NCBI GenBank assembly: GCA_009692665.1
Contig: SHYT01000009.1
Location: forward strand, 16,906 to 80,905
Reading direction: 5' to 3'
DNA: 64,000 nt
Source of the DNA: Dehalococcoidia bacterium
Lineage (GTDB): Bacteria; Chloroflexota; Dehalococcoidia; Lucifugimonadales; SHYT01
Numbering within the stretch: the stretch's first letter is position 1; every line of letters starts with the position of its first letter. The position numbers and the translations under genes are program-made. The notes under the pieces are model-generated. The model saw only the letters and a list, made by a program, of their open reading frames with translations, had not been told where the DNA came from and made no database searches. Shown in pieces: positions 1 through 64,000 of this stretch.

Positions 1-396
1 ACGGACGCGCAGTGCAAACATCTGGTTCGTGTTGCCCGCCAGCGACTGCGGCACTTCAACGGTCTCACGGTCTTCCACAGGTACATCGTCAAACACGGGG
101 ATCGGCTGGCCTGCGGCGATGGCTCCAAGGATGGGTACTCTGCGCGGCGACGGAAACCTCAGCAACCCTCCGCGTTCCTGCCCCAACAGTTCAATGCCGC
201 GGGAGATATCCGGTGATCGCCGGATATGGCCGGACTTTTGCAGCACCTGCAAGTTATAGTCCACAACAGAGGTGGAGCTAATATCGCAGCCACGCTGAAT
301 ATCGCGCACCGTGGGCGGAAAGTGGTGTTCGCTCAAAAAGTTTTGCAGGAAGCCTAGGATGCGTTGCTGTTTCTCGGATAATCGTTTGCTCACCAT
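1..396 (-). CDS. lexA: LexA repressor, N-terminal part (cut by window edge)
   Basis: SOS-response repressor; binds operators of DNA-repair genes and self-cleaves when activated by RecA-ssDNA. The 132 visible codons begin MVSKRLSEKQ and show the winged helix-turn-helix (about residues 1-70, including FPPTVRDIQ and the STSVVDYNL recognition segment). The linker and the self-cleavage bond follow in ILGAIAAGQPIP, Ala95-Gly96. The catalytic Ser/Lys part lies beyond the window edge. Start ATG at 396 has AAGGAG about 7 bases upstream. A LexA-box-like site lies about 25 bp upstream, which fits autoregulation. Confidence 0.93.
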   Translation of the reverse strand, partial: MVSKRLSEKQQRILGFLQNFLSEHHFPPTVRDIQRGCDISSTSVVDYNLQVLQKSGHIRRSPDISRGIELLGQERGGLLRFPSPRRVPILGAIAAGQPIPVFDDVPVEDRETVEVPQSLAGNTNQMFALRVR

Positions 397-421
397 CAGG
401 TGGCTCCTTTGTTCTGAAGTA

Positions 422-433
422 AAACGGATGTTC
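422..433 (-). promoter_or_regulatory. candidate LexA (SOS) box upstream of lexA
   Basis: On the minus strand the site reads GAACATCCGTTT, one mismatch from the GAAC-N4-GTTC palindrome used by Gram-positive and many Chloroflexota LexA proteins. It lies about 25 bp upstream of the lexA start, where an autoregulatory operator is expected. Assigned by position and consensus only. Confidence 0.4.
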
Positions 434-650
434 TCTTTAGCCTATCCCAGGCATAGGCGGGCTGTCAACGGCCAGGATGTCCCGGCCAGGCGAACCGTGC
501 CGGAAATCGACAGGTATTCCTAGCGTGGCGATGCGGTAATGTCCACGTAAACCGCGGTGGACCACTGACGGAAAATGTTGCTTTCGCTAAGCGTTTTATG
601 GTACCCTAACCAATGGTTTGTGTGGGATTGACGACTGGGAGGAAGCAATT

Positions 651-866
651 ATGGTTACCACAGCTCTACCGAAGTGCATGAAGTGCGGCCGCGGCGATCT
701 GGTTCCCCTTTCTGATTTTGGAAGCCAGGGTGCCGCCATCCATTTCAAGGCATGGGTCTGCACTTCACCTGAGTGCGGTTTCAACATCAAGATCCGCAAT
801 GGCGAAGTATTCTTCAACGAGCCCATCAACAACGGCGCCAACCACCTCCCCCGCGTTCGGGCGTAG
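651..866 (+). CDS. small zinc-ribbon protein, function unknown
   Basis: A 71-residue protein with two cysteine pairs, KCMKCG near the N-terminus and WVCTSPECG about 27 residues later, a typical zinc-ribbon spacing. I chose the ATG at 651 because GGGAGGAAG lies about 7 bases upstream; an in-frame ATG at 618 lacks such a site. It sits alone between lexA and the T-box leader. The family is not recognised. A role in nucleic-acid or protein binding would only be a guess from the zinc ribbon. Confidence 0.7.
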   Translation: MVTTALPKCMKCGRGDLVPLSDFGSQGAAIHFKAWVCTSPECGFNIKIRNGEVFFNEPINNGANHLPRVRA

Positions 867-912
867 TTTGGCGCAGTTCTCAGCCCTTTGCATTTCCTGC
901 TCGCGTCGTCGC

Positions 913-940
913 TTGACACGTTAAGCGGGCATGCTACGCT
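913..940 (+). promoter_or_regulatory. sigma70-type promoter of the T-box/ileS transcript
   Basis: A perfect -35 TTGACA at 913-918 is followed after 16 bp by TACGCT at 935-940. Transcription would start near 947-950, just before the base of T-box stem I. Confidence 0.6.
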
Positions 941-1009
941 TATCGCTGATAGGCCGTGACGGAGACAAGTAGCGCGACTACGGCTGCCCAGCGAGGCCGA
1001 CCCTATCTC

Positions 1010-1073
1010 CCGTTCGTCCTGAGCGAGCATTAGGCGATGCCAAGCGCTCTTGGCTTGTCGAAGGACAAACTGG
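1010..1073 (+). repeat. REP-like palindrome inside the T-box stem I apical region
   Basis: GTTCGTCCT at 1012-1020 is mirrored by AGGACAAAC at 1062-1070, enclosing a 41-base interior that can form its own hairpins. It resembles the REP core GTTCGTGGT...ACCATGAAC within the TIR elements at 28059 and 53240. It sits between the two conserved apical motifs of T-box stem I, so it would lengthen the apical loop without breaking the conserved parts. Confidence 0.6.
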
Positions 1074-1263
1074 GTGGTGGAGAAGTGGAAGCGGCTGCAG
1101 CGCGTTCGTGTGAACATCCCTCCTGAGCTTCGCCCCGAGTCTGCCTCTGGCGGATAGGCTGCGACGGTGTCCGCCGTTACCGGAAAGAGGCGTGTTCACG
1201 CCTCAATAAAGTTGCCAGGTCCGAGGCCAGGAACCTGGAATGAGGGTGGTACCGCGGGCTTTC

Positions 1264-1298
1264 AAAGGCCCGTCCCTGATAGGGGCGGGCCTTTTGTT
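1264..1298 (+). terminator. T-box-controlled intrinsic terminator
   Basis: Stem AAAGGCCCG-T-CCC with loop TGATA-like pairs to GGG-G-CGGGCCTTT, followed by TTTTGTTTG. It lies directly after the T-box core, where the mutually exclusive antiterminator would form. Confidence 0.85.
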
Positions 1299-1322
1299 TG
1301 CCTTGACAAGGGGGGGGTGCCA

Positions 1323-1975
1323 ATGGATTTACGGCTCAGCAAAAGCTATGTAATAGACAATGTCGGGAAGAAGGTCCTGGCGTTTCGGATATTTGACGAA
1401 GCATTTGATTATGCCCAGAAAACCTCTTCTAATTTGGACTTTATCACGGCTGAAGATGTGAGGCTGATCAATACGTCTATGCGTGCAAGAACCTCAGAAA
1501 GGGATTGGAGCGGCTTCTACAAAACCAGCCTGAAGGGCTTGCCAGTCGTAGACCTGCTAAGACTAACTGATGCCGAATGGGCCAAAACGAAACCAATCGT
1601 AGAACAAGTCGTGAATCAATTTCTTCCAGCGCCAAATGTTGGGGCTCCCAGGCTGACAAAAATCTTACACAAGAGGTGCCCCGCATTGATACCAGTTTGT
1701 GGCCGCGTGGTAGTGGCCGTTCTCAGAAAAGCTAAGCTCACAGTTTCTAATGAAAATGGAGCGGGTTGTATCACGAATTGTATGGGCACTTCATTGAGAT
1801 TGGCCGTGGTAACGCGGAAGGGCTGACGAAGGTTGATCAGTATCTGCGAGCGAAGCTTCCACAGGCAAGCCCTATTACTCTACTGCGAATACTTGAGGTG
1901 GCTACCTGGCTTGAGGGAACGTCTCGATATCAAGAGCGTTTCAAGCACTTAAATCGGATTGGATGGGTCTTATAG
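1323..1975 (+). pseudogene. DUF6308-like gene with a single-base frameshift
   Basis: From ATG 1323 the reading frame gives a protein rich in expected family features (for example LTKILHKRCPALIPVCG) up to about base 1750. The matching C-terminal part (GHFIEIGRGNAEGLTKV, then ILEVATWLEG) continues to 1975 in another frame. Adding one A to the AAAA run at 1753-1756 joins the two into one protein of about 217 residues ending RIGWVL. This may be a real frameshift or a consensus error. The gene is clearly lower in GC than its neighbours and is the first gene behind the T-box terminator, with ileS second. The family name is from memory of conserved phrases; its function is unknown. Confidence 0.6.
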
Positions 1976-2051
1976 GGCCGCAGACGGCCAGCTTATGCAT
2001 GCGATCTGGATGTAGCCTAAAGAAGCGCGTAGCCGTCAGGAGATATATCCC

Positions 2052-5200
<3,149 letters not shown>

Positions 5201-5204
<4 letters not shown>

Positions 5205-5659
5205 AGACGCAGCAGCGCTGGCTGACGCCCACCAAAGTGGCAGTCGTCGCGCTGTTTTTCGCCACGGCGGCGTGCCTGTGGCTGGTGTTCTGGCCTGACT
5301 TTTACCGGGGCGTTTCCGCCCAGGCCACAAGCGCGAACGGTGCGTCCCAGGTGAATGAGCCGGTCACGCGGGAGTTCTCGCGGTCGCTCATTGGCGTGAA
5401 TGGGCTGAGGATTCTGCCATTGCTGCTCTTCCCGGTGCTGCTCGCACTGGCAGGGCTGCTGCTGACGCTCTGGTCTGATGTGCGGCAGACATGGAGCCGG
5501 CTGCTGCTCTGGACAAACGCGGTATTGCTCACCAGCGCGTGCGTCCTGGAGCTTGCGTCCGTCGGTGTGTTCTACATACCCAGTGCCGTCGCCTTGCTCG
5601 CGTCGGCCACGCTGGCGCAGTGGTTGCCAACCCTGAGTCGCAGGCCACGGGCGTCGTAG
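5201..5659 (+). CDS. four-helix membrane protein, function unknown
   Basis: A 152-residue protein whose start overlaps the ileS stop by 4 bases (ATGA), so it is translationally coupled to ileS. It has a hydrophobic segment at about 12-32, an extracytoplasmic-looking polar loop at 35-65, then segments at about 70-92, 98-118 and 120-140. No motif is recognised. The context suggests only co-transcription. Confidence 0.75.
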
Positions 5660-5664
5660 ACCCT

Positions 5665-5691
5665 GAGTGTTACCCGACTGCCAACAGTAGG
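5665..5691. repeat. 27-bp dispersed repeat, copy 1
   Basis: Starts GAGTGTTACCCG and contains the small hairpin ACTG-CCAA-CAGT flanked by CCC and GGG. An almost identical 27-mer (one mismatch) occurs at 34516-34542. Both copies lie next to GTAGACCCTGAG, part of a REP-like sequence. Confidence 0.6.
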
Positions 5692-5724
5692 GCGGAGTCG
5701 AAGTGGAGCGGGTGGAGTCGCGGT

Positions 5725-5753
5725 TTGCGGCTACCCTTGCAGCGCCCTATAAT
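5725..5753 (+). promoter_or_regulatory. promoter for pdxS-pdxT
   Basis: TTGCGG at 5725-5730, a 17-bp spacer, and a perfect TATAAT at 5748-5753. This leaves a leader of about 80 bases before pdxS containing the small hairpin CCGC-TTCGT-GCGG. Confidence 0.6.
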
Positions 5754-5837
5754 GGGAAAGGAGCCGCTTCGTGCGGCGGGCTTCGAGTATTCGACTCGGT
5801 ATATGAACGAAAAGCTCTGGCCTAATGAGGAGGATCT

Positions 5838-6779
5838 ATGGTGCAGCGCGGCAACGGAAACGGGGCAACCACCGGCACCTGGCAGGTAAAAGTCGGCCTG
5901 GCGCAAATGCTCAAGGGCGGCGTCATTATGGACGTGGTCACGCCGGAGCACGCCAAGATCGCCGAGGATGCGGGGGCCTGCGCGGTGATGGCGCTGGAGC
6001 GCGTGCCATCTGACATCCGTGTGGCCGGTGGCGTCGCCCGCATGTCCGATCCGGGCATGATTGAGAAGATTATGAAGGCCGTCACCATTCCCGTGATGGC
6101 GAAGGCGCGCATCGGCCACTTTGCGGAGGCGCGTATCTTGGAAGCGATTGGCGTGGACTACATTGACGAGTCCGAGGTGCTGACGCCCGCGGACGAAGCA
6201 AACCATATCTGGAAGCACCCATACAAGGTTCCATTTGTCTGCGGCTGCCGCGACCTTGGTGAAGCGTTGCGCCGCATTAGCGAGGGTGCCGCGATGATCC
6301 GCACCAAGGGCGAGGCGGGCACGGGCAACGTCGTGGAGGCGGTGCGCCACATGCGGGCGCTGATGTCGGGCATCCATAAGGTGCAGAGCATGTCTGATGA
6401 TGAGCTGCCGGCGGAGGCGAAGGCGCTGGGCGCGCCGCTGGAGCTGGTGCATGAAGTCAAGCGGCTGGGCCGCCTTCCGGTGGTGAACTTTGCCGCGGGT
6501 GGGCTGGCCACGCCGGCAGACGCCGCGCTTATGATGCACTTGGGCTGTGACGGCGTATTCGTCGGCTCCGGCATCTTCAAGTCCGGCAATGCGAGTGACA
6601 CTCCAGAGGAGCGCAACAAGAAAATCGTGAATCGAGCGAAAGCCATCGTCAAAGCCACAACGCACTACCAGGATTGGGCCATCGTGGCTGAAGTCTCCAA
6701 GGATTTGGGCGAGTCAATGCCCGGCATTGATATCCGCACGCTGAAGCCGGAGCAAGTGTTAGCGGTACGCGGCTGGTAG
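5838..6779 (+). CDS. pdxS: pyridoxal 5'-phosphate synthase subunit PdxS
   Basis: The synthase half of the DXP-independent vitamin B6 pathway; joins ribose 5-phosphate, glyceraldehyde 3-phosphate and ammonia from PdxT to make PLP. It has 313 residues, slightly longer than the usual ~295 because of a glycine-rich N-terminus. Visible residues are Asp32 in IMDVV, the Schiff-base Lys89 in MAKARIGH, Lys157 in [10 protein letters not shown] and the phosphate-binding FAAGG and FVGSGIF loops. GAGGAGG precedes the ATG at 5838. The partner pdxT follows 117 bp downstream. Confidence 0.97.
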
Positions 6780-6858
6780 AATCTGCCCCCACGTTGGGCA
6801 GGGGGTAGGGCGCCTATGACAACAAGCGGGTGGGTGCATGGCAAGCCCACGCCTATTA

Positions 6859-6896
6859 CCTGGGAATTGGCGATGCAAAAAGCGCCAATTCCCAGG
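6859..6896 (+). promoter_or_regulatory. perfect 14-bp hairpin abutting the pdxT start
   Basis: CCTGGGAATTGGCG (6859-6872) and CGCCAATTCCCAGG (6883-6896) are perfect complements around a 10-base loop; the likely pdxT ATG begins at the next base, 6897. No free Shine-Dalgarno lies between hairpin and start. It could hinder initiation or be part of an N-terminal extension from an upstream start (ATG 6816, or ATG 6873 in the loop). Confidence 0.7.
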
Positions 6897-7478
6897 ATGT
6901 CGAACATCGGCGTCCTTGCGCTGCAAGGCGACTTCCTTGAGCACATACTGGTGCTCCGGCATCTTGGTGTTGACCCCGTTGAAGTCCGCAAGCCGGAGCA
7001 GCTTGAAGCGTTGGCCGGGCTCATTATCCCTGGCGGCGAGAGCACCACTATGGCGAACTTAATGGACGCGTTTGAGTTGCGTGGCGCAATCCAGCAGCGC
7101 GCGCGCCAGGCGATGGCCATCTGGGGAAGCTGCGCGGGCATGATCTTGCTCGCAAAACACCTGGTGGATGAGCGCCCCATGCCCCTCGGGCTCATGGCCA
7201 TGACCGTTTCGCGCAATGCGTACGGGCGGCAGTTGGAAAGCTTCGAGACTGACTTGGACATCCCCGCGCTCCAAGGTAAGCCGTTTCACGCCGTGTTCAT
7301 CCGTGCACCAAAGTTTGTGGGTCTGGGGAAGAACGTTGAAATTGTGGCAGAGCTTCCTAACGGCGAGGCGGTGGCCGCTCGCCAGGGAAAGCTGCTGGCA
7401 ACATCGTTCCATCCGGAGTTGACCAACGATTTCCGCTTTCACCAGTACTTCCTGGAGATCGTGCATGGCACTGTCTAA
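6897..7478 (+). CDS. pdxT: pyridoxal 5'-phosphate synthase glutaminase subunit PdxT
   Basis: Class I glutamine amidotransferase that feeds ammonia to PdxS. The mature family N-terminus is MSNIGVLALQGDF, so ATG 6897 gives 193 residues, close to the usual ~190. The oxyanion segment PGGES, the nucleophile Cys in WGSCAG and the His-Glu pair in SFHPELT are all present. In-frame ATGs at 6816 (GGGGGTAGGG upstream) and 6873 would add 27 or 8 residues; the choice is unsettled because a perfect hairpin covers the expected ribosome-binding site. The end overlaps the next gene by 14 bp. Confidence 0.95.
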   Translation: MSNIGVLALQGDFLEHILVLRHLGVDPVEVRKPEQLEALAGLIIPGGESTTMANLMDAFELRGAIQQRARQAMAIWGSCAGMILLAKHLVDERPMPLGLMAMTVSRNAYGRQLESFETDLDIPALQGKPFHAVFIRAPKFVGLGKNVEIVAELPNGEAVAARQGKLLATSFHPELTNDFRFHQYFLEIVHGTV

Positions 7479-8400
7479 CCAGCAGACGATTCGTAGCCTC
7501 CGTTCACTGGATCTGCTGGCCTTTCCGCTAAAACAGTGGCGAGGGTTGACAGAGCAGTCGGTCACGCTGGACCGGCTGGAGTCTGATGTGGCATCCGGGC
7601 CTTTGAGCACGCTGGCCAAGAACCGCGTAGGGCTGACGCGACGGAGTTCGTTCTGGATTGCGCAAGAGGGTAGCCGCGTGCACGCGGTAGTAGAAGGCAA
7701 AGCCCGGTCGGGGCCCAACGCGTGGGAAATCCCACACCTGTGGGCGGGTGATAGCGCGCTGCGGCCAGTGACAGCGCTGCTTGAGCAGGTGCCGGTTGAG
7801 GCGGGCAAGTACGGCGCGCGGCGGGTGTTCCTGCGGCTGAGCGCGGACTCCCCATACATTCCGGCGGCGGCGCAGGCGGGTTTTGTGACCGCGTTTGAGG
7901 AAACATTGTTCTCTAAAGATGGGCGGCCGGAGCTAGGACAGCCTGCGGTCCAGCATGAGATTCGGCGGCGCTCCATAGAGCACGATTCGGCGCTCTTCCA
8001 CGCCTTCAACCTGGCGACACCCGCCACTGTGCGCTGCGCCGTGGGCCTGACGCTTGAAGAGTGGCGGGACTCGCACGAGCAGAGCGGGCATCGCGCGGAT
8101 GAATGGGTATACGCGGCGCAAGGGCACCAGCCCAGCGGGCTGGTGCAAGAATGGTCATGCAACGGCGCTTCGCATGTTCGCGTAGTCACGGCTACCTCAG
8201 ACGCGTTGGAGGCTTTGCTCCAGACGGCGCTTCCCGTTGGCAGCGACAGCCGTGTGAACCTGTTAGTGCCGGACTACTTGCCCAACCTGGAGGCACAGGT
8301 AGAATCACTGGGGTTCGCCCCTCGGCGTCGATACGTTGTCCTGGTCAAGTCGGTGGTAGAGATGGTTAGAGAGGTGGCATTTGCCCCAGCCAGCGTCTAA
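7465..8400 (+). CDS. probable GNAT-fold protein, two domains
   Basis: 311 residues, starting inside the end of pdxT and overlapping the next gene by 20 bp, so it is probably in one operon. The N-terminal half contains RRSSFWIAQEG, and the middle contains KYGARRVFLRLSADSPYIPAAAQAGF, the kind of strand-helix ending in AGF found in GNAT acetyltransferases. The last third repeats a similar pattern (VNLLVPDYLPNLEAQVESLGFAPRRRYVVLVK). I infer a duplicated GNAT fold. Substrate unknown, and no catalytic residue can be assigned. Confidence 0.65.
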   Translation: MALSNQQTIRSLRSLDLLAFPLKQWRGLTEQSVTLDRLESDVASGPLSTLAKNRVGLTRRSSFWIAQEGSRVHAVVEGKARSGPNAWEIPHLWAGDSALRPVTALLEQVPVEAGKYGARRVFLRLSADSPYIPAAAQAGFVTAFEETLFSKDGRPELGQPAVQHEIRRRSIEHDSALFHAFNLATPATVRCAVGLTLEEWRDSHEQSGHRADEWVYAAQGHQPSGLVQEWSCNGASHVRVVTATSDALEALLQTALPVGSDSRVNLLVPDYLPNLEAQVESLGFAPRRRYVVLVKSVVEMVREVAFAPASV

Positions 8401-10201
8401 CGATAACCCCAGCCAGGAACCCCATCCCCCGCTCCAGCGTGTCATGGTTGACGACCTTGACGGTCTTCTCCAAGCCTTGCCGCAGCACCTGCGCAACGAG
8501 TTGCGGAACGGCGGCAAGCTGAATGACCTCCTTGAAGTGGTGATGGACTTGGGCCGTATTCCTCTAGCGCGGTTCCGCGACGTCGAATTGGACCTGGGCG
8601 CGGAAGAGGTCGGCGCGGAGGATATCGACTACGTCATCTCCCGCATCGGTGAGTTCGGCGACGACAACCGCGCAGGCATTGAGCGTATGCTCCACCGCAT
8701 TTCCTGCATGCGTAACCGTAAGGGGAAGGTCATTGGCCTGACGCTGCGCGTGGGGCGCGCGGTATTCGGGACCATCGACATCATTGACGACTTGGTGTTT
8801 GGCGGCAAGAGCATTCTCTTGCTGGGCCGCCCGGGCGTGGGCAAGACGACGATGCTGCGCGAGGTGGCCCGTGTGCTTGCCGATAGCGCGAAGAAGCGTG
8901 CAATCGTGGTGGATACGTCCAACGAAATTGCCGGCGACGGTGATATCCCACACCCGGCCATCGGACGCGCGCGGCGCATGCAGGTCAAGAGCCCGGCCGA
9001 CCAGCACAATGTCATGATTGAGGCGGTGGAGAACCACATGCCACAAGTCATTGTGATCGATGAAATGGGGACGGAGCTGGAAGCGTCGGCGGCCCGCACA
9101 ATTGCCGAGCGCGGCGTGCAGCTTATCGCCACGGCGCACGGCAACACGCTGGAAAACCTGATCATGAACCCCACACTCTCAGACCTCGTCGGTGGCATCC
9201 AGTCGGTGACGCTAAGCGACGAAGAGGCCCGGCGGCGCGGGACGCAGAAAACAGTGCTGGAGCGCAAGAGCCCGCCCACGTTCAACATCCTCGTGGAGAT
9301 TCAGTCCTGGGACCGCCTGGTGGTGTATGACGATGTGGCCTCTGCTGTGGACAAGCTCCTGCGGGGCTACGAGGTTATCCCGGAAATCCGGTGGGTGGAT
9401 GAGAACGGCGTTGTCCGTAAGGGTGAGGCCGAGCCGGTGTTCCTGGAGAGCGTTACCGGCACGGGCGCGGAAGAGAATGCGTCGCCGTTCCCGCCGGAGC
9501 CGCGCGGGTGGCGCAACCGCGGGCGCGCTCCAGACTATGACCGGCGCGGTCGACCGGGCGGTGGCGACTTTGATCGGGACCGCCGGCCATCGGCGCCGCC
9601 GGAGCGCCGGGAGGCCGCGCGCAGTGAGCTCAACGCGCCCAACGCGCCAGCTCCTCCTCCTGCAGGGCACGCGGCGCAACCTCCCCCGCGTTCTGGTGCT
9701 GCACCTCGTGCCGCGGGGCCGATGGGAGCGCCGCCGGGAAAAGTCGTTCGCGTCTACCCTTTCGGCGTAAGCCGTGACCGGTTATTCCAGGGTGGGCGCA
9801 ATTCCTCTATGGACTTCGAGTTGGTTGAGGACCCGGCCAAGGCGGACGTGGTGCTCACAACCAAAACGCACTACCGCCGCAGGCCAGAGGTGCTGAAGAC
9901 TGCGGAGCAGGCAGGCAAGCCGATTTACGTGCTGCGCCGCAATTCGCAGGGCCAGATCGAGCAGTTTGCGCGCAGCCTCACAACCAACGGCCAGGAGAGC
10001 GCCAGCAAGAAGGCGCAGGGCGCGCTGGAGGAGGCCGAGGACGCCGCGATGCATGTTGCCAGCGGGTCAGGCTCGGTCGAGCTGGAGCCCCAGAGCGCGT
10101 ACCTCCGCCGTCTGCAGCACCAGGTCGCCGAGCGCTACAACCTCGCGTCCGCCAGCACAGGCCGTGAGCCCCAGCGCCGCGTAATCATCTACCGCGAGTA
10201 G
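8381..10201 (+). CDS. R3H domain AAA ATPase (SpoIIIAA/Ycf45-like)
   Basis: 606 residues. The N-terminal region resembles the SpoIIIAA/Ycf45 family, with Walker A GRPGVGKTT at about residue 149 and Walker B VIVIDEMGTELE. A long Pro/Arg/Gly-rich linker (about residues 365-450) leads to a middle region with VVRVYPFGVSRDRLFQ. The end (LRRLQHQVAERYNLAS, then EPQRRVIIYRE) fits an R3H single-strand nucleic-acid-binding domain. TTG at 8381 follows GAGAGGTGG and is taken as the start; ATG at 8444 is the alternative. Its role is unknown in this setting; nucleic-acid binding with ATP hydrolysis is inferred. Confidence 0.88.
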   Translation: MPQPASNDNPSQEPHPPLQRVMVDDLDGLLQALPQHLRNELRNGGKLNDLLEVVMDLGRIPLARFRDVELDLGAEEVGAEDIDYVISRIGEFGDDNRAGIERMLHRISCMRNRKGKVIGLTLRVGRAVFGTIDIIDDLVFGGKSILLLGRPGVGKTTMLREVARVLADSAKKRAIVVDTSNEIAGDGDIPHPAIGRARRMQVKSPADQHNVMIEAVENHMPQVIVIDEMGTELEASAARTIAERGVQLIATAHGNTLENLIMNPTLSDLVGGIQSVTLSDEEARRRGTQKTVLERKSPPTFNILVEIQSWDRLVVYDDVASAVDKLLRGYEVIPEIRWVDENGVVRKGEAEPVFLESVTGTGAEENASPFPPEPRGWRNRGRAPDYDRRGRPGGGDFDRDRRPSAPPERREAARSELNAPNAPAPPPAGHAAQPPPRSGAAPRAAGPMGAPPGKVVRVYPFGVSRDRLFQGGRNSSMDFELVEDPAKADVVLTTKTHYRRRPEVLKTAEQAGKPIYVLRRNSQGQIEQFARSLTTNGQESASKKAQGALEEAEDAAMHVASGSGSVELEPQSAYLRRLQHQVAERYNLASASTGREPQRRVIIYRE

Positions 10202-10317
10202 CGCGTAGGCGCGCAGCCGCTGTCCTGAGCGTAGTCGGCAGTATCCGATACCCCAGCCGAGCCCTCGCTTCACTCAGCTATACTTGAAACGTATCTCCCC
10301 CGGAGGCCACGCATCCC

Positions 10318-12912
10318 GTGATTCCCTTACGGCTCACCTTGCGCAACTTCATGAGCTACCGTGACGCCGCTCCCACGCTGGAGCTGGAGGGCTTCCATAT
10401 TGTGTGCCTGTGCGGGGAGAACGGCCACGGCAAGTCCGCGCTGCTGGACGCCGTCACCTGGGCGCTCTGGGGCGCCGTTCGCGGCATGGTCACCGGCAGC
10501 CGCAGCCTGCGCACGGAAGAGCTCGTGCACGCAGGCCAGGCGGAGATGGAGGTCGCGCTGGAGTTCTTGGCTGGCGAGACGCGCTATCGCGTTGTCCGCA
10601 AGTACGGCCGGGCCTCCCACGGGCCCGCGGCTGGCGGCCTGCTGGACCTGCAAGTCGAGAACGGCCCATCGTGGCGCTCCATCAGCGAAAGCACCATGCC
10701 CGCCACGCAGCGCTCCCTAAACCGCATTCTCCAGATGGACTACGAGACGTTTGTGAACTCCGCATTCCTGCTGCAAGGCCAGACGGACCGCTTCACCCGC
10801 GCAGAGCCGTCCCGCCGCAAAGAAATCCTATGCGACATCCTTGGCCTCTCCCGCTACGACGAGCTTGCCCGCGAGAGCCGCGACCAGGCGCGGGATCTGC
10901 GCGTCCGTGCGGACGCCGCCGCCGCGGACGCCCGGCGCCTTTCGGAAGAGCTTGCCACGCGCCCCCAGGTGGAGCTTGACCTCGGCCTCGCACAGACCGC
11001 CGTCCGCACGCTCCACCCAAAAGTTGACGCCACCGCCAAACTAAAAGAGGTCGTCAGTCTGCGTCTCGCCCTCTTGGATCAGCGAGCCCCGGAGCAATCA
11101 CGACTCCAGCGAGAAGTCGGCACCAAGCAGTCGACACTGCAAGATTTCGAACGCCGCAGCCGCCGTCTGCAAGAGCAGCGCGCCTCATATGAAAATATTC
11201 TCCTGAATAAAGACGCAGTCCTCAAAGAGAAGGCGCAGTACCAGGACGGGATTAAGCAACTGCAAACGCTGGACAGCCTTGCACTCCGCTACCAAACGCT
11301 CCAGAACGATCTGCATACCCAGCAGCGCACCATAGAAGTTGCGAAGACCAGGCTGGAAGGCGAGATGAAGGCGGCCGAGCGTAAGGTTGCGGAGGTTTCC
11401 GTGAAGGCGGCCCAAGGCAGCACGCTCCAGGCGCAGCTCGTGGAAACACGGGACCGCCTTAAGGCGCTGGACACAGAAGAGTCGAGCGTCTTGGAGCGGC
11501 ATCAAGCATGGCAGACCGCGCAGGTGGAAACGCGGCGCCTCGAAGCTGAAACCAGAGCTATCACAGAAGAGGGCAAGCAGGTCCGCGCCCGGCTGGATAT
11601 CCTCCTGGCTGAGCCAAACCCCATGTGCCCGGTCTGCAAGACGCCGCTTGGCGTCGATGGCCGCAAGCACATCGAACAAGAAATGGAGACAACTATCCAG
11701 GCGCTCCGCCAGCGTTTCAGTGACGGCCAGAAAGCCTTCAAGGAAACGAATGCCCGCGCCGAAGCCCTGGCCAAAGAACTCGATGCCCTTACCAGAGACG
11801 TGCGCCGTCGCCGCGAGTCCACTACCCGCGAGGAGGGCCGGATCGCCCAGACACTCGCCGAGTCCGTTCTCGCGTCTAAAGAGCTCATGACCACACGGCA
11901 GGTCGTTGACCATGTACACACAACCATTACGCAGGGCAGTTACGCGCAAGAGGCGCGCGCCGCGCTGGAGCACGTGCAGGCTGAGCTTGGCGCCCTGGGC
12001 TATGACCCTGCGGCGCACCGCGAGTTACAGCAAGCGTGTGCCGTGCTGGCTGGCGTGCCGGAGAAAGCCCGCAGCTTAAGAGAAGCCGAGCAGCACCTGC
12101 CGGAAGTCCAGCACGATCTCGCGCTTGCCACACAGCAGATCGCCGACGCACAGCAGTCCTTGAAGGGCGACGAGGATGCTTTGCGCCACCTGGCAGAAGA
12201 GTTGCTCATCCGCCCGCAGATCGAAGCGGAGCTTGCGCGAGCAACTCAGGCCCACGTGTCCCTCCAGCAGCAGCACCAGTCCGCGCAAGCCCAATTCGTT
12301 CGCTGTGAGACACGTCTGGCAGACCTGGACACCAAGAAGCAGCAGCACGCCGAACTTTCGGCGCGCACCGGGGCACTCCAAACCGAACGCGACACGTACG
12401 AAGTGCTGGCTGAGGCGTTCGGCAAGAACGGTCTTCAGGCCATGCTGATTGACGAAGCCCTGCCGGAGATTGAGGAGGACGCCAACCAACTGCTGTCTCG
12501 CCTGACGGATGGCCGCATGCATCTCAAGCTGGAGACCCAGCGCAACACCAAACGCGGCGCCGCGCAGGAAACGCTCGATTTGCTCGTGGCCGACGAGCTG
12601 AGCACGCGTCCCTACGACCTGTTCTCCGGCGGTGAGGGGTTCCGCATCAACTTCGCCCTGCGCGTCGCCCTGGCACGCGTGTTGGCCCGGCGCGCCGGTG
12701 CCCCCCTGCGCACGCTCCTCATCGATGAAGGCTTTGGCACACAGGACGTGGCTGGCCGCGAGCGTTTGGTGTCAGCCATCCGCGCCATCCAGGACGACTT
12801 CGCGCTCATCATTGTCATTACACACTTGGAAGACTTGAAGGAAGCCTTTCCGGTGCGGATTGAGATCGAAAAGACGTCAGAAGCGGGATCCTCATTTCGC
12901 GTGGTCGCCTAA
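10318..12912 (+). CDS. sbcC: SbcC/Rad50-like ATPase of DNA repair
   Basis: SMC-type ATPase that normally works with the SbcD/Mre11 nuclease on DNA ends and hairpins. In 864 residues it shows Walker A GENGHGKSALLD near residue 38, long coiled coils with a zinc-hook CPVC near residue 437, the ABC signature FSGGEGFR and Walker B TLLIDEGFG near the end. Start is GTG 10318 with CGGAGG about 11 bases upstream. No sbcD lies next to it, which is unusual since the two are commonly adjacent. A TATACT at 10279-10284 may be its -10 element. Confidence 0.92.
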   Translation: MIPLRLTLRNFMSYRDAAPTLELEGFHIVCLCGENGHGKSALLDAVTWALWGAVRGMVTGSRSLRTEELVHAGQAEMEVALEFLAGETRYRVVRKYGRASHGPAAGGLLDLQVENGPSWRSISESTMPATQRSLNRILQMDYETFVNSAFLLQGQTDRFTRAEPSRRKEILCDILGLSRYDELARESRDQARDLRVRADAAAADARRLSEELATRPQVELDLGLAQTAVRTLHPKVDATAKLKEVVSLRLALLDQRAPEQSRLQREVGTKQSTLQDFERRSRRLQEQRASYENILLNKDAVLKEKAQYQDGIKQLQTLDSLALRYQTLQNDLHTQQRTIEVAKTRLEGEMKAAERKVAEVSVKAAQGSTLQAQLVETRDRLKALDTEESSVLERHQAWQTAQVETRRLEAETRAITEEGKQVRARLDILLAEPNPMCPVCKTPLGVDGRKHIEQEMETTIQALRQRFSDGQKAFKETNARAEALAKELDALTRDVRRRRESTTREEGRIAQTLAESVLASKELMTTRQVVDHVHTTITQGSYAQEARAALEHVQAELGALGYDPAAHRELQQACAVLAGVPEKARSLREAEQHLPEVQHDLALATQQIADAQQSLKGDEDALRHLAEELLIRPQIEAELARATQAHVSLQQQHQSAQAQFVRCETRLADLDTKKQQHAELSARTGALQTERDTYEVLAEAFGKNGLQAMLIDEALPEIEEDANQLLSRLTDGRMHLKLETQRNTKRGAAQETLDLLVADELSTRPYDLFSGGEGFRINFALRVALARVLARRAGAPLRTLLIDEGFGTQDVAGRERLVSAIRAIQDDFALIIVITHLEDLKEAFPVRIEIEKTSEAGSSFRVVA

Positions 12913-13338
12913 CGGCAGCGTTGTGACGCTTGTGCTTTACCTTTACACTTTTCTTATACTTAGGGCGGAAAAGTCCCTTGCAGTGTGGACAACTTTGGAA
13001 CGTTATTTCAAGTGAAACACGGATCTTTAGCTGCGTTTCCAGGTGGTTACCATGCAAAATACCTTTGGCGTGATTGTGATGCTTCCTTTACCTGATCTTC
13101 CAAGACTTCTTGTCCCAGACCTCTCCGCCAGCACTCCGCAATAGTAATCCCTCTCTTCGCGCTCATCAGATGTGGCCTGTTCCGCTTCTAGCTGCTATCT
13201 TCCGCTTCGAACTGTACTTCCTTGGCGTTATCTACCCTTTCAACACCCTTATCATCTCTATCACTAAAACTCTAGGTATCTAAGCAACTAACGAGTTCTC
13301 TAAAGAACGAGACTATAATGGCGTTGTGGACAATGTGG
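12913..13338. other. AT-richer gap between convergent genes
   Basis: No convincing ORF. It holds TGTGGACAA at 12984 and 13325, each one mismatch from a DnaA box, a TATACT at about 12953, a TATAAT at 13314-13319 and a small inverted repeat GTTCT-CTAA-AGAAC at 13295-13308. Part of it is strikingly pyrimidine-rich. I could not match tmRNA, RNase P, SRP or 6S RNA features. Confidence 0.5.
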
Positions 13339-13375
13339 AAAGAAAAGAGGACTCGGCTTGAGTCCTCTTTTCTTT
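13339..13375 (-). terminator. gyrB terminator
   Basis: Sixteen-base perfect stem, AAAGAAAAGAGGACTC against GAGTCCTCTTTTCTTT, with a 5-base loop. T-rich on both strands, so it may act in both directions. It lies 25 bp past the gyrB stop. Confidence 0.9.
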
Positions 13376-13399
13376 GTGTATCGAGAGGGCTAGTAAGTT

Positions 13400-17187
<3,788 letters not shown>

Positions 17188-17373
17188 AGGCGACTCCGAA
17201 TACGCTGATGCACGAAGCTGTTTTCAGGGGAAATTCGGCAGTGCAAGGCCATCACGCCAAAAGTGGAAAGCCATACCCAGCAGAACGCCCGTTCTGCCCG
17301 CTGCAAAGCGTTCGGCAGCGGCCCTGCAAACGGTATACTAGACGAATTGACCGTCAAGAGCTAGGAGTACCCA

Positions 17374-17796
17374 ATGGCCCTCATCATCCTCATCGTGCTC
17401 GCTTTTTGGGGCGGCAGCGTCATGTACGCTCTCCTCTACGCTCGAGAACACCTTAGTGAAGAAGCCCTCGCCGAGGGCAGCGCCCACTCCCAGCGACAGC
17501 AGGTCACCGGCAGGCTCATTGCATTCGGGGCCGCCACTGTTGGCATTCTCAGCGTTGGCGGTATGACCTCCGCCATTGCCGGCCCTGCCAAAGGCGCACT
17601 CTGGCCCATCATCGGCGTAGCGCTTGTGGCCTGCGCCGTACCTCTGACCCTGCCCGCTGGCAAGCTCCTGGGCGTCAAGTTGACCGCAGAACGACTGGTT
17701 GGTGCCTCCATGGCGCTGACAATGGTGACCGCAGTGGGCCTGGCCATCTACTTCATGGTGCGGATATTCCTGAGTAACCCGGAGATTTTGGGTTAA
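17374..17796 (+). CDS. small membrane protein, function unknown
   Basis: 140 residues with hydrophobic segments at about 2-22, 46-68, 73-93 and 112-133. After the first segment comes a charged, Glu-rich stretch (REHLSEEALAEG). TAGGAG lies 8 bases before the ATG. It is divergent from the preceding membrane-protein gene. Weak resemblance to proteins near terminal oxidases is suggested only by the adjacent cox cluster. Confidence 0.72.
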   Translation: MALIILIVLAFWGGSVMYALLYAREHLSEEALAEGSAHSQRQQVTGRLIAFGAATVGILSVGGMTSAIAGPAKGALWPIIGVALVACAVPLTLPAGKLLGVKLTAERLVGASMALTMVTAVGLAIYFMVRIFLSNPEILG

Positions 17797-17889
17797 AGTG
17801 GTGGCTGCGCCGTTCTAAAAGAACAAAGCTTTTTGCAGAATATGTCGTCGCGTGCTATTTTGTTATGAAACTGCGAAGTAATCCTAGCC

Positions 17890-17931
17890 GGCATCACTAG
17901 CAACATTCGGCGAGCGCTAGTGAGAGATGCC
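17890..17931. other. inverted repeat in a 314-bp gene-free stretch
   Basis: The stretch 17797-18110 holds no supported gene. GGCATCACTAGC at 17890 pairs with GCTAGT and ATGCC at 17916-17931, with a short bulge. It lies between the 3' ends of a plus-strand gene and ctaB, so it may serve as a terminator, though no T-run is seen. Confidence 0.35.
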
Positions 17932-18110
17932 TTACTCCGCGACTGGAAGCAGGCGGGACGCGCGGCCCCCTCCACTGCTACGGGCATCCTCTACGCGCTC
18001 AAGCAGAACATAGTTGGACGGCGTCTGGGTGCGCTTTCGGCAACGGACATGCAGACGGGGGCAATCGCTTTGCGCCAATCGTTGGGACTTTAGGCGGGCG
18101 CGCTGGAAAT

Positions 18111-19052
18111 CTACCCCACAAACCACACGCGGTCCAGCACCAGCCCCAGGAAAATGAGCGACAGGTACAGCGTGGAGTATTTGTAGAGTCGGCGCACCCG
18201 CTTCTCAGACGGGTCGTGGTGCACCGCGTAGGCCATCTGCAAGAATGGCAGGCCGAGCACAAGCGCCGACCCAAGATACAGCCAGCCAAACAATCCCAAC
18301 GCAGCGGGCAGCAGCGTCACGCCCAGCATATACCACGTATAAATCAGCATCTGTGACGTCGTCTCTTTATCTCCGCTTACCACGGGCAGCATGGGCACCT
18401 GCGCGCGCGCGTAGTCTTCCTTCGTTAGCAGCGCCAGAGCCCATGCGTGCGGCGGCGTCCAGAAGAAGATGATCAGGAACAGGAACACTGCGGCTGGCTC
18501 CAGCGTGCCTGTCACCGCCGTCCAACCTATGAGGGGCGGGAACGCGCCCGCGGCGCCGCCCACCACAATGTTCTGCGGCGTGCGCCGCTTTAAGTACCAG
18601 CTATAGAAAAACACGTAGTACACAAACGCAATCGCAGAGAGCGCCGCGCTCAGCACGTTCACGTACACCGCAAACAACCAAATAGAAATCGCACCAAGCG
18701 CGATGCCGTAGATCAGCGCGCTCGTGTCGCGCACGCGAGAGGCCGGCAGCGGCCGCTTGCGCGTGCGGTCCATAAGCTGGTCAATGTCCCGGTCCAGCCA
18801 CGAGTTCAATGTGCTCGCGCCACCCGCGCACAGGTATCCCGCGAGCAGCGTGATGAGCGCTACCTGCCAGGACACGCTTCCGCGTCCTGCTGCGAGCATC
18901 CCCGCCAGTGTCGTGACCAGCAGCAGCACAATAATGTTGGGCTTTGTTAGCGCCAGGTACGCCAGTACCGTCTTCAGCGGCGATGCGGAGTGCACAGAGC
19001 GAGGCGCGCCATCTACCGGAGACACAGGAACGCTTGATGGTTGCTTACGCAT
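18111..19052 (-). CDS. ctaB: protoheme IX farnesyltransferase (heme O synthase)
   Basis: Integral membrane UbiA-family enzyme that adds a farnesyl group to heme B to give heme O, the first step to heme A for cytochrome oxidase. The Asp-rich motif LNSWLDRDIDQLMDRTRKRP and the second motif TKEDYARAQVPMLP are present, with about eight membrane segments. Start MRKQPSS at 19052 has GGAGG about 9 bases upstream and overlaps the ctaA end by 8 bp. 313 residues, normal for the family. Confidence 0.95.
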   Translation of the reverse strand: MRKQPSSVPVSPVDGAPRSVHSASPLKTVLAYLALTKPNIIVLLLVTTLAGMLAAGRGSVSWQVALITLLAGYLCAGGASTLNSWLDRDIDQLMDRTRKRPLPASRVRDTSALIYGIALGAISIWLFAVYVNVLSAALSAIAFVYYVFFYSWYLKRRTPQNIVVGGAAGAFPPLIGWTAVTGTLEPAAVFLFLIIFFWTPPHAWALALLTKEDYARAQVPMLPVVSGDKETTSQMLIYTWYMLGVTLLPAALGLFGWLYLGSALVLGLPFLQMAYAVHHDPSEKRVRRLYKYSTLYLSLIFLGLVLDRVWFVG

Positions 19053-20028
19053 CCGCGCGCCTCCACACAGTTCCAACCAGCAGCACCACGCTGCCAAACA
19101 CCAGCGAGGCCGTGATCAGATGGCCTAGGCGCGCCCAGTCTGGCAATTGGAACAGCACGTTGCCTGCGCCCAGCGCGACCGGCACCGCCATCAGCGTGAA
19201 CATGATGGACGCCAGCCACTTGAGCCGCCGAGTTGGCAGATCAAGCCGCCACGTCAGCCACACCGTGAGCACTGCCGCCAGTGCAACCACCCCAGCGGCG
19301 TACCGGTGCAGCATATGAATATCCTGCAACCTGCGTCCTGCTCCCACTGGCGTGTCACACAGCGGGAAGCCCAAGCACGCCAGTGACGCCCCAGAACGAT
19401 AGACATACGAGCCGGTCAACAAAAGCACGTACGTTAGGAGCAGCAAAATGAGCGCGGCGCGGCGGTACCGTCCCGCATTGGCGTGTCGCGCCAGCGCGTA
19501 CCGGACGCGGTTCGCGAACCCCGTGCTCCACGGGGATGTGCCCGACACAATGAGCGCCAGCGTGCCTACCAGCGCCATCGCAATTCCCGTGTGTGCCAGC
19601 GCCACGCCTGGGCTGAGCTCAGTCTGCACCGTTGCTGCGCCAAAGAGAGCCTGCACCACCAGCAGCACAAAGCTCAATACCAGCAGCGCAAATTCGCGGC
19701 TCATCCGGTACCGCGCGTACCCGGTGATAAGCAAAAAGACCGTGAAGACAGAGAGCAAGCTCACGGACAGTCGGTGCGAATACTCCGTCCACGCCTTAAT
19801 GTCTGGTGGAGGAATGATATGCCCGTGGCACAGCGGCCAGTCCGGGCATCCTAGGCCGGAGCCCGTCACGCGCACAATCCCGCCGGCAATGACTACCCCC
19901 AGCGCGCTGACGAACGCCATAACGGCAAACGCTGGAAACCAATGGGCAAGACCGGAGGGAGATGCTTGATCAGGGGCTATGGGTGCTCGACCCCCAATTG
20001 GTCGCCTGGCAGAGGACGCTTTATCCAC
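19045..20028 (-). CDS. ctaA: heme A synthase
   Basis: Converts heme O to heme A by oxidising a methyl group. The 327-residue protein has eight predicted membrane segments and the paired cysteines GCPDWPLCHG (first half) and CLGFPLC (second half) found in one CtaA class. The heme-ligating histidines lie in EYSHRLS, AHTG and LHRYAAG. It directly precedes ctaB in the minus-strand oxidase cluster. Confidence 0.94.
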   Translation of the reverse strand: MDKASSARRPIGGRAPIAPDQASPSGLAHWFPAFAVMAFVSALGVVIAGGIVRVTGSGLGCPDWPLCHGHIIPPPDIKAWTEYSHRLSVSLLSVFTVFLLITGYARYRMSREFALLVLSFVLLVVQALFGAATVQTELSPGVALAHTGIAMALVGTLALIVSGTSPWSTGFANRVRYALARHANAGRYRRAALILLLLTYVLLLTGSYVYRSGASLACLGFPLCDTPVGAGRRLQDIHMLHRYAAGVVALAAVLTVWLTWRLDLPTRRLKWLASIMFTLMAVPVALGAGNVLFQLPDWARLGHLITASLVFGSVVLLVGTVWRRADA

Positions 20029-20060
20029 GAGACTCCTACATCACGCTACCGGGAATAATC

Positions 20061-20390
20061 TCAGGAAGATGCGCTTTGCAGCGCGTAGACCACACCCGCT
20101 ATCACCATCGCACCGGGCAACAGGCTCCACAACAGCTCCATGCCTCGGTTTGTGCGCATGGTGGAGCTTTGACCGGTAGGTTTAACCTGAAACGCGCTAC
20201 GCATCACGAGCACTTGGCTGAGGGTCACCAGCAGCAGCGATACTACGAACAGCCCGCGCAGCGCCGTCCCGGCAACGCCCTGCGTCGCCTGCAAGTTGGC
20301 CGGCAGCGGTCCAAACGATGTCGCAACCACACTCGCTACGGCAATGGCCACGCCAACGAGAAAGAGAAGGCCAATCTGCCGATTAAGCAT
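20061..20390 (-). CDS. small membrane protein of the oxidase cluster
   Basis: 109 residues with hydrophobic segments at about 5-25, 43-62 and 85-105. The last segment, MELLWSLLPGAMVIAGVVYAL, resembles the second transmembrane helix of oxidase subunit II, which starts with a similar E-x-L-W-x-x-x-P pattern. There is no CuA domain. It lies directly upstream of ctaA on the same strand. An accessory or assembly role is inferred from context only. Confidence 0.6.
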   Translation of the reverse strand: MLNRQIGLLFLVGVAIAVASVVATSFGPLPANLQATQGVAGTALRGLFVVSLLLVTLSQVLVMRSAFQVKPTGQSSTMRTNRGMELLWSLLPGAMVIAGVVYALQSASS

Positions 20391-20507
20391 ACGTAGCGCC
20401 TATGCCTCTGACTACCATGCGGGATGTAGCTTCTTAGTATACCCTAAGGTCATCAGTCAGAACGTAAAAATGATCGGGGCTAGGCGAGCCTCTAACGTTA
20501 AATATCG

Positions 20508-20513
20508 TATAAT
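20508..20513 (+). promoter_or_regulatory. -10 element for the 63-residue membrane protein
   Basis: A perfect TATAAT about 60 bp upstream of the ATG at 20573. No good -35 is visible 17 bp upstream. Confidence 0.35.
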
Positions 20514-20572
20514 GAAAACTCGATTCCATGCTTAGTAGCTGCCCGTTTTATTAGGTAAAGGAGCCCGACACA

Positions 20573-20764
20573 ATGGACCGCAATATTCCTGTTTGGATGC
20601 CACTCGCATCGGTGCTCGTCGTTGGCCTTATGCTCGGCACCCTCGGCATGGTATTCACCATCCTGGGCAAAGTGCCGACCATTATCATGGGCGTTGGGCT
20701 AACCTGTGGCGTCCCTGTCGTTGGCTGGTTGCTCACGCGCACCAGCCAACCCAGCGCGCACTAA
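20573..20764 (+). CDS. 63-residue two-helix membrane protein
   Basis: Two hydrophobic segments (about 8-30 and 35-54) and little else. AAAGGAGCC lies about 9 bases before the ATG, and a very strong terminator follows, so it looks like a single-gene transcription unit pointing against the surrounding cox genes. Function unknown. A small oxidase accessory subunit is possible by position. Confidence 0.6.
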   Translation: MDRNIPVWMPLASVLVVGLMLGTLGMVFTILGKVPTIIMGVGLTCGVPVVGWLLTRTSQPSAH

Positions 20765-20787
20765 GAGAAGCCGCCACCGTATCAAAG

Positions 20788-20823
20788 AAAGCGCTCCGTC
20801 CTCTCGAGAGGACGGAGCGCTTT
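20788..20823 (+). terminator. perfect 36-base palindrome terminator
   Basis: AAAGCGCTCCGTCCTC and GAGGACGGAGCGCTTT around a TCGA loop. It is symmetric, so it may serve both the small plus-strand gene and ctaG arriving from the minus strand. Confidence 0.85.
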
Positions 20824-20887
20824 CACGTCTCCTTAAGAATACGAACCCGCCCCGTCTTTGCACAGGCCATAGCCAAGCGGTGGGATA

Positions 20888-21685
20888 TTAGCGCCCCCGG
20901 ACTTTAACCTCTTCCTTTTCCGCCTGTCCAAACCACACAAAGAAAATCGCGGCCATTGCGCCAAACAGGATAAAGCTCATCGGCACCGACATGATGAGCC
21001 CTGCCATCTGCTGGTCCTGCACCGGGGTCACGAATTGCCACACGCGCGGGGCATTCACGTAGGTTGCATACCAGGGGACTTGCGAGAAGGTCAAGAACGC
21101 GCCAAGAGGAATCTGCGGGAACTTCACCACAAACAGGTACAGCAGTTGTCCCCCTGACGACATGGCCGGGAACTCGGGCAGCGGGCTCAACATCGGCCAC
21201 CAGAACAGCAGCGATGCAATCAGCAGAATCATGTGCTGCACTATATGCGTCCAGTGGATGTGCAATGCCAGTTCGTAAATAGGCGGCACGTGCATAGCCA
21301 TGAGCACCACATTGAAGATCGCGCCGGCAACGATCGGATTCGTGACGCACCGCATCACTGGCTGCATAAACCCCAGCGTTGTCACCGGACGCAGCAGCCA
21401 CGGGGGCATCCCTGCAAGCAACAGCGGCGCGGCCACTAGGATGATCAGCATGTGCTGGATCATATGCGCGCTGAACAAGAAATGTTCGCTCAAGTCGTGA
21501 AGCGCTGTTCCTTCGGCAAGGGCAATGACCAGCAGCCCGCACGTGAAAAGGACAGCTCTGCGGCGGTCAAAATGGTCCGCCCAGCTAAACTGCTTCCGCA
21601 ATGGCTCCACGGCAACCAGATAAAGCCCCTGGACCATCAACAGGAAAGCAATGACATCAGGATGCCAATGCGTTATCGGTACCAC
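20888..21685 (-). CDS. ctaG: CtaG-type cytochrome c oxidase assembly factor
   Basis: Membrane protein of the caa3_CtaG family, thought to help copper insertion into oxidase. The sequence shows about seven membrane segments and the His-rich motifs SAHMIQHMLI and HWTHIVQHMILL typical of the family. GTG 21685 is chosen because GGGGAAGGG lies about 7 bases upstream; the frame stays open further upstream (to 21772) but overlaps coxD without family sequence. 265 residues. Confidence 0.87.
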   Translation of the reverse strand: MVPITHWHPDVIAFLLMVQGLYLVAVEPLRKQFSWADHFDRRRAVLFTCGLLVIALAEGTALHDLSEHFLFSAHMIQHMLIILVAAPLLLAGMPPWLLRPVTTLGFMQPVMRCVTNPIVAGAIFNVVLMAMHVPPIYELALHIHWTHIVQHMILLIASLLFWWPMLSPLPEFPAMSSGGQLLYLFVVKFPQIPLGAFLTFSQVPWYATYVNAPRVWQFVTPVQDQQMAGLIMSVPMSFILFGAMAAIFFVWFGQAEKEEVKVRGR

Positions 21686-21734
21686 AACGCACACCCTTCC
21701 CCACACGCAATCAGGCCGCTGACTGAGCCGTGGC

Positions 21735-22067
21735 CTACGGCCTGAGCAGCAACCCCTTATGGAATAACCCAATGAGTGCGGTCACCACGGCAAGGGCCAG
21801 TACAAGACCGCCCACAAAGACCCACGCCAGCAGTCTGGCATCGAATCGCAGGTGCATGTAGAACATGACCACCAGCGCAAACTTAATAACAGACAGGATA
21901 AAGAATATCGGGATCACCACGGAATGCAGGGCCTGCACGTAGAAAATCCCCACTTCGAGCATCGTGATGAGAACCAGCGTCGTCGCAATCTTTGCGTACG
22001 TCGCCGGCGTGGGGTGTTGCCGTTCTCCGGAGTGATGTGCTGCCGCTGGCGAGTTCCCGTGAGCCAT
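21735..22067 (-). CDS. coxD: cytochrome c oxidase subunit IV
   Basis: 110-residue subunit of the prokaryotic COX4 (CtaF) type, with three membrane segments after a His/Pro-rich N-terminus. The segment VIKFALVVMFYMHLRFD is characteristic. It lies between coxC and ctaG on the same strand. Confidence 0.9.
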   Translation of the reverse strand: MAHGNSPAAAHHSGERQHPTPATYAKIATTLVLITMLEVGIFYVQALHSVVIPIFFILSVIKFALVVMFYMHLRFDARLLAWVFVGGLVLALAVVTALIGLFHKGLLLRP

Positions 22068-22110
22068 CTTTGATGCTCCTCAGTCAGTGTCGTTCAATAT
22101 GCTCTGATGC

Positions 22111-22728
22111 TTACTTGCCGACGCCCGGGCCCAGTGCAACCCCCGTCAGATAGATCACCGTGAAAATGACAATCCACACGATATCAACGAAGTGCCAGTA
22201 CAGGCCGGCAAGGTCCACAGCAAGGTTCTTGTCCGCTCCCAGCTTTCCCCGTAGCGACAAGAAGAACAGCGTGAGCAGCCACACGACGCCTATGGTCACG
22301 TGCGCGCCGTGGAATCCCGTTAGCGTGAAGAACGTGGTGCCAAAGAGGTTCGTGCGAGGCGTCAGCCCTTCGTGGACGAAGTGCTGAAACTCGAACACCT
22401 GAAATCCCAAGAACGTCGAGCCCAATACCGCCGTGCAGAACACCCAGACGCGGAACGCTTTGTAATCGCCACGCGTGTGCGCCGCCAGCGACAGCACGAA
22501 CATGAAGCTGCTCAGCAACAGCACGAACGTGCTTACAGAGGTCACAGGGATGTCGAGGATATCGTGCGGGTATGGCCCTACCACGCTCCGTCCGAAGTAG
22601 ATCAGATAGGTGGCGATGAGCGAGCCAAAGAACAGACAGTCAGACGCCAGGAAGACCCACATAAGAAGCTTCCGGTTGTCGATGCCTGTGACCGTTGGAT
22701 GTTCCGGCGCGTGCGCTACCTGACTCAA
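22111..22728 (-). CDS. coxC: cytochrome c oxidase subunit III
   Basis: 205-residue membrane subunit with five visible segments, the short bacterial form. Family motifs include FLASDCLFFGSLIATYL, the FHGAHVTIG segment and WHFVDIVWIVIF near the C-terminus. It follows coxA by 30 bp. Confidence 0.95.
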   Translation of the reverse strand: MSQVAHAPEHPTVTGIDNRKLLMWVFLASDCLFFGSLIATYLIYFGRSVVGPYPHDILDIPVTSVSTFVLLLSSFMFVLSLAAHTRGDYKAFRVWVFCTAVLGSTFLGFQVFEFQHFVHEGLTPRTNLFGTTFFTLTGFHGAHVTIGVVWLLTLFFLSLRGKLGADKNLAVDLAGLYWHFVDIVWIVIFTVIYLTGVALGPGVGK

Positions 22729-22758
22729 GGTATGCCTTCCTTCTTAGTAGGTTTGCCC

Positions 22759-24645
22759 TTAGTGCTTCTTGTTCTCATGCTTAACCGTCGGTTCCATGTA
22801 CCAGCTATACAGACCAAACATTGTGAGCGCCCCACCAATGAACAGGCCGGGGATGAAGCGGTACACCAGCGAGTAGCCGGCAATCGCGTTCCCCAAAGCC
22901 GTGATCAGCGGCCAGTACGAAGGACTTGGAATATGGATCACCTCATGTGTCTCGGCGGCGTGTGCGACCGCTGGCTGCTGCGCACGGTTACCCGGGCGTT
23001 GCTGTGACGCCCCTGCAGGAACGCCTAGAGGATGCGGATGCTTCTGCTCCCAGAACGGGTCACGGCTGTGTACCACAGGGATGCGCTCAAAGTTGTACTC
23101 TGGCGGCGGCGATGGGATGGCCCACTCCAGCGTCCTGCCGTCCCACGGATCGTTGCCCGCAACTTCGCCCTTCCGCAGCGAGCGGAAGAAGTTGTGCAGG
23201 AACAAGAGAATGCCGGCAATGATGACGAACGCGCCGACGGTCTCCACCATGTTCCAGAAGTCCCAGCCCATCCCGGCGCTGTAGGTTGCAATGCGGCGCG
23301 GCATGCCGTTCAACCCCACAAAGTGCATCGGGAAGAACGTCAGATTGAAGCCAATCATGGTCAGCCAGAAGTGGATCTTGCCGCTTGTCTCATTCATCAA
23401 TCGGCCCGTCGCCTTGGGGAACCAGTAGTAGATGCCGGAGAAGATGGCGAAGATGGCGCCGCCGAAGAGCACGTAGTGGATGTGGGCCACGATAAAGTAC
23501 GTGTCAGACTGCTGCGCGTCGGATGGAGAGACGGCGTGCATCAGGCCGCTCAAACCGCCAATGATGAACATCGCAATGAAGCCCAGCGAGAACAGCATCG
23601 GCGTCTTGAGTGTCAGCTGGCCGCCCCAGACCGTGGCGACCCAGTTGAAAATCTTCACACCTGTCGGCACCGCAATCGTAATGGTCGTCAGTGTGAACAC
23701 CGTGTTCGCAACTGGGCCCATGCCCACCGTGAACATGTGGTGCGCCCACACCATCCAGCCCATCACGCCAATGGCAATGCCGGAGAAGATGATGAACGGA
23801 TAGCCGAATAGCGGCTTGCGCGAGAACACCGGCAGCACTTCTGACACAATGCCCATGGCCGGCAGAATCAAGATGTACACCTCTGGATGGCCGAACACCC
23901 AGAACAGGTGTTGCCAGAGAAGCGGGTCACCCCCAGCGAAGACGTTGAAGAAGTTGAAACCAAACGCACGGTCAAACACCAGCTCAATGAGCGCCACGGT
24001 GATGACCGGGAACGCGGTGACAATCAAGATGGAGACAATGAGCGTCATCCAGGTGAAGACCGGCATGCGCGTCAGGCTCATGCCTGGCGCGCGCATGTTC
24101 ACTATGGTCACAATGAAGTTGAACGCTGCAGCCATGGATGCCGTGCCAAGCACCAGCAGGCTGACCGCCCAGAAGTCCACACCGTGCCCGGGATTATAGG
24201 TCAGTCCCGTCAGGGGTGAGTACGCAAACCAACCTGCGTTTAACCCGCCGCCCAGGAACCAGCTGCTGTTCAGCAAGAGGCCGCCCGCAAGGAACGTCCA
24301 GTAACTGAACGCGTTCAAACGCGGGAACGCCACGTCGCGTGCGCCTACCTGCAGCGGGATGATGATGTTGAAGAACGCGGCGCCCAGCGGCATGATGGCC
24401 AAAAAGATCATGGTGGTGCCGTGCATGCTGAACAGTTGGTTGAATACGTCAGGGCTGACTAGGGTCTGTTCAGGCCGTGCCAACTGCATGCGCATCAGCG
24501 TTGCCTCAACGCCGCCGATCATGAAGAAAATGAATGCAGTGATGCCGTACAGCGCGCCGATGCGCTTGTGGTCTACCGTCGTCACCCAGCCCCATACGGT
24601 GTCCCAGAACGTGCTCTCGCGACGGGCTACTGCGATGCTGGCCAT
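22759..24645 (-). CDS. coxA: cytochrome c oxidase subunit I
   Basis: Catalytic heme-copper subunit that reduces O2 to water and pumps protons. In 628 residues it shows the CuB/tyrosine motif WVFGHPEVYILILP, the two further CuB histidines in WAHHMFTVGM, and the heme a/a3 histidines in AHIHYVLFGG. The C-terminus extends past the usual 12 helices with a His/Gln-rich linker and about two extra membrane segments, as in caa3-type enzymes. It is third-party confirmed by neighbours coxB and coxC on both sides. Confidence 0.98.
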   Translation of the reverse strand: MASIAVARRESTFWDTVWGWVTTVDHKRIGALYGITAFIFFMIGGVEATLMRMQLARPEQTLVSPDVFNQLFSMHGTTMIFLAIMPLGAAFFNIIIPLQVGARDVAFPRLNAFSYWTFLAGGLLLNSSWFLGGGLNAGWFAYSPLTGLTYNPGHGVDFWAVSLLVLGTASMAAAFNFIVTIVNMRAPGMSLTRMPVFTWMTLIVSILIVTAFPVITVALIELVFDRAFGFNFFNVFAGGDPLLWQHLFWVFGHPEVYILILPAMGIVSEVLPVFSRKPLFGYPFIIFSGIAIGVMGWMVWAHHMFTVGMGPVANTVFTLTTITIAVPTGVKIFNWVATVWGGQLTLKTPMLFSLGFIAMFIIGGLSGLMHAVSPSDAQQSDTYFIVAHIHYVLFGGAIFAIFSGIYYWFPKATGRLMNETSGKIHFWLTMIGFNLTFFPMHFVGLNGMPRRIATYSAGMGWDFWNMVETVGAFVIIAGILLFLHNFFRSLRKGEVAGNDPWDGRTLEWAIPSPPPEYNFERIPVVHSRDPFWEQKHPHPLGVPAGASQQRPGNRAQQPAVAHAAETHEVIHIPSPSYWPLITALGNAIAGYSLVYRFIPGLFIGGALTMFGLYSWYMEPTVKHENKKH

Positions 24646-24678
24646 AACTCCTCCGATACCTAGCTCAGGACGTCCTGA

Positions 24679-25722
24679 TTACTTGAGGCCCTGTACATAC
24701 GTAGCCAGAGCCCCCACTTCATCAGGAGTAAGCTTTATGCTTTTTCCAATCACGGTGGCCATCTTGTTGCCCGGCTTAATGCCGCCGGGGTCGCTGAGCC
24801 ACTTCACCAAGTTCTCATGATCGTTGGGCATGATGCCGGCGGCAATCGTGGTCCGGCTGCCAACGTGCGTCAGGTTGGGGCCAATGACGCCCTTAGCATT
24901 GGTGCCGGCAACCGTGTGGCAAGCAGTGCACGCACCCTTGCCCATGAACAGCGCCTCTCCCGTAGTTGCCGCGCCCGTCGCCGCAGCCGAGGCAGGCGCT
25001 TTCTGCGCGGCTACCCACTTGTCAAAGTCGGCCTGCGTGTCCACCACTGCGCGGAAACGCATGAACGCATGCGCTTCGCCGCAGAACTCGGCGCACTGTC
25101 CGTAGTACTCCCCCGGCTCATCGCCTTGCAGCCAAATGACGTTCGAGTGGTTTGGAATCACGTCTAGCTTGCCGCCCAGCTTGGGGATCCAGAAGCTGTG
25201 GATCACGTCATCGGAATGCAGTGTAAAGTGCACGCGCGTGCCAACCGGCATGTGCACCTCATTGGCCGTCACAACACCCTGGTTCGGGTACTTGAACTCC
25301 CACCACCACTGGTGCGCCCTGACCTCAATCGCAAGCCCGGCCTTTTCTTCGGGCACATTGTAGATCTGCCATAGCGCGCTCACCGTCGGCACCGCTACCA
25401 CCGCTAGCACGATCGCAGGGGCAATCGTCCAGCCAATTTCCAGCGTCTGGTGCCCGTGCGTCTGGGGTGGAATAGGCTGGTTTGGCCGGCGCGGGAAACG
25501 GAAGATGGCGTAGACAAAGATGCCTTCAATCACGACGAAAATAACTGTGGCGGACCAGAAGATTATCCAGAAGAGGTCTTTCTGCAGCTTGCCTACCGGC
25601 CCGTCAGCCTGGAAGGTTGACTGGGGCAGGTTCGGTTCGTACCCTCCCCAAATCATCCATGCCACGAAAATGCCGGGGAGCACAATTGCAGCGATGAGCG
25701 CAAGTAGCCAATGGGGCCTCAC
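24679..25722 (-). CDS. coxB: cytochrome c oxidase subunit II with fused cytochrome c
   Basis: Electron-entry subunit. After two N-terminal membrane segments comes the CuA domain, with ligands in QCAEFCGEAHAFM. A C-terminal cytochrome c domain follows with the heme site CTACH and a distal Met, as in caa3 oxidases. 347 residues. GTG start at 25722 with AGGAGG about 8 bases upstream. First gene of the cluster; a good promoter lies about 100 bp upstream. Confidence 0.97.
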   Translation of the reverse strand: MRPHWLLALIAAIVLPGIFVAWMIWGGYEPNLPQSTFQADGPVGKLQKDLFWIIFWSATVIFVVIEGIFVYAIFRFPRRPNQPIPPQTHGHQTLEIGWTIAPAIVLAVVAVPTVSALWQIYNVPEEKAGLAIEVRAHQWWWEFKYPNQGVVTANEVHMPVGTRVHFTLHSDDVIHSFWIPKLGGKLDVIPNHSNVIWLQGDEPGEYYGQCAEFCGEAHAFMRFRAVVDTQADFDKWVAAQKAPASAAATGAATTGEALFMGKGACTACHTVAGTNAKGVIGPNLTHVGSRTTIAAGIMPNDHENLVKWLSDPGGIKPGNKMATVIGKSIKLTPDEVGALATYVQGLK

Positions 25723-25824
25723 AACGATGACCTCCTAGCCAAGTACCTTCGGGCCTGGAACCGTTCGTTCCAAAATTCACACGTGTAATGGGCACAATAC
25801 GACTCGCACTGCACCCAGCGCGAA

Positions 25825-25854
25825 GGTATATCATATTCAGCCACTACGGGTCAA
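25825..25854 (-). promoter_or_regulatory. promoter of the cox cluster
   Basis: On the minus strand, TTGACC, an 18-bp spacer and TATACC, about 100 bp upstream of coxB. Good match to a vegetative promoter. Confidence 0.55.
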
Positions 25855-26013
25855 GTTTTTGCCATAACGGCCTGCGTTTCCTGGCACCCCCGATCCCCGT
25901 AACTGGGAAAGATCGTCAAGTACCTCGTATAGCCGCATTGGGCCCCCTAGGCTAGTAATACCATATGCATTCGCACCAACTGTCCGGACGCCTAGCTCCT
26001 TATCAACCATCCG

Positions 26014-26039
26014 TAGCGCCAATTCACGAATTGGCGCTA
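26014..26039. promoter_or_regulatory. inverted repeat in the coxB-tatA divergent region
   Basis: TAGCGCCAATTC (26014-26025) and GAATTGGCGCTA (26028-26039) are perfect complements two bases apart. The 9-base half-site CGCCAATTC also forms the pdxT hairpin at 6859-6896. It could be a protein-binding palindrome or a hairpin in the tatA leader. Nothing else was identified in the 406-bp gap 25723-26128 apart from the cox promoter. Confidence 0.5.
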
Positions 26040-26128
26040 GACTTGCCTTCAACCTTCCCAAGGGCGACAATACCCCTTGGCGCTTCCCCGCGTTCTCACT
26101 GGAAAGGCTGTACCCGAAAGGAAACCCC

Positions 26129-26347
26129 ATGGGGTTCTTAAAGGAAATTGGCCCAATGGAACTCATCATCATCTTGGTCATCGTGCTTCTGCTTTTCGGC
26201 GCAAATCGGCTCCCCAAGCTCGCGCAGTCCATGGGCCAGGCCATTCGCGAGTTCCGCAGCGGCATGAAGGCCGAGACGGAGACGGATGAGACGCCTGCTC
26301 CTCTCAAAGAGCCCGCTACCACGGCCACCAAAAAGACCAGCACCTAG
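26129..26347 (+). CDS. tatA: Sec-independent translocase protein TatA
   Basis: Forms the twin-arginine translocation pore for folded proteins in the membrane. The 72-residue protein has the typical layout: one N-terminal membrane helix (about 10-25, LIIILVIVLLLFGANRLP), an amphipathic helix (LAQSMGQAIREFRSG) and an acidic, then Ala/Thr/Lys tail. GAAAGGAAA precedes the ATG at 26129. No tatC is nearby. It is divergent from the cox cluster. Confidence 0.92.
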   Translation: MGFLKEIGPMELIIILVIVLLLFGANRLPKLAQSMGQAIREFRSGMKAETETDETPAPLKEPATTATKKTST

Positions 26348-26482
26348 CCTGCGCCTTCGGCCCTCCGTTAGACGTACAACTCTTTCTCGTACCCGAGACA
26401 CGCCAAACGTCTGCCGTACCTGCGCCTAATGCATGCAACCAGGTGAGTCCTACACCGGTGCACCTCAAAAGCGGAGGAGCGC

Positions 26483-27319
26483 GTGCCCTTTTGGCAAGGC
26501 AAATTCAGCCTGCGCGGTGGACGCTTCCCGCTCCCGTACCTCACGCCCCCCAAGCCCTCGTTTCCGCCTACGCCGCCGCTCCCCCACGTACCCACCTTCG
26601 TCGCAATTGACTTCGAGACCGCCGACCGCTACAACGACAGCGCCTGCGCCATCGCCCTCGTTCGCGTCGAAGCTGGCCAGGTCGTCCACCGCGAGAAGCG
26701 CCTCATCCGGCCCCCGCGCCCAGAGGTGCACTTCACCGAAGTCCACGGCATCACATGGGAAGACGTAGAAGACCAGCCCACGTTCGGCCAGCTATGGCCA
26801 GACCTCGCGCCCCTCCTGGAAGGCGCTCACTTCCTGACCGCCCACAACGCGCCCTTCGACCGCGGCGTGCTCGCCGCCTGCCTGGATGCCGCCAAGCTGA
26901 TGGTGCCGGACACGCCGTTCATCTGCACCGTCACCCTCTCACGCAAGCTCTGGGGCCAGCGCCACAATCGCCTTAACGATGTCTCTCAGCGTCTCGGCAT
27001 TCCCCTGAAGCATCACGACCCGCTCTCCGACGCCGAAGCCTGCGCCCACATCGTCCTCGCCGCCCTGCGAGAAGCCAAGTCCTCCCCGGAAACGCCGCTG
27101 CCGGAGCCATTCGCCTTCCTGCCCAGCGCCGCGCAGCACCTGCGCCTCCAGCGCGAAGCCCAGGCCGCCCGCCAACAGCAACTCGCCCGCGCCGCCGCTC
27201 AAGCTCCCCAACCGCCCGTTGGCGAAACCATCTCGGCGGATGTTCTCGCCGCACCCTGTGTGGAAGAGCAGGGACTTGAGCAACCAGCCCGGTTGCCGGT
27301 CCGCTTAGACCAGTCGTGA
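26483..27319 (+). CDS. DnaQ-like 3'-5' exonuclease (DEDDh)
   Basis: 278 residues. The exonuclease fold starts at VAIDFETAD (Exo I, Asp and Glu), followed by the VHGITWEDV loop, FLTAHNAPFD (Exo II) and the closing HHDPLSDAEA (Exo III, His and Asp). The first 38 residues are Pro-rich and the C-terminus (about 215-278) is Ala/Gln-rich. GTG 26483 follows CGGAGGAG. It may be a proofreading-like or repair nuclease; no polymerase partner is nearby. Confidence 0.87.
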   Translation: MPFWQGKFSLRGGRFPLPYLTPPKPSFPPTPPLPHVPTFVAIDFETADRYNDSACAIALVRVEAGQVVHREKRLIRPPRPEVHFTEVHGITWEDVEDQPTFGQLWPDLAPLLEGAHFLTAHNAPFDRGVLAACLDAAKLMVPDTPFICTVTLSRKLWGQRHNRLNDVSQRLGIPLKHHDPLSDAEACAHIVLAALREAKSSPETPLPEPFAFLPSAAQHLRLQREAQAARQQQLARAAAQAPQPPVGETISADVLAAPCVEEQGLEQPARLPVRLDQS

Positions 27320-27332
27320 AAGAGATTATCTG

Positions 27333-28016
27333 ATGGGGAATAAGAGCAGCGAGGTCTTTTCGGATCACCTGCGCGCCCTCGCCGCGCCCACCTGGGAGGC
27401 GCAGCACGCGCACCCTTTTGTCCACGGCATCGGCGACGGCACCCTCAGCCTGCCTCGCTTCCGCTACTGGGTCCGCCAGGACTACGTCTTTGTCATAGAC
27501 TACGTCCGACTGCTCCTCCTCGGCTCCGCCCGCGCGCCCGACGTCGCCACCATGGCCCGTCTCGCCAGCCTCGCCCAAGCAACCCTCAACGTCGAGCTTG
27601 CCCTCCACCGCGCCTACGCCAAGTCCGTCGGCGTCACCGCCGCAGCCCTGGAACGCGAGAAGAAAAGCCCAACATGCCAGGCCTACGGGGACTTCCTCCT
27701 GCGCACCGCCACCCTCGGCAGCTACGGCGAGCTCATCGCCGCGCTCCTCCCCTGCATGGGGGGCTTCTCCGAAATCGGCCTCCGCCTCGCCAAGCAGCCC
27801 CCGCCCAAGCAGCCGCACCTGCGCAAGTGGGTGGAAATGTACGCCTCCCCCGACTTCGCCGCGCAAGGCGCCTGGTGCCGCAGCCTCATGGACGCCATCG
27901 CCAAAGGCGCCCCCGCCGGCGAACGAAGTCGCTTGGAAGAAGCCTTCCTCATCAGCAGCAAGTACGAGCTCGCCTTCTGGGACATGTCCTGGAACCAGCA
28001 AAAGTGGCCCGTGTGA
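27333..28016 (+). CDS. tenA: TenA family aminopyrimidine hydrolase, copy 1
   Basis: Thiamine-salvage enzyme (thiaminase II family) that hydrolyses aminomethylpyrimidine. 227 residues. Family residues by alignment to the known TenA fold: Asp in RQDYVF, Tyr in CQAYGDF, the nucleophile Cys in LLPCMGG, Tyr in EMYASPDF and the C-terminal Glu in SKYELAFWDM. Two aromatic positions differ: Phe replaces Tyr after QDYV, and GF replaces the usual W-G-Y after the Cys. Starts 14 bp after the exonuclease gene. Likely active. Confidence 0.9.
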   Translation: MGNKSSEVFSDHLRALAAPTWEAQHAHPFVHGIGDGTLSLPRFRYWVRQDYVFVIDYVRLLLLGSARAPDVATMARLASLAQATLNVELALHRAYAKSVGVTAAALEREKKSPTCQAYGDFLLRTATLGSYGELIAALLPCMGGFSEIGLRLAKQPPPKQPHLRKWVEMYASPDFAAQGAWCRSLMDAIAKGAPAGERSRLEEAFLISSKYELAFWDMSWNQQKWPV

Positions 28017-28017
28017 C

Positions 28018-28055
28018 CTTCTCAGCGCTCTTCCCCAAAGGGGTCCGCCTTGCGC
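28018..28055. repeat. imperfect 38-bp direct repeat, left copy
   Basis: Begins CTTCTCAGCGCTCTTCC immediately after the tenA copy 1 stop. A similar 37-bp copy lies at 28277-28313, on the other side of the TIR element. Confidence 0.6.
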
Positions 28056-28058
28056 GTT

Positions 28059-28270
28059 AGTGGGTCAATTTGTGACATGTGATTGTCTGCTCGACGCGGC
28101 GGACAAGGTGCGCGGCTCCTTGCCCTCCGACGCTGTCACTTGTTTCCCCGTTCGTGGTGAGCCTGTCGAACCATGAACGGACACCACAGGAGAGGGCAAC
28201 GTTTTCCAGTTAGGTCGACCCAACTGGACTTGTGTCAAACCCACAGTTCCGGATACTCAAACTGACCCAC
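28059..28270. mobile_element. TIR element (MITE-like), copy 1
   Basis: About 212 bp with 13-base inverted ends: left GTGGGTCAATTTG, right CAAACTGACCCAC (one mismatch). It has no ORF. Its centre holds the REP palindrome GTTCGTGGT...ACCATGAAC. It is roughly 75-80% identical along its length to the element at 53240-53465. It lies between the two tenA genes, inside direct repeats. Confidence 0.75.
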
Positions 28271-28276
28271 CACCCC

Positions 28277-28313
28277 TTCTCAGCGCTTTCCCCAAAGGGA
28301 GACTCCTTGCGCC
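28277..28313. repeat. imperfect 38-bp direct repeat, right copy
   Basis: Begins CTTCTCAGCGCTTTCC, partner of 28018-28055, starting 7 bp after the TIR element ends. Confidence 0.6.
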
Positions 28314-28373
28314 ATCTGTGGCCTGCCTATAGCCTGTATCATGCCAGCCAGACCGAACATGAAGGAAACGAGC

Positions 28374-29066
28374 ATGCCAGAGAAGATCACGCGAAGCTTT
28401 TCCACCTACCTGCGCCAGACTGCCGCAGCCGATTCCTGGGACGCCCAGTACGAGCACCCGTTTATCAAAGGCATCAGTGACGGCACGTTGAGCATGCCCC
28501 GCTTCCGCTATTGGGTCCGGCAGGACGGCGTCTTCCTCATCGAGTATGCCCGTCTCCTCTCCCTCGCCGCCTCCCGCGGGCACGATCTCGACACCATGAC
28601 CCGCTTCGCCGCGCTCGCCCACCATACCCTCAAGACCGAAATGGCACTCCGCCGCGCCTACGCCAAGTCCATCGGCATCAGCGCCGCAGCCCTGGCGCGA
28701 GAGAAGCAAGGCCCAACCGCCTGGGCCTACATGGACTTCCTCGTGCGCACCGCAAACCTCGGCGGCTACGGCGACCTCTTGGCTGCCATCCTCCCCTACA
28801 TGTGGGGCTCTTCAGACATAGCTTTACACCTGAAGAAGAAAGGACTCCCCAAGTCCCCCGGCTTCCGCAAGTGGATACAGTCCTACGCCTCGCCGGAGTT
28901 CGCGCAGCAAGCCGCCTGGTGCCGCAAAGTCGTAGACGCCGTCGCCAAAGAATCGCCCCCCGCCGACCTGCGCCGCATGGAGCAGGCCTTCATCGCCAGC
29001 GTCCGCTACCAGCTCGCTCTCTGGGACATGGCCTGGAAACAAGAGAAATGGGAAGAGCAATCCTGA
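28374..29066 (+). CDS. TenA-like protein, copy 2, lacking catalytic residues
   Basis: 230 residues and clearly homologous to the preceding tenA gene along its whole length, from FRYWVRQD to LWDMAWKQEKW. The nucleophile position reads LPYMWGS (Tyr for Cys) and the C-terminal Glu is Gln (RYQLALWDM). The Asp in RQDGVF and Tyr in SYASPEF remain. It therefore should not act as a Cys-dependent thiaminase. ATG 28374 follows AAGGAA; in-frame ATGs at 28341 and 28359 are less well placed. It may bind a pyrimidine or act on something else. Confidence 0.87.
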   Translation: MPEKITRSFSTYLRQTAAADSWDAQYEHPFIKGISDGTLSMPRFRYWVRQDGVFLIEYARLLSLAASRGHDLDTMTRFAALAHHTLKTEMALRRAYAKSIGISAAALAREKQGPTAWAYMDFLVRTANLGGYGDLLAAILPYMWGSSDIALHLKKKGLPKSPGFRKWIQSYASPEFAQQAAWCRKVVDAVAKESPPADLRRMEQAFIASVRYQLALWDMAWKQEKWEEQS

Positions 29067-29583
29067 CGCACATCAGCATCGGCTCTAGCCCTATGCCTCA
29101 GTGCCAAGCTACTCGGCTCCGAGCAGGGGGCAGTGGGTCGATCCGAACCCACTAGGCTCACAATGTCCTCAATCGTCCAGGTGTGAGCGCCCACACCTGC
29201 CGCTATCGCGGGTGTCTTTGAACACGGTTTCTCAGGGATTGGTGAGGCTATACGTAGTTGTAATGCATGTAGTGCAGAGCTACCGCGTGCTCAAGGTGGG
29301 CTATCTTCTTAGAGAACGCATTGGTAAGCCGAGTAAACCGTCTCATGCTCATATATTAACCAGAGCCATAACATTTGCTTAATTAACGTACCGTCAAGTG
29401 GCTGACCATCTCTTCCCCGCCGCTTTCTTAGCAATTTCACGCCTTTTTAGGAGCGCCTTTGCGCGGGCTGGGCCACCATTGGCTCTGCCCAACTTGCCAA
29501 GTGCGACGGCGGGCAGGTTTTTCTTGAGTCGAGAGCGCGGCACTGCCCAGCCGTCGTATACTGAACGGTACGAGGCGCACGTC
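29067..29583. other. gene-free stretch before rel
   Basis: No supported ORF. Hairpin-forming sequences lie at 29142-29163 (AGTGGGTC...GAACCCACT) and 29195-29218 (ACAC, CCGC, TATC loop, GCGG, GTGT, then CTTTG). The second could end the tenA transcript. The rel frame is open from 29398 but the sequence before 29584 does not look like Rel. Confidence 0.4.
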
Positions 29584-31860
29584 ATGGTCGTCACCATCGC
29601 ACCCCTGCTGGAGAAGGTCGCCGCCTACCTCCCGCCAGAAAAAGTCCGCCTGGTGCAGGAGGCCTACGAGTTCGCCCGCGCCAAGCACGAGGGCCAAAAG
29701 CGCCTCACCGGCGAGCCCTACATCATCCACCCCATAGAGACCGCCTCCTACCTCGCAGACCTCTCGCTCGACGCCATCACCATCGCAGCAGCCCTCCTCC
29801 ACGACGTCATCGAGGACTGCTACGTCACACAGGAAGAGCTCGCCGCCAGGTTCGGCGGCGACGTCGCCCGCCTCGTCGACGGCGTCACCAAGCTGTCCCT
29901 CCTCGATGCCCGCGTCGGCGGCGACGTGCCTCCTGTCCCCGCTCCCGGCCAGCGTTTGCCTGAAATCTTCGCGCCCACAAAAGAGCGCACCGACCAGATG
30001 CACCAGCAGGCGGAGAGCCTCCGTAAAATGCTCGTCGCCATGGCCCAGGACATCCGCGTCGTCATCATCAAGCTCGCTGACCGCCTCCACAACATGCGCA
30101 CCCTGGACGCCCACTCGCGGGAGCGCCAGGTCGCCATCGCCCAGGAGACTATGGACATCTACGCCCCCCTCGCCCACCGTCTGGGCATGTGGGAAATCAA
30201 GTGGCAGCTCGAAGACCTCTCCTTCCGCCACCTCTGGCCGGACGACTACAAGCGCATCGCCCAGCTCCTCCAGACCCGCCGCGCGGAGCGCGAGGCCTAC
30301 CTCGACCGCGTGGGCAACATCGTCCGCGATGCCCTCAAGGCGCAAGGCATTAAGGCCGATGTCTATGGCCGCCCCAAGCACCTCCACAGCGTCTTCCGCA
30401 AGATCGAAAAGTACGCGCAGCAAGGCAAGGAGTTCGTGGATATCTATGACCTCTACGCCATCCGCGTCATCGTCGACACGGAGGGCGATTGCTACCACGC
30501 GCTCGGCATCATCCACAGCCTCTGGCACCCCATGCCCGGCCAGTTCGACGACTACATCGCCAACCCCAAGGAGAACCAGTACCGTTCGCTCCACAGCACG
30601 GTCATGTGCGAGGGCGGCACGCCTCTGGAAGTCCAGATCCGCACCCTGGAGATGCACCAGCTCGCTGAGTACGGTGTGGCCGCGCACGTGAAGTACAAGG
30701 AAGGCGGCGCCGTAGTATCCAACAAGAGCGCGGGCTTTGAAGACAAAATGACTTGGCTCCGCCAGCTTCTGGAGTGGCAGCGCGACGTCTCCGGCGCCGA
30801 GGAGTTCGTGCAGTCCCTAAAGGCGGACCTCTTCCGCGATCAGGTTTTCGTCTATACCCCCAAAGGCGATATCAAGGAGCTGCCCGCCAACGCTACGCCC
30901 CTGGACTTCGCTTACCACGTCCACACAGACCTGGGCCACCGCTGCATCGGCGCAAAGGTCAACAGCAAACTTGTGTCGCTGGACTACACCCTCCAGAACG
31001 GCGATACCGTGGAGATCATGGTCAGCAAGCTCGCCCGCGGCCCCAGCCTGGACTGGCTCAACGTGGAGCTTGGCTTCCTCCACACCGCGTCCGCCATCAC
31101 CAAGGTCAGGCAGTGGTTCCGAAAGCAGGAGCGCGGCGCCAGCGTGGAGCGCGGCCGCGACCTCCTCCACCGTGAGCTCAAGCGCCTCAGCCTCAAGTCC
31201 ACGGAGACGGAAGTCGCCGAGCTCTTGGACTTTGAATCGGTCGACTTGCTCTTGGAGCAGATCGGCAACGGCGAGCTCAGCATGGCCCAGGTGGAGAATA
31301 AACTCCTCGCCTCAGAAGAGCCGCCCGCGCCTGAGGTCATCCCCACCACCAAGCCCAGCGTCCCCGTATCCGGCGCGCCCACCGGAAGCACCGGCATCCG
31401 CGTCCTCGGCGTCGGCGACCTCCTCACCCGCATGGGCCGCTGTTGCGCGCCGCTCCCCGGCGACGACATCATCGGCTTCATCACCCGCAACACCGGCGTC
31501 ACCGTCCACCGCAAAGACTGCAAGAACATCCTGCATGAGGACGAGCCCGAGCGTCTGGTCCAGGTATCATGGGGCCCCTCCAAGCACCTCTTCCCCGTCA
31601 CCGTCCGCGTCGCCGCCTGGGACCGCGTCGGCCTCCTGCGAGACATCACCGCCCTCCTCGCCGCCGAGGACGTGAACATCACCGCCTCCCAGGTGGAGAC
31701 TTCCCCGGAAGGCACCGCCCACATCAGCGTCGCCCTGGAAATCAGCAGCGTAGGCCAGCTAGGCAAACTCTTCAGCAAACTAGAAGCCATCAAAGGCGTC
31801 ACGTCTGCCGTCCGCGCAGACTCCGGCGCCGGCGCCCGCGTGCGGGGATACGACTTGTAG
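29584..31860 (+). CDS. rel: bifunctional (p)ppGpp synthetase/hydrolase
   Basis: Stringent-response enzyme. 758 residues from ATG 29584 (GAGG about 9 bases upstream; starts as MVVTIAPLLEKV). The order is HD hydrolase with AALLHDVIED, synthetase domain with YDLYAIRVIV and ANPKENQYRSLHS, TGS domain (VFVYTPKGDIKELP), a Cys-containing helical region (MGRCCAPLPGDDI) and C-terminal ACT domain. The HD motif is intact, which fits a bifunctional Rel/SpoT protein. The open frame upstream to 29398 lacks homologous sequence. Confidence 0.96.
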   Translation: MVVTIAPLLEKVAAYLPPEKVRLVQEAYEFARAKHEGQKRLTGEPYIIHPIETASYLADLSLDAITIAAALLHDVIEDCYVTQEELAARFGGDVARLVDGVTKLSLLDARVGGDVPPVPAPGQRLPEIFAPTKERTDQMHQQAESLRKMLVAMAQDIRVVIIKLADRLHNMRTLDAHSRERQVAIAQETMDIYAPLAHRLGMWEIKWQLEDLSFRHLWPDDYKRIAQLLQTRRAEREAYLDRVGNIVRDALKAQGIKADVYGRPKHLHSVFRKIEKYAQQGKEFVDIYDLYAIRVIVDTEGDCYHALGIIHSLWHPMPGQFDDYIANPKENQYRSLHSTVMCEGGTPLEVQIRTLEMHQLAEYGVAAHVKYKEGGAVVSNKSAGFEDKMTWLRQLLEWQRDVSGAEEFVQSLKADLFRDQVFVYTPKGDIKELPANATPLDFAYHVHTDLGHRCIGAKVNSKLVSLDYTLQNGDTVEIMVSKLARGPSLDWLNVELGFLHTASAITKVRQWFRKQERGASVERGRDLLHRELKRLSLKSTETEVAELLDFESVDLLLEQIGNGELSMAQVENKLLASEEPPAPEVIPTTKPSVPVSGAPTGSTGIRVLGVGDLLTRMGRCCAPLPGDDIIGFITRNTGVTVHRKDCKNILHEDEPERLVQVSWGPSKHLFPVTVRVAAWDRVGLLRDITALLAAEDVNITASQVETSPEGTAHISVALEISSVGQLGKLFSKLEAIKGVTSAVRADSGAGARVRGYDL

Positions 31861-31935
31861 GTATCCTACACTCCAACTATCCAAGCCTGCGCGCGCCGTG
31901 TTTCTGAAGCCGGAAACGACCTCAAAACATGTTCA

Positions 31936-32289
31936 GTGAAACGTGATGCTGATGCTCACGATTCAAAGGATCCGTCCATAAAATACGAGTACCTTTCCTG
32001 CAAAGAGGGAGGCTCTGGCCAACTCGACAGGATGTTTAATGAACCCCCTGACAAGCGACGAGAATCCTTGTTGCGGATTACGAGGAACAAGAAAGTGTTC
32101 TTTGCGGTTTTCTATTCTTCGAATCAGACCAAGGTCAAGGTCATTTATGAACTTGAGCCTAATGTCGTCCTTATAGAAACGGAACGTCAACTTAGCCGCA
32201 GCAGAAATGCAATATCGCACGTCGGATTTTCCGAGGACTGGGTCCGAACGAACGGAAAAGTCGTTTTTAGCGACAGCAATGCAGGTTAG
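31936..32289 (+). CDS. low-GC orphan ORF, function unknown
   Basis: GTG-started 117-residue ORF. Its base composition is visibly lower in GC than the genes around it. The translation has a mixed, protein-like composition, including RRESLLRITRNKKVFFAVF and VSHVGF/SHVGFSEDWVRTNG. A minus-strand ORF overlaps (31963-32373) but looks less protein-like. No family recognised. It may be an acquired gene. Confidence 0.42.
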   Translation: MKRDADAHDSKDPSIKYEYLSCKEGGSGQLDRMFNEPPDKRRESLLRITRNKKVFFAVFYSSNQTKVKVIYELEPNVVLIETERQLSRSRNAISHVGFSEDWVRTNGKVVFSDSNAG

Positions 32290-32462
32290 CGGGCGATGCG
32301 GACTGACTGTTCCTTTGGGTAGGAAGATCTGATAGGCACTGTGAAACTTCCGCGCTAAGACCAGAAGAACCACATTATTTCCAGGTAGGAGTTCTCAACC
32401 ATAGAAACGCCTCTGCTACGCTCCCCCCCCAAGCACATCCCGTCACACAGGTGCCACCACCC

Positions 32463-32914
32463 ATGACCACCCGCCCCCTGCCACCCTCTACACCGATGGC
32501 GCATGCCTGCGCAACCCCGGCCCGGGCGGCTACGGCGCCGTGCTCCTGCACAACGGCGCGCGCCAGGAGCTCTCCGGCGGCTTTCGCCTCACCACCAACA
32601 ACCGCATGGAAATCCTGGCCGCCATAGAAGGCCTCGCCGCCCTCAAAGACCCCGCCAAAGTCACCGTCTACAGCGACTCACAGTACGTCGTCAACACCAT
32701 CCAGAAAGGTTGGGCGCGCAAATGGCGAGCCAACAACTGGATGCACAACAAAGAAGAGCGCGCCGTTAACCCGGACCTCTGCGCCCACCACGACGTCACC
32801 TTCCAGTGGGTCCGAGGCCACAACGGCATCCCGGAAAACGAGCGCTGCGACTGCCTCGCCGTCCAGGCCGCCACCGCCAACCCCCAGCGCCCAGACCCCG
32901 GCTACAAATCCTAG
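32463..32914 (+). CDS. rnhA: ribonuclease HI, frameshifted near its start
   Basis: Degrades the RNA of RNA-DNA hybrids. The catalytic set is visible: Asp in LYTDGACL, Glu in NRMEI, Asp in VYSDSQY, and the C-terminal WVRGHNG with His and ENERCD with Asp. The frame holding all of these has no start of its own upstream of LYTDG. The ATG at 32463 is one base out of frame; adding one C to the C5 run at 32474-32478 joins it (MTTRPPATLYTDG). Otherwise initiation at GTG 32540 would lose the first Asp. A consensus error is likely, since the protein is otherwise intact. Confidence 0.82.
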
Positions 32915-32925
32915 TTCGCTGCTCC

Positions 32926-32985
32926 GCCCTCCCTTTTAGGGGAAGGCGCAGACTCTGAGCCGGGCCGAAGAGGATCGAGGGAGAG
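32926..32985. repeat. CCCTCTCC palindrome family, copy 1
   Basis: Decayed copy with the tail GAGGATCGAGGGAGAGGTCGG shared in outline with copies at 33066, 33559 and 34299. Contains GAGCCGGGCCGAAG, a REP-like piece. Confidence 0.45.
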
Positions 32986-33065
32986 GTCGGGGTGGCATGG
33001 GGTGGCCGTACTTCGTCGCCCACCCCATGTGGTATACTTTTTCTAATCTATCCCGCCCGTCCGCA

Positions 33066-33110
33066 CCGTCCTTCCCTCCCCTCATGGGAGAGGGATCGAG
33101 GGTGAGGTTA
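33066..33110. repeat. CCCTCTCC palindrome family, copy 2
   Basis: TCCCTCCCCTCATGGGAGAGGGA hairpin-like core followed by TCGAGGGTGAGGTT, just upstream of the rpsT start. Same order as the other copies. Confidence 0.55.
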
Positions 33111-33127
33111 ATCATGAGGAGGTTCCC

Positions 33128-33376
33128 TTGCCCAGCGAAAAGTCCCACCGAGTATCCGTGCGCAAAAACGTCCGCAACCGGGCTGAGCGCAGCGCCGTCC
33201 GCACCGTTCGCAGCAACGCCATGGCCGTCGCCGCCGAAGGTGGCGCGAACGCCGCCAAGACCGTCAAGTCTGCCATCGCTGCCGTAGACCGCGCCGGCCG
33301 CAAGCACACCATCCACACCAACAAGGCCTCGCGCCAAAAGTCCCAGCTCATGCGCGCCATGAACAAAAAAGTCTAA
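33128..33376 (+). CDS. rpsT: 30S ribosomal protein S20
   Basis: Small basic protein that binds 16S rRNA. 82 residues, usual size, with helices rich in Arg/Lys/Ala and the conserved ending HTNKASRQKSQL. The start is TTG 33128, after GAGGAGG at about 7 bases; no ATG fits. A strong terminator follows. Confidence 0.95.
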   Translation: MPSEKSHRVSVRKNVRNRAERSAVRTVRSNAMAVAAEGGANAAKTVKSAIAAVDRAGRKHTIHTNKASRQKSQLMRAMNKKV

Positions 33377-33394
33377 CATCACTTCCAGCACACC

Positions 33395-33431
33395 AAGACA
33401 CCCGCTATCAATCGGTAAACGGGTGTCTTTT
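33395..33431 (+). terminator. rpsT terminator
   Basis: AAGACACCCG and CGGGTGTCTT form the stem around a 15-base loop, followed by TTTC. Confidence 0.85.
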
Positions 33432-33527
33432 CTTGCCCGCCGCATCCCGTATCCTGTTATTTTTGTGTCTTTAGGGATTTGTGAGCGGAGTGTAACGCAG
33501 TCGAAGCTTGTTCTGAGGTATGAGGGG

Positions 33528-33673
33528 AATCTCTAATTAACTATCAATCTATCAAACAAATTTCCCTCTCCAGCAGGGAGAGGGACTAAGGGAGAGGTTG
33601 GGGAGTGGGGAGGCCGACATTCGCTTGTTCACGCAACAAAGACAGATGCAAGCACCGTCGCTAAGCCACTCAC
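33528..33673. repeat. 146-bp direct repeat, left copy
   Basis: Starts AATCTCTAATTAACTAT and ends near GCCACTCAC. About 90% identical to 34269-34413. It includes a CCCTCTCC palindrome copy at 33563-33600. The Nudix-like gene lies between the two copies. Confidence 0.85.
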
Positions 33674-33760
33674 GATCAAGACTGAGTCGCAGACCCCGAG
33701 CCGTGCCAAGGTGTCTGTCGAACAGCACATCCGCCCTTGAAAACACGCTACGATGAGCCC

Positions 33761-34201
33761 ATGAAACCAGAAAAACACTCCGTCGCCCTGGTCATCCACG
33801 ACGCCAGTCATCCCGGCCTCGTCCTCACCGTACTCCGCCCGCCGGACGACGACGAGCTCCCTAACATCTGGGGTCTCCCCGCAGGCTCCCTTAAGCCAGG
33901 TGAGACCGTCCAGACCGCCGCCATCCGCGTCGGACGCCAGAAGCTCGGCGTCACCCTCGCCGTCGAAGGCCCCATCGCCCTCGGCCAGCAAGAGCGCCCT
34001 GACTACCTCCTCACCATGACCCTGCTCCAGGCCCGCATCACCGCCGGCAAAGACGCAGGCATGCCAGCGACCCACTCAATGAACAACAAAAACGCTGGCA
34101 TCACCCTCTACGCCGCCCTCCGATGGGCCCTCGCCGATGCCCTGGAAGAAGGCTCCCTCTGCTGCCAGCTCTATCTGCAACACCACCGCGCTACTCGCTA
34201 A
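33761..34201 (+). CDS. Nudix-like protein with a degenerate Nudix box
   Basis: 146 residues from ATG 33761 (MKPEKHSVALVIHD). The fold is Nudix-like: strand VALVIHD, GLVLTVLRPP, then WGLPAGSLKPGETVQTA. The box should read G-x5-E-x7-REUxEExGU. Here the last part is R-V-G-R-Q-K-L-G-V, so all three metal-binding Glu of REUxEE are missing. Likely not a normal hydrolase. An alternative TTG start is at 33737. The gene lies between two copies of a 146-bp repeat. Confidence 0.72.
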   Translation: MKPEKHSVALVIHDASHPGLVLTVLRPPDDDELPNIWGLPAGSLKPGETVQTAAIRVGRQKLGVTLAVEGPIALGQQERPDYLLTMTLLQARITAGKDAGMPATHSMNNKNAGITLYAALRWALADALEEGSLCCQLYLQHHRATR

Positions 34202-34268
34202 CCTGCGCGCCCAGTTTGTCATGCCGAGCGCAGAGCATTGGCCCCTCCTTGTCCCAAGGAACGAAGGA

Positions 34269-34413
34269 AATCTCTAATTAACTATTAATCTACCAAATAA
34301 ATTTCCCTCTCCAGTAGGGAGAGGGACTAAGGGAGAGGTCGGGGAGCGGGGAGGCCCACATTCGCTGTTCACGCAGCAAAGACAGCCGCAAACACCGTCA
34401 CCAAACCACTCAC
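34269..34413. repeat. 146-bp direct repeat, right copy
   Basis: Partner of 33528-33673, same orientation, with a CCCTCTCC palindrome copy at 34304-34345. The rest of the gap (34202-34730) holds the 27-bp repeat and AT-rich sequence but no supported gene. Confidence 0.85.
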
Positions 34414-34515
34414 AGCGCCTGCTTTAGCAGTGCCACCCACCGCTTGACCCAACACCATGTCCGCCACTAGTATTGTGGTATGCATAAATCATACATGTTG
34501 GCCGCAAACCTCGCC

Positions 34516-34542
34516 GAGTGTTACCCGCCTGCCAACAGTAGG
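34516..34542. repeat. 27-bp dispersed repeat, copy 2
   Basis: GAGTGTTACCCGCCTGCC..., one mismatch to 5665-5691. It is followed by the REP-like GTAGACCCTGAGCCGAAG at 34545-34562. Confidence 0.6.
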
Positions 34543-34730
34543 CCGTAGACCCTGAGCCGAAGCCGAAGGGCACGCCACCCGCACCAAAACTCGGCGCGAG
34601 CCTACTGATTTGTTTTTAAATTTCTGAAAAACAAATATTCAAATCACGCACAAGGCCATGATGCGCTGGAAGCGTTCCAAAACAATTTGAATCAAAAAAC
34701 AAATGTCCAGGATCAAAGCACAAAAAGGGG

Positions 34731-35585
34731 TTAGTTTTGCACGATACCCGTGACTAGCAACCCCAGTATCAGCACTCCCAGCGCCAGCCGGTACCAAATG
34801 AACACAAACGTCGAGTGCCGCTGCAGATACCGCAGCAGGAACGCAATCGATGCGTAGCCGGACAGCCCAGCCACCAGCGTCGCTATCACCAGCGTCGGCA
34901 GTGGCACAGACACAAGCTTCATCGCCTTCGGCAGCGCCAGCAGCCCGCTCGCTCCAATCGCCGGAATCGACAGCAGGAACGAGAACCGCGCCGCTGACTC
35001 GCGCGTCAGTCCGGCAAACAGCCTGCCCGTCATCGTCGTCCCGCTCCGGGAAGCCCCTGGCACCAGCGACACCACTTGCGCCGCGCCTACAACCAGCGCA
35101 TCAGACCATCGCAGCATTTTTATATCCCGATTGCGTGAGCTCACCGCCTCAGCAACCCATAATAGGAGGGCCAGCCCAGTGACAACGCCCGCAATCACCC
35201 ACAGGTTCTTCGTCAGGCTCCCCTCAATCACGTCGCGGAACGCCAGCCCAACCACGGCAATCGGAATGGTGCTCAGCAGCACCAGCCAGCCTAGCCTGGC
35301 GTTGCGCCGGTCCTCCTCGCTCGCCGCCCGGCGCGTCACCACAGACGCGCTGCTCACCATAAGCCCGCGGACAATCCGCAGGATATCCGAGAAGAAGTAC
35401 CCTATGACCGCCACCAGCGGCCCCATCTGCACCACGGCAAGAAACGCCGTCCACTGCTCCGGGTGCTGCGCGTCAATGAGCCCCAGCAGCTTGCCCGCAA
35501 TCGTCAGGTGCCCCGTGCTGCTTATGGGAATGAACTCGGTCGGGCCCTCAACCAGCCCCAAAAGAATCGCCTGCCAGAACGCCAT
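34731..35585 (-). CDS. uppP: undecaprenyl-diphosphate phosphatase
   Basis: Membrane enzyme (BacA/UppP) that recycles the cell-wall lipid carrier by removing a phosphate from undecaprenyl diphosphate. 284 residues from MAFWQAILLG at 35585. The two active-site motifs EGPTEFIPISSTGHL near the N-terminus and PGASRSGTTM in the second half are intact. About seven to eight membrane segments. The frame is open further upstream (to 35804) but without family sequence. Divergent from thiI. Confidence 0.95.
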   Translation of the reverse strand: MAFWQAILLGLVEGPTEFIPISSTGHLTIAGKLLGLIDAQHPEQWTAFLAVVQMGPLVAVIGYFFSDILRIVRGLMVSSASVVTRRAASEEDRRNARLGWLVLLSTIPIAVVGLAFRDVIEGSLTKNLWVIAGVVTGLALLLWVAEAVSSRNRDIKMLRWSDALVVGAAQVVSLVPGASRSGTTMTGRLFAGLTRESAARFSFLLSIPAIGASGLLALPKAMKLVSVPLPTLVIATLVAGLSGYASIAFLLRYLQRHSTFVFIWYRLALGVLILGLLVTGIVQN

Positions 35586-35864
35586 GCCAACCCCGCCCTC
35601 GTGCGTTAAGCCTCGTACTAGCCTACTCCCTCGTCTCACAGGCGGAAAGGTAGCTTCAAGCATTCTGCGACACCCGAAGGACATGGGCCATTGCGGGCCA
35701 GTTGTTGCAAGATGGACGCATTCTCGCAGCGTCCAAGGCGCATGTGGAGTGGAATTCGTCAGGGCAGATGGAGTACAGAAAGCCCTGCCCGCAAGCAGCT
35801 TCACGGTTCCTTTTCATCCCAGAGTATGGCACCCTACATATAGCCGGACTCAGGACGTCACCAT

Positions 35865-37070
35865 ATGGAGCCGCGCGTCACCGTCAACTTCTTCCACGAA
35901 ATCGCGCTCAAGGGCGATAACCGCCCCATGTTCTCGCGCCAGGTGGCTGCCAATATCCGCCACGCCATCGATGGCACCGGCGCACACATGCTCAACGCGC
36001 GTCCTATGACCGCTGCGCTCACCTATCCAGGCAACGATAAGTGGCCTGTCCTAAAAGAGCGGCTTGAGCACCTCCCCGGTGTGGAGCGCTTCGCCCGCGC
36101 TTATCCCGTCCTCGCCGCTCTGGACGCTATGCAAGCTGGGATCCGTGAATTGCTGACCATCGCGCCCAAAGCGCGCAGCTTCCGTATCACCGCCAGCCGC
36201 AGCGACAAGAACTTCCCGCTCACGTCGCCAGACCTCAACGCCAAGCTCGGCGATTTCGTGAAGACTGAGACCGGCTTGGCTGTTAGCCTTTTAGCCCCGG
36301 ACCTGAACATCCGCGTCCACATCGAGCATGGCACTGCCTACCTATCCTTAGAAGACTGGCCTGGCATTCGCGGCATGCCGGTGGGCGTCAGCGGCCACGT
36401 CGTCGCGCTTCTCTCTGGCGGCATAGACTCGCCTGTCGCCGCCTACCAGATGATGCTTCGGGGCTGCCGCGTCACCTTTGTCCACTTCCACAGCTTCCCT
36501 CTTGTGGAAGGCACCTCCCGCGAGAAGGCGGAGGACCTGGTGAACGTCCTGACCCGTTACCAGTTCCGCTCCCGCCTGCATATGGTCTCCCTTGCGGACA
36601 TCCAGAAGCGCATCCTGCTGGACGCGCCGCCGGAGTACCGCGTCGTCCTCTACCGCCGCTTCATGCTCCGCATCGCTGAGGAAATCGCCCGCCGGGAGCA
36701 TGCCCTCGCCCTCATCACCGGCGAAAGCCTTGGTCAAGTTGCATCGCAGACTCTCGAGAACATGCAGGCCATCAGCCTGGTCATGCAGCGACTGCCCATC
36801 CTTCGCCCGCTCATCGCCTACGAGAAAGAGGACATCGTCCGCCACGCCCGCAAGCTCGGCACCTACGATATCTCCATCCAGCCGGACCAGGACTGCTGCT
36901 CTCTCTTTGTGCCGAACCACCCCGTCACCCGTGCCGTCCCTGAAGACGTCACCAAAATGGAAGAGCCGCTGGACGTCTCAACCATGGTGCAAGCTGCTGT
37001 GGACGCCGCCGACCTCCGCCGATTTACGTGGCCACCTGTTCCAGGGCGTGCAACCGCCCTCGATCACTAA
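35865..37070 (+). CDS. thiI: tRNA 4-thiouridine sulfurtransferase
   Basis: Adenylates and thiolates U8 of tRNA; in some bacteria it also supplies sulfur for thiamine. 401 residues: N-terminal ferredoxin-like and THUMP region (about 1-165), then PP-loop ATPase with LLSGGIDSPVA at about 183. The functional Cys is in DQDCCSLFVP. No C-terminal rhodanese domain, so it is the short type and needs a sulfur donor such as a cysteine desulfurase. SufS in this window is a possible donor, which is inference. Confidence 0.93.
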   Translation: MEPRVTVNFFHEIALKGDNRPMFSRQVAANIRHAIDGTGAHMLNARPMTAALTYPGNDKWPVLKERLEHLPGVERFARAYPVLAALDAMQAGIRELLTIAPKARSFRITASRSDKNFPLTSPDLNAKLGDFVKTETGLAVSLLAPDLNIRVHIEHGTAYLSLEDWPGIRGMPVGVSGHVVALLSGGIDSPVAAYQMMLRGCRVTFVHFHSFPLVEGTSREKAEDLVNVLTRYQFRSRLHMVSLADIQKRILLDAPPEYRVVLYRRFMLRIAEEIARREHALALITGESLGQVASQTLENMQAISLVMQRLPILRPLIAYEKEDIVRHARKLGTYDISIQPDQDCCSLFVPNHPVTRAVPEDVTKMEEPLDVSTMVQAAVDAADLRRFTWPPVPGRATALDH

Positions 37071-37109
37071 GTTATGTTCGGCGACCAGGTGGTGACGCCC
37101 GCGCTCGTC

Positions 37110-37137
37110 TTGACACTCATTAGATTTGTCATACACT
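37110..37137 (+). promoter_or_regulatory. promoter of the MFS permease gene
   Basis: TTGACA at 37110-37115, 16-bp spacer, TACACT at 37132-37137. The resulting leader of about 175 bases contains the hairpin CGAAGGG-GCAAA-CCCTTCG at 37158-37176. Confidence 0.65.
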
Positions 37138-37318
37138 TCGTAAGATAGAAGAAAGCGCGAAGGGGCAAACCCTTCGTCCTGTTGCTCTTGGGAGAGCTCA
37201 ATATGCTGAGCCTATACGCTGCAGCCGTCTCTTCGTTGTCTCGTTGCTACACCTCCCCATACGCCACACTCGCACGCTTCGCTTTCGCTCTCACGGCCGC
37301 GCTCGTCGGAGGTGCCGT

Positions 37319-38752
37319 ATGGTGCACCTTCTGACGCACGGCGAAGCCAAGCAGGCGGAACACTCCCTCAAGAATTCCTCTATCGAAGGTGCCTTCTACG
37401 GTGGTATGGTCGGCCTCGGCGACCAGTTCACTGGCGCGTACGCCGTTGCTCTGCGCGCCACTAGCTTCGAAATGGGCTTGCTCACCGCGCTTCCCATGTT
37501 GCTTGGCGCGCTGAGCAACTCCTTCAGCTTTCGTGCCGCTCGCCTGCTTGGCACCCGCAAGCGCGTAGTCCTGCTCTTCGCATTCCTGCAAGGCGTCGTC
37601 TGGCTGCCCATAGTGGTACTGAGCCAGGTCAAAGGTGACTATCGCGCGGACATTCTCATCGCCTGCGTTACCTTCTATGCTATCTTCGCCTCTTTCATCG
37701 TGCCCTGTTGGAATAGCATCATGGGCGAGATCGTGCCCGCCCGCCTGCGGGGTAAATACTTCAGCCGCAGAAGCCGCGTCGGCACCCTGAGCACGCTCGT
37801 GTTCTCCCTCGTTGGTGGCATTCTCATTTACCTTTTGCGCGATCACGGCCTTACCGGTTTCGCCATAGCTTTCCTCGCCGCCTTCGTCCTGCGCACCATC
37901 TCTGTAACGCTTTTGACCACGCTTATGGAGATGCACGCGGACGTCAAAGCCGAGCAAAGCATTCAGCTGCGCCGCTTCCTATGGGAGCTCCCGCGTACGA
38001 ACTTGGGCCGCACTATCCTCTTTATCATGCTCATGAACTTCGCCGTGAACCTGGCATCGCCGCACTTCACGCCCTACATGCTGCGAGACCTGCACATGGA
38101 CTACATCACTTTCACGTTGCTCACGGTCGGCACGGCTGTCGGCGCTGTCCTCACGGTCACCCACTGGGGCGCCGCCGCCGATAGGTTTGGCAACCGCCAA
38201 ATGCTCGCCCTCGCGGGTGTCCTCGTCGGGTTCGTACCGCTGCTTTGGCTTGTTTCTTCGAACGTTTATTACCTAGCGTTCGCGCAAGTTTTCAGCGGGT
38301 TTGCCTGGGCTGGCTTCAACCTCGCCTCTGTCAACTTCCTGTTTGACGGCACTACCGATAGAAACCGCACTGCCTACCTGGCGCTTTTCAATGCCGTGGC
38401 TGGCGCAGCCGGTGCAGCCGGTGCGCTGCTCGGTGGCTGGTTGATTCCCTACTTGCCGGTCGTGCTGGGCTCCTCTATCGTCACTATGTTTCTTATCTCT
38501 GGCGTGCTGCGCCTGGCCATTGGCGTTGGTTTTATCCCACTCCTCCATGAGGTGCGTCGTGTGTCGCAAGCCACTGCATCTGATCTCTTTCACACGATGC
38601 TTGCAGGCCGTCCAACGCACTTTTCCCCCACCCATGGCCGTCTGCAAACTTTTCAAACACCGGCAACGCATACCGATACTCCTCCTGTGCACCACATCCG
38701 CCGCATTCCTATGACAGAGGAGGAATGGGAGCGTGCCAAAGACCTCGTCTAG
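37319..38752 (+). CDS. MFS transporter
   Basis: 477 residues with about twelve membrane segments. Start ATG 37319 (MVHLLTHGEAKQ) is preceded by GGAGG at 6 bases; the frame is open upstream to 37244. MFS-like loops are visible (AARLLGTRKRVV after helix 2 and AAADRFGNRQM after helix 8). The C-terminal tail (about 430-477) is long, hydrophilic and His/Thr/Pro-rich. Substrate unknown. It has its own promoter and leader. Confidence 0.85.
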   Translation: MVHLLTHGEAKQAEHSLKNSSIEGAFYGGMVGLGDQFTGAYAVALRATSFEMGLLTALPMLLGALSNSFSFRAARLLGTRKRVVLLFAFLQGVVWLPIVVLSQVKGDYRADILIACVTFYAIFASFIVPCWNSIMGEIVPARLRGKYFSRRSRVGTLSTLVFSLVGGILIYLLRDHGLTGFAIAFLAAFVLRTISVTLLTTLMEMHADVKAEQSIQLRRFLWELPRTNLGRTILFIMLMNFAVNLASPHFTPYMLRDLHMDYITFTLLTVGTAVGAVLTVTHWGAAADRFGNRQMLALAGVLVGFVPLLWLVSSNVYYLAFAQVFSGFAWAGFNLASVNFLFDGTTDRNRTAYLALFNAVAGAAGAAGALLGGWLIPYLPVVLGSSIVTMFLISGVLRLAIGVGFIPLLHEVRRVSQATASDLFHTMLAGRPTHFSPTHGRLQTFQTPATHTDTPPVHHIRRIPMTEEEWERAKDLV

Positions 38753-38828
38753 ATGGGGACGCCCCTACACGTTTAGAGCGGTGTGCGCTATCCTACAGGG
38801 GCACACCCCCCCCTGACTGGAGGATACC

Positions 38829-40106
38829 GTGCGCTTTAGCGCGCCTCGCGGCACCCATGACATCCTGCCGGACCAGCAACCCCTCTGGCGCTACGTGGAA
38901 GGCAAAGCCGCGGAGATGGCCCGCCGCTTCGGCTACCAGCGCATTGAGACGCCGGAGTTTGAGGACGCTGACCTCTTCATTCGCAGCGTGGGCCAAGGTA
39001 CTGACATCGTCGAAAAAGAGATGTACACCTTCGAGGACAAGAGCCACGACAAGCTGTCTCTACGCCCTGAAGGCACCGCGCCCGTCTGCCGCGCCTATGT
39101 GGAGCATGGAATGGCCTCGTTGCCACAGCCGGTGCGTCTCTACTACTTCGCTCCTATCTTTCGGTACGAGCGCCCACAGGCTGAGCGCTACCGTGAGCAC
39201 CACCAGTTCGGCGTGGAGGCCATTGGCGACGGCGACGCCTCCATAGACGCGGAGGTCATCGAGATAGGCTGGCGTTTCATCGAATCGCTTGGCCTTGGCC
39301 GCATGACGCTGGTGCTTAACAGCATCGGCGATAAGGAATGCCGGCCCGCGTACCTGCAGGCGCTGCGCGAGCACTACGCCAAGAACCTGGACCGGGTTTG
39401 CCCGGACTGCAAAATGCGCTTTGAGAAGAACATCCTGCGCGTCCTAGACTGCAAGCGCACCGATTTTGAGTGTCAAGTTGTCGCCAACGGTGCGCCCAAG
39501 ACCACGGACGTGCTATGCGCTCCATGCCGGACGCACTGGGAACAACTGAACAGCTACATCAATGCACTGGGCATCCCTACAGTGCATAACCATCGCCTAG
39601 TGCGCGGCCTGGATTACTACACGCGCACTGTGTTTGAAATCCAGCCGCCGGAAGAGGGCGCGCAGAGCACAGTCCTGGCAGGCGGACGCTACGACGGTCT
39701 TATCGAAGAGGTGGGCGGCAGGCCCACACCAGGCATCGGCTTCGGTATTGGCATCGAACGGCTCATCGGCAACCTCAAGCGCCAGGGTCTGGCCGATGCC
39801 ATCAAGGCGCCCGGCGTTGACGCACTGGTGGCAAGCATGGGCGCTACTGCCCGCACAGCCGGACTGAAGCTCGCATCACAACTCCGCCAGGAGGGCCTGT
39901 CCGTGGTGCTCGCTCCCGCTACCAAAAGCCTCAAAGGCCAGCTCCGCCACGCCGACTCTGTCCAGGCTCGCGCCGTGATCATCCTTGGCGAGGACGAGCT
40001 TGCCTCTCATACAGTTACACTTAAGGACATGGCGAAAAGTGAGCAGACCCGCGTGTCCATGGCAGATGTGGTCAAAGCGATAAAGGGCTTAATCTCCAGC
40101 CAATAG
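38829..40106 (+). CDS. hisS: histidine--tRNA ligase
   Basis: Class II synthetase for tRNA-His, 425 residues. Motif 1 includes YQRIETPEFED, motif 2 includes FRYERPQAERYREHHQFG, the HisA loop is LVRGLDYYTRTVFE, and motif 3 is PGIGFGIGIERL. The C-terminal anticodon-binding domain follows. GTG 38829 has TGGAGG about 6 bases upstream. Not linked to aspS here. Confidence 0.96.
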   Translation: MRFSAPRGTHDILPDQQPLWRYVEGKAAEMARRFGYQRIETPEFEDADLFIRSVGQGTDIVEKEMYTFEDKSHDKLSLRPEGTAPVCRAYVEHGMASLPQPVRLYYFAPIFRYERPQAERYREHHQFGVEAIGDGDASIDAEVIEIGWRFIESLGLGRMTLVLNSIGDKECRPAYLQALREHYAKNLDRVCPDCKMRFEKNILRVLDCKRTDFECQVVANGAPKTTDVLCAPCRTHWEQLNSYINALGIPTVHNHRLVRGLDYYTRTVFEIQPPEEGAQSTVLAGGRYDGLIEEVGGRPTPGIGFGIGIERLIGNLKRQGLADAIKAPGVDALVASMGATARTAGLKLASQLRQEGLSVVLAPATKSLKGQLRHADSVQARAVIILGEDELASHTVTLKDMAKSEQTRVSMADVVKAIKGLISSQ

Positions 40107-40296
40107 CTATGAATGCGTCCCGTTGTCGATCTGAACTGGATCGAAGCGGCCTTGCCTGAATCGAGTCCATAGGTCTGATCGCAAGGAACCCCGAGCTCAG
40201 GTCCCAGATCCTCAATGCTGTTTCACCTTCAAATGCCAAATGGCGCGTTTCCTCGGGTACACTTTAGAAAGCAGCATCACGACCGCAAAGGAATAC

Positions 40297-42528
40297 ATGT
40301 CCACAGGCATCCACGAACCTAATGGAAGCCCTTCATCTTCTATTGCGCACCAGCTCCTCTCCGGTCTGAATGCCGCGCAGATGGAAGCCGTGCAGCAGAT
40401 GGACGGACCGTTGCTTATTGTGGCGGGGCCAGGGTCTGGCAAGACCCGCGTCATTGTGCACCGCATTGCGTACCTGGTGCGCGTCATGGGCGTGAACCCC
40501 TACCGGATTTGCGCCGTCACCTTCACGAACAAAGCCGCAAAGGAGATGAAGGAGCGCTTGGTGAGGCTGCTTGGCACACGGTCTGAGCACTTGGCGGCTG
40601 GGACGTTTCATGCTCTGTGTGCCCAAATTCTGCGGCGAGAGGGACAGGCTATCGGCCTCTCTAGTGACTTCGTCATCTACGACACGGACGACCAGCAGTC
40701 GCTCATTAAGCAGGCGTTTGAGGCGGAGGAAGTTGACCCAAAGCGCATGCCTACTGGCGGCGTGCACAACGCTATTTCGGGAGCAAAGTCGCAGCTCATT
40801 ACCCCAGAGGGGTATGCCTCCCGCGCGGTGTCGCAGTATGAGCAAATGGTGGGCCGAATCTACAAGCGCTACCAGCAACTACTGGAGCGCAGCCAAGCGG
40901 TGGACTTTGACGACCTGCTCTTGAAGACGTACATCCTCTTCCGGGAGCACCCTGAGGTATTGGAGAAATGGCAAAACCGATTCCAATATCTGATGGTGGA
41001 TGAGTTTCAGGATACCAATGTGGCGCAGTACGGCCTGGCGCGGATGCTGGCGGCGCAGCACAACAACATTTGTGTGGTGGGCGACCCTGACCAGGCCATT
41101 TACTCCTGGCGGCACGCGGACGTGCGTAACATCCTGAGCTTCCAGCGCGATTTCCCCGCGGCCAAAGTGGTGCGCCTGGAGATGAACTACCGCTCCACGC
41201 CTTATGTGCTCAAGGCCGCACAAGCGGTCATCGTCGCCAACCAGGGCCGCATTGAAAAAGACCTCATCCCCAGCAAGTCCGGTGGCGAGCCGCTTGTAAT
41301 TACCGAGGCGTACAACGAAGAAGAAGAGGCGCAATGGGTCGTCCGCGAGGTTGACCGGCTCAAGCGTGACGATGGCTACAAGTTTAGCGACTGCGCTGTG
41401 CTCTACCGGGTGAACGCCCAGTCCCGCGCGTTTGAAGAAGCGTGCCTGCGCTACGGCATCCCATACCGGCTCGTCGGCGCCACGCGGTTCTACCAGCGCA
41501 AAGAGGTCAAAGACATCCTCTGCTACCTGCGCTTGGCCACGAATCCGCAGGACGAGGTGAGCCTGGCGCGGGTCATCAACGTCCCGCCACGAGGCATCGG
41601 TCAGAAGACAGTCGACGACCTTATCCGCTGGGCGCGCAGCCTTGGCACCTCCACAGTGGAAGCGCTGCAGCGTATCGAGACAGATCAGGCCGCACCTGTC
41701 GGCAAGGGCGCTGCCCGTTCGGCGCTCATGAAATTCGCCCAGCTTCTGAAGGACCTAACGGAGTCTGCCGCAAAACTGCCGGTGTTGGAGGTCGTGGACC
41801 TTGCCATGCAGCGCACGGGGTACAAGGAGTTCCTGCTGCGCCAGGAGACTGGTGGCGAGGAGCGGTGGGACAACCTGCAAGAGCTGCGCGGCATCGCCAG
41901 CGAGTTTGCGGAGCCGCCATCGCCTGAAGGGCTGACGGCCTTCCTGGAGCGCATCGCTCTTGTCTCTGACACAGACAATCTGGACGAGGCTAAAGATGGC
42001 GTGACGCTCATCACCCTCCACCAAGCGAAAGGGCTGGAGTTCCGTGCAGTGTTCCTGGTGGGCCTGGAAGAGGGCTTGCTGCCGCACATCCGCTCCATGG
42101 ACGACCCCCATCAATTGGAAGAAGAGCGCCGCCTGTGCTACGTAGGCATGACCCGCGCACAGGAACGGCTGTACTTGGTCCGCGCGTTCAGCCGGCACAT
42201 CATGGGTGGAAGCAGCGCATCGCTCCCCTCACGGTTCTTGAGGGACATCCCGCCGAACTTGTGGACGCCGCCGGAGGGGATGCAGAAGACTACGCTAACG
42301 GAGCCTCGGCCATCACGCCGCGCTGCCGTCGTTGAAACGATAGCTGGCAAAGAGATCGCCAACAAACCTATGCTCAATCCCGGCGACCACGTGAAGCACG
42401 GCAAGTTTGGCATGGGCGTTGTGGTATCCTGCCTGCCCTCCGGCAGCGACTTTGAGGTGACTGTGGCGTTTAAAGAGAACGGCGTCAAAAAGCTGCTGTA
42501 TTCACTGGCGCCGCTGGCGCGGGTGTAG
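40297..42528 (+). CDS. pcrA: UvrD/PcrA-type DNA helicase
   Basis: ATP-dependent 3'-5' helicase for repair and replication restart. 743 residues from ATG 40297, with AAAGGA 5 bases upstream; ATG 40240 is an unsupported alternative. SF1 motifs in order: QMEAVQ, Walker A GPGSGKTRV, FTNKAAKEMKER, VDEFQDTN, GDPDQAIYSWRHA, LEMNYRS, and TLHQAKGLEFRAVF. The end (PGDHVKHGKFGMGVV) is a Tudor-like element typical of PcrA. A TACACT at 40258-40263 may be the -10. Confidence 0.95.
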   Translation: MSTGIHEPNGSPSSSIAHQLLSGLNAAQMEAVQQMDGPLLIVAGPGSGKTRVIVHRIAYLVRVMGVNPYRICAVTFTNKAAKEMKERLVRLLGTRSEHLAAGTFHALCAQILRREGQAIGLSSDFVIYDTDDQQSLIKQAFEAEEVDPKRMPTGGVHNAISGAKSQLITPEGYASRAVSQYEQMVGRIYKRYQQLLERSQAVDFDDLLLKTYILFREHPEVLEKWQNRFQYLMVDEFQDTNVAQYGLARMLAAQHNNICVVGDPDQAIYSWRHADVRNILSFQRDFPAAKVVRLEMNYRSTPYVLKAAQAVIVANQGRIEKDLIPSKSGGEPLVITEAYNEEEEAQWVVREVDRLKRDDGYKFSDCAVLYRVNAQSRAFEEACLRYGIPYRLVGATRFYQRKEVKDILCYLRLATNPQDEVSLARVINVPPRGIGQKTVDDLIRWARSLGTSTVEALQRIETDQAAPVGKGAARSALMKFAQLLKDLTESAAKLPVLEVVDLAMQRTGYKEFLLRQETGGEERWDNLQELRGIASEFAEPPSPEGLTAFLERIALVSDTDNLDEAKDGVTLITLHQAKGLEFRAVFLVGLEEGLLPHIRSMDDPHQLEEERRLCYVGMTRAQERLYLVRAFSRHIMGGSSASLPSRFLRDIPPNLWTPPEGMQKTTLTEPRPSRRAAVVETIAGKEIANKPMLNPGDHVKHGKFGMGVVVSCLPSGSDFEVTVAFKENGVKKLLYSLAPLARV

Positions 42529-42615
42529 CCTTGTCCAGGACGCTCGTGTTCGCGGATCTTCAATCGCGGTTGCAGGGATGATTCATTTCCCGGTTAATTG
42601 ATTTGGAGTATCCTT

Positions 42616-43710
42616 GTGAGAATGCATACAAAGATTCCGGCTGCACACATGACAGCCGTTGCGGAGTGTTCTGGCGTGGCTAGCCAGACCATTGCTATCA
42701 AGCGCCCCGCGAGCAAAGTCAAGTTACTCCTTGCCGGGCTCTTCGTGCTTATCGTTCTGCTGGCAGGTGCATTCCTTGTTGCGCGTGAGTGGCGGAGTGT
42801 CGAGCAGGCGCTGGCGCAGGCAGACTGGCGCTTTGCTGTTTTAGCCCTGACTGCCACAGCTATCTCTCACAGCGCCATCAGCTATGGGTACGCAGTGGTA
42901 AACCAGTTGTTCGGTGTCCCGCTGCGTAAACGAGACCTCTTTGAAATTGGCTTTGTTTCTGTTGCACTCAATCACGTTATCAACGTAGGAGGGCTGGCCG
43001 GGCTGTCCTTACGAGTGCTTCTCATGCGGAAGCGCGGCTTTCTGGTAGGTGACGTGCTGGCGCCGTCGTTCTTCTACACGTACTTCAGCAACCTTGTCAT
43101 GTTCAGCCTATTCCCAATCGGGTTTATCAACATACTCTTCAGTGAGCAGCTTTCGCAACGCCAGATTGTGGTGGCTGCGGTGGCGATTGGCTTCCTCCTC
43201 CTGGTTTTGGCGCTGGCAACGGCGCTGGTCTTTGTACAGCAGATGCGAGTCATCATTTTCCGCGCACTCTGGGAGGTGTCCGGCAAGGTCACGCGGCGCG
43301 ATATCTCCGCGCATCTGGGTGAGATCGACGCCGCGTTTGCGCGCGGTGTTACGGCAGTTCGGGAGCGGCCGCGTTTGCTGCTTATGCCCCTGCTCCTCAT
43401 TTTGGTGGAGTGGTGCGCCACACTGCTCACACTGGAATTGTGTTTTGCTGCGTTTGGCATGCCGCTCAATCCGGGTGTGCTGGTCACAGGGTTCGTGGTA
43501 GGCCTAGTGCTGGGCTTCTTGTCTATGGCGCCCGGAGGAATTGGTGTGCAGGAAGGGACCATGGCGGGTACGTATGCGCTCATGGGGGTCCCGCTAGGAC
43601 AAGCCATTCTGGCCGCCATTGTGTTCAGAGTTGTGCAGTACCTTATCCCCTTTGGCGTCAGCCTTCCGTTCTACCTTCGTCTCCTGCGTGAGCGGAAGAG
43701 CCCGCCCTAA
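42616..43710 (+). CDS. UPF0104/LPG-synthase-like membrane protein
   Basis: About 364 residues from GTG 42616 (GGAG 7 bases upstream; ATG 42622 is nearly equivalent). About eight membrane segments in the lysylphosphatidylglycerol synthase transmembrane (DUF/UPF0104, AglD-like) pattern, including the conserved FLSMAPGGIGVQEGTM segment near the C-terminus. Some relatives are the membrane half of MprF or flippase-like proteins. The catalytic soluble domain of MprF is absent, so a transport or lipid-related role is inferred. Confidence 0.82.
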   Translation: MRMHTKIPAAHMTAVAECSGVASQTIAIKRPASKVKLLLAGLFVLIVLLAGAFLVAREWRSVEQALAQADWRFAVLALTATAISHSAISYGYAVVNQLFGVPLRKRDLFEIGFVSVALNHVINVGGLAGLSLRVLLMRKRGFLVGDVLAPSFFYTYFSNLVMFSLFPIGFINILFSEQLSQRQIVVAAVAIGFLLLVLALATALVFVQQMRVIIFRALWEVSGKVTRRDISAHLGEIDAAFARGVTAVRERPRLLLMPLLLILVEWCATLLTLELCFAAFGMPLNPGVLVTGFVVGLVLGFLSMAPGGIGVQEGTMAGTYALMGVPLGQAILAAIVFRVVQYLIPFGVSLPFYLRLLRERKSPP

Positions 43711-43722
43711 GAGGTACTCGGT

Positions 43723-43962
43723 ATGGCTGGGCGCAAGCTGGAAGCAGCAGATATTGATGCTGCAATTCGTGAAACTCTTAATGCACACGTGAGCAAGGTG
43801 CTGGCATGGCAGCGCAACGAAGCGGGCAGTTGGGGTTTTCTGGCTGGCAACGCGGTGCTCGCCTGCAAACAGCATATAGGGCGAAGCCTCACGGATACTG
43901 AGCGCCGTATGGTGTGGAACGTGCTCTGGCAGCAGTTGCAGGTGCGCGCTTACCGCATGTGA
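43723..43962 (+). CDS. 79-residue hypothetical protein
   Basis: Soluble, mostly helical-looking (AADIDAAIRETLNAHVSKVLAW, then TDTERRMVWNVLWQQLQ). AAGAGGT lies about 8 bases before the ATG. Lies between the UPF0104-like gene and the MFS gene, spaced 12 and 18 bp, so probably in one operon. No family recognised. Confidence 0.65.
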   Translation: MAGRKLEAADIDAAIRETLNAHVSKVLAWQRNEAGSWGFLAGNAVLACKQHIGRSLTDTERRMVWNVLWQQLQVRAYRM

Positions 43963-43980
43963 CGGAAAGACTAAGGGACC

Positions 43981-45216
43981 ATGACAACACAGCCTTTGAA
44001 ACCCTGGGCATCCTTTGGCTTTGGACAGTACCGGCTATTCTGGTTCAGCTCCATCTTTGGCCAGCTGGGCCAGAACATGCGGCAGTTTGCAAACCTTATC
44101 CAGGTGCACCAGATCACGGGGTCGGCTGGGCAACTGGGTTTGACCGGTCTGTTCCAGGCAGTCCCACTCTTTTTGATTGGCCCGTTCGCGGGAGCCATCG
44201 CAGATCGGTACGACCGCAGGAAGCTATTGATGGTCACCATGGCCCTCAATATGCTTTTCGCGATTATCCTGGCCGTGCTCAGCCACTCTGGGGCGATCAA
44301 GGTATGGCACATCTGGACGATTACCGTGCTGACTTCCTGCGTCAACGTGTTTGGTCAGCCCGCCCGCCAGGCCATGATTGCAGGCCTTGTGCCCCGAACG
44401 CACTTGATGAACGCCATTTCCCTGAACATTTCCATTGGCCAGAGTTCCCAAATATTTGGGCCCTCGCTGGCGGGCCTTGTTCTTGGCACCACGTCGGCAG
44501 CGACAGCCTACTACCTGAACGCTGCTCTGTATGTTCCCGTACTGATCGCGCTGGCCGTGATGAAACCGCAGGTGGCGGATGGCGCAAAGCGGCAGCCGTT
44601 GACGCGCAAAGACCTTATGGAAGGCATCCAATGGTTCTTTAGCACCAAGGTTATCCTTGGGCTGTTTGTGTTCGACGCCGCGATGAATATATTCGGTAAC
44701 TACCGTAACATTTTGCCGGTGATACAGACAGACGTTTTGCACATTAGCGTTAAACAGTTGGGTATCCTGACCTCAGCACCGTCGATCGGCGCCCTTATAG
44801 GGACGCTGGCTATCCTTTCTTTGGGTAACGTCCGGCGCAAGGGCTGGCTGTTCATTGGCTGCACATTCATGTACGCCGTATTTATGAGCTTCTTTGGCCT
44901 GTCTACGATGTTCTGGTTATCCCTGATATTGGTGGGATTTATAGGGATGTTCGACTCAGTGGGCATGTCTGTGCGGCATACTACACTGCAGACGCTTGCG
45001 CCGGACCACTTGCGAGGGCGGGCGTCCAGCGTGATGCAAGTGATTACGGGTGGCTTCCCCGCACTCGGCGCGGCCCTCATTGGCTTCACCGCTGAATTTT
45101 GCCAGCACTTTGGCTACAGCCCGGGCCTTGCTCTGTCTGTGGGCGGCGTTTGCATTCTTGTAATTGCTGTGCCGCTGACTATCTTTTGGAAAGAGGTCCG
45201 GCGGTTCGAGTCATAG
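43981..45216 (+). CDS. MFS transporter, EntS/MFS_3-like
   Basis: 411 residues with about twelve membrane segments. The opening (FGQYRLFWFSSIFGQLGQNM) and the loops GAIADRYDRRKLL and FGQPARQAMI are typical of the MFS_3 group that includes the enterobactin exporter EntS. The middle has KRQPLTRKDLMEGIQWFF, the usual cytoplasmic loop. Substrate cannot be told; a terminator ends the unit just after. Confidence 0.87.
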   Translation: MTTQPLKPWASFGFGQYRLFWFSSIFGQLGQNMRQFANLIQVHQITGSAGQLGLTGLFQAVPLFLIGPFAGAIADRYDRRKLLMVTMALNMLFAIILAVLSHSGAIKVWHIWTITVLTSCVNVFGQPARQAMIAGLVPRTHLMNAISLNISIGQSSQIFGPSLAGLVLGTTSAATAYYLNAALYVPVLIALAVMKPQVADGAKRQPLTRKDLMEGIQWFFSTKVILGLFVFDAAMNIFGNYRNILPVIQTDVLHISVKQLGILTSAPSIGALIGTLAILSLGNVRRKGWLFIGCTFMYAVFMSFFGLSTMFWLSLILVGFIGMFDSVGMSVRHTTLQTLAPDHLRGRASSVMQVITGGFPALGAALIGFTAEFCQHFGYSPGLALSVGGVCILVIAVPLTIFWKEVRRFES

Positions 45217-45240
45217 CTTTCACGTAGCACGGAAGGTGAA

Positions 45241-45275
45241 AGCCGCACGAGCATACGATCTAAGCTCGTGCGGCT
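45241..45275 (+). terminator. terminator after the MFS gene
   Basis: AGCCGCACGAGC and GCTCGTGCGGCT form a 12-bp stem around an 11-base loop, followed by TGTTGTT. Confidence 0.85.
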
Positions 45276-45301
45276 TGTTGTTCTCGGATGCTATTGCGTG
45301 G

Positions 45302-46447
45302 TGGCGTCTGCCGTTGCGTAGGGCAGCGGCATGGGCAGAGGCCCAGGCCATGGCCGCAGCGTACGCAACGAGATGGCCAGACTGCCGCCGCTCACAGACC
45401 ACGTTCCTATCGCGATGACCTGTAGCCGAACCGGCATGCCTGATGCGTTTGGCGCGGCGCTGCCGGCGATGTCCGGTTGCGCGGCTATGGCGGTGGGCAC
45501 GGATCGCTCATGTAGCCCACGCGGCGTACCGTCATAAGCAGCTCGCCGGACCACAACGCCCACGTACCTACGACCACCGCATCATCGGCAATCGCTGGCC
45601 GCACATTCGTATCCTGCGCCACGGCCAACGTCAAATAAATAGCGCCGGACTGGGTCTTCAGATACTGTCGATTGCCGTCCCACACTAGTGTGCCACGAGC
45701 AGCGGCCTCGCCGGGCTGAAGCTGTTCAGGGGCGCGACCGTAACAGCCAATGCTGATAAGCACGCTGACCGGCCAAGCTTGCACAGTACGGGCAGCTAAT
45801 GTCATGCCGCGACCGAGACTCCACGAGCCTGCAGCCACCACGTCAAGCACCTGCGCCCGGAGGGCGTCGGACGCCTGAGGACTGGCGGAACTTGCGGCGC
45901 TTGGCGCAGGGATGGTCAAGAATATCTTGCCCGAAGGAGTATCCAAATAAGGAGTGCCATTCTCCCAGACGACGGTGCCGCGCGCAGCCATGTCAGAGTT
46001 CCGCAGCTCTATGAGCGGTGATGGTGCTGGCTGCGGCATGGGCTTGGGGCACGAATAATCTGGAACAACAACCAGCGTCATGGGCATGGGGTCGCCCGGG
46101 CCGAACACATTGATCACGGAGATAGTCCGGCGTGCGTATGCGCCAGAGCCGGAGTAGATCTTGCCCCAAACAATAACCTTATTGCCGATATTGTTCTCAA
46201 GCCTCTTCGATGTTTCGCTGGACTGGGGCATCAGCGCCCAAACATCGCAGTCACGCTTCAGCTCTAGATGGCGGCCGCCGGCGGTACTTTCAACCACGAC
46301 GCCGATCCACTAGTAGCCCAGGCCATCATCAGGAAGTGCCGGTGGCGCCGCGTCTGAGCGGCCATTCGCGGGTTCCTGCGCAAGCGCAGTTCGGGCGCAT
46401 GCACCGATCCTAATCTTGGTCAGCCCCAAATAGATGCAGCGCTCCAT
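45302..46447 (-). pseudogene. secreted repeat protein, broken by stop and frameshift
   Basis: The main intact ORF is 45485-46297 (270 residues, GTG start). Two units of about 75 residues repeat: MAARGTVVWENGTPYL... and EAAARGTLVWDGNRQYL..., each ending in a GxWxL...TVxxW-like segment. The same frame continues upstream through an in-frame TAG (46310-46312) to an ATG at 46447, giving a signal-peptide-like ACARTALAQEP. After the stop at 45485 a third, shifted copy of the repeat end (IAIGTWSVSGG...) is readable to about 45302. Adding one base near 45505 would join it. No known domain recognised. Confidence 0.55.
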
Positions 46448-46554
46448 GTATGTGGGACTTAAAAGCGAAAACGGAGTTTTGGGCGTGGAGTTAGGTAAAG
46501 ATCGCTACAGATTGGGTACACGTGATGAATGCGGGTGGGAATGCTTGGGAAACA

Positions 46555-46584
46555 AAGCAGGCAACGCACGTGCGTTGCCTGCTT
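46555..46584 (-). terminator. suf operon terminator
   Basis: Perfect 15+15-base palindrome AAGCAGGCAACGCAC / GTGCGTTGCCTGCTT; on the minus strand it is followed by TGTTT. Lies 20 bp past the rrf2 stop. Confidence 0.8.
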
Positions 46585-46605
46585 GCGTCTTTTGGGCGGA
46601 GCGGA

Positions 46606-47037
46606 CTAGGCCGTCACCTTCTCCTTGGGAGTGTTCATCTTTGCAACAAGGTCAGCAATGCTCGTGCTGTTGAGGATGTCCTGAATCGCCTTGTCCACAC
46701 TGCGCCAGACGTCGCGCTGGGTGCAGCAGTCTACTTGCACGCACACGCCTGGGTTATCCAGGCAGCCCAGAAGTGTGTCTGTTCCATCAAAAATATTCAT
46801 GACCATGCCCAAGCTGATTCTCGACGGCTCCACGGCGAGCTGGTGTCCGCCCTGCGGGCCAGTGTGGCTCCGGATGATGCCGTTCTTGCTGAGTGTGTTG
46901 AGCAAGCGCTCCAGGTACGGCTCAGGAATACCCTGCCGCTTGGCGATGGCGGCGGCAGGCACAAGACTGGCGTTGGCATACTGGGCCAGGTCAACCAGCG
47001 CCCGGACTCCGTAGTCAACTCGAATTGGTACGTGCAT
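46606..47037 (-). CDS. Rrf2 family regulator (IscR/SufR-like)
   Basis: 143-residue winged helix-turn-helix protein opening MHVPIRVDYGVRALVDLA. The recognition helix region (PEPYLERLLNTL) and the wing are followed by Cys-rich GCLDNPGVCVQVDCC, which could bind an Fe-S cluster. It is the last gene of the suf operon, so it probably senses Fe-S status and controls that operon; a palindrome in front of sufB is a candidate target. Confidence 0.9.
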   Translation of the reverse strand: MHVPIRVDYGVRALVDLAQYANASLVPAAAIAKRQGIPEPYLERLLNTLSKNGIIRSHTGPQGGHQLAVEPSRISLGMVMNIFDGTDTLLGCLDNPGVCVQVDCCTQRDVWRSVDKAIQDILNSTSIADLVAKMNTPKEKVTA

Positions 47038-47069
47038 GAGCCACCTCTTCTGCCATTTTGTCCTACCGG

Positions 47070-47522
47070 CTACTCAGTGAAAATGGCCTCTTTGTCACCT
47101 TTGAGCGCTGCCATGAGTGTGTGCCAGGATAAGCCCGCGCACTTCACGCGTGTTGGGAACTCGGATACCCCTGACAAAATTTCCAGGTCGCCAAGCTTCT
47201 CGTCATCGAACTCTGTGCCAGGCGCTCGCGTCAGCATTTGGTGCACAACGTCGTAAAGCGCCTGGATTTCCGCCGTCGTCTTGCCCTTGACTGCCTCGGT
47301 CAGCATAGAGGCGGACGATGTGGAAATGGCGCAGCCCGCGCCTTGGAATCCCACATCCTCAACCCGGTCTCCCTTGAGCTTCAAGAAGATGCTCACGCGG
47401 TCCCCACAGAACGGGTTATATCCGTCGGCGGTCTTATTTGCGCCTTCCAGCTTGTGGAAGTTGCGTGGGTGCCGTGTATGGTCCATCACCACTTCCTGGT
47501 AGAGTTCGCGTATCTCCGACAT
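47070..47522 (-). CDS. sufU: SufU Fe-S assembly scaffold/sulfur transfer protein
   Basis: 150-residue IscU-like protein. The three ligand Cys are in NPFCGD, GAGCAIS and VKCAGLSW, with the insertion before the last Cys that marks SufU rather than IscU. In Gram-positive bacteria SufU is a zinc-bound sulfur acceptor from SufS. Overlaps the sufS end by one base. Confidence 0.95.
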   Translation of the reverse strand: MSEIRELYQEVVMDHTRHPRNFHKLEGANKTADGYNPFCGDRVSIFLKLKGDRVEDVGFQGAGCAISTSSASMLTEAVKGKTTAEIQALYDVVHQMLTRAPGTEFDDEKLGDLEILSGVSEFPTRVKCAGLSWHTLMAALKGDKEAIFTE

Positions 47523-48775
47523 TACCCAAAGACCTCAAGGACCTTATCAATGCTTTTGACGAGCACGTCCACTTCCTCTTTGGTGTTATAGAACGCGAAG
47601 GAGGCGCGCGCCGTCGCCGGAATGTGAAAGCACTCCATGACCGGCTGCGTGCAGTGGTGGCCCGTGCGCACAGCCACGCCTTCCGCGTCCAGTATGGTCC
47701 CAATGTCGTGCGGGTGCGCCTGCTTCATGGTGAACGAAATGACTGCCGACTTGTTCTTGGCAGTGCCGATGATTGTGAGCCCGTCGATGCCGGAGAGCTT
47801 CTTGGTGCCGTACTCCAGCAGCGCGTGTTCCTGTGCTGCGATGTTCTCGTAGCCGACGCTGTTCACGTAGTCGATAGCAGCGCCCAGGCCGATAACACCT
47901 GCGATGTTGGGGGTGCCCGCTTCGAACTTATAGGGCAGGTCGTTATAGATGGTCTTCTCGAACGTAACCGACTTGATCATGTCGCCACCGCCCTGGTAGG
48001 GAGGCATTTGCTCCAGCCATTCGCGTTTGCCGTAGAGGATGCCGATGCTGGTTGGACCGAAGAGCTTGTGGCCGGAAAAGGCGTAGAAGTCGCAGCCAAG
48101 TTTCCGCACGTCAACAGCCATGTGCGGGACCGACTGCGCGCCGTCCAACAGCACCGGCACACCGCGGTCATGCGCCAGCTTCACTATTCTCTCGGCAGGG
48201 TTGATGGTGCCTAGGGAATTAGATACGTGCAGGATGGACACGAGCTTGGTTCTTGGGCCGAGCATTTTCCCGTACTCGTCCATCATCAGCTCGCCAGTAT
48301 CCGTGATGGGCACAACCCGCAGCTTTGCTCCAGTCTGCTCGCACAGAATCTGCCAGGGCACGATGTTTGAGTGGTGCTCCATGTTGGAAACGATAATCTC
48401 GTCGCCGGCCTTGATGAACTTGTGACCAAAGCTTGAGGCCACCAGATTTATGGCCTCGGTTGTACCGCGCACGAAAATGATTTCGCGGTCGTCGGCAGCG
48501 TTAAGGAACGTCTTCACTTTGCCGCGCGCGTTTTCATACTGCTCTGTGGCGCGCATGCTGAGCTCGTGGACGCCGCGATGGATGTTGGCGTTGTCGGTGC
48601 TGTAGTAGCGCACCAGCGCGTCAATGACGGCCTGCGGCTTCTGCGATGTGGCGGCGTTGTCCAGGTACACCAACGGCTTGCCATGCACAAGCTGCCTCAG
48701 AATGGGGAAGTCTCCCCGCACGCTGTGGACATCGAACTTCTTCTTCTGGTTGTTGGCTGGCTTTGGTATGGTCAC
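47522..48775 (-). CDS. sufS: cysteine desulfurase SufS
   Basis: PLP-dependent enzyme that takes sulfur from cysteine. 417 residues from GTG 48775 (AGAGGAAG upstream, 10 bp after the sufD stop; an open frame to 48838 lacks homology). The PLP Lys is in [11 protein letters not shown], the catalytic Cys in [11 protein letters not shown]. The preceding part ([11 protein letters not shown]) is the typical N-terminus. Confidence 0.95.
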
Positions 48776-48785
48776 GGGCTTCCTC

Positions 48786-50177
48786 TTACTCTGGCGCGAC
48801 GAACTTGAACTCAGGAAGCAGTTTTTCCGTGTAGTCACGGAGATACTCGCGGTACTGCTCTATTGGGGCGGTGTTGATGATTTCGTTGGCGAAGGCGTGG
48901 ATGAGCATACTGCCGGCAGTTTCCACGTCCAGGCCGCGCGCGCGCATGTAGAACAGCGTATCCAGGTCAATCTGGCCTGCCGTAGCGCCATGTTTGCACT
49001 TTACGTCGTCAGCAAGGATTTCCAGGCTGGGCTTGCTGTCCGCTTCCGCGCCTTCAGACAAAATGAGGTTCTTATCCTCCTGCACCGCATCCGTCTTCTG
49101 CGCGTCCTGGTGTACGACTACGCGGCCGCTGAAAACTGCACGGGACTGACCGGCGAGGATGCCTTTGTAGTACTCACGGCTGGTGCAGTGCGGCTTCACA
49201 TGGTCGATGTTAATGCTATTGTCCAGGTGCTCCTGGCCCGTGGTCATGTACAGGCCGTTGAGGACGCACGTGCTGCCGGGCGCGTCCAGGTTGGCATGCA
49301 CATCGTTGCGGGCGATGGCTGTGCCGGTGGAGAACGACACTGAGGTAAGTAGGCTGTCCTGTCCCTGGTACGCTCGGGTCATGCCAATGTGGTACGACAT
49401 GGGGCTTTCCACCATGAACCGGCAGTGATCCACAGTGGCGCTGTTGCCGACGTAGATCTCCGTGACGGCGTTCGTGAAGTAGCTGTCTTCAACCAGCGTT
49501 ATGTAGCTCTCCAGCACCCGCACCTTGCTGCCATTGCCCACGACGATGAGCGTGCGCGGGTGTGTGACAGTTGGCTCAGCTGTTGTCTTTGTCGTCACAA
49601 AAATGATGTGGAGCGGCGCCGTTGGGACCGTGTCCGCCGGGACAGAGACAAACGCCCCATCGCGGAGGAAGGCGGTGTTCAGGGCGATGAACGCGTCCGA
49701 TGCCAGGCTTGCATACTTGCCCAAGTGCGACCGCACCAAGTCTGGCTGCGAAACAAGCGCGTCCGCGAGGTTGGCGGCATAGACCCCACCGGCCATTTCG
49801 CTGGACAGGGTCTTGGAAAACTTTCCATTTACAAACACAAGATTGGTCCACTGCTTATTCCAGAAGGCCAGCTTGGTCAGCGCGGCGGCGGTCATGCGGC
49901 CGGTTGGAGCAGGCGCGAATGTGGCGCGGGCGATGGGAGCCACATTGGTGTACTTCCACCGCTCGTTGCCGCGCTGCGCGGTGGGGAAGCCCAGCTCTGC
50001 GAAGCGCGCCATGCCCTGCTCGCGCATGTGGCGCAGCCAGGACGGGCCGGCGGCCTTCGAGTCGTTGGTGAAGGCGCGGAACTGTTCCTCATACATGCCC
50101 ACCTGGGACTGATCGCCCTTGACCGGCGTCACCAGGCGGCGCTCAATGACTTCATGAAGCTGTGCAGCGTTAACCAC
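48786..50177 (-). CDS. sufD: SufD, Fe-S assembly protein
   Basis: Partner of SufB in the SufBCD scaffold. 463 residues, with the beta-helix middle (for example [18 protein letters not shown] and [13 protein letters not shown]) and the C-terminal conserved segment [21 protein letters not shown]. Start overlaps the sufC end by 8 bp. Confidence 0.93.
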
Positions 50178-50955
50178 GGGCGGCGGTCTCCTTGATCTTC
50201 TCGTAGCCGGTGGACTCGACTTCCAGCGCCAGCTCCTTGCCGCCGGACTTCACAATGCGTCCATCGATGAGGATGTGCACGAAGTCCGGAACGATGTAGT
50301 TGAGCAGGCGTTGGTAGTGGGTGACTAGCAGGATGGAGTTGTCCGGGCGGCGGCGCTGGTTGACCCCCTGCGCGATGATGCGGAGCGCATCGATGTCCAG
50401 GCCGGAGTCGGTCTCATCCAAGAGCGCCAGCTTGGGGTCCAAGACGGCCATCTGGAGCATTTCGCTACGCTTCTTCTCGCCGCCGGAGAAGCCCTCGTTT
50501 ACGGAGCGCTTCATCAGGGCTGGGTCGATTTCCACCAGTTTCATCTTCTCTTCCCACAGCTTGTTAAAGGAGCGGACGTCCATCTCCTTCCCGCCATGGT
50601 GCGTGCGCACGGCGTCCAGGGCGGTCTTCACGAACTGCCAATTCGGCACGCCCGGAAGTTCCACTGGGTACTGGAACGCCAGGAAGATACCTTCGCGGGC
50701 GCGGATTTCAGGCAGCATGGTGATCAGGTCTTTGCCTTCGTAGAGCACGGTGCCCTGGGTGACCGTGTACTCCGGGCGGCCCGCCAGCACGTTGGCCAGC
50801 GTGCTCTTGCCGGAGCCGTTGGGGCCCATGATGGCATGCACTTCACCCGTGTTAATGGTGAGGTCAATGCCTTTCAGGATTTGCTTTGGGCCGATATTAA
50901 CGTGGAGGCTGCGAATCTCCATGAGCGGTGTCTTCTTCTCATTCTTGGTGGTCAT
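50170..50955 (-). CDS. sufC: SufC ATPase
   Basis: ABC-type ATPase of the SufBCD complex, 261 residues. Walker A GPNGSGKST, the signature FSGGEKKRSEM and Walker B LALLDETDSGLD are all present. In the middle of the operon, between sufB and sufD. Confidence 0.96.
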   Translation of the reverse strand: MTTKNEKKTPLMEIRSLHVNIGPKQILKGIDLTINTGEVHAIMGPNGSGKSTLANVLAGRPEYTVTQGTVLYEGKDLITMLPEIRAREGIFLAFQYPVELPGVPNWQFVKTALDAVRTHHGGKEMDVRSFNKLWEEKMKLVEIDPALMKRSVNEGFSGGEKKRSEMLQMAVLDPKLALLDETDSGLDIDALRIIAQGVNQRRRPDNSILLVTHYQRLLNYIVPDFVHILIDGRIVKSGGKELALEVESTGYEKIKETAARG

Positions 50956-51021
50956 GCTTGGCTTCCTTTTCTACCTGTCGTCGAATGCACGAAATTTTAT
51001 GGGTGCAGGGCACTGCCCTGC

Positions 51022-52479
51022 CTAGCCGACTGCGCCTTCCAGGCTGACGCGCAGGAGCTGGGAGGCTTCCACAGCAAACTCAAAAGGGAGCTCGTTGAAG
51101 ATGCCTTTGCAGAAGCCTTTGATGATCATGTGATGTGCTTCCTCGCTGGACATGCCACGCTGAAGGCAGTAGAAGAGCTGATCGTCAGAGACCTTGGAGG
51201 TGGACGCTTCGTGCTCAATGCGGGCCGTCGAGTTCTTCACTTCGATGTAGGGGACGGTGTTGGCGGAGCACTTATCGCCGATGAGGAGCGAGTCGCACTG
51301 GCTGTAGTTCTTGGCGTTAGTAGCGCCGGGCATGAATCGCACAAGGCCGCGGTAGGTGTTATTGCCGTGGCCGGCGGAGATGCCCTTGGCGACGATGGTG
51401 CTCTTGGTGTTCTTGCCGATGTGGATCATCTTGGTGCCGGTGTCCGCCTGCTGGTAGTTGTTGACCAGGGCGACGGAGTAGAACTCGCCGACGGAGTTGT
51501 CGCCTTGCAGGATGACGCTGGGGTACTTCCAAGTGATGGCGGAGCCGGTCTCCACCTGCGTCCAGGAAATCTTAGAGTTCTCCATGGCCTTGCCGCGCTT
51601 GGTGACGAAGTTGAAGACGCCGCCCTTGCCCTCTTTATCGCCGGGATACCAGTTCTGGAGGGTGGAGTACTTCACCTGGGCGTTGTCCAGGGCGATGATT
51701 TCGACGATGGCGGCGTGGAGCTGGTTCTGCTTGCGGATGGGCGCAGTGCAGCCTTCGAGATAGCTGACGTAGCTGCCTTCGTCCGCAATGATGAGCGTCC
51801 GCTCGAACTGGCCGGTATTCGCCAGGTTGATGCGGAAGTAGGTCATGAGCTCAATAGGGCAGCGCACGCCCTTTGGGATATAGATGAACGAGCCGTCACT
51901 GAACACGGCGGAGTTGAGGGCGGCGTAGAAGTTATCCGTGTAAGGCACAACGGAGCCCATGTACTTTTTGACCAGCTCCGGGTGCTCCTTGATGGCTTCT
52001 GTGAACGAGCAGAAGATGATGCCGTACTTGTCCAGGGTCTTCTTGTAGGTGGTGGCGACGGAGGCGCTGTCCAGCACAGCGTCTATGGCCACGCCCGCAA
52101 GCTGCTTTTGCTCCTGGAGCGGGATGCCCAGCTTGTTGAAGGCGGTGACCAACTCAGGGTCAACCTCGTCCAGGCTCTGGGGGCCGGCCTTGGTCTTGGG
52201 CGCGGCGTAGTAAATAATGTCCTGGAAATCGATGGGCGGATGGCTGATGTAGGCCCAGGTTGGCTCTTCCTGCTTGAGCTTCATCCAGTGGCGGAGGGCG
52301 CGGAGGCGCCATTCCAGCATCCACTCCGGCTCGCCCTTTTTGGCGACGATTTGGTGGATGGTTTCTTCCGAAAGCCCCTTGGGAACGGCATCAGAATCGA
52401 TGTTGATGTCGAAGCCCCACTTGTAGTCCTGCTGAGACACGCCAGTCTGCCGAGAGATGGTGTTGGGGGGGGTGGTCAT
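51022..52479 (-). CDS. sufB: SufB, Fe-S assembly scaffold
   Basis: 485-residue core scaffold on which Fe-S clusters form. Family sequence includes [17 protein letters not shown] near the N-terminus, [15 protein letters not shown], and [26 protein letters not shown]. The end is RVSLEGAVG. First gene of the operon; ATG 52479 is preceded by AAAGGAG. A palindrome overlapping the promoter area lies just upstream. Confidence 0.96.
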
Positions 52480-52500
52480 GAAGGCTCCTTTGTCAGTAGA

Positions 52501-52515
52501 AGGTATTTGCTACCT
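52501..52515. promoter_or_regulatory. candidate Rrf2/IscR-type operator before sufB
   Basis: AGGTA and TACCT form an inverted repeat with a 5-base spacer, 22 bp upstream of the sufB ATG. On the minus strand a TTGACT is 14 bp further upstream (about 52521-52526), suggesting overlap with the promoter. Linked to the Rrf2 protein by context only. Confidence 0.4.
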
Positions 52516-52533
52516 CTCTAGTCAACAACCAGT

Positions 52534-52770
52534 TTAATTGGCAGGGAGAGGGGAGTCAAGGGTAGTGTGGCGGTGAGGACCTTCTTTGCTGGCGGTGTCA
52601 CTATTCCCTGAAGCTCCCATGCCCAAACTGCGCGGCCGAGGACGGTAGGCGCGGGCTTTTTCTTCTAAGGCCTCTCGGATGAGTGAAGCCATGGAAGTAC
52701 GCTTCTCAGCCGCGATGACGCGAAGCCGCTGCAGCAATTCTTCTGGGAGCGAGATAGTAGTGCGTTCCAT
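52534..52770 (-). CDS. ribbon-helix-helix protein, VapB-like orphan antitoxin
   Basis: 78 residues. The N-terminus RTTISLPEELLQRLRVIAAEKRTSMASLIREALEEKA is a ribbon-helix-helix domain, and RPRSLGMGASGNSD is the linker typical of VapB antitoxins. No PIN-domain VapC toxin follows; the next gene on this strand is sufB. The C-terminal tail is short and does not look like a toxin-binding segment, so it may be a decayed antitoxin or a small regulator. Confidence 0.65.
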   Translation of the reverse strand: MERTTISLPEELLQRLRVIAAEKRTSMASLIREALEEKARAYRPRPRSLGMGASGNSDTASKEGPHRHTTLDSPLPAN

Positions 52771-52815
52771 AGCATTATGATAGTGGGAGTGATGATGCTA
52801 GCCAAGGAGGCCCAT

Positions 52816-53064
52816 ATGACTATGAATGATGAGGAGCTTCAAGACGCTATCGTGACGCAGTGCCAGCGCTTTGGCGAGAGGCCTTTTCGTCTCGACGACA
52901 TGGTGCGGGAAGTAAACATCACCCTGCGCCGCAACAACAGCCTACCCGCGCTGCACGATTACCAGCGGCAGGCCCAGGCGGTGAAGGCGAAGTTGGACGG
53001 CATGGTCGCGAGCGGCCTGTTGACCAAGAAAAACGTCGGCGGGGCGGAGACGTACAGCTCCTAG
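52816..53064 (+). CDS. 82-residue hypothetical protein
   Basis: Helical, basic protein of about 82 residues; ATG 52816 has AAGGAGG about 6 bases upstream and is preferred to 52777. Sequence such as FRLDDMVREVNITLRR and VKAKLDGMVASGLLTKKN suggests a winged helix-like fold. It is divergent from the RHH gene, separated by 45 bp. Family not recognised. Confidence 0.6.
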   Translation: MTMNDEELQDAIVTQCQRFGERPFRLDDMVREVNITLRRNNSLPALHDYQRQAQAVKAKLDGMVASGLLTKKNVGGAETYSS

Positions 53065-53768
53065 TTTAGCTCGCCGGCAGCTCCGCTTGGGTCGCCTTCG
53101 TGGCCCTCGTCAGCCTGCCTAGCTCAAGCCCCGCCGTGACCTTCTAGGCGTGATAACCTTCCTGCCCTTCCCGTTTTCCACGCCCTTGCCTGCTGGGCCT
53201 GCGCCCGCGCCATCCGTCACCATACACTCGTCCGTTGCTAGTGGGTCAATTTGACATGATTATCTGCTCGGCACGGCAAACAGGAAGCCCGGCTCCTTGC
53301 CCCCCTTCGCAGTCACTTGTTTTCCCCGTTCGTGGTGAGCCTGTCGAACCATGAACGGACACCACAGGAGAGGGCAGCGTTTCCCAGTTTGGTCGGCCCA
53401 ACTGGACTCGTGTCAAATCCTAGTTCCAGATAGCTACTAGGTTCCGATTCTTAAATTGACCCACTGCTCGTCCGTTAGTGCCTCTGGACAATGAACCCTT
53501 GCCTTACATGCACCACCAATGCACTCTATACGTATGCACTACTCATACTCAAAGACATATGCTCATCCGCCAAGCATACTAAGTGTGGCTGGCAAGGAGG
53601 CAGAAGCAACACCCAAAGAGCATTCTGCTACACCCCCCCCTGCACGTGGCCCATTGCTGCCCAGTTGTTGCACAATAGGCAACGTTTCGCAGTGGACGAA
53701 GCGGAACCAGATGGAATCCGTCGAGGCCGGCGCAATGAAGAAGAGTGACGACAGCGCTACTATGCGTG
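53065..53768. other. 704-bp gene-free stretch with repeats
   Basis: No supported gene. It holds the TIR element copy 2 (53240-53465) with its flanking CTCGTCCGTT repeats and, at 53647-53700, a segment similar to the uppP-thiI intergenic sequence near 35688 (shared CCAGTTGTTGCA). Short ORFs here have no protein-like character. Confidence 0.5.
53240..53465. mobile_element. TIR element (MITE-like), copy 2
   Basis: About 226 bp. Left end AGTGGGTCAATTT and right end AAATTGACCCACT are perfect 13-base inverted repeats. It carries the REP core GTTCGTGGT...ACCATGAAC and lacks any ORF. Direct repeats CTCGTCCGTT at 53227-53236 and 53467-53476 flank it, a likely target-site duplication. Same family as 28059-28270. 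Confidence 0.8.
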
Positions 53769-54854
53769 TCAGTCAAAGCTCCGCAGCTTCTTCACCGTGG
53801 GAGCGTCCAGCCGCTTGATGATCTCTGCCACGAGGGTCACGGCGTGGTCAAAGTCTTTGCGGGCGATGACGCCGTTGTGGGTGTGCAGGTAACGGGTGGG
53901 GACAGTGATGTTCACGGCGGGGACGCCGGAGTAGACCTTCTGCATTTCAGAGCCGTCTTCGCCGTAGCCGCTGAGGACTTCGAACTGGATGGGGATGTGG
54001 CACTCTTTGGCGACGTCGATGATAAAGTCGCGGAAGCGGAGGTTGGGGATCATTGAGCTGTCGTGCAGGAAGATGCCGGGGCCGTTGCCGAGCCTCTCCT
54101 GTGCTTCCTCTTGTGTGATACCGGGGTGGTCCGCGCCGACGCCCGCTTCCAGGCTGATGCCGACGTCCGGCTTGACGTGAAACGCGGCGGTGTGAGCGCC
54201 GCGCAGGCCCACTTCTTCCTGCGTGGTGGAGACAGCGTACAGAGAGTTCTTGGGCGGCTCTTTGGCGAGCTGGCGCATGACCCCGGCGATGATGCCGAGG
54301 CCGACGCGGTCGTCCCAGGCCTTGGCGAGATACTGCTCGCCGCCGTTCAGCTCCTGGAACTTGCTATCGGGCGCGACGGGATCGCCAGGGCGGATGCCGA
54401 GCCGGTCTTCAGCGTCCTTCTTGCTGGATGCGCCGACGTCAATGAACATCTGCTGCCACTTGAACTGCAGGGTGGCGCGCTGGTCAAGGCCGACGACGTG
54501 CGGCGACTTGAGGCCAGTGATGCCTGTGATCGGGCCTTTGTGGGTCATGATAGTGAAGCGCTGGTTGATGAGGGCATGGTCGAGGAAGCCCCCGAGGGGC
54601 TGGAATTTGACGTAGCCCTCAGCGGTGATGTACTTGACCAGCAGGCCGACCTCGTCCATGTGCGCGGCCAGCATGACGCGCGGCGCGGGCCTCCCGCCCT
54701 TGAGGTGCGCGATGAGGGAACCCATGCCGTCGGTCTCCACTGTGTCTGAAAACGGGGTAACTTCACGGCGCATGATGGCGCGGACAGGCTCTTCAAAGCC
54801 AGTGGGGCCGAAGGCGTTGGTGAGTTCTTCCAGGAGTTTTTCAACCCTGTCCAT
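53769..54854 (-). CDS. M42 family metallopeptidase
   Basis: 361-residue aminopeptidase/endoglucanase-like family (FrvX, PepA, glutamyl aminopeptidase). Metal and catalytic motifs: AAHMDEVGLLV, KAWDDRVGLG, the catalytic pair in TTQEEVGLRG, and a C-terminal metal His in RYLHTHNGV. Cytoplasmic, likely a large oligomer trimming peptides. It stands as a single gene. Confidence 0.92.
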   Translation of the reverse strand: MDRVEKLLEELTNAFGPTGFEEPVRAIMRREVTPFSDTVETDGMGSLIAHLKGGRPAPRVMLAAHMDEVGLLVKYITAEGYVKFQPLGGFLDHALINQRFTIMTHKGPITGITGLKSPHVVGLDQRATLQFKWQQMFIDVGASSKKDAEDRLGIRPGDPVAPDSKFQELNGGEQYLAKAWDDRVGLGIIAGVMRQLAKEPPKNSLYAVSTTQEEVGLRGAHTAAFHVKPDVGISLEAGVGADHPGITQEEAQERLGNGPGIFLHDSSMIPNLRFRDFIIDVAKECHIPIQFEVLSGYGEDGSEMQKVYSGVPAVNITVPTRYLHTHNGVIARKDFDHAVTLVAEIIKRLDAPTVKKLRSFD

Positions 54855-54884
54855 AGCTTCCTCCAGATGTCATCGCGCTCCATC

Positions 54885-55499
54885 TTAGGGGCTAGGACGC
54901 CCAGGGACAATGTGCCGCCTCGTGTCCACCCACGCACGGGCTGCCCAGACCAGCGCCAGTGCGCCAAGCTCGCACGCCAGGCCAGCCACGTGAGGGATGG
55001 GGACCGTGGCTATGGAGAAGGGCGCTAGCAGGCGAACGGCGGAGTCGGAGAAGAAAGCGTCGACGGCGAAGTGGGAGAGCACGGCGGCTGCGGCCGTGGC
55101 GCCGACAAGCAGCCAGTGCTCCTTGACGGGAAACCACTTGGTCCGGGCGAGCAGGGCCAGAATGACGACAGCGAACAAGAGGAAGAATAACGAGTGGCTG
55201 GCGCGGCTGGGCATGGGGAGAGCAAGGACACGTCCTATGTGGTCAACGTCCACCAGGAGTGCGGCCAGGCCACCACCTACAACGAGCGAGGCGCAGCGGG
55301 ACGGGAGGACAGCCAGCGCGCCTGCGGCCATGTGCATGACTACATCAACGAAGAGGTCAACGCTGGGCAGCGGGATGGCAATGCGTGCTGCGGGAAACCG
55401 GCCGAAGGTGAAGGCGCTGAAGATGAGAGACAGGAGCGCGAAGATGAGGCCGAAGGTGAGCCCCTGGCGGATAGAGGGTGTAATAGCTTTCAATGACAT
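54885..55499 (-). CDS. membrane-bound metal-dependent hydrolase-like protein (YdjM/DUF457-type)
   Basis: About 204 residues with about five membrane segments. Conserved motifs DVDHIGR, SRASHSLFF and SHFAVDAFF give the His/Asp pattern of the family. Start ATG 55499 is a choice; the frame extends to 55544. Function in the cell is not established; some E. coli relatives (YdjM) are under LexA control, but no SOS box is seen here. Confidence 0.68.
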   Translation of the reverse strand: MSLKAITPSIRQGLTFGLIFALLSLIFSAFTFGRFPAARIAIPLPSVDLFVDVVMHMAAGALAVLPSRCASLVVGGGLAALLVDVDHIGRVLALPMPSRASHSLFFLLFAVVILALLARTKWFPVKEHWLLVGATAAAAVLSHFAVDAFFSDSAVRLLAPFSIATVPIPHVAGLACELGALALVWAARAWVDTRRHIVPGRPSP

Positions 55500-55581
55500 T
55501 CGTAGGTCTCTCAAACATCGTGATAGGTAGTTTGTGGCATCCACGTTGCGAAGTGTACGCCAATGCCCTATGTGGAAAACA

Positions 55582-56295
55582 TCACGCTGGCGGCGACGCC
55601 CTTCGCACGAGCTGGTAGGCGAGCGCGCCCAACGCTGCGCCGATGATTGGCCCAGCCCAGTATATCCACTGGTGCGCCATAGCGCCGCTGATGAGCGCAG
55701 GGCCGAACGAGCGCGCGGGGTTCATGGATGCGCCGGAGATGGGACCGGCGAAGACGGCTTCGAGGGCGACGGTGGCGCCAATGGCGATGGCGGCCTGCGC
55801 GCCAACCGCTCGCGCGTCTGTGGCAACGGCCATGATGACGAACATGAGGAAGAAGGCGAGCACGATCTCCAGTAAGAAGCTCTGCATGGCGGAACCAGCA
55901 GGGAGGGTTGCGCCGAGCCCGGCGACGTTGCCGAAGAGGGCGCGCAGAGCGAGGGCGGCGGCGATGGCACCGATGATCTGCGCGGCCCAGTAGAACGGCA
56001 CCTGCCGCCACGGGAATGTTCCAGCAATGGCGAAGGCCAGCGTCACCGATGGGTTGAAGTGCGCGCCGGACAGGTGGCCTGTGGCGTAAATCATGGCGGC
56101 GATGATGAGGCCGAAGGTGAGGCTGATGCCCACGTGCGTCACGCCGCCGTTGGTGACCGTGTCAATAACGACGGCGCCCGCGCCTGCGAACACCAGGCCG
56201 AAGGTGCCGATGGCCTCGGCAAGGTAGGCGTAGACGGTTGCAGGCGGCATAATGCCAGGTGTGCTGGTTGGCACTTTGGCTGATTGGCTGGTCAT
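55582..56295 (-). CDS. aquaporin/glycerol-facilitator family channel
   Basis: 237-residue MIP channel with six membrane segments and both half-helix signatures: HFNPSVTLA (NPS instead of NPA) and SMNPARSFGP. It overlaps the arsC stop by 4 bp (ATGA), so the two genes are translationally coupled. In Sinorhizobium meliloti an aquaporin (AqpS) next to arsC lets arsenite leave the cell, so an arsenite-efflux role is likely here. Confidence 0.9.
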   Translation of the reverse strand: MTSQSAKVPTSTPGIMPPATVYAYLAEAIGTFGLVFAGAGAVVIDTVTNGGVTHVGISLTFGLIIAAMIYATGHLSGAHFNPSVTLAFAIAGTFPWRQVPFYWAAQIIGAIAAALALRALFGNVAGLGATLPAGSAMQSFLLEIVLAFFLMFVIMAVATDARAVGAQAAIAIGATVALEAVFAGPISGASMNPARSFGPALISGAMAHQWIYWAGPIIGAALGALAYQLVRRASPPA

Positions 56296-56717
56296 GCGCT
56301 GATGGCGCTCTGGCGGCTGCGGGCTTGCTCAATGAGCTGGCGCACGTGGGCCTCCACCTGGTCGCGGATGGCGCGCACCTTTTCAATCGGCTGGCCGGAC
56401 GGGTCGTCGAGCTTCCAGTCTTCAGACGGCACGAACACGCCGGGGCAGACCTCTTCCACGGAGCAACCCATAGTGAACACTTTGTCGGCCCACTGCACCG
56501 TCTCCGGCGCCATCAGTTTGGGCTTGGCGCGGCTCAGGCCAATGCCCTTTTCGCGCATCGCCTGCACCACGACGGGGTTGACGTTTGGCGTGGGCATGGT
56601 GCCGGCACAATCAGCGTCCAGCACGTCAGCACCCAGGTGGCGGGCGAAGGCGGCGGCCATCTGGCTGCGGCCCGCGTTGTGGATGCAGACGAAGAGAACC
56701 TTCACCTTCTGAGCCAC
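56292..56717 (-). CDS. arsC: arsenate reductase, thioredoxin-coupled type
   Basis: About 141 residues from GTG 56717 (AGGAGG 8 bases upstream; the frame is open further). Low-molecular-weight phosphatase fold with the P-loop CIHNAGRS at the N-terminus and the second Cys pair in MGCSVEEVCPGVF (six residues apart), as in thioredoxin-dependent ArsC. Reduces arsenate to arsenite, which the coupled channel could release. Confidence 0.93.
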   Translation of the reverse strand: MAQKVKVLFVCIHNAGRSQMAAAFARHLGADVLDADCAGTMPTPNVNPVVVQAMREKGIGLSRAKPKLMAPETVQWADKVFTMGCSVEEVCPGVFVPSEDWKLDDPSGQPIEKVRAIRDQVEAHVRQLIEQARSRQSAISA

Positions 56718-56799
56718 GTAGCACCTCCTGTGAGGACACGTTACATGTGGATGGTACACCATCAGGATTAAGGGGCGGTTAACGCAATGCGACCGGCAA

Positions 56800-59289
56800 C
56801 TACGCAGCCGTCACAATATTCACCAGTCTCCCGGGGACGTAGACCACGTTGACAATGCGGCGGCCTTGCGTGTACTTCTGCACGTTGGGGCTGGCGAGCG
56901 CCTGCTCTCGGGCGTGGGTCTCGTTAATGTCCGCCGGGACGGTGAAGCGCTCGCGCACCTTGCCGTCCACCTGCACCACCAGCGTGACGGTCTGCGCAAC
57001 GACCAGTGCTTCGTCCCACGTGGGGAATGAACGCTGATGCACGGAGTAGCCGCGGCCGGTGCGCTGCCATAGCTCTTCCGCCAGGTGCGGCGCCAGCGGG
57101 GCGAGCATAAGTAAAAAGGCTTCCTGTGCCTCCAGCCATGCCGTCTTGCCCGCGTTCGCGTCCTCCCACGTCTTCTGTAAGAAGTTAGCGAACTCCATGA
57201 GCGCCGCAATGGCTGTGTTGAACTGAAACGTCTCTAGGTCGCCGGTGACGCGCTTCAGAGTGCGGTGCGTCTCACGGCGCAGGGAGCGCTCCGCTGCGGG
57301 ACTCTTTGCGTTGCGGTCCATGTCCGCCGGTTCGCGGCTGGCCAGTTCCCACGCGCGGTTGAGCCAGCGGGCCACGCCGTTGATGCCGGTGGTGCTCCAC
57401 GGGCCGCCGCGGTCCCACGGGCCAAGGAACATGAGATAGCAGCGGACCACGTCCGCACCGAGCGCCTGTACGTAGTCGTCAGGAGCCACCACGTTGCCGC
57501 GGCTCTTGCTCATCTTCTCGTGGTCTTCGCCGAGGATGATGCCCTGGTTGAAGAGGCGGAGGAACGGCTCGCCGAAGTTGACCAGGCCCATGTCCCGCAA
57601 CGCCTTCGTGAAGAAGCGAGCGTAGAGCAGGTGCATGACGGCATGCTCGGCGCCGCCGGTGTACTGGTCAACAGGCAGCCACTTATTCATCACGTTGGGG
57701 TCCCAGGGTTGTTTTATATCATGCGGGTTCAAGTAGCGGAGGAAGTACCAGGAAGAGTCCACGAACGTGTCCATTGTGTCGCTCTCGCGCCTAGCAACAC
57801 CCTGGCAGTTTGGACAGGTAGCCCGCATGAACTTCTCATGGCGGGCAAGCGGTGATTCACCCGTTGGCTTGAACTCCACGTCTTCCGGCAACAGCACCGG
57901 CAGCTGGGCTTCCGGCACCGGCTGCACGCCGCACTTGTCGCAGTAGACCATGGGGATGGGCGTGCCCCAGTAACGCTGGCGGGAGATGAGCCAGTCACGC
58001 ATGCGATAGGTGACCACACGCTTGCCCTGCGCTCCGCCTCTGGCGGACTCCAGCAAGTCGGCAATCGCCTGCATGCCACGCTCATTCGTCATGCCGTTCA
58101 CGGGGCCGGAGTTGACCATGGTGCCGGCTTCGGTATATGCCTGCTTCAAAGGCTCGCCCCTGTAGTTGGGGGGCGCGATGACCACCTTAATAGGCAAGCC
58201 GAACTTTTGCGCAAACTCAAAGTCGCGCTGATCATGCGCGGGCACGCCCATGACGGCGCCCGTGGCGTACCACGCCACGGCGTAGTCGGCGATGAACAGG
58301 GGCACCTTGTCGCCGTTGGCGGGATTGACGCAGTAGGCGCCAAGCGGCTGGCCGGTCTTCGCGCGGTCCGTCGCCATGCGTTCGATATCCGACTTGCGGC
58401 GCGCTTCCTCAATATAGTGCTCAACCGCGGTCTTCTGCGCAGGCGCGGTGAGCTTAGCGACCATAGGGTGTTCCGGTGCCAGCACCAGGAAGGTAACGCC
58501 ATGGAGCGTGTCCACACGCGTGGTAAACACTGGCAACTCTTTTTCCGCGGCGCCCAGGTGGCTGATGTCAAAGCGCACTTCCACGCCGGTGCTGCGCCCG
58601 ATCCAATTGCGCTGCATGGTGAGGATTTTCTCCGGCCAATCAACGAGACTGGAGAAGTCCAGAAGCTGGTCGGCGTACTGCGTGGTGCGGAGGAACCACT
58701 GGTCCATGTCCCGCCGGGTGACCGGAGTGCCGCACCGCTCGCAGAGGCCGTTCACCACCTGCTCGTTCGCCAGCACGGTCTGGTCTGTTGGGCACCAGAC
58801 CGCGGGCGCGTGGGTGCGGTACGCCAGGCCGTGCTTGTACATCTGAAGGAATAGCCACTGATCCCACTTGTAGTACTCAGGAAGGCAGCAGATGACCTCC
58901 CGCGTCCAGTCAAAGGTTGCGCCGATCGAGCGGACCTGCTTGCGCATCCGCTCGATGTTATCCATAGTCCACTGGTGCGGGTGGATGCCGCGCTTGATGG
59001 CGGCGTTCTCCGCCGGCAGGCCGAACGCGTCAAAGCCGAACGGCGCCAACATGTTCTTGCCACGCATGCGCATAAAGCGGACGTGGGCATCGTAGGGAGC
59101 GTAGGCGTACCAGTGGCCGATATGCAGATCGCCGGACGGGTACGGGTACATAGTCAGCTCGTACCACTTGTCGCCTTTGCCGTCGGGCTGCCAGCGATAG
59201 ATGCCGTCCTTTTCCCACCGCTCTTGCCACTTGGCATCAATGAGTTTGGGGTCCCAACGCAACTCAATAGAACGTGAAATCTGGGTCAT
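56800..59289 (-). CDS. leuS: leucine--tRNA ligase
   Basis: Class I synthetase, 829 residues from ATG 59289 (MTQISRSIELRW; GGGAG upstream). HIGH motif HIGHWYAYAPYDA; editing domain includes FTTRVDTLHGVTFLV and DQRDFEFAQKFG; KMSKS motif EKMSKSRGNVV; C-terminal anticodon domain ends RIVNVVYVPGRLVNIVTAA. No T-box is visible upstream. Confidence 0.97.
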   Translation of the reverse strand: MTQISRSIELRWDPKLIDAKWQERWEKDGIYRWQPDGKGDKWYELTMYPYPSGDLHIGHWYAYAPYDAHVRFMRMRGKNMLAPFGFDAFGLPAENAAIKRGIHPHQWTMDNIERMRKQVRSIGATFDWTREVICCLPEYYKWDQWLFLQMYKHGLAYRTHAPAVWCPTDQTVLANEQVVNGLCERCGTPVTRRDMDQWFLRTTQYADQLLDFSSLVDWPEKILTMQRNWIGRSTGVEVRFDISHLGAAEKELPVFTTRVDTLHGVTFLVLAPEHPMVAKLTAPAQKTAVEHYIEEARRKSDIERMATDRAKTGQPLGAYCVNPANGDKVPLFIADYAVAWYATGAVMGVPAHDQRDFEFAQKFGLPIKVVIAPPNYRGEPLKQAYTEAGTMVNSGPVNGMTNERGMQAIADLLESARGGAQGKRVVTYRMRDWLISRQRYWGTPIPMVYCDKCGVQPVPEAQLPVLLPEDVEFKPTGESPLARHEKFMRATCPNCQGVARRESDTMDTFVDSSWYFLRYLNPHDIKQPWDPNVMNKWLPVDQYTGGAEHAVMHLLYARFFTKALRDMGLVNFGEPFLRLFNQGIILGEDHEKMSKSRGNVVAPDDYVQALGADVVRCYLMFLGPWDRGGPWSTTGINGVARWLNRAWELASREPADMDRNAKSPAAERSLRRETHRTLKRVTGDLETFQFNTAIAALMEFANFLQKTWEDANAGKTAWLEAQEAFLLMLAPLAPHLAEELWQRTGRGYSVHQRSFPTWDEALVVAQTVTLVVQVDGKVRERFTVPADINETHAREQALASPNVQKYTQGRRIVNVVYVPGRLVNIVTAA

Positions 59290-59523
59290 GGTCTGCTCCC
59301 TGGTTGTGGGGTCTCCCCATTGTAGCAGGGGCAAGGCCTTTCTCTGCACCTCTGCGTGCGTGACGCCCTTTCCTTAGCGAAGAGCGTTGGAGCAGGCCAA
59401 ACACGACCAGGCTTCGCCACTTGCGCAGCGTTCAAGAGGATGGATGTGATTGAGAAGGTACGTACCAAGCGTACGCAGGAGACAACCTGTATCCGTCCTG
59501 CGCACTGGGGCTGGCAGGAGAGG

Positions 59524-59793
59524 TTATTCGTTGGGCTGGTGGTTTGGCTCCAGCCATGGTTCGCGGACCATCCATGACCGTGTGAACATAGAGCGCACCA
59601 TTAAGTAGACCTGGTCCGGCGTGTTGGCTGAATGACCGTTCCGTATGCTTTTACTGCTTTCTGCGATGGTGCCGCCAACAGATGTAATAGTGCCTCGTTG
59701 TCCACGCAATTCCAGGGGGATGCCCTTGGTGCCCAGCACCACCTGTACCTGGTCCCCCACTTTAAACCTTGCTGTTGAAGCACTCATAGCCAT
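59524..59793 (-). CDS. small KOW/SH3-like protein
   Basis: About 89 residues from ATG 59793. The N-terminus FKVGDQVQVVLGTKGIPLELRGQRGTITSVGG is a KOW-like nucleic-acid or rRNA-binding beta-motif; the rest (VYLMVRSMFTRSWMV) is unassigned. GGAAAG precedes the ATG. Upstream of leuS on the same strand, 234 bp apart. Function unknown. Confidence 0.6.
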   Translation of the reverse strand: MAMSASTARFKVGDQVQVVLGTKGIPLELRGQRGTITSVGGTIAESSKSIRNGHSANTPDQVYLMVRSMFTRSWMVREPWLEPNHQPNE

Positions 59794-60082
59794 TTCACTT
59801 TCCGCACCGCTCCAATACTTGTGGTTGGGGGCGACATCTCTGCATGGACGCACCTTCTTGCTTCTTTAGAGCGCGTGTCCTATGGCTCAAAATGCGCAGT
59901 GCTAACGCGAGCCCTTTTCGCAAGTATCGCTATTGATCTGGCATACGAGAAGGCCCTATGTGCATCCAGCCTCTACGACTTTCTAGCTAATCAAACAAGA
60001 TGGACGAACCACTAGCGCACATGAGGTGCTTGGAGCTCTACGTGGTGGATACGAGCTAAGGAGGATAAACGAAGAGGCAACC

Positions 60083-62077
60083 CTACGTTTTAAGCTGGTA
60101 GGGGATGTCTACTACCACGATGTTGGGCCGCGACAGCAGCGCCAGCTTGAGCCGGAATGCGCTCTGCCGGTGTAGAGAGTGCTCCCACCACCGTTTGGGC
60201 ACGAATTCTGGAATGACGACGGTGACCAGGGCATCCGGGCTGGACTTGGTGATGTCATCGATGTACGCCAGCAGCGGCCCCATGAAGTCACGATAGGGCG
60301 ATTCGATGGTGATCAGCGGCGTATCGTTGCCCACAATCTGCGTCCAGGAGAGCCGGAAGTCTTCGGCGGTTTCCAGGTTGTCTGATACGTGGACGCCGGT
60401 GACGTTTGGCGAGAGGCTGCGCGCGTAGGTGAGCGCTTGGGCGAAGGGCTTGTTCAGGTCCGCCACAGGAACGACCACGATTTGCTCCGTGGGTTTCACG
60501 TTAGGAAGCATTTCATATCTGGAAAGGCGCAACTCTCGCGCAAGGCGGCGGTAGTGGTTACGAATGGAGATCATCATGCCAACCAGCAGTGGTACCAACA
60601 GAGCTATCACCCATGCGCCATGCGTAAACTTAACCGCCATGGCTTCCACCATGACAAAAGCCGTGACCAGCGCGCCGGCGCCGTTCAGAATCAGGCCGGT
60701 CCTCCAGCCTTTTCCATGTTCGCGCATCCAGTGCAGCACCATGCCCGCTTGCGATAGCGTGAACGCCGCAAATACACCCACGGTGTAGAGAGGAATCAGG
60801 GCCGCTACGCTACCCTGGAAGGTGAAGATGCATACCGCTGCCAGCGTGGCCAGCACGATGATGCCGGTCGAAAACGCCAGCCGCTCGCCCCGGCCTGAGA
60901 ACTGGTGCGGCATAAAGTTATCTTTTGCCAAAATGGAGCTTAGGCGCGGAAAGTCCGCAAATGCCGTGTTCGCCGCAAGAAACAGCAAAATGACAATCGT
61001 GAATTGGATGTAGGAGTGGAATATCCCAGGGCCAACGACGGCGCGGACAAGCTGGCTGACCAGCGTCTCCGTTTCTGATGGGTCTGGCAGTACACCTACG
61101 TGGCTGCTCAGATAGCTCAGCCCCACAAACAAGGTGCCAAAGAGCAGCGCCATCCAGGTGAGCGTGATGCGGGCATTGCGCGCTTCCGGCCGTTTGAACG
61201 CGGGCACACCATCGGAGATGGCTTCAACGCCGGTGAGCGCTACGGCGCCAGAACTGAACGCGCGGAGTATCAGCAAGAGGCCTAGAGGCTCCATTGTTGC
61301 AGGCATCCAGTCCGGGGGAGGCGTGTACTCCGGCAGTGTGCCGGTGGCTGCGCGGAACACTCCGTAGCCAAGAAACCCCAGCATGCCAGCCAGGTACAGG
61401 TAGGTGGGCAGTGCAAAGATGGAGCCGGACTCGCGGACGCCACGCAGGTTGCCTAGCGCCAGCAGAAGCACCGCGCCCATGCCAATGAAGATGCGCGTAT
61501 CGTACAAACCGGGAAACAACGAGGTGAGTGCCTGTATGCCCGCCGCAATGGATACGGCCACCGTGAGGACATAGTCAATGAGCAGAGCGGAAGCAGCTAT
61601 GAGCGCGGGATAGGTTCCCAAGTTTTCACGCGAGACGATGTAGCTGCTTGCGCCGTTGGGATACGCACGAATAACGTGGTGGTACGACATGATGACGATT
61701 GCCAGCACGGCTACCAGCGCCAACGTGATGGGCATCGTAAACGCCAGTGCGCCCATGCCGGCCAGGGCTAGTACGCGGATAAGCTCCTCGGTGGCATATG
61801 CTGACGAAGAGAGATTGTCTGATCCAAGAACGGCGAGGGCCTTCACCTTGGTGAGACGCTCCGCCGACTCTTGCGAGCTAGGAAGAGGCACTCCAAATAG
61901 CGTCCGGCGCAGGTTACGAAGCACCCGGCCTACGTCGCCCTCAACACCAAACAGCGCTTCGTCGCTCACCCGAAAAACGCCGGAGTCTAGAGGGCGAAAC
62001 GCCCGGCTTCTCCGAGGCCCCACCGGACTCTTCGCCGCGACTCGATCGCGTTTTCCATTGCGCTTTTCAAAGTTCAT
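60083..62077 (-). CDS. KimA-like potassium importer (APC superfamily)
   Basis: 664 residues: a hydrophilic N-terminus (1-70), about twelve membrane segments, then a cytoplasmic domain with a universal-stress-like fold. Sequence around LTKVKALAVLGSDNLSSSAYATEE and the C-terminal PKRWWEHSLHRQSAFRLKLALL closely recall Bacillus KimA (YdaO), a high-affinity K+ transporter. In Bacillus it is controlled by a c-di-AMP riboswitch, which I do not see upstream here. Confidence 0.85.
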   Translation of the reverse strand: MNFEKRNGKRDRVAAKSPVGPRRSRAFRPLDSGVFRVSDEALFGVEGDVGRVLRNLRRTLFGVPLPSSQESAERLTKVKALAVLGSDNLSSSAYATEELIRVLALAGMGALAFTMPITLALVAVLAIVIMSYHHVIRAYPNGASSYIVSRENLGTYPALIAASALLIDYVLTVAVSIAAGIQALTSLFPGLYDTRIFIGMGAVLLLALGNLRGVRESGSIFALPTYLYLAGMLGFLGYGVFRAATGTLPEYTPPPDWMPATMEPLGLLLILRAFSSGAVALTGVEAISDGVPAFKRPEARNARITLTWMALLFGTLFVGLSYLSSHVGVLPDPSETETLVSQLVRAVVGPGIFHSYIQFTIVILLFLAANTAFADFPRLSSILAKDNFMPHQFSGRGERLAFSTGIIVLATLAAVCIFTFQGSVAALIPLYTVGVFAAFTLSQAGMVLHWMREHGKGWRTGLILNGAGALVTAFVMVEAMAVKFTHGAWVIALLVPLLVGMMISIRNHYRRLARELRLSRYEMLPNVKPTEQIVVVPVADLNKPFAQALTYARSLSPNVTGVHVSDNLETAEDFRLSWTQIVGNDTPLITIESPYRDFMGPLLAYIDDITKSSPDALVTVVIPEFVPKRWWEHSLHRQSAFRLKLALLSRPNIVVVDIPYQLKT

Positions 62078-62339
62078 AGCGCGGGTGTACGCACCCCTTG
62101 GCCGGTTCTAGAAACAGGGCAAGATGCTAGGACTTGAAACAATATATACGGTAGAAAATAGATGAGGCGTACGCGCGGAGACTCTTTGAGGCGGCTCCCG
62201 TGGTTTGGAATGCGGAGTCTAGCCAGGAGGCTTCCAAACTTCTTCGTGTCCATGCAAAGGAGAATTATACCACTTGGAGTGCTACGGCCTGCTCCAGCAC
62301 TTGCTCATACAGAGCGGCAACCTGCCTGGCCAAGTGGTC

Positions 62340-62465
62340 TTCCGCGACCCTGAGCGGAGCCGAAGGATGAACGGACACCACAGGAGCTGGCAGCGTTTCC
62401 CAGTTTGGTCGGCCCAATTGGACGTATGGCAAATCCATAGTTCCAGACACTCAAATTGAACCACT
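62340..62465. mobile_element. decayed TIR element, right part, copy 3
   Basis: From ATGAACGGACACCACAGGAG at 62367 through CAGTTTGGTCGGCCCAATTGG to the end CAAATTGAACCACT (62452-62465) it follows copies 1 and 2; a REP variant GACCCTGAGCGGAGCCG precedes it. The left end cannot be found. Part of the gap between the KimA gene and 23S. Confidence 0.65.
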
Positions 62466-62511
62466 ACCCAAAGCGCTATCCCTTGTGCCACGCATGGCTT
62501 CCTGGTACAGT

Positions 62512-62544
62512 AAAAAGGCCAGTTGCACACCCCGGTGCAAGGCC
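62512..62544 (-). terminator. intrinsic terminator, minus strand, ahead of 23S promoter
   Basis: On the minus strand: GGCC-TTGCAC-CGGGGT-GTGCAA-CT-GGCC followed by TTTTT. It points away from the rRNA gene, so it would stop antisense or divergent transcription. Confidence 0.55.
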
Positions 62545-62564
62545 TCACTGGGAACAAAATCCTC

Positions 62565-62593
62565 TTGACACCTCGTGGCCGATTGTCTATACT
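62565..62593 (+). promoter_or_regulatory. 23S rRNA promoter
   Basis: Perfect TTGACA at 62565-62570, a 17-bp spacer and TATACT at 62588-62593, a strong vegetative promoter about 165 bp upstream of 23S. Confidence 0.85.
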
Positions 62594-62659
62594 AACGTCT
62601 CGGAGTGTGTGTGAAAGTGATTCAGAACATCACATAGCGCAAGCCTATAGGGAAACTCC

Positions 62660-62704
62660 CACGAAGAGCGGTGGGGTTAACACCCCGCCGCTCTTCGTGT
62701 TTGT
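62660..62704 (+). other. long stem in the 23S leader
   Basis: CACGAAGAGCGG (62660-62671) pairs with CCGCTCTTCGTG (62688-62699), with an inner GGGG/CCCC stem, followed by TTTGTC. Could be a processing or antitermination structure; as a terminator it would need to be bypassed. Confidence 0.5.
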
Positions 62705-62755
62705 CAGACACTTTAACATAGAGAATATAGAGAGAGCATCAACAGGTCCTGTAGT

Positions 62756-64000
<1,245 letters not shown>

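Follow-up and report, generated by a model that had tools for sequence, protein, structure and literature searches.

The window analysed here is a 64,000-nt stretch of the draft genome of a Dehalococcoidia bacterium (31 contigs, 1.58 Mb; hereafter G000), and near its left end an isoleucine T-box leader precedes an aminoacyl-tRNA synthetase gene. The terminal loop of stem I in this leader holds an 80-nt palindrome related to repeats scattered through the same genome. The features of the leader and its presumed target, all on the plus strand, are as follows:

947..1280, plus strand: isoleucine T-box leader of the transcriptional type (RF00230; cmscan 68.4 bits, E=9e-15, model positions 1–219)
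990..994, plus strand: first T-loop pentamer of stem I, AGCGA (from the sequence; consensus AGAGA in PMC7583486)
995..999, plus strand: 5′ strand of the distal stem I helix, GGCCG, pairing with 1092–1096 (CGGCT) in the cmscan alignment and in relatives
1001..1080, plus strand: palindrome of 80 nt, probably inserted (absent from relatives and from a paralogue; copies of an 18-mer elsewhere; predicted hairpin at 1003–1080)
1086..1090, plus strand: second T-loop pentamer, UGGAA (from the sequence; consensus UGxRA in PMC7583486)
1116..1118, plus strand: specifier codon ATC (Ile), within GAACATCCCTCC (cmscan and comparison with relatives)
1239..1257, plus strand: T-box core AATGAGGGTGGTACCGCGG (cmscan)
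1264..1294, plus strand: intrinsic terminator, 14 pairs followed by a T-rich tail
2052..5204, plus strand: ileS, the presumed regulated gene, 1050 aa (Pfam tRNA-synt_1 and Anticodon_1)

The leader is assigned to RF00230 by a covariance match over the whole model, although its score lies below the gathering score of 93; a default Rfam scan therefore reported no T-box in the window, and the leader was recovered by a focused scan. A search of the whole genome with the same model returned only its 3′ part, at 41.5 bits. In the cmscan alignment, the terminal loop of stem I contains 92 letters, compared with 13 in the model, and the portion of stem I that is printed carries no mark for a non-standard pair. 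The T-box core and a competing terminator are both present, the latter being one of two terminator-like sites found between 860 and 2060, where 1.3 were expected, and the specifier agrees with the downstream ileS. The isoleucine T-box with an ATC specifier, core and terminator that the earlier note had read from the sequence is thus confirmed, as is its placement of the palindrome in the apical region of stem I, since the covariance alignment puts the hairpin inside the terminal loop. Of the two motifs that the note took to flank the palindrome, the first corresponds to the pentamer AGCGA, whereas the second, GGTGGAG (1076–1082), was misplaced: five of its seven bases lie inside the insert, and it does not fit the UGxRA motif as given in a T-box review (PMC7583486). 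The pair AGCGA/UGGAA does fit, at the level of sequence, the AGAGA/UGxRA pair described there. AGCGA has the same letters in the ileS leaders of both genomes of the same family in the loop-length comparison, and UGGAA matches the second pentamer of one of them, the sister genome G002, letter for letter. The leader shares with known isoleucine T-boxes of RF00230 the AGxGA/UGxRA stem I, the ATC specifier, stem II, the pseudoknot region, the T-box core, the terminator and the location upstream of ileS; it differs in having 101 nt rather than about 21 nt between the T-loops, the extra 80 nt being repeat-derived.

The class I synthetase encoded at 2052–5204 is taken to be IleRS on the basis of the T-box specifier and general knowledge, its Pfam domains not being specific to IleRS. 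The closest relatives, the same-family genomes G001 and G002, have IleRS proteins that are approximately 72–73% and 70–71% identical to it, respectively. An open reading frame resembling DUF6308 (1323–1823; E=1.2e-5 and 25.7 bits, where the cut-off is 27.3) lies between the terminator and ileS, and readthrough must therefore extend further than in these relatives: the distance from the T-box core to ileS is 807 nt in the window, 292 nt in G001 and 96 nt in G002. A promoter scan of the region upstream of the leader found none; TTGACA (913–918) and TACGCT (935–940) can be seen there by eye. At the far end of the window, a 23S rRNA gene starts at 62756 and continues past the edge at 64000.

The stem I tip was compared among T-boxes by the length of the stretch from the AGxGA pentamer to the UGxRA pentamer, with motif definitions from the T-box review (PMC7583486). 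The set of T-boxes upstream of ileS comprised 42 members, namely that of the window and 41 hand-picked relatives drawn from the best 80 of 242 loci, and the length could be resolved in 36 of them and not in six. Four loci with a core 2.2–3.8 kb upstream of ileS (L080, L094, L112 and L113) and two with a poor core match (L043 and L044) were left out, and for a few of the T-boxes retained, 1–2.7 kb ahead of ileS, the target may be a different gene. The inter-pentamer length was 20 nt in one of the 36, 21 nt in 22, 22 nt in nine, 42 nt in two, 45 nt in one and 101 nt in the window. The absence of the insert from relatives, which the earlier note had proposed as a check, was found in all 35 of the other resolved leaders, as well as in a paralogous isoleucine T-box of the same genome (G000:C2:120153-120410), which aligns on both sides of the insert and has 29 nt where the window has 109, so that exactly 80 nt are missing. 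Thirty-two of the 35 have the 20–22 nt stretch, and the other three (L045, L046 and L049) reach 42–45 nt with short blocks unrelated to the insert of the window. The two same-family ileS leaders, in G001 and G002, measure 20 and 21 nt without an insert, and excision of 1001–1080 from the window leader leaves exactly 21 nt, the commonest length in relatives.

A search with RF00230 found 18 T-boxes in total in four genomes (G000, G001, G002 and G030). Fourteen other T-boxes were taken from four genomes and 12 were resolved, two not; eight of the 12 had 21–22 nt between the T-loops, and four (L160, L163, L161 and L151) had 44–55 nt, with extra blocks at the same point of stem I that differ in sequence and length from the insert of the window. 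Given that several T-boxes of these genomes hold unrelated additional blocks there, the stem I loop is a permissive position. A wider comparison took in 140 high-scoring T-boxes from the order, which are the best-scoring among the matches listed, less four rows already included elsewhere and the last six rows of the listing, and are for that reason biased against inserts. In this set, 133 of the 138 resolved members had 20–25 nt and the maximum was 34 nt; this set overlaps partly with the ileS set, and its values of 12–13 and 34 nt probably reflect mis-assigned pentamers. The closest relatives are just 71–73% identical in IleRS, and the insertion therefore cannot be dated.

The origin of the insert is indicated by sequences elsewhere in the genome. 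The string GTTCGTCCTGAGC at 1012 has no further exact match in the window; related palindromes, TTCGTGGTGAGC, occur at 28151 and 53329, both inside dispersed repeats of approximately 200 nt, as the earlier note had observed, and TTCGTNNTGAGC occurs three times in the window, where 0.12 occurrences are expected. At the level of the whole genome, the 18-mer CCCGTTCGTCCTGAGCGA (1009–1026) is found exactly at seven further places, eight in all, with a chance expectation of approximately 5e-5 (an estimate assuming equal base use). Exact identity to the copies in the same genome is limited to the left arm, the middle and right arm matching only with changes, and the full 80 nt has no exact repeat elsewhere in the genome. 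When the palindrome copies were aligned to the insert, all six G000 copies compared and 11 of 12 G002 loci (L177 narrowly) scored better than every shuffle, a similarity that is partly a matter of choice because the arms had served to locate the copies, which in G000 match the left arm alone. The best of the 12 G002 loci, L170, gave a gapped alignment to insert positions 9–77 with a score of 47, whereas none of 300 shuffles scored above 29, and the outer arm AACTGGGTGG is common to both sequences. The score of the G002 locus L178 was reached by one shuffle, and the window relatives at 28151 and 53329 were not outstanding, their scores being reached by four shuffles and one shuffle, respectively. 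A count over 40 genomes of the order gave 141 occurrences of TTCRTCCTGAGC, spread over 36 of them, and 14 of the reversed control. The genome G005 holds 32 copies of this string, by far the most among the 40, and some of them are clustered at C1:2827157-2827385.

Each of the seven further G000 sites of the 18-mer lies within a composite repeat of approximately 200 nt, whereas the copy in the T-box stands without it. Two members of the composite family were delimited in the window:

28058..28255, plus strand: dispersed composite repeat with the kindred palindrome GTTCGTGGTGAGCCTGTCGAACCATGAAC, 86% identical over 199 nt to 53239–53432
53239..53432, plus strand: second copy of the composite repeat, 86% identical over 199 nt to 28058–28255

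The ends of the composite repeat (28058–28255, 53239–53432 and 62361–62469) look by eye like terminal inverted repeats, GTGGGTCAATTTG and CAAATTGACCCAC, and a 39-nt direct repeat (28017–28055 and 28275–28312, 87%) lies on either side of the copy at 28058. The composite element is possibly a MITE.

Multiple copies in the same genome, at the level of the 18-mer, together with predicted hairpin arms identify the insert as a dispersed palindrome. Repetitive extragenic palindromes (REPs) are short, dispersed, imperfect palindromes present in many copies, and in the strict sense they are associated with a RAYT (Y1_Tnp) transposase and have a conserved tetranucleotide, GTAG/GGAG, at the hairpin foot. 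The palindrome of the window is likewise short, imperfect, dispersed and multi-copy, but the other seven copies of its 18-mer lie within a longer repeat, and a Y1_Tnp/RAYT gene (PF01797) was found in none of eight draft genomes, its own included. This transposase was accordingly rejected as the mover of the palindrome, and a REP/RAYT system is not supported; the earlier description of the insert as REP-like holds in the sense of a dispersed palindrome, a REP in the strict sense being doubtful.

Folded alone, the 80 nt are predicted to form one long hairpin (1003–1080) of −32.8 kcal/mol (z −2.87), as good a fold being obtained for three of 200 shuffles, and in the context of stem I the main stem of the insert has pair probabilities of 0.89–0.99. 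The insert together with its flanking stem folds no better than shuffles (z −0.99), and RNAfold, whose model does not include T-loops, gave no support to the native distal helix either with or without the insert (probability 0.06–0.09). One pair in the arms of the insert is C-A (1015 and 1067), at a position where the palindrome of the other copies would pair. The terminator scan found no terminator at the insert hairpin, behind which a T-run is absent, and the hairpin should therefore not terminate transcription. Among the extra stem I blocks of other T-boxes, a fold more stable than that of shuffled sequences was predicted for those of L160, L163, L046 and L049 (z −2.6 to −3.0), and those of L045 (z −1.2) and L151 (z 0.3) were unremarkable. 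L160 (115–173) is the third isoleucine T-box of G000, with 55 nt between the T-loops and a strong predicted hairpin (z −3.0); it contains two GGTGAGA motifs that look like a duplicated second T-loop.

Blocks that are repeated elsewhere in the same genome were found in at least six of the 18 T-boxes of the four genomes: one in the stem I loop, four in the stem II loop, as placed by the Rfam alignments, and one in a linker. In the ileS T-box of G002 (L158), the stem II loop has 80 letters and holds a block that recurs at nine other places in the genome with 79–90% identity, and in the second isoleucine T-box of that genome (L162) the same loop has 142 letters, its block matching six other places at E≤4.1e-4. 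The paralogous isoleucine T-boxes L157 and L164 of G030 have 103 and 104 letters in the stem II loop, with blocks that are 93% alike, and the block of L157, used as a query, matched 16 further places in G030 besides L164. In L161 of G030 (1570–1632, minus strand), the repeat CCCTCTCCCTTGATGGGAGAGGG lies in the linker before the antiterminator and is found at 40 other places (at least 41 copies); copies of it also adjoin L157 and L164. The repeat families of G000 and G002 are kin, and those of G030 differ. The number of independent insertion events is put at about four to five rather than six, because L157 and L164 may share a single event and because L158 and L162 are also paralogues, their blocks being different. 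This recurrence is tentatively read as survival in permissive loops rather than as targeting. Two further stem I hairpins were considered as dispersed repeats and rejected: the distal hairpin of L163 (G001) gave three other matches, the best at E=0.09, and that of L161 gave no match at E≤0.1. The core of L163 (1501–1784), an isoleucine T-box with an additional hairpin in stem I, is degenerate, GGTGGTGCGGG, and this T-box scores 39.6 bits with an E-value above 1e-5; it is possibly a decaying leader, and extra hairpins are thus not always accompanied by an intact switch. Just four of the 18 T-boxes pass the gathering score, and default thresholds will miss such leaders, though not only because of inserts.

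Taken together, these results argue that a palindrome of 80 nt related to dispersed repeats was inserted into the loop at the tip of stem I, where its predicted side hairpin would leave the tRNA-elbow platform able to form, a reading to which a probability of about 0.83 is assigned and which supports the proposal of the earlier note that a mobile palindrome landed there. The palindrome would have been gained in this lineage, rather than lost from the others, at a point in the connector that leads from the distal helix to the second T-loop. Its RNA would fold autonomously in the cell as a hairpin projecting sideways from the connector. The switch would still read tRNA-Ile through the specifier, the elbow platform and the T-box bulge, such that uncharged tRNA-Ile would bind and prevent termination ahead of ileS. 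Retention of function is predicted, with indirect support from the standard pairs in the printed part of stem I and from the intact specifier, core and terminator. The stem I tip that bears the block likely touches the tRNA.

It is very unlikely that the extension is instead a native, ancient apical domain that relatives have lost or shortened, with a secondary likeness to the palindrome. The additional blocks that L045, L046 and L049 (42–45 nt) and L160, L163, L161 and L151 (44–55 nt) have at this point would be in keeping with such a domain, but they differ among themselves in sequence and length; the stretch measures 20–22 nt in 32 of the 36 resolved ileS-upstream T-boxes and 21–22 nt in eight of the 12 others, and a native domain would give no reason for an 18-mer common to seven other loci. 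Even less credence is given to coincidental resemblance or misassembly: although the sequence comes from a 31-contig draft, the 18-mer occurs at eight places in all, conserved T-box sequence lies on both flanks in the right order, and similar blocks recur in other genomes, which together make such an explanation exceedingly improbable.

Two other explanations accept an insertion and concern its consequences. The insert may have inactivated the tRNA-sensing stem, leaving a decaying pseudo-riboswitch with ileS expressed from elsewhere; the core-to-gene spacing of 807 nt, against 292 nt in G001, and the intervening DUF6308-like reading frame, which could bring another promoter, point in this direction, as do the sub-gathering Rfam score and the example of L163, where an extra stem I hairpin accompanies a degenerate core. 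The absence of any non-standard pair from the printed stem I and the intact specifier, core and terminator argue against decay, and the low score is no sign of it because the insert-free paralogue L156 (79.0 bits) and the ileS leader of G001 (74.6 bits) also fall below the gathering score, so that this explanation is considered unlikely. Recruitment of the hairpin, by which selection would have kept it for an additional contact with tRNA-Ile or for an altered folding speed, is judged quite unlikely. Inserts do recur in T-box loops, and the T-box review suggests that insertions specific to a lineage may provide new contacts with tRNA (PMC7583486); against this, sister genomes have inserts that differ in where they lie, how long they are and what sequence they have, which is the pattern that tolerated passengers would be expected to give, and the single copy at hand has a C-A pair in its arms where other copies would pair. 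The preferred reading, insertion of a repeat-related palindrome with the switch predicted to be retained, can be extended to the order as a whole, in which scattered palindromes would be a continuing source of new T-box domains, landing repeatedly in stem I and stem II loops, persisting there because of the structural freedom of these loops and in some cases being recruited to tune folding or the binding of tRNA. This extension is offered tentatively, as a possibility that probably goes too far; if true, the supply of palindromes would explain the origin of many unexplained T-box insertions.

Among the open questions that the review names are lineage-specific insertions, present in all domains of the T-box, whose structure and function are not known (PMC7583486). 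Like known T-box insertions, the extra hairpins described here lie at the periphery of stem I and stem II; they differ in that the source of several is identified as a dispersed genomic repeat. No report of a dispersed repeat inside a T-box was found in titles and abstract openings, most subscription papers being beyond reach, and two 14-letter core strings of the palindrome were absent from the full texts searched. Repeats inside structured RNAs or genes are represented by the STRR repeats in cyanobacterial RNase P RNA and by the Rickettsia palindromic elements. In these as in the present case, a functional RNA or gene tolerates a dispersed repeat at its periphery, whereas here the host is a tRNA-sensing riboswitch and the site is a loop beside a tRNA-contacting motif. 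The origin of several T-box insertions can be read directly in these genomes, from repeats of the same genome, and paralogues and sister genes that lack the blocks serve as natural controls. The ileS leader of G000 (filled stem I), the paralogue on G000:C2 (empty) and the G002 leader (filled stem II) together offer natural insertion experiments from which the tolerance of the tRNA-elbow platform and of stem II for additional RNA could be gauged. A separate observation concerns the ileS T-box of a Baikal genome (L097), where a stem II block missed by the arm search, GTGCGTCTTTCGACAGGTTCAGGATGCACAG (3551–3617), appears by eye to belong to the same palindrome family.
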